IMG/VR virus record: IMGVR_UViG_3300017991_001092
Location: 1 to 20,082 of that record
Origin: a virus
Direction: 5' to 3' (one strand)
Length of the DNA: 20,082 nucleotides
Of the stretch, positions 1 to 20,082 are shown piece after piece (positions within the stretch are counted from its first letter, which is position 1; each line of letters starts with the position of its first letter). The translations under genes and the position numbers were made by a program. Under the pieces are notes generated by a model, which was given only the letters and a program-made list of their open reading frames with translations, was not told the DNA's origin and did no database searches.

Positions 1-2286
1 GGCGTCCCCGTCCTGATCCGCCGCAGGCTCCTGAGCGGGGGCTCCCTCAGCGCCTACGCTGTTGCTGGTCTCGAACCCGAACTCGTCCTCGACTTCGTGA
101 ACGAGACATACCGCGTCAACGGCAGCACCAGCACGTTCTCGTCCGCGCTGACCTACAGCGGCGACGGCCTGCGGACGATGGTGGACAGCGATGGGGTGTT
201 GAAGTGGGCACCGCATAATTTGCTGGTGAATAGCTCGAACTTCAACTCCGGCGGCGAGTGGGTGGAGACCAACGTCAGCGTTTCGTCTAACATCATGGTT
301 GAGGACAGTAGCAACAGCCAGCATTACATCTCCGATACATTCACCACGACTCAAGCAAAGCGCACGGCCTACGTCACGTTCAAGCGCGTGGTCGGGACGC
401 GGAATATGTGTGTCCGTCTTGGAACGCACGATGGTTCTCTTCGTGCATTTTTCAACGGGGGGACAGGCGAGTTCATTTCAACAGCGGCAAACGGTTCTAT
501 TGCTCTGAGCGGGACGCCGCAAGACGGCACGATTGACGATGATGGATATATCACCGTTTCTGTTTCTGCCGTTGCCACCGCGACAAACAACAATTCAAGC
601 CTGTTTATTCAAATGGCGGAAGGCACCAACATTACCTACCAAGGGAATGGCGCGTCTTCCATTGAAATTAAGCAAGCATGGGTTCACCGCTCCGACCTCC
701 CGATGGTCAACAACCCCGACCGTGGCGACAGCTACGTCCCCACCACCTCTGCGGCGGTGTATCTGCCGCGCCGGGGTAATCACGTCTACAACGGCAGCGA
801 GTGGGTGAACCGTGGGCTGATGTGGGAGTCCGATGCGCGGACGAATTTGGTGACGTATTCGCAGGACTTTACGAATGCGGCTTGGACGAAGAACGGCACC
901 GCGACTCTTGCCATAGACGCGACCGGGCCAGATGGCGAAACCTCTGCGGTTACGCTTGTGGATAGCGGGGCAGGTGGGACCGGCGATGTCCACATCTACC
1001 AAACAGTAACCGTTGACGTATCGTCCGATTATACTTTGAGCGTGTTCGCCAAAGCCGATCAGCTTTCATTTCTTGGATTTTTTACGCAAGCCTTCACGAC
1101 GCCCGGCACCAATTTGGGGTGTTCCTTCAATCTGTCCACAGGCGCGGTCGCGCAGGAAAATGCAGGATGGTCGGCCAGTATTGAAGATTGGGGCGGGGGC
1201 TGGTATCGCTGCTCTGGCACGTTTACGACGGACGCGGCTGATACTTCCGGGCGTATTTACATTGCGGTGCTGGACAGCGATGGCTCAACGGCAATTGGCG
1301 TTAACGACACTGTTGACCGCGACGGCACCTCCTCCATCCTGATCTACGGCGCGCAGTTCGAAGCCGGCTCCACCCCCTCGTCGCTGATCGTAACGAATGG
1401 CTCGACCGTCACCCGCGCGGCGGAGACGCTGACCGCCCCGGCGGCGAATATGCCGTGGCCGACGCCCAACGTGATCGGGGCGGACGTGATGGTTGACGGA
1501 GATTTTTCAGATGGGAGCGGTTGGAGCCTTCAGTCAAACTGGACAATTTCTGGCGGTGCCTTGGTGGGGAGTGGAACGGCGGCAGACCGGGCCTTCTCGC
1601 CGACGTTGGCGGCGTATGACGTAGGGGTTTATGAAGTCCAGTTTGATTATTCTGGGGCTTCCGGGAACCTGTCAGTTGAACTTGCTGGCTCTCCTACTTC
1701 TTATAAAATTTACACTGGCTCCGGTCGTGCTTCTCTGGTTATTTTTGCGACCGTTAGTGGTTCTAATATAGTTTTTAGGTCCGGTGTATTCACCGGCACC
1801 ATCGACAACATCTCCGTCCGCGAAATCGACCCCCTCGCCGTGTCGATCCAGATGGATGGTACGATGACGTATGCGGATAATGACCTCAACCCGGAGTTTA
1901 GGCTGCTTAACTGGCTAGAAACGACACCATCACTTAATTATATCCAATATAGAGTTGGAACAACGGGAACAGCTGTGGGGCGAGTTTCATTCATGCAATC
2001 TGATGGGGTGCTAGATTCTGTAGGATCTGGACCAAATCAGTATTCTCCGGGTGTAAACGTCTCGTTTAACGTGGCTGGAAGACACGGGTCTACCTTTGTA
2101 AACGGGGCCGCAGATGGAGCGGCGTTTGCGGCCGACACCACGCCGACATCTTTCCCGGCGAATCTTGAAACGGCTGACCTTGCTATTGGGGACGATACAA
2201 ACAGCGGGTTCATGGGCAACATTGGCAAAGTCCGCGTCTGGGCTGCTGACATCGGCGATACTGGTCTGGAGGAGGCGACGACATGA
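1..2286 (+). CDS. Multi-module tail / receptor-binding protein, 5' end cut off
   Basis: The reading frame is open to the first base, so the gene is partial at its 5' end. A GTG at 97 lies inside the conserved-looking block LDFVNETYRVNG (from about residue 30 of the visible part) and is unlikely to be the true start. This block (DF..TYRVNG...F.S.LTYSGDG...DSDGVLK) resembles N-terminal anchors of phage structural proteins. After it come jelly-roll, carbohydrate-binding-like modules: one from about nt 217 (NLLVNSSNF...W), a second from about nt 832 (ARTNLVTYSQDF..AAWTKNG) ending in LIYGAQFEAGSTPS, a third from about nt 1485 (VMVDGDFSDGSGW), and a LamG-like C-terminus from about nt 1834 ending in IGKVRVWAADIGDTG. 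The likely role is host-surface recognition at the tail. Base composition is patchy and locally AT-richer than the rest of the window. It overlaps the next gene by ATGA. The exact tail part (fibre, spike or appendage) cannot be told. Confidence 0.72.
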   Translation, partial: GVPVLIRRRLLSGGSLSAYAVAGLEPELVLDFVNETYRVNGSTSTFSSALTYSGDGLRTMVDSDGVLKWAPHNLLVNSSNFNSGGEWVETNVSVSSNIMVEDSSNSQHYISDTFTTTQAKRTAYVTFKRVVGTRNMCVRLGTHDGSLRAFFNGGTGEFISTAANGSIALSGTPQDGTIDDDGYITVSVSAVATATNNNSSLFIQMAEGTNITYQGNGASSIEIKQAWVHRSDLPMVNNPDRGDSYVPTTSAAVYLPRRGNHVYNGSEWVNRGLMWESDARTNLVTYSQDFTNAAWTKNGTATLAIDATGPDGETSAVTLVDSGAGGTGDVHIYQTVTVDVSSDYTLSVFAKADQLSFLGFFTQAFTTPGTNLGCSFNLSTGAVAQENAGWSASIEDWGGGWYRCSGTFTTDAADTSGRIYIAVLDSDGSTAIGVNDTVDRDGTSSILIYGAQFEAGSTPSSLIVTNGSTVTRAAETLTAPAANMPWPTPNVIGADVMVDGDFSDGSGWSLQSNWTISGGALVGSGTAADRAFSPTLAAYDVGVYEVQFDYSGASGNLSVELAGSPTSYKIYTGSGRASLVIFATVSGSNIVFRSGVFTGTIDNISVREIDPLAVSIQMDGTMTYADNDLNPEFRLLNWLETTPSLNYIQYRVGTTGTAVGRVSFMQSDGVLDSVGSGPNQYSPGVNVSFNVAGRHGSTFVNGAADGAAFAADTTPTSFPANLETADLAIGDDTNSGFMGNIGKVRVWAADIGDTGLEEATT

Positions 2287-3074
2287 GCATCGACCTGATC
2301 CTCCACGCCGGAACCAAGTTCGCGCTGCACCAGTGGCTAGACGCCCGTGATCTGGGCGACAACGTTCAGGACACCGACCCGGAAAGCCCGACCTTCGGCG
2401 AGTATCAATACACCCACCGGGTCGGGACGTTTCTCTGGTGGAACCATCCCAGCGGCGTCGTCACCAAGTCCATCGACAACACCGATCCCGAGAACCCGGT
2501 CGTCACCAACTTCGCCGGGTTCTTCGCGCTTCTCCGCTTGGACGAAATCCCCGAGAACGGTGAGCCGGAACTGGACGAGGAAGGCAACCCGATCCCGCAT
2601 AAAACCAAGCTGCGGAACTGGGTCGAAACCTCCACCGCCGTGTCTGTCCTTGACGGCGTGGCTGGCGTCGGCGGCGAGGGCGTGACGATCCTCGACCCGG
2701 AAGACCTGCGGGCCACCGTGCAGGCTGGCGGTGCGCCGCTGTGGGGCGGTGTGCTGGGTGTCGCGAACAACTGGTCCGATCCGCGCCTGTGGGCCTTCAG
2801 CAACGTGATGACGGGCGATCAGCGCGAGTTCGGCGGCGTGACTTACGAAAGCCTGATCGACTTCAACGTCTGGTCTCCGACGCAGTATCCGCAGGGCTGG
2901 GCCGAGGTTGTCCAGCCTGACCCGCCTGCCACGCCTGAATGGGCCACTGGGGTGGCTTACGCGGTCGGGGACGAGGTGACGTATCGGGGCGCGACTTACC
3001 GCTGCTTGCAGGCGCATACGTCGCTCGCTGGGTGGACCCCGGCGGCTGTCCCGGCCTTGTGGCAGGCTGTCTAG
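2283..3074 (+). CDS. Tail-associated protein with C-terminal CBM5/12-like carbohydrate-binding repeats
   Basis: This 263-residue protein starts at an ATG overlapping the previous stop (ATGA), so it is probably translationally coupled to the large tail gene. The first 175 residues are of no family I recognise. The C-terminus is a good match to the carbohydrate-binding module family 5/12 pattern: residues 218-263 read W..GVAYAVGDEVTYRGATYRCLQAHTS..GWTP..VPALW. A second, shorter copy is visible just before it at residues 182-210 (FGGVTYESL...VWSPTQYPQGW). Such modules bind chitin or related glycans in enzymes and are common at the ends of phage tail proteins. Next to a receptor-binding protein, the likely role is surface-glycan binding or a tail accessory. 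No catalytic domain is seen. Confidence 0.7.
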   Translation: MSIDLILHAGTKFALHQWLDARDLGDNVQDTDPESPTFGEYQYTHRVGTFLWWNHPSGVVTKSIDNTDPENPVVTNFAGFFALLRLDEIPENGEPELDEEGNPIPHKTKLRNWVETSTAVSVLDGVAGVGGEGVTILDPEDLRATVQAGGAPLWGGVLGVANNWSDPRLWAFSNVMTGDQREFGGVTYESLIDFNVWSPTQYPQGWAEVVQPDPPATPEWATGVAYAVGDEVTYRGATYRCLQAHTSLAGWTPAAVPALWQAV

Positions 3075-3080
3075 GAGGGG
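3073..3080 (+). promoter_or_regulatory. Ribosome binding site of the terminase gene
   Basis: AGGAGGGG overlaps the stop codon of the preceding gene and lies 4 bases before GTG 3085. It supports this GTG as the terminase start. Confidence 0.7.
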
Positions 3081-3084
3081 CGCC

Positions 3085-4563
3085 GTGAACGCGGGCTTCA
3101 ACCCACAGCGCGAGCTGGCGAAGCAGATCGGTCAGTTCTACGACGACCCGCTCGGCCACGTCCTGTTTTCGTACCCATGGGGCGAAGGCCCGCTCACTGG
3201 GCGCTCCGGGCCGCAAGCATGGCAGGAGGAGTTCCTGCGTGATGTCGGGGCTGCCGTGCGCTCTCGTCGCTTCGATGGCGTCCACGCCGTGCCTCCGCTG
3301 ATGTACAGCACCGCCTCGGGCCACGGGATCGGCAAGTCGGCCCTCGTCGCGTGGCTGATCCGCTGGATCATGGACACCAGACCGTTCGCCAAGGGCATCG
3401 TCACCGCGAACACCGGCGAGCAGCTGCGCACGAAGACATGGGCCGAGCTGGCCAAGTGGCACAACATGGGCATCACCAGCCACTGGTGGCACCTGAACAG
3501 CGGCGCCGGCTCGATGAACTACTACCATCAGGACTACCGCGAGCAGTGGCGTTGCGACGCCCAGACCTGCCGCGAAGAGAACAGCGAAGCGTTCGCCGGC
3601 CTGCACGCCGCCAACTCGACCCCGTTCTACATCTTCGACGAGGCGTCCGGTGTGCCCGACAAGATCTTCGAGGTGCGCGAGGGCGGCCTGACAGACGGCG
3701 AGCCCATGGTGTTCGACTTCGGGAACCCGACCCGGAACACCGGGCGCTTCTTTCAGAACATGGCAGGCCAGTTCTCGAAGCGCTACAACCGCCGCCACAT
3801 CGACAGCCGCACCGTCGAGCAGACCAACAAGGCCCTGTTCGACCAGTGGGCTCAGGACTACGGCGAGGACAGCGACTTCTTCAAGGTTCGTGTCCGCGGA
3901 ATGTTCCCGGATGCCGGTTCGCTGCAGTTCATCCCGATGTCGCTGATCGAGCACAACGTCGACCGCGACATTTACGTCGGCCCGCACGACCCCCTGATCA
4001 TGGGCGTCGACGTCGCCCGGTTCGGGGACGACGACAGCGTGATCTACATGCGGCACGGCCGCGACTGCAGCACTCCCGGTTTCAAGCGCTACACCAAGGT
4101 CGACACGATGACGCTGGCCAGCGAGATCGCGCGCTTCGCTCGCCAGTACCGGCCCGACGCGGTGATGATCGACGGCGGCGGCGTTGGCGGCGGCGTGATC
4201 GACAGGGCTCGCCAGCTCGGCGTCGAGGTGATCGAGATCAACTTCGGGGCCAAGCCGACGCAGCACGGGTTCGCCAACATGCGCGCCCAGATGTGGTCGA
4301 ACATGCGCGAAGCCCTGAAGGAAGGTGTTCGCCTGCCAAATGATCAGGATCTGATGAGCGATCTGAGCGGCGTCGAGTACGGCTACACCGTGACCAACCT
4401 GCTGAAGCTCGAAGCCAAGGACGACATGAAGAAGCGCGGCCTGCGCAGCCCGGATCTGGCCGACGCTCTGGCCCTGACCTACGCCCTGCCGGTCATGCCG
4501 AACCGCCCCGGGTACGATGGCATGTACACCGAGACCAGAAAGGACTATGATCCGTTCTCATGA
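3085..4563 (+). CDS. Terminase large subunit (ATPase and nuclease)
   Basis: This is the 492-residue packaging motor, which uses ATP to pump DNA into the prohead and cuts the concatemer. The ATPase domain shows a Walker A motif GHGIGKS at residues 79-85 (K84), a Walker B with catalytic glutamate IFDEA at 183-187, and a coupling-motif-like FGNPTRNTG at 212-220. The RNase H-like nuclease domain shows three acidic clusters: GVDVARFGDDD (D309), MIDGGG (D363) and PDLADA (D457, D460). All expected catalytic residues are present and the length is normal for the family. The GTG start is chosen because a strong Shine-Dalgarno sits just upstream and little room remains after the previous stop. The gene overlaps the next by ATGA. 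No small subunit is recognisable next to it. The assignment is firm, but the packaging type (cos, pac or direct repeats) cannot be decided from this. Confidence 0.95.
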   Translation: MNAGFNPQRELAKQIGQFYDDPLGHVLFSYPWGEGPLTGRSGPQAWQEEFLRDVGAAVRSRRFDGVHAVPPLMYSTASGHGIGKSALVAWLIRWIMDTRPFAKGIVTANTGEQLRTKTWAELAKWHNMGITSHWWHLNSGAGSMNYYHQDYREQWRCDAQTCREENSEAFAGLHAANSTPFYIFDEASGVPDKIFEVREGGLTDGEPMVFDFGNPTRNTGRFFQNMAGQFSKRYNRRHIDSRTVEQTNKALFDQWAQDYGEDSDFFKVRVRGMFPDAGSLQFIPMSLIEHNVDRDIYVGPHDPLIMGVDVARFGDDDSVIYMRHGRDCSTPGFKRYTKVDTMTLASEIARFARQYRPDAVMIDGGGVGGGVIDRARQLGVEVIEINFGAKPTQHGFANMRAQMWSNMREALKEGVRLPNDQDLMSDLSGVEYGYTVTNLLKLEAKDDMKKRGLRSPDLADALALTYALPVMPNRPGYDGMYTETRKDYDPFS

Positions 4564-4958
4564 AGCCAGCGATCGTCGCTTTCAATTCGGTCAACAGCCA
4601 CTGGGGCGCGGGCATCCTGCACCCCAGCTACAGGCACGTCTGGTGCATGGTTCTCGACGAGCGCGCCAACGTCTGGGTCAGCCACAACTTCGGCGCAGAC
4701 GGCCATGAAATCGTCGTCGAAAGCGCCGCGGACTTCGACATCGTCGGTTACGCCCGCGACTGCGGCAATGAAGTTTACGTCATCGAGCGGCAACCACCGC
4801 TCGTTTTGTGGCCCGTGATGCTGAACAACTGCGTCGCCCTGACCAAGGCAGTGTGCGGCATCAGGTCTTGGGCCATCACCCCGTACCAGCTGCGCAAGGA
4901 TGTCCGCAGGCTGGCAGTACAGGAGGACGCCGCATGGCGCAGCTTCGCCTTAACCTGA
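4560..4958 (+). CDS. Putative circularly permuted papain/NlpC-like cysteine protein
   Basis: This 132-residue protein overlaps the terminase stop by ATGA. It has no signal peptide or membrane segment. A histidine in a strand-like context, YRHVWCMVLD (H26), precedes a cysteine at the start of a probable helix, NNCVALTKAVCGI (C91), followed by ITPYQLRKDV. The order histidine strand, then cysteine helix, and the NCV..(T/V)K motif are typical of circularly permuted papain-fold (NlpC/P60-like) proteins. Small proteins of this look sit beside terminase or portal genes in several phages. If active, it would be a cysteine hydrolase or amidase, but the substrate is unknown and could be peptidoglycan, a host protein or a capsid protein. 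The fold call rests on short motifs only and could be wrong. Confidence 0.5.
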   Translation: MKPAIVAFNSVNSHWGAGILHPSYRHVWCMVLDERANVWVSHNFGADGHEIVVESAADFDIVGYARDCGNEVYVIERQPPLVLWPVMLNNCVALTKAVCGIRSWAITPYQLRKDVRRLAVQEDAAWRSFALT

Positions 4959-5449
4959 CCCTGCCCGGTGGCGGCCCGACCATGCTGCGCTACCAGACCG
5001 GGCCGGTCGACAAGTTCGGGCGCGGCCTCGGCCAGCTCCGCCCGACATGGACGCAGGACGGCAGCGACACGCCGCCTGATCGCATGGCCAACTCCCCGAT
5101 CCGCGGCATCCTCAACGCCGCCGTGACCGGGGACAAGTCTGGCGTCCCGTTCCCCATGAACCCGGGAAACCGGCCCAAGCCCGCAGGTGGGAGCATGGAG
5201 AACGCACCTGTCGGCGGCATCATCAAGGCCGGCATGACCGGGGACCGCAGCGCCGCGCCCGCCCCGTTCAACCCCGACAAGATCGGCGCCAAGGCCCGCC
5301 CCAAGCGGGCGCCCATGCAGGGCAACCCGGCATCGGCGCACCTGTGGGCGATGCTGACCGCCGCCGCAGGCGCCAACAAGACTGGCGCCAGCGAGCAACA
5401 GAAGGCCGCGGCCTACCGGGCCAACAAGAAGCAGCTGCTAGGGAGCTGA
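4934..5449 (+). CDS. Small repeat-containing phage protein of unknown function
   Basis: I do not recognise this 171-residue protein. The frame is open further upstream, but ATG 4934 is chosen because AGGAGG lies at 4921-4926. The start overlaps the end of the previous gene by 25 bases in another frame. The N-terminus reads MAQLRLNLTLPGGGPT, and its NLTLPG motif recurs in the next gene. The middle holds two copies of a roughly 27-residue unit, at residues 52-78 (NSPIRGILNAAVTGDKSG) and 89-115 (NAPVGGIIKAGMTGDRSA), 37 residues apart. A weaker third copy is at about 138-151 (AMLTAAAGANKTGA). The protein is rich in Gly, Pro, Ala, Lys and Arg, lacks membrane segments, and ends in a basic tail (YRANKKQLLGS). 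Its place between terminase and portal suggests a minor head or virion component, but that is inference. Confidence 0.7.
   Translation: MAQLRLNLTLPGGGPTMLRYQTGPVDKFGRGLGQLRPTWTQDGSDTPPDRMANSPIRGILNAAVTGDKSGVPFPMNPGNRPKPAGGSMENAPVGGIIKAGMTGDRSAAPAPFNPDKIGAKARPKRAPMQGNPASAHLWAMLTAAAGANKTGASEQQKAAAYRANKKQLLGS
5087..5386 (+). repeat. Tandem protein-level repeat units inside the small gene
   Basis: The units are encoded at about 5087-5167 and 5198-5278, with a degenerate third at about 5345-5386. The shared pattern is N.P(I/V).GI(L/I).A..TGD(K/R)S with FPMNPG or PFNPD after it. The similarity is clear in protein and much weaker in DNA, which indicates old duplication. Confidence 0.6.
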
Positions 5450-5451
5450 CC

Positions 5452-5805
5452 ATGATCAACCTGACCCTTCCCGGCTTCGGCCGCACCAAGGTGGTGCAGG
5501 CGCCGGCCCCGCCGCCGCCGCCCCCGAACCCGCCCGCGCCTCCCGTGCAGGCGAACGCAGCTGCTGACGCGGCTCGCACCGTCGCACCCGAGGCCGCCTC
5601 GATCACCGCCGGGCGCCGCAGCGTCGGCATGGCCGCTGGCAGCTACGGCGGCGGCATCGTGCGCAACGTCGGCGGAGCCCGCGGCACGACCAGCGTCACC
5701 ACCGCTCAGCGCGGCCTGCGTCCTTACGCCCCCCCAAAACAGGCCCCCCGCGACACCACTGGAGGCCTCGCGCAGACCGCCCTCAAAGCCCTGACAGGGA
5801 TGTGA
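5452..5805 (+). CDS. Small proline/glycine/alanine-rich phage protein of unknown function
   Basis: This protein of 117 residues starts at ATG 5452, two bases after the previous stop, with GGGAG at 5441-5445 as the likely ribosome site. The frame extends upstream, but no better start is seen. The N-terminus MINLTLPGFGRTK shares NLTLPGxGxT with the preceding gene's N-terminus. A proline-rich linker follows at residues 17-32 (APAPPPPPPNPPAPPV), then an Ala-rich stretch and a Gly-rich, basic segment (GSYGGGIVRNVGGARGTT). There is no lipobox, signal peptide or membrane segment, so a spanin is not supported. It lies directly before the portal gene and is probably co-expressed with it. The function is unknown; it could be a minor virion protein or an unstructured assembly factor. 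Confidence 0.65.
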   Translation: MINLTLPGFGRTKVVQAPAPPPPPPNPPAPPVQANAAADAARTVAPEAASITAGRRSVGMAAGSYGGGIVRNVGGARGTTSVTTAQRGLRPYAPPKQAPRDTTGGLAQTALKALTGM

Positions 5806-5808
5806 ACC

Positions 5809-7557
5809 ATGATCGCTGTCACGCCTGAAAACATGCTATCCGGCCCCCTGACGGGCAAGCGTCAGGCGTGCTTCAAGCGGTTTCGCCGGCTGGAGACCGA
5901 TCGCTCCAGCTGGCGCGGCCAGTGGATCGAGATCTCGGACTACCTGCTGCCGCGGCGCGGGCGCTACCTCGTCGAGAGCCAGAGCACCAAGGGCCGCAAG
6001 CGGAACACCAAGATCATCGACAACACCGCCGGCATCGCCCTGCGCACGCTGCAGGCAGGCCTGATGTCGGGCATGACCAGCCCGGCGCGGCCGTGGTTCA
6101 GGCTGATCGTCGACGACGACCTGATGGACATGCCCGGGGTCAAGGATTACCTCGGCATCGCGGAGCAGGTCGTGCGCCGCGTGCTGGCGGCGTCGAACTG
6201 CTACAACAGCCTCGCCACCTGCTACACCGAGCTTGGCGCCTTCGGCACGCACGCCCTGTTGCGGCGCCGCCATCCCGAGGACGTCATCCACTACCGCCCG
6301 TTCACGGCGGGCGAGTACGTCATCGCCGAGGACGAGTACGGCCGCGTCAACACGCTCGGCCGCGAGTTCACGATGACGGTTTCCCAGATCGTCGAACAGT
6401 TCGTGATCAACAAGGTCACCGGCGAGGAAGACTGGGACAAGGTCAGCAAGGCCGTTAAGTCCTTGTGGGACAAGAAGAATTACGACGAGAACATCCAGAT
6501 CATCCACATGATCCAGCCGCGCCGCAAGGAGGACCGCGACCTGACGCGGCGCGACGGGCGCAACCGCGCGTTCATGGACGTCTACTTCGAGGTCGGCGCC
6601 GACAAGGACATCTTCCTGCAGGAGAGCGGGTTCGACCGCTTCCCGGCCTACGTCCCGCGCTGGGACGTGCTGGGCGGCGACGTCTACGGCACCTGCCCGG
6701 GCATGGAGTACCTCGGCGACATCAAGCAGCTGCAGCACGAACAGAAGCGCAAAGCGCAGGCGATCGACAAGATGGTCGACCCGCCCATGGTCGCCACCAC
6801 CGCTCTCAAGGGCAAACCGACGACCGTGCTGCCGGGCGGCACGACCTACGTCGACCCGGTCAATGGCAACAACGGGTTCCAGCCTGCCTACCTCGTCCAG
6901 CCCCGCGTGCAGGAGCTGATGATGGATATCCAAGAGGTGCAGGAGCGCATCCAGCGCGGCTTCTACGCTGACCTGTTCGCCATGATGATCAACTCCGATC
7001 GGCGCCAGATGACGGCGACCGAGGTGGCCGAGCGGCACGAAGAGAAGCTGGTGCTGCTGGGCCCGGTCCTGCAGCGCCTGAACACCGAGCTGCTGGACCC
7101 GCTGATCGAGGACGCGTTCCTGTTCTGCTTCGAGGCAGGCCTGCTGCCCGAGACGCCCGAGGCGCTGATGGATGTCGACATCGACGTCAAGTACGTCTCG
7201 CTGCTGGCGCAGGCTCAGGAGGCCGTCGCAGCCACCGGGATCGAGCGCACCTTCGCGTTCGCCGGCAACCTCGCGGCCGTCATGCCCGACATCCTCGACA
7301 ACCTCAACGGCGACGAGGCGCTGCGCCAGTACAGCGAGATCCTCGGCAACGGCCCGGGCATCACCCGCGACAGCGAGGAGGTGCAGGCGCTCCGGGCGCA
7401 GCGCGCCGAGGCCGCGGCACAGGAGCAGCAGATGCAGCAGGGGCTCGCAGCGGCTCAGGGAGCCAAGGTTCTGTCGGAAGCGGATACCCAGAGTCCAAAC
7501 GCCCTGACGGCCCTCCTGCAGGCCACTGGGGGCGGCGGACGGCAGTCGGTGATCTGA
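5809..7557 (+). CDS. Portal protein (T7 gp8-type head-tail connector)
   Basis: This 582-residue protein matches podovirus head-tail connectors, which form the ring at one capsid vertex through which DNA enters and leaves, and to which terminase and tail adaptor dock. Family-like stretches are the N-terminal W..QW.EISDYLLPRRGRY (about residues 35-51), DNTAGIALRTLQAGLMSGMTSP with RPWF (about 72-98), the CPGMEYLGDIKQLQHEQK helix (about 299-316), and the wing/clip segment with RRQMTATEVAERHEEK. The length is near that of T7-like connectors. The C-terminal 50-60 residues are rich in Gln and Ala (QEQQMQQGLAAAQG), the usual flexible end. ATG 5809 follows a weak purine stretch (CAGGGA). The next gene begins one base after the stop. 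The call is secure from sequence pattern, gene order and length. Confidence 0.92.
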   Translation: MIAVTPENMLSGPLTGKRQACFKRFRRLETDRSSWRGQWIEISDYLLPRRGRYLVESQSTKGRKRNTKIIDNTAGIALRTLQAGLMSGMTSPARPWFRLIVDDDLMDMPGVKDYLGIAEQVVRRVLAASNCYNSLATCYTELGAFGTHALLRRRHPEDVIHYRPFTAGEYVIAEDEYGRVNTLGREFTMTVSQIVEQFVINKVTGEEDWDKVSKAVKSLWDKKNYDENIQIIHMIQPRRKEDRDLTRRDGRNRAFMDVYFEVGADKDIFLQESGFDRFPAYVPRWDVLGGDVYGTCPGMEYLGDIKQLQHEQKRKAQAIDKMVDPPMVATTALKGKPTTVLPGGTTYVDPVNGNNGFQPAYLVQPRVQELMMDIQEVQERIQRGFYADLFAMMINSDRRQMTATEVAERHEEKLVLLGPVLQRLNTELLDPLIEDAFLFCFEAGLLPETPEALMDVDIDVKYVSLLAQAQEAVAATGIERTFAFAGNLAAVMPDILDNLNGDEALRQYSEILGNGPGITRDSEEVQALRAQRAEAAAQEQQMQQGLAAAQGAKVLSEADTQSPNALTALLQATGGGGRQSVI

Positions 7558-7558
7558 C

Positions 7559-7858
7559 ATGGCGCGCAAGGTCGTCTACGACAGCTCCGATCCCGAACAG
7601 GTCAGGGCCGCGGAGAAACAGGAGCAGGATGTCCAGAACGACATCCGCTACATCCTGAAGGAGCCGCGCGGGCGGCGCTGGTTGTACGAGTTCATCTTCA
7701 ACACCTGCCATGTCGAGCTGCCCAGCTTTGTGCCCGGAGATGAGCAGACGACAGCCTTCAACGAGGGCGGCAGGGCAGTAGGCCAGCGTCTACTCGGCGA
7801 GATCCGCGACGCGTGGCCGGCCATGTACATCAAGATGCTGGAGGAAAATCAGCTATGA
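7559..7858 (+). CDS. Bbp19-like phage structural protein
   Basis: This 99-residue protein begins one base after the portal stop (TGACATG). No clear Shine-Dalgarno is seen, so translational coupling to the portal gene is likely. The pattern DIRYILKEPRGRRWLYEFI (about residues 28-46), then a short Cys/His-containing turn and TAFNEGGRAVGQRLLGEI (about 65-82), fits the small family named after Bbp19 of Bordetella phage BPP-1. Members lie between portal and scaffold genes. The exact role is not established as far as I know. The position and the partner genes (GP7-type capsid protein, Bbp16-like cement) make a virion or assembly function likely. It overlaps the scaffold gene by ATGA. Confidence 0.75.
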   Translation: MARKVVYDSSDPEQVRAAEKQEQDVQNDIRYILKEPRGRRWLYEFIFNTCHVELPSFVPGDEQTTAFNEGGRAVGQRLLGEIRDAWPAMYIKMLEENQL

Positions 7859-8529
7859 CGGAAGCGACTCAAGCCCCAGAGGGCGACATCCTCGACGAAG
7901 GCGCCGACGCCCCGGCGCAACCTGCTGACGAGCAGAAGCCTGTTGACACGGCAGCAGCTGATACGGCACAACAGCAAGACGCCGGTGACCTGCTGTCGGA
8001 TGACGAGGCTGCCGGGAATGGAGGGGTGCCAGACCAGTACACCTTCGACCCCCCTGAAGGCTTCGACGCAAACGAAGAGTTTCAGGGCCGACTGGAAGAG
8101 TTCGGCACGACTGCCAAGGAGATGGGCCTGTCTCAGGACCAGTTCCAGAAGCTGATCGAGTACGACATCCAGCGGGGACAGCTCATGGAACAGGCGGCTG
8201 TCGAGGGTTGGCACGGACGCGTGAACGGCTGGAAAGAGGCCGCCCGCGCTGACAAGGAGATCGGCGGGGAGCAGTTCAAGGCTTCCATCGCGACGGCTCA
8301 GAAGGTGGTCAACAGTTACGGAGATCCCGAGCTGAAAGCCCTCCTGAAGAGCCCGAGCACCGAGAACCCTGAAGGTCTGGCCCTCGGCAACCATCCTGCC
8401 ATGCTTCGGCTTCTGAACCGCATCGGCCGGGCGCTCGATGAGCCCCCCGTCATCGAAGGCGACAGCAAGGTCGACGATGAGGGGACGCTCAAGAAGCTCT
8501 ACCCGACGATGTTCGACAAATCGGCGTAA
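7855..8529 (+). CDS. Capsid assembly scaffolding protein
   Basis: This protein of 224 residues starts at ATG 7855, which overlaps the previous stop and follows GGAGGA at 7840-7845. The frame is open a little upstream, but this start fits best. The first 60 residues are acidic and low in order (many D, E, A, Q). Next comes a Y-x-F-D-P-P-E-G-F-like element (about 63-71), a helical middle, and a C-terminal stretch ALGNHPAMLRLLNRIGRAL typical of podovirus scaffolding proteins. The final segment TLKKLYPTMFDKSA would contact the coat protein in this family. It lies directly before the major capsid gene, as expected for a scaffold that guides shell formation and is lost on maturation. No protease domain is seen. 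Confidence 0.85.
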   Translation: MTEATQAPEGDILDEGADAPAQPADEQKPVDTAAADTAQQQDAGDLLSDDEAAGNGGVPDQYTFDPPEGFDANEEFQGRLEEFGTTAKEMGLSQDQFQKLIEYDIQRGQLMEQAAVEGWHGRVNGWKEAARADKEIGGEQFKASIATAQKVVNSYGDPELKALLKSPSTENPEGLALGNHPAMLRLLNRIGRALDEPPVIEGDSKVDDEGTLKKLYPTMFDKSA

Positions 8530-8536
8530 AGGAGGG
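8529..8536 (+). promoter_or_regulatory. Strong ribosome binding site of the capsid gene
   Basis: AAGGAGGG overlaps the scaffold stop codon and ends 4 bases before ATG 8541. It is one of the two strongest ribosome sites in the window, fitting the most abundant virion protein. Confidence 0.75.
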
Positions 8537-8540
8537 CTAG

Positions 8541-9539
8541 ATGGCCACGCTCAGCGTCAAGAACCCCACCCTCGCGGACCTCGCGAAGGTCATGGACCCG
8601 GACGGCTCGATTGCCGACGTGGTCGAAATCCTGAACCAGACCAACGAGATCCTGATGGACATGACGTGGATCGAGGGCAACCTCACCACCGGCCATCGCT
8701 CGACGATCCGTTCCGGTCTCCCCACCCCGACTTGGCGGAAGCTCTACGGCGGCGTCCAGCCGACCAAGAGCCGCGCCGTGCAGGTCACCGACAACTGCGG
8801 CATGCTCGAAGACTATGCCGAAGTCGACAAGGCGCTGGTCGATATGGCCGGCGACCCTGCGGCGTTCCGCCTGCAGGAAGACCGCCCGCACATCGAGGGC
8901 ATGAACCAAGAGATGGCCGCGACGCTGTTCTACGGCGACGAAGCCACGGCGCCGGAAGAGTTCACCGGCCTCGCTCCGCGGTTCAACTCGCTCTCGGCCG
9001 AGAATGGTGACAACATCATTTCCGGCGGCGGCAGCGGCTCCGACAACGCTTCGATCTGGCTGATCTGCTGGTCGCCGAACACCGTGCACGGCATCGTGCC
9101 GAAGGGTTCGACCGCCGGTATCCAGCAGCGCGATCTGGGCGAAGTCACCATCGAGAACGCCGACGGCTCGAACGGCCGCATGCAGGCGTACCGCACGCAC
9201 TATCGCTGGGATGCCGGGCTCTGCGTCCGCGACTGGCGCTATGTCGTGCGCATCGCCAACATCGACCGCTCGCTCCTGACGAACGACATCTCGACGGGCG
9301 CGGACCTGAACGATCTCATGCACAAGGCTCTCACCGAGATCCCGAACCCCTCGTTCGGTCGGTGCGTCTGGTACATGGACAAGCAGGTTCTCGGCTTCCT
9401 GCGCCGGCAGACCGCCAACGCGGTGGCCAACTCGACGCTGACGACCGAGATGGTCGGCGGCACCATGCAAACTTCGTGGGGCGGGTACCCGATCCGCCGC
9501 GTTGATGCCCTGCGCACCAACGAAGCCACCGTTTCGTAA
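8541..9539 (+). CDS. Major capsid protein (epsilon15 GP7 / BPP-1 type)
   Basis: This 332-residue protein forms the icosahedral shell. The N-terminal half carries a recognisable GP7-type signature: TLADLAKVMDPDG, then VEILNQTNEILMDMTWIEGN (about residues 29-48), TGHRSTIRSGLPTPTWRKL (about 50-68), GVQPTKS and CGMLEDYAEVDKAL, followed by FRLQEDRPHIEGMNQEM (about 109-125) and TLFYGD. This places the capsid with the HK97-fold coat proteins of podoviruses epsilon15 and BPP-1, not with T7 gp10. A central beta-rich domain (GITDs such as GLCVRDWRYVVRIANID) and the C-terminal GYPIRRVDAL follow. The length is normal for the family. A strong Shine-Dalgarno precedes the gene and another follows it for the cement gene, so high translation is expected. 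Confidence 0.93.
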   Translation: MATLSVKNPTLADLAKVMDPDGSIADVVEILNQTNEILMDMTWIEGNLTTGHRSTIRSGLPTPTWRKLYGGVQPTKSRAVQVTDNCGMLEDYAEVDKALVDMAGDPAAFRLQEDRPHIEGMNQEMAATLFYGDEATAPEEFTGLAPRFNSLSAENGDNIISGGGSGSDNASIWLICWSPNTVHGIVPKGSTAGIQQRDLGEVTIENADGSNGRMQAYRTHYRWDAGLCVRDWRYVVRIANIDRSLLTNDISTGADLNDLMHKALTEIPNPSFGRCVWYMDKQVLGFLRRQTANAVANSTLTTEMVGGTMQTSWGGYPIRRVDALRTNEATVS

Positions 9540-9545
9540 GGAGGA
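9538..9545 (+). promoter_or_regulatory. Strong ribosome binding site of the cement gene
   Basis: AAGGAGGA overlaps the capsid stop codon and lies 6 bases before ATG 9552. The spacing favours 9552 over the ATG at 9547, which opens only a two-codon frame. Confidence 0.7.
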
Positions 9546-9551
9546 CATGAC

Positions 9552-10025
9552 ATGATCATGGACGAACTTCTGGAGTTCTGCGACGCGACGTCGGTGGCGG
9601 CTGGTGCCGGCACCGCGCTCGTCGGGGACGTAATCGATCTTGGGGCCACGCCTCAGGATCTGGGCGACGGCGAGCCGATGTACCTCGTCATCACCGTCGA
9701 CACGTCGATCATCACGGGCGGCGCGGCCGGGACCATCAAGTTCCAGCTGGCGTCGGATGCTCAGGCGGCGATCGCCGTTGACGGCTCCGCGACCGTGCAC
9801 ATCGACACCGGCACCTTCGTGACCGATGACGCTGCGCTCAACGATCTCGACGCCGGCGACGTGGCCTTCGTGGGCGCGCTGCCCACCGGGGCCGGCCGGC
9901 CCTACGAGCGCTACCTCGGCATCCTGTCGACGATCGCCACGACCACGGTCACGGCGGGCGCGATCAACGCGTTCCTGACCAAAGACCCGTACAAGTGGAA
10001 GGCCTACGCCGACGCCACCAGCTAA
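9552..10025 (+). CDS. Bbp16-like capsid cement (decoration) protein
   Basis: This 157-residue protein follows the major capsid gene after 12 bases. It is rich in beta-forming residues, with many short Thr/Val/Gly stretches (MYLVITVDTSI, GTIKFQLASDAQAAI, GSATVHIDTGTF) and a C-terminus RYLGILSTIATTTVTAGAI. This fits the Bbp16-type cement protein of BPP-1-like phages, which binds between capsomers and stabilises the shell. An in-frame ATG at 9558 is an alternative start, but Shine-Dalgarno spacing supports 9552. A strong hairpin terminator follows eight bases after the stop, so capsid and cement may close a highly expressed unit. The call rests on position plus sequence pattern. Confidence 0.8.
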   Translation: MIMDELLEFCDATSVAAGAGTALVGDVIDLGATPQDLGDGEPMYLVITVDTSIITGGAAGTIKFQLASDAQAAIAVDGSATVHIDTGTFVTDDAALNDLDAGDVAFVGALPTGAGRPYERYLGILSTIATTTVTAGAINAFLTKDPYKWKAYADATS

Positions 10026-10032
10026 GACCTGA

Positions 10033-10055
10033 GGGGGGCCTGACGGCCCCCCTTT
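10033..10055 (+). terminator. Rho-independent-type terminator after the cement gene
   Basis: A perfect 8-bp stem (GGGGGGCC at 10033-10040 with GGCCCCCC at 10045-10052), a TGAC loop, and TTT at 10053-10055 lie 7 bases after the cement stop. The stem is very GC-rich but the T tract is short, so it may be only partly efficient and act as an attenuator between head and tail genes. Confidence 0.7.
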
Positions 10056-10079
10056 CCCCAGCCAACGAAGGAAAGCCCC

Positions 10080-10391
10080 ATGTCCATTACCGTTGTCTTC
10101 GACAAGTCCGGTTTCTACCATCCCGCCTACGGCCGCATGGGCCTCGGCAAGAACCAAGGCATCCCCTACGTCCTGCCCGACGCCTTCAAGAACAAGGGCC
10201 GCCTGCCGGCCAGCGCCCGGATCATCAAGGGCGACGAAGTCGATGCCGCTCTGGAAGAGGCCGAGGTGACCAAGCCGATCAAGCCGAAGGTCGTCGACGA
10301 GACCCAGTACGAGCAGGCCGTCGCTCCGCCCCCGATGCCCGAGCCGGCTTCCGAGATGTCGGCGCGGCGCCGCAAGCTCGACGAGGACTGA
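10080..10391 (+). CDS. Small phage protein of unknown function between cement and tail adaptor
   Basis: This protein of 103 residues starts at ATG 10080 with GAAGGAAAG at 10067-10075 as ribosome site. It lies just after the terminator, so it is expressed by read-through or from an unseen promoter. The N-terminal half (ITVVFDKSGFYHPAYGRMGLGKNQGIPYVLPDAF) is probably a small folded domain. The second half is charged and proline-rich (KPIKPKV, APPPMPEPASEMSARRRKLDED) and probably disordered. I do not recognise the family. The location suggests a minor head or head-tail joining protein, but this is inference. The stop overlaps the start region of the next gene (TGATGAATG). Confidence 0.65.
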   Translation: MSITVVFDKSGFYHPAYGRMGLGKNQGIPYVLPDAFKNKGRLPASARIIKGDEVDAALEEAEVTKPIKPKVVDETQYEQAVAPPPMPEPASEMSARRRKLDED

Positions 10392-10394
10392 TGA

Positions 10395-10991
10395 ATGGCC
10401 AGCTCTGTCCAGATCGCGAAGCTGGCGCTCCAGCACGTCGGCGATCGCTACGACATCACCTCGCTGGACGAGGCGACGCCTGAGGCAGAGCAGGTCAACC
10501 TGCTGTTCGACGACGTCCGCGACATGGTGCTCAGGCAGCACCCGTGGAAGTTCGCCGTGAAGCACGACAGCCCGGCACAGCTCACGGGCACCGTGCCGGG
10601 TCTGTGGACCTACATGTTCGTCTACCCGAGCGACTGCCTGAAGATGATCGAAATCGTCAACCCGCTGGGCAAGGATGCCGACCCTCTGGAGTTCGACATC
10701 ATGCTCAACTCGGACGACGTGAAGGTTATCGTCTGCGACGTCGAAGAGCCCGAGTTCCGGTACATCTCGCGCGTGACTGACAGCGCGCGGTTCGACCCCA
10801 GCTTCGTCATGGCGTTCAGCATGCGGCTGGCCCAGTTCCTCGCCGTGCCCCTGACCGGAGACCGCGGTCTTGCCGAGGGGCTCAGGAACGAGGCCGACCG
10901 GATGATGTCCATGGCGCGGGCCGACGACGCCAACGAGGGCGTGGAAGACGATCACAGGCGGGACGCGTCGTGGATTGAAGCGAGGGCCTGA
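10395..10991 (+). CDS. Tail tubular protein A-like adaptor (T7 gp11 type)
   Basis: This 198-residue protein fits the adaptor that forms a ring under the portal and links it to the nozzle. The family-like pattern starts at the N-terminus: IAKLALQHVGDRYDITSLDE, then EAEQVNLLFDDVRDMVLRQHPWKFAVK (about residues 30-57), with WTYMFVYPSDCLKMIEI (about 73-89), and a helical C-terminus (FSMRLAQFLAVPLTGD, GLRNEADRMMSMAR). The length is close to T7 gp11. Two starts are possible; ATG 10391 is out of frame with the product, so ATG 10395 is used. Its stop overlaps the nozzle start as TGATG, which points to coupled translation of the two interacting tail proteins. Confidence 0.87.
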   Translation: MASSVQIAKLALQHVGDRYDITSLDEATPEAEQVNLLFDDVRDMVLRQHPWKFAVKHDSPAQLTGTVPGLWTYMFVYPSDCLKMIEIVNPLGKDADPLEFDIMLNSDDVKVIVCDVEEPEFRYISRVTDSARFDPSFVMAFSMRLAQFLAVPLTGDRGLAEGLRNEADRMMSMARADDANEGVEDDHRRDASWIEARA

Positions 10992-13900
10992 TGACCAAGT
11001 TCATCCAGCCGAGCCTTGTCGGCGGTGAGATATCTCCCCCTATCGGCGCGCGGATCGACCTGTCGAAGCGCGCCGTTTCCGTTGAGCTGGCGCAGAACTT
11101 CTTCGCCCGGGTATCCGGGTCTCTGGAGAGCCGGCCCGGCCAACGCTTCGTCGCCCGGGCCAAGGGCGACACCGTGCGCCTGATCCCGTTCGAGTTCAAC
11201 ACCGAGCAGACGTTCATCATCGAGCTGGGCAACCAGTACGCACGTTTCCACACCGACGGCGCCCAGATCCTCGACAGCTCGTCGACGGCCACCATCACCG
11301 CGGCGACGCAGGCGTCTCCCGGCGTGATCACGGCGACGGCGCACGGGTTCTCCGACGACGACGAGATCTTCATCACCGGCGTCGTCGGGATGGAAGAGCT
11401 GAACGGGCGCAACCTGATCGTCGACAACGCGACCGCGAACACGTTCACCCTGAAGACGCTGGACGGCGTCGCGGTCAACACGACCGCCTATACCGCCTAC
11501 GCCAGCGGCGGCACCGCGACCAAGGTCTACGAGATCGCCACGCCGTGGCCCGACAGCATCCTGTTCGACTTGCGCTACGACCAGTCCGGGGATGTCATCT
11601 CGATCGTCCACCCCGACTACCCGCCGCAGGAGATCGTGCGCCTCGACAACGACAACTGGAGCATCGCCGCGATCGATTTCGTGCCCGACCACCCGGCTCC
11701 GACGTCGCTGCTGGCCGAGGCCAAGAACAGCCCGGACCCGGGCTACCTGTCGATCAGCAGCATCACCCGGGCCAACCCCGGCGTCGTCACGACCAGCACC
11801 GCGCACGGGATGGTGGACGGCGACATGGTCAGGATCTGGGCCGGCACCGGCATGGACGAAATCAAGAACTTCGTCTACGAGGTCGACGTCCTGTCGACGA
11901 CGACGTTCTCCCTGATCCACCGCGACACCGGCGCCAGCATCGACACCAGCGGCTTCTCGGCCTACACCAGCGGCGCCCGGGCCGAGGTCGGCAGCTACGA
12001 GCAGCCGCGCAAGTACGGCGTGACGGCGATCAGCGCAGACACCGGCGAGGAGAGCTTCCTCGCTCTGGTCACGGCCACGGCCTACCGGGCAGATATCACC
12101 GGCATCACGAAGGCCAACCCGTGCGTCATCACGACCAGCCGCGGCCACGGCTTCCGCACTGGCGATGAGCTTGAGATCCTTTCCGTCGGCGGCATGACAG
12201 AACTGAACGGCCGCAGGTTCCGGGCCGAGTACGTCGACAACACGACGTTCAACCTGCTGGACCTCTATGGCAATTACGTCGACACGACCGACGCGACGAC
12301 CTACACCAGCGGCGGCGCGGCCTACCGGACCTACTTCGAGATGGTCAACAGCAAGGCCGACGACTGGGAGAACTACATCTACTGGAACGCCGTCGAGGGC
12401 ACCGCGCGCTACAACGTCTACGCGTCGGAGACCGGCGGCCAGTTGCAGTACATCGGCACGACGACCGGGCCGCAGTTCCGCGACAACTACATCTCCCCGG
12501 ACCCGAACAAGACGCCGCCCGACCCGGCCAACCCGTTCTTCGACCTGACCGGGACCGGCGACAAGTACCCGGGCGCCGTCGGCTTCTTCGAGCAGCGCCG
12601 GCTCTTCGGCAACACGAACGAAGCCCCGAACAAGATGCTGATGAGCCAGACCGGGCGGCTCTACAACTTCTCCCGGTCGAGCCCGCTGCGCGACGACGAC
12701 GCGATCATCGCCTCGGTGATCGCGCGGAGGATCAACGCGATCCAGCACTTCGTGCACCTGAACGACCTGCTGGTCATGACCAGCGGCGGCGAGTTCCGGG
12801 TGTTCGGGGATCAGGGCGTGATGACCCCGTCGACCATCAACATCAAGTCGCAGAGCTACTATGGGTCGACGTCCTTGCCGCCGATCGTGTCCGGTGACGT
12901 CGCCCTGTTCGTATCGCCCGGCCAGTACATTCGCGACATGAAGTACCAGTTCTCGGACGACAAGTTCGTCGGCCGCGACATCACGGTGCTGGCGCGGCAC
13001 CTGTTCGACAACCGCGAGCTGGTCGACTGGGCGTACTCGTCTGCCCCGTACTCGACGATCTGGGCCCTGCGCGACGACGGGCTTGGCCTGATCCTGACCT
13101 ACCAACCAGAGCAAGACGTCTACGCGTGGTGCCGCGCGGTCACCCGCGGCGATTACAAGTCCGTCGCGGTCGTGCGCGAGGGCAGCATCGACGAGGTCTA
13201 CTTCGCCGTGCGCCGCCCTCTGCCCGACGGCAGCCGGGCGACGTTCATCGAGAAGCTGGACGCGCGCCAGTTCAACGACCTGCAGGACGCGTTCTGCGTC
13301 GACTGCGGCCTGACCTATGACCAGCCGATGACGGTCACCAACGTGTCCCAAGCCTTGCCGATGGCGATCACGGTAGACGGGGACAGCGGCCTGTCGCCCG
13401 GTGACATCATCGACATCTCGGACATCTTCGAGGTGAACGAGGACAACTGCACATGCGGCGAAACCCTCTCCGCGGACTACAACGGCACCGGCTTCATCGT
13501 CGGCACCGTCAGCCCGGGAGGAACCAATTTCACGGTGCTGACGTCTTCCGGTGACCCGGTCGATAGTTCCGCGTTCGCCGCCTATTCCTCCGGGGGGCGG
13601 GTGCGGAAGGCGGTCACCACGGTCTCAGGGCTTTGGCACCTTGAGGGGGCTACCGTGGTGGCCGCCGCCAACGGCTACGCCGAAACGGACCTGACGGTCA
13701 CGAACGGTTCGGTTACGCTGTCGGCCCCCGCCAGCCGCATCCACATCGGCCTGTCCTACGCTTGCAGGATGTCGACCTTGCCGCTGACGGTCTACTCTGA
13801 CGGCAGGACGAACAAGGGTCAGGCCAAGAACATCAACCGCCTGACCATGCAGGTCGAGCGCACGATGGGCATGTGGTATGGCCCGAACTTCGACGAGGTC

Positions 13901-14083
13901 CGCGAGGCCAAGTTCGGTTTGCCAGACGTCTGGGGCCAGCCGCTGACCATGATCACCGACGACATCGACCTGACCATGAAACCCGGCTGGGACAAGAACA
14001 AGCGCGTCGTAATCGAGCAGCGCACGCCCCAGCCGATCACGATCTTGGCCATGATCCCCGACATCGTGACAGGCGGCAACTGA
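10991..14083 (+). CDS. Tail nozzle protein (tail tubular B-like) with four FCCH-like repeats
   Basis: This 1030-residue protein starts at ATG 10991, overlapping the adaptor stop. The N-terminus (FIQPSLVGGEISPPIGARIDLSKRAVS; SLESRPGQRFV; RLIPFEFNTEQTFIIELG) is typical of podovirus nozzle proteins, which form the distal tail tube. Domains inserted in this frame are beta-rich repeats of the kind databases label 'ubiquitin-activating E1 FCCH', at about residues 100-179, 255-334, 368-446 and 780-873; the name does not imply ubiquitin activity. A fibronectin-III-like segment follows at about 447-500 (YIYWNAVEGTARYNVYASE...YIGTT). The core nozzle resumes with FFEQRRLFGNTNEAPNKM (about 532-549) and the C-terminal NRLTMQVERT. 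It is longer than T7 gp12 (about 790 residues) because of the repeats. Cysteines cluster at 769, 772, 820 and 822. Confidence 0.87.
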   Translation: MTKFIQPSLVGGEISPPIGARIDLSKRAVSVELAQNFFARVSGSLESRPGQRFVARAKGDTVRLIPFEFNTEQTFIIELGNQYARFHTDGAQILDSSSTATITAATQASPGVITATAHGFSDDDEIFITGVVGMEELNGRNLIVDNATANTFTLKTLDGVAVNTTAYTAYASGGTATKVYEIATPWPDSILFDLRYDQSGDVISIVHPDYPPQEIVRLDNDNWSIAAIDFVPDHPAPTSLLAEAKNSPDPGYLSISSITRANPGVVTTSTAHGMVDGDMVRIWAGTGMDEIKNFVYEVDVLSTTTFSLIHRDTGASIDTSGFSAYTSGARAEVGSYEQPRKYGVTAISADTGEESFLALVTATAYRADITGITKANPCVITTSRGHGFRTGDELEILSVGGMTELNGRRFRAEYVDNTTFNLLDLYGNYVDTTDATTYTSGGAAYRTYFEMVNSKADDWENYIYWNAVEGTARYNVYASETGGQLQYIGTTTGPQFRDNYISPDPNKTPPDPANPFFDLTGTGDKYPGAVGFFEQRRLFGNTNEAPNKMLMSQTGRLYNFSRSSPLRDDDAIIASVIARRINAIQHFVHLNDLLVMTSGGEFRVFGDQGVMTPSTINIKSQSYYGSTSLPPIVSGDVALFVSPGQYIRDMKYQFSDDKFVGRDITVLARHLFDNRELVDWAYSSAPYSTIWALRDDGLGLILTYQPEQDVYAWCRAVTRGDYKSVAVVREGSIDEVYFAVRRPLPDGSRATFIEKLDARQFNDLQDAFCVDCGLTYDQPMTVTNVSQALPMAITVDGDSGLSPGDIIDISDIFEVNEDNCTCGETLSADYNGTGFIVGTVSPGGTNFTVLTSSGDPVDSSAFAAYSSGGRVRKAVTTVSGLWHLEGATVVAAANGYAETDLTVTNGSVTLSAPASRIHIGLSYACRMSTLPLTVYSDGRTNKGQAKNINRLTMQVERTMGMWYGPNFDEVREAKFGLPDVWGQPLTMITDDIDLTMKPGWDKNKRVVIEQRTPQPITILAMIPDIVTGGN
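11288..13609 (+). repeat. Four FCCH-like domain repeats encoded in the nozzle gene
   Basis: The units are at about 11288-11527, 11753-11992, 12092-12328 and 13328-13609. The shared pattern is IT.A.PGVITT...HG...GD.(I/V).I....GM.ELNG..F.V......TF.L......(V/I)(D/N)T...AY.SGG. The first three are regular. The fourth is further away and carries an inserted cysteine-bearing loop. Confidence 0.75.
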
Positions 14084-14535
14084 TGCTGAAGGATCTGGTC
14101 TTCGCCCGGGACTACGGTCACATGATGCAGCTGGCGAGGCAGATGCACGCCGAGGGTGTCCACCGCGACTTCCCGTTGAACGAGGAACGCACCGCCTACA
14201 TCATGCAGTACCTGATCGGAGAGGACGACGTCTACACCAAGGGCTGGTTCGACAAGCACGACCAGCTGGTCGGGTTCATGGCCGGCGAGATCATCGAAGA
14301 CCTGTGGGTCGACATGAAGATCGCGACCGACCACGCGTTCTACATCAGGCCCAGCGCGCGGGGCGGACGCGGCGCCGTGGCCATGATTCGCGGCTTCGAG
14401 GAGTGGGCGTGGGAACGGGGGGCTGACGTCGTCAGGCCCGTAGTGTATGCTGGCGTGAACAACGACCGCGCCGGTCAGCTGCTGTTGAGAATGGGCTACG
14501 AAGACGCGGGCGGCATTTACAAGAAGGTGCGCTGA
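14083..14535 (+). CDS. GNAT-type acetyltransferase-like protein
   Basis: This protein of 150 residues starts at ATG 14083, overlapping the nozzle stop as TGATG. The frame runs upstream inside the nozzle gene, but this ATG gives a natural length. The C-terminal half has the GNAT motif A region: HAFYIRPSARGGRGAVAMIRGFEEWA (about residues 86-111), where RGGRGA stands for the (Q/R)xxGx(G/A) acetyl-CoA loop. Then comes VYAGVNNDRAGQLLLRMGYE (about 122-141) and a final GGIYKKV strand. GNAT-like genes occur within virion gene blocks of several podoviruses. The substrate is unknown; it could modify a virion protein, a host protein or a small molecule. The spacing on both sides shows it belongs to the late operon. 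Confidence 0.8.
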   Translation: MLKDLVFARDYGHMMQLARQMHAEGVHRDFPLNEERTAYIMQYLIGEDDVYTKGWFDKHDQLVGFMAGEIIEDLWVDMKIATDHAFYIRPSARGGRGAVAMIRGFEEWAWERGADVVRPVVYAGVNNDRAGQLLLRMGYEDAGGIYKKVR

Positions 14536-14537
14536 CC

Positions 14538-15032
14538 ATGTGTATCTCGATGATCCTCGGTATCGCTGGCGCAGCGATGTCCGCAGTCGGCGCGATGCAG
14601 CAGGCGAAAGCCCAGCAGGCGCAGGCCGACTACAACGCGCAGGTCCAGCGCAACAACCAGATCATCGCCCAGCAGAACGCTGACGTGGTGCGCAAGCAGG
14701 CGCGCGTCGCCGTGCAGGACCAGCGTCGCAAGCTCGTCCAGAACATCGGCACTGCCCGGGCGGTGATGGCGTCCAAGGGCCTGCTGGTCGACGACTACCA
14801 AGACAGCACCAGCCAAGCCCTGCTGGACGACATCACCACGGCCGGCGCCGCCGACATCATGACGCTCAAGTACAACGCCGAGCTTGAGGAGCGGCGGGCG
14901 CTGATCCAGAAGAACGAGTTCAAGGCGCGAGAGGATCTGTTCGACATGGAGAAGCGCAGCATCAACCCGACGTTTGCCGCGCTCACCGCCGGGGTCGGCG
15001 GGCTTTCCCGCAACTACGACCTGATCAGGTGA
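14538..15032 (+). CDS. Internal virion protein, T7 gp14-like
   Basis: This 164-residue protein starts two bases after the acetyltransferase stop, with AAGAAGG at 14521-14527 upstream. The N-terminus is a small-residue hydrophobic helix (MILGIAGAAMSAVGAMQQAK, about residues 5-24). A long helical, Gln/Ala-rich region follows (QQAQADYNAQVQRNN, IIAQQNADVVRKQAR) with probable coiled-coil character. The middle has GTARAVMASKGLLVDDYQDS, a stretch often seen in this family, and the end returns to a Gly/Ala-rich part (FAALTAGVGGLSRNYD). T7 gp14 is ejected with the genome and inserts in the outer membrane as the first part of the conduit. Size, composition and position upstream of two large proteins match the gp14-gp15-gp16 order. 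Confidence 0.83.
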   Translation: MCISMILGIAGAAMSAVGAMQQAKAQQAQADYNAQVQRNNQIIAQQNADVVRKQARVAVQDQRRKLVQNIGTARAVMASKGLLVDDYQDSTSQALLDDITTAGAADIMTLKYNAELEERRALIQKNEFKAREDLFDMEKRSINPTFAALTAGVGGLSRNYDLIR

Positions 15033-15040
15033 GGTGACCC

Positions 15041-17473
15041 ATGGTCAAGATCCCGACGCCTGAAACGCAGGGTGCCAGCCCGATCGGCAACGTGCAGATG
15101 GCCGACGCCACCACGCCGTACCAGAGCGTGCAGGCGAGCGGCTGGGGCAGGCAGGGCGCCCAGCTGCAGGAGTTCGGCAACGCGCTCGGGTCACTGGGCA
15201 CCGCGATCGCCCAGCAGCAGCAAGACATCGCCCTGCTGGAAGCCCAGAAGCAGATCGCTGACTTCGAGACCGCGGCCTTCGACCCCAACACCGGGATCTT
15301 CACGCGTCACGGCGCGAACGCCATGGGCGCTTCCCAAGAGATGGAAGAGACCCTGAGCAAGTTGACGGCCGGCATCCTCGGGAACTCCAAGCTCAGCGGC
15401 GCCAGCCGCCGCGCTGTCGAGCGCTACCTGCTCGGGCAACAGCAGCGTCTGGTCGGCAAGGCAGCAACGCACGAATACGGCGAGGGCCAGAACTATCAGA
15501 AGAGCCTGCTGGCCGCCGACGTCGAGGCGTCGATCGACCGTTTCGTGCGCGAGATCAACGACCCGGAGGCCCGCGACGCCAACCTGCTACGCATCGAAAG
15601 CTCGGTGCGCAGCTCTGGGGCCTTCTCTGGTTCGCCCGAGATCGCGATCCGCGGCGAGATCGAAGCCCAGCAGAGCGCGGCGATCGCCAGCAGCGTGCAG
15701 GATCTGTCGCGCTACAGCCCGGTCAAGGCGATGGAGCTGCTCGACGCCTACCGCGACAACGTCGACCCGCAGGTCTACGTCGAGCTGGCCGGCCAGTTGG
15801 AGCCCAAGATCAAGGAGTGGAACGGCCAGATCCAAGGCCGCACCGCCTACTACATCTCGCAGACGCAGAACCGGGGCCTGTACGGCAGGTTCAGCGTCGG
15901 GCTGTCTCAGGCGATGGCAGAGGCCGAGGCGACGTTTGGCCCGGGCGCGGTCACGATCACCTCTGGCTACAGGACGCCGCAGGAGCAGGCGAACATCATC
16001 TACGGGAACTGGCACAAGTTCGACCTGAACCCGCAGGACCGCGAGCGCTGGATGGCCGACGTCAACACCATGGGCGCCGTGGCCGCTGGCCAGAAATGGG
16101 CGCCTGTGTTCGACGCGGCGACGCGCACTACGAACGATGATGACTATGGCACGCCGTTCCGGGCGTGGATCGGGCTGCCGGGCATGTCGAGCCATCAGCG
16201 GCGCGGCGCCGCGGACCTTGGTTACGCCAGCGACGAGGTGCGCCAGTGGATGCACAACAACGCCGAGCGCTTCGGCCTCACCTTCCGCCTCGGCAACGAA
16301 CCTTGGCACGTCGAGCCGATCGGTGGCCCAGAGTTCGGCCCGGAGGACGGGACGCCAGAGCAGCTGGCCGCGGCAACGATGGCAGCGCTGGACGCGACAG
16401 CGGCCGGCGTCGACCCGGACGGCGCGCAGACCGACCCGACCCAGCTGATCCTCGGCATCGCTGACCCGATCGAGCGGCAGGCGGCGATGACAACGTACAC
16501 GGCGATGACGAGCTTCCAGACGCAGGCGACCCAGCAGCGAATCAGCCAGCTGACGTCGACGCTGGTGGGCGATATCAACAACGCACACGCCGGCGGCGCC
16601 CCGATCGACCCGATGGACCTGACCGCCCGGCTGACGGCGGAAGAGCGGGCGCTGCTGGGCGACAAGTACGACGCGATCCTTGAGTACGGGCGCAAGATGG
16701 CGACTGGGGAGTACGTCGTGACCACCCCCGAAGGCCAGAGGAAGATCGTCGGCTACATCGCGCAGGCGACCAGCACAGACCCTGCCCAGCGGCAGGCGTT
16801 CTTGGCGATGGATTTCGAGACCGCGGACATCAACGACATCTCACCAGACGACCGCGTCGCCCTTATCGAGCGGCAGGCGTCGATGCGCTCCGCGCAGTCC
16901 GAGGCCATCGAGCAGGCCCAGCGCTTCCCGGTCGGCCAGTCCGAGATCAGCGGCGCCCTCGGCAACCTGATCACCGACCAGCTGATCCGCGCCGACGTCG
17001 ACCCATCCAGCGACGAGGGCAAGGCCTACGCGGCGCTGGTCGAAGCTCAGGTGACGACGCAGCTGGAGCGCCAGTTCCGGGCAGACCCGGGCGGGTTCCG
17101 CTACGATCCGCTCACGATCCGCGACACCGCGCGCGCCCTGCTGGAGCAGCGCATCTCCCGCTTCAACCCGCCCGGTATCATGAACGAGGCCGAAAACGCG
17201 ACTTACGGCGAGTTGATCGGAGATCTGGCCACCAGCAGCCCAGAGGAGCTGTCGCGCAGCAGCATGACGATCCCGGTGCGCAAGCCCGACGGAACCATGG
17301 CCGAGCTGGAGATCCCGAAGCGCATGATGCGCAGCCTTGTCGATGTCTACACCGGCAAAGGCATCTCCGCCCCGGACGACATCGTCATGGCGATCCTGCA
17401 GGCCGACTACGCGTTCCTCGCCGAGATGGCGCGCCGCTACGGCGGCGAAATCGTTGATCAAGGGGCACCCTGA
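15041..17473 (+). CDS. Internal ejection protein with M15 (VanY-like) peptidase domain
   Basis: This 810-residue protein begins at ATG 15041 after GAGGTG at 15031-15036. Its position after the gp14-like gene corresponds to the T7 gp15/gp16 ejection proteins. A peptidase M15 domain lies at about residues 280-430: SGYRTPQEQ at 308-316, SSHQRRGAADLGY with zinc ligands H385 and D392, and PWHVEP with the third ligand H423. M15 enzymes cut D-Ala or L-Ala-D-Glu bonds in peptidoglycan, so this domain may open the cell wall during DNA entry, replacing the lytic transglycosylase of T7 gp16. All three expected zinc ligands are present. The flanks (1-280 and 430-810) are mostly helical and Gln/Ala-rich with no other domain I recognise. 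The following gene is in the same frame, after one TGA. Confidence 0.85.
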   Translation: MVKIPTPETQGASPIGNVQMADATTPYQSVQASGWGRQGAQLQEFGNALGSLGTAIAQQQQDIALLEAQKQIADFETAAFDPNTGIFTRHGANAMGASQEMEETLSKLTAGILGNSKLSGASRRAVERYLLGQQQRLVGKAATHEYGEGQNYQKSLLAADVEASIDRFVREINDPEARDANLLRIESSVRSSGAFSGSPEIAIRGEIEAQQSAAIASSVQDLSRYSPVKAMELLDAYRDNVDPQVYVELAGQLEPKIKEWNGQIQGRTAYYISQTQNRGLYGRFSVGLSQAMAEAEATFGPGAVTITSGYRTPQEQANIIYGNWHKFDLNPQDRERWMADVNTMGAVAAGQKWAPVFDAATRTTNDDDYGTPFRAWIGLPGMSSHQRRGAADLGYASDEVRQWMHNNAERFGLTFRLGNEPWHVEPIGGPEFGPEDGTPEQLAAATMAALDATAAGVDPDGAQTDPTQLILGIADPIERQAAMTTYTAMTSFQTQATQQRISQLTSTLVGDINNAHAGGAPIDPMDLTARLTAEERALLGDKYDAILEYGRKMATGEYVVTTPEGQRKIVGYIAQATSTDPAQRQAFLAMDFETADINDISPDDRVALIERQASMRSAQSEAIEQAQRFPVGQSEISGALGNLITDQLIRADVDPSSDEGKAYAALVEAQVTTQLERQFRADPGGFRYDPLTIRDTARALLEQRISRFNPPGIMNEAENATYGELIGDLATSSPEELSRSSMTIPVRKPDGTMAELEIPKRMMRSLVDVYTGKGISAPDDIVMAILQADYAFLAEMARRYGGEIVDQGAP

Positions 17474-17476
17474 GCC

Positions 17477-20082
17477 GTGGCCAAAGACCTCACCCAGCTG
17501 ACCGACAACGAGCTGTTCGACGCGATCGTCCAGCCGAAGGTCGACGCACAGGCCCGGAGCGCCGCGCAGACGGCCGTTGGCCTCGGCATGCAGTACAACG
17601 CCGACAACTACGCCAGCGCCATCAGGCTGGCCCCCCAGCTCGGCACAAGCCCTGTTCGGCTGATGCAAGACCCCCGGGCGCTGCAGGCCATGCAGGCCGA
17701 GATGTCTGCGTTCGAGGAGATCAAGAAAAGCCCGACGCTGCAGGCGTGGGTTCTCGAAGACCCCGACAACGCCCTGCTGGCGCACGACGACTTCGGCTAC
17801 CTGCGCGCGTTGTCGACGGTCTTCGACTACCTCCCCGACGTCGCCCCGGTGCGCGGTCTTGAGCGCGGCCTGCGCTCGGTGGCCCCGAGCATCACCAAGT
17901 TCATGGGCGCCAGCGGGCGCCTTGCCGATCTTGGCCGGGTCATGGGCGAGCGCGCCATCTATGACGAGATCGACCGCAAGCTCGCGGCAGGCGAGGCGAT
18001 CGATCAGGCTTTCCTGTCGCAACTGGTCCCGCAGACCCAGAGCCAGCGCGAGGGGCTGACGCCCGGCCCGAACATCGCCAACTACCTGCGTTACGCCGAG
18101 ATGGACGAGGCCGAGCGCGCGCGGATCAGGAGCGGCTACGACACCAGCATTCAGGACAACCGCGACGCCATCGCCCAGCTGGTCGCGGCCGGGTTTTTCT
18201 ACCAGAGCCAGTACGGCGAGGGAGCCAAGCTCGACCGCTGGTCAGACTTCCCCAGCTGGCTGGCCGAGACGGTTTTCGAGCAGGCGCCGATCATGCTGCC
18301 GCTTGCCGCGATCTCGGCCATGTCCGGGGGGCTCGGCCTGCTGGCGGTGCCGGCGACCGGCGAGGCCATGGGCCGGGCCGAGACGCTGGCAGCGCAGATC
18401 GACGCCGGCCAGAACGCGGCGTCGGCTGAAGCCACCCGGGCGCGCGAGAGCGCCGGGTTCCTGTACGGCGCCGCGGAGCTGCTCGGCCCGGTCGGGCGCA
18501 TTGCCCGCGGGTTCTTCCGCGAGATCCCCGAGCAGCTGGCCGAGCGGGCGGTGCGCGGCGTTCTGGCCCGGAGCGGCCGGTCCTTTGCCGCGAACGCGGC
18601 CGAAGAGGCGCTGAACGAGGTCTTGCAGGACGCCGTCGTCGAGTTGTTCGTCGAAGGCGAGGTCGACCTGACATGGGACGGCCTGCGCGAGAAGATGATC
18701 ACCGCCTTGACGGCGGCGGCCACCGGCGGCGTCTACGGCACCGTCTTCGAGCTGGGGGCCAACCGCAGGATATCGCGCTTGCAGCAGGAGGCCCAGCAGT
18801 CCGGTCAGGAGATCATGACGATCCGCGAGCTGAACCGGATCGCGCCAGACAGCAAGCTGCGCCAGCGCTCGCCGGAAAAGTTCCGCCAGTTCCTGCAGAC
18901 CGCGGGCATGGGCGAGACGTTCTTCTGGGTCGACGCCGCGCAGCTGCAGGAGCAGATCGCAACCGGCCAGACCAGCCTCGCCGAGCTGGAGCTGACCCAG
19001 CAGCAGGTCGACGACGCCGTCGCTGCCGGCGACAAGGTCGGCGTGAGCGCCGCGGCGTTCACCGCCAAAATCGCCGGCACCAACCTCGGGACGTGGTTCG
19101 AGGCGAACGCGTCTGTCCGCAAGGAGGGCTACACCCAGACGGAGCTGGAGGAGATCCAGCAGCTCGCCGAAGAGATCAGGACCGAGGCAGCCGCTGACGC
19201 GGCCCAGCTGAGCGAGACCAGCGCCAAGCGCCGTCAGGTGTACGAAGCCAGCTACAACCAGCTGCGCTCTGCCGGCGTCGCCCATGAACGGGCGAAGGCG
19301 AACGCGTCGCTGCACGCCGCCGCCATCACCACCCTGAGCGAGCGCCTCGGCGTCGACCTGCCCGGGCTGCTGAATATCACGGTCGAGGGCGAGCCCCAGC
19401 GGCTGGCGCGGCAGGGCTTCGAGGCCGACGGCGTCACGCGCACACCGGAATACGAGGTCGCCGCCGAGGCGCAGGCCCGGGCGATGACAGGCGAGACGAC
19501 CGTCACGCTGGAGCAGGCCGGCGAGCCGATGAAGGCGGGCGTCCCGGTTCGCCTGCTGGACGCGCTGCAGATGAAGCTTCAGGAGCAAATCCCGCCCGAG
19601 GAGCTGCTGACCGACGAAGCCATGGTCATGGCCGAGCGCGAAATGAAGGCGCGCCCGGAGAACCAGTTCGACCTCGACGACCCGGCCTACGCCGACCGCC
19701 GGGTCTTTATCGATCCGGTAACCAAGGACTTGGTTTACGGTGTTCGCGCGCTGTTGGAGGTTGCGGATCGCGTTTCAGGCGACTATGCTGGTGTTGCAGG
19801 GGTGAGGCAGGAACGCAGGATCGACATCCTGCTCGGGCCGCCCGCCGCCGGCAAGTCCACCATCGCCGAAGAGATCGCGCCGCAGATCGGTGCGAGGATC
19901 GTCGACAGTGACGACATCAAGAAGATGATCCCCGAGTATGACGGGGGCATCGGCGCCGCGGCCGTGCACGAAGAGAGCAGTGCGCTGGGCAAGGTGCATC
20001 TGGCCACGGCGATGGCGCGCGGCGACAACATCATCCTGCCCAAGGTCGGCGACAACCCGGCCAAGATGAAGGCAGAGATCGA
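17477..20082 (+). CDS. Giant internal/polyvalent-type virion protein with zeta-toxin-like kinase domain, 3' end cut off
   Basis: The frame is open from GTG 17477 to the window end, giving at least 868 residues. The start follows the previous stop by one codon, with AAGGGG at 17460-17465. Residues 1-260 are helical. Residues 270-297 (APIMLPLAAISAMSGGLG...) and about 407-427 (MITALTAAATGGVYGTVFEL) are hydrophobic and could cross membranes after ejection. A stretch near 470-640 (TFFWVDAAQLQEQIATGQ, GVSAAAFTAKIAGTNLG, then a charged helical part and LRSAGVAHERAKANASLHA) resembles modules of large polyvalent phage proteins. From about 780 a zeta-toxin-like P-loop kinase starts: GPPAAGKST at 787-795 (K793), VDSDDIKKMIPEYDGG from 809, and AAAVHEESSA. 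The domain continues past the window. Zeta enzymes phosphorylate UDP-sugars. Operon position suggests an ejected protein; the kinase activity here is inferred. Confidence 0.82.
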   Translation, partial: MAKDLTQLTDNELFDAIVQPKVDAQARSAAQTAVGLGMQYNADNYASAIRLAPQLGTSPVRLMQDPRALQAMQAEMSAFEEIKKSPTLQAWVLEDPDNALLAHDDFGYLRALSTVFDYLPDVAPVRGLERGLRSVAPSITKFMGASGRLADLGRVMGERAIYDEIDRKLAAGEAIDQAFLSQLVPQTQSQREGLTPGPNIANYLRYAEMDEAERARIRSGYDTSIQDNRDAIAQLVAAGFFYQSQYGEGAKLDRWSDFPSWLAETVFEQAPIMLPLAAISAMSGGLGLLAVPATGEAMGRAETLAAQIDAGQNAASAEATRARESAGFLYGAAELLGPVGRIARGFFREIPEQLAERAVRGVLARSGRSFAANAAEEALNEVLQDAVVELFVEGEVDLTWDGLREKMITALTAAATGGVYGTVFELGANRRISRLQQEAQQSGQEIMTIRELNRIAPDSKLRQRSPEKFRQFLQTAGMGETFFWVDAAQLQEQIATGQTSLAELELTQQQVDDAVAAGDKVGVSAAAFTAKIAGTNLGTWFEANASVRKEGYTQTELEEIQQLAEEIRTEAAADAAQLSETSAKRRQVYEASYNQLRSAGVAHERAKANASLHAAAITTLSERLGVDLPGLLNITVEGEPQRLARQGFEADGVTRTPEYEVAAEAQARAMTGETTVTLEQAGEPMKAGVPVRLLDALQMKLQEQIPPEELLTDEAMVMAEREMKARPENQFDLDDPAYADRRVFIDPVTKDLVYGVRALLEVADRVSGDYAGVAGVRQERRIDILLGPPAAGKSTIAEEIAPQIGARIVDSDDIKKMIPEYDGGIGAAAVHEESSALGKVHLATAMARGDNIILPKVGDNPAKMKAEI

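Follow-up and report, generated by a model that had tools for sequence, protein, structure and literature searches.

In the podovirus DNA analysed here, two small neighbouring genes that directly precede the portal gene encode proteins of 171 and 117 amino acids that carry the same type of peptide at both ends, and these shared ends are probably due to duplication of one gene. The pair is a variant of a kind of podovirus protein that has been described before and is still little understood. On balance, we favour as the best overall explanation that the two are paralogues whose ends serve for docking and which are packaged and ejected.

Results

The DNA and its portal relatives

The window, meaning the whole stretch analysed, is a 20,082-base IMG/VR virus record. 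Pfam and PHROG matches were found for terminase, a Head-tail_con portal (PF12236), a GP7 major capsid protein (PF20911), an adaptor and a nozzle, and internal virion proteins are encoded as well (a phrog_418 match and an 810-aa protein with VanY/endolysin-type matches). By its gene content, the window is assigned as a fragment of an epsilon15/BPP-1-like podovirus. The portal, which matches a solved portal that we take to be that of Carin-1, served as the reference gene for synteny:

5809..7557, plus strand: portal (head-tail connector; PF12236, E 5.7e-158; phrog_332; solved portal 8ck0, E 8e-141)

Relatives of this portal were found in IMG/VR in 171 confirmed stretches, of which the best 80 of 171 were kept, and in 181 of 50,697 phage records, every one with less than 60% identity. 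A first look at the genes before the portal covered 78 of the 80 loci. Among 98 unique portal loci, 76 had more than 700 bases upstream. Removal of one, L003, left 75 for the survey with a position-specific scoring matrix (PSSM); L003 was retained in the upstream-domain counts (44/66), the 44 locus rows and the unfused-row counts given below. L003 is a near-twin of the window, with 99.86% identity over 9,823 bases (window 2638-12460). Its alignment to the window breaks at about 845-1399, inside a tail-protein gene (97-2286), and a second time at 2582-2638, a pattern that would fit an exchange of these stretches between strains. Two further features were observed downstream of the portal. The nozzle (10991-14083, 1030 aa) contains three E1_FCCH-type repeats and exceeds the 712-column PHROG 376 profile in length, yet matches this profile end to end. 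A GNAT-type acetyltransferase gene (14080-14535; phrog_1249, E 1.7e-19) lies between the nozzle and internal virion protein genes, and acetyltransferase-like genes were also seen by eye near small tagged genes in BPP-1 (Bbp24) and zth2-2.

Two adjacent proteins share both ends

The original prediction had described two neighbouring ORFs, beginning MAQLRLNLTLPGGGPT... and MINLTLPGFGRT..., with a common N-terminal NLTLPGxGxT motif. Both ORFs and the positions of both motifs proved correct, and each start codon is preceded by a strong ribosome site:

4921..4926, plus strand: Shine-Dalgarno AGGAGG of the 171-aa gene (read from the sequence)
4934..5449, plus strand: 171-aa protein, family-type N- and C-terminal ends on a divergent body (PSSM, shuffles, profile)
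4952..4981, plus strand: N-terminal motif NLTLPGGGPT of the 171-aa protein (PSSM 19.0)
5420..5446, plus strand: C-terminal end ANKKQLLGS of the 171-aa protein (PSSM 9.6)
5440..5445, plus strand: Shine-Dalgarno AGGGAG of the 117-aa gene (read from the sequence)
5452..5805, plus strand: 117-aa protein, canonical portal-upstream small basic proline-rich protein (family alignment)
5458..5487, plus strand: N-terminal motif NLTLPGFGRT of the 117-aa protein (PSSM 24.4)
5776..5802, plus strand: C-terminal end TALKALTGM of the 117-aa protein (PSSM 20.8)

The N-terminal alignment score of the two proteins, 40, ranked first among the 136 gene pairs of the window (runner-up 23) and was reached in 3 of 20,000 shuffles. 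The shortness of the motif would allow a chance similarity of two short sequences. However, when 42 motif strings taken solely from relatives, with the window excluded, were used to train a PSSM, no start codon among 15,608 in the background reached the score of the 171-aa N-terminus (maximum 12.2). Since this model had never seen the window, chance similarity was rejected as extremely improbable.

The original prediction had also pointed to likeness at the DNA level. AACCTGACCCTNCCCGG indeed occurs only twice within the record, both times at the motif sites, and four of the six NLTLPG codons agree, but about 2.9 agreements are expected from the codon usage of the window, so the likeness adds no evidence. 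A DNA-level signal of duplication was therefore dropped. Relatives encode the motif with synonymous codon variants. The statement that the rest of each protein differs held for the bodies but not for the C-termini, which are both of the family type: none of 5,096 background ORF ends reached the score of the 171-aa C-terminus (maximum 9.0).

A family of small basic proteins encoded before the portal

Most portal relatives have, just before the portal, an ORF for a small protein whose N-terminus combines a hydrophobic strand with [P/A]GxGG. After this N-terminal tag, family members show a run of prolines and a basic segment, in many cases VRNxGG, and finally LTG or LLG at the C-terminus. The 117-aa protein aligned along its length with 13 relatives (alignment A1, 14 members), with G8, G10, N72, G74, G75, L114 and G116 invariant and the middle motif conserved:

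5659..5685, plus strand: middle motif VRNVGGARG of the 117-aa protein (alignment A1)

On this alignment, the 117-aa protein is classed as a canonical family member. Its structural model, of low confidence, was disordered with one C-terminal helix (pTM 0.18), and the pI exceeded 9.6 in 59 of 59 family members tested (10.8 and 11.7 for the window pair). Members of the family are small, basic and largely disordered, and their genes directly precede that of the portal.

The N-terminal tag emerged as a conserved family feature adjoining the portal, in keeping with the original prediction. Its motif was detected by PSSM in this position in 56 of the 75 loci, with one ORF in 46 and two or more in 10; outside the portal-upstream interval, a single match was found across all loci and both strands. 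The matrix used in this survey was trained partly on the surveyed loci and never on the window. The remaining 19 loci had no N-terminal motif, and several of them keep the C-terminal end together with an MC- or MG- start. The N-terminal tag is thus not indispensable.

A second branch of the family ends in KTLLGN. Profile comparison linked A1 to this TLLG branch with E 7e-19, a value inflated by poly-proline, and the TLLG branch in turn to epsilon15 gp3, Carin-1 gp47, Bbp22 and others over the C-terminal half (E 9e-9). Epsilon15 gp3 belongs to PHROG 831, whose function is unannotated and whose neighbours include Carin-1 gp47, Vibrio phage 1.021.A gp04, BPP-1 Bbp22, small ORFs of zth2-2 and Jess A gp054. 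Like the window family, these are small proteins encoded between terminase and portal, and zth2-2 has two such genes, as does the window. They share an (S)T-x-LTG-x-x-G segment that is followed by T-L-L-G at the C-terminus, whereas their N-termini begin with MC-, MS- or MG- and lack the LTLPGxG strand. The best hit of the PHROG 831 HMM among the 14 A1 members had E 0.013, and the link runs only through the profiles A1-A5-A4.

Other searches returned little. With both proteins, a close relative and the upstream gene as queries, tblastn against the 50,697 phage records gave no matches; Pfam and PHROGs were uninformative on the small proteins, neither of the window pair matching a PHROG at E 0.1; and a search of a genome collection returned two MAG contigs only, from which no host was inferred. 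No solved structure was found for the family. Structure matches to epsilon15 gp3 were mostly ribosomal proteins at E 0.02 or worse and were taken as chance. A literature search by motif strings returned unrelated papers only, and the literature found on portal-upstream small proteins and on epsilon15/BPP-1 virions yielded nothing on the tagged family.

At several loci, an ORF of 30-32 aa or slightly longer, of the type M[SA]QQRT...KPSLSGE, follows the tagged gene and has a similar LSG/LTG end (L019:5902-5994, L034:5902-5994, L012:5691-5780 and L028). It may be a third family product.

Probable tandem duplication and replacement of one body

The A1 profile aligned with the 171-aa protein over residues 1-15 only (E 6e-5). 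Both the proline run and the VRNxGG motif, which the 117-aa protein has, are absent from its body, and it was therefore filed as a diverged paralogue and not as a canonical member. The body contains instead an internal repeat, whose two copies align with a local score of 85 that none of 2000 shuffles reached:

5084..5182, plus strand: internal repeat 1 of the 171-aa protein (aa about 51-83; local score against repeat 2)
5195..5308, plus strand: internal repeat 2 of the 171-aa protein (aa about 88-125; local score against repeat 1)

A third copy was considered and found unsupported, the scores being reached by 65 and 1071 of 2000 shuffles.

The 117-aa gene stops at 5805, directly before the portal start at 5809, and the 171-aa gene is the next upstream. 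The start of the 171-aa gene overlaps the gene before it by 25 nt. The same 25-nt overlap was found in 10 of 17 unfused rows, the window and L003 counted, and in the relatives the downstream partner is the gene of the canonical tagged protein; the 171-aa gene therefore occupies the ancestral slot. Position and equal overlap thus make tandem duplication followed by body replacement the best origin, as one of the two explanations offered in the original prediction had it, and both ends of each protein being of the family type agrees with this. It is the simplest history of the pair and is well supported, with the 117-aa gene keeping the canonical body. The original prediction took absence of the motif from the homologues of either gene as a sign of chance similarity; the homologues of the 117-aa protein retain it, and the only other copy found of the 171-aa protein is in the near-identical record.

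Pairing also recurs. Independent loci carry adjacent tagged ORFs, 10 of 75 by PSSM with the window included; at two of these (L131 and L125) an extra match inside a terminase-like ORF is false, and two small tagged ORFs remain. Further pairs were seen by eye in L044 and L178, outside the count of 10. In L055 and L056, three to four tandem small genes precede the portal and share only an RTLLGN/TLLGG C-terminus, which is a stronger case of repeated duplication.

Duplication could have occurred without shared function, the 171-aa gene being a decayed or hybrid copy whose ends are kept by descent, so that only the 117-aa protein works. Such decay would fit the loss of the body motifs and the absence of a homologue of the 171-aa body outside the near-identical record. 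However, the frame is open behind a strong Shine-Dalgarno site, the internal repeat is well kept, both ends are retained despite the changed middle, and two tagged products are encoded at other loci too. We consider decay rather unlikely and favour two paralogues that would both function.

The upstream gene and its fusion to the tagged tail

The gene that overlaps the 171-aa gene encodes a domain that also occurs in fusion with the tagged tail:

4560..4958, plus strand: upstream gene, 132 aa, predicted permuted NlpC/P60-like cysteine hydrolase domain (alignment, model)
L052, 277-864: fused form (example)
L066, 4908-5507: fused form (example)

A regular expression recognised this domain in at least 44 of 66 loci, a lower bound because the expression can miss diverged or truncated copies. 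In alignment A3 (34 sequences), H14, H26 and C91 are invariant, with His preceding Cys, and H26 and C91 are candidate catalytic residues. The AF2 model (pLDDT 87.8) gave as top rows in VIA-align TseH, YiiX and a B. cereus cysteine peptidase (Z 7.6, 6.4 and 6.0; next 5.0), over 102-112 residues, where Z below 8 may mean only a common arrangement. We take these three to be permuted NlpC/P60 enzymes, which the upstream gene product may resemble in fold and does resemble in the invariant His before Cys. Foldseek alone against the PDB found no significant match to the model (E >0.1), and Pfam gave no match for the gene. Since Z stays below 8 and Foldseek found nothing significant, the assignment as a permuted NlpC/P60-like cysteine hydrolase remains a prediction. 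In a viral library, four proteins matched at E <0.001, none of them with an assigned function, and a search of the literature on NlpC/YiiX in podoviruses found nothing relevant.

In 27 of the 44 rows, which are not independent as the loci are related, domain and tagged tail form one continuous reading frame, a fusion that the original prediction did not mention. Between the domain and the motif, each of these 27 fused ORFs retains a start codon, which in 23 is accompanied by a Shine-Dalgarno-like site. Conservation of this start codon suggests a possible second short product, and fusion to a predicted cell-wall-hydrolase-like domain suggests that the tagged proteins carry cargo.

The same region bears on two other accounts of the N-terminal peptide. 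In the window, the TGA stop of the upstream gene (4956-4958) sits within the Leu-Thr codons of the 171-aa motif (c TGA cc). This embedded stop, together with the recurrence of the 25-nt overlap, would fit an N-terminal sequence constrained by translation and gene overlap rather than by docking. However, the 117-aa gene keeps the same peptide with no stop embedded in it, fused ORFs keep it where there is no overlap, and the motif codons vary synonymously; we regard this constraint as highly unlikely. The peptide could instead be a head-targeting or scaffold-binding signal for assembly only, perhaps cleaved by a prohead protease. The motif is N-terminal in the window pair, and the neighbouring gene at 7855-8526 matches phrog_458 (annotated protease, E 7.8e-37). 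Against such a signal, the motif is internal in fused relatives, behind a domain of 120-130 aa, and no cleavage signature was noticed; we judge it quite unlikely. Docking ends remain our preferred reading of the peptides.

Discussion

We propose that the two genes are paralogues, arranged in tandem, of a small gene of virion type whose place in epsilon15/BPP-1-like podoviruses is immediately before the portal. The product would be a short basic chain, disordered over most of its length, in which both termini are conserved: the N-terminal peptide consists of a hydrophobic strand and PGxG, and the C-terminal one reads (A)LK-LTG or (K)TLLG. These ends may be docking peptides that tie the proteins to the assembly of portal, ejection core and tail channel, while the middle would be exchangeable, be it a proline/arginine linker, a repeat body or a fused hydrolase domain. 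The proteins would be packaged with the core and ejected at infection.

The original prediction had offered a common docking site, for example on portal, terminase or capsid interior. Docking on the portal or ejection core is plausible by analogy with T7. In a cryo-EM report on T7 (PMC11784390), residues 2-15 of gp6.7, an N-terminal loop, lie on the portal barrel, and residues 84-98 of gp7.3, a C-terminal loop, at the nozzle/adaptor junction; the N-terminus of gp7.3 is mostly positive, the positive rest of this protein is near the DNA, much of each chain is unresolved, and both proteins are ejected. A 2026 preprint (PMC13320782) already proposes small ORFs upstream of the Peru-2 portal as analogues. 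We extend the comparison to the epsilon15/BPP-1-like group as an analogy of function and not as a claim of homology. Like the window pair, gp6.7 and gp7.3 are encoded by two small genes just upstream of the portal, and both viruses encode internal virion (ejection) proteins; the window pair appears to resemble the T7 proteins in position, charge and disorder. Unlike the tagged family, gp6.7 and gp7.3 have neither PGxG nor LLG at their ends and are not joined to a hydrolase domain, and hhalign of profile A4 detected no sequence homology with gp6.7 (E 0.19) or gp7.3 (E 0.3).

A bolder extension, which we offer tentatively, is that the two ends form a modular cargo tag, by which a body between or ahead of them would be carried on the portal or ejection core into the host envelope. 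Relatives would carry the predicted hydrolase, and the internal start would give cargo-loaded and cargo-free forms. The window would have split this arrangement into three genes, with an untagged enzyme and two tagged proteins, one of them with a new repeat body.

Most of the small proteins encoded ahead of podovirus portals lack an annotation, and in the literature found on them a role is structurally resolved only for T7. The conserved ends provide a means to recognise such proteins in a large uncultured group and a prediction of which peptide touches the portal. The tagged family may help to anchor and release proteins injected at infection. If the cargo-tag reading is true, a short pair of peptides would serve as a transferable label by which proteins could be loaded into podovirus heads and then ejected.
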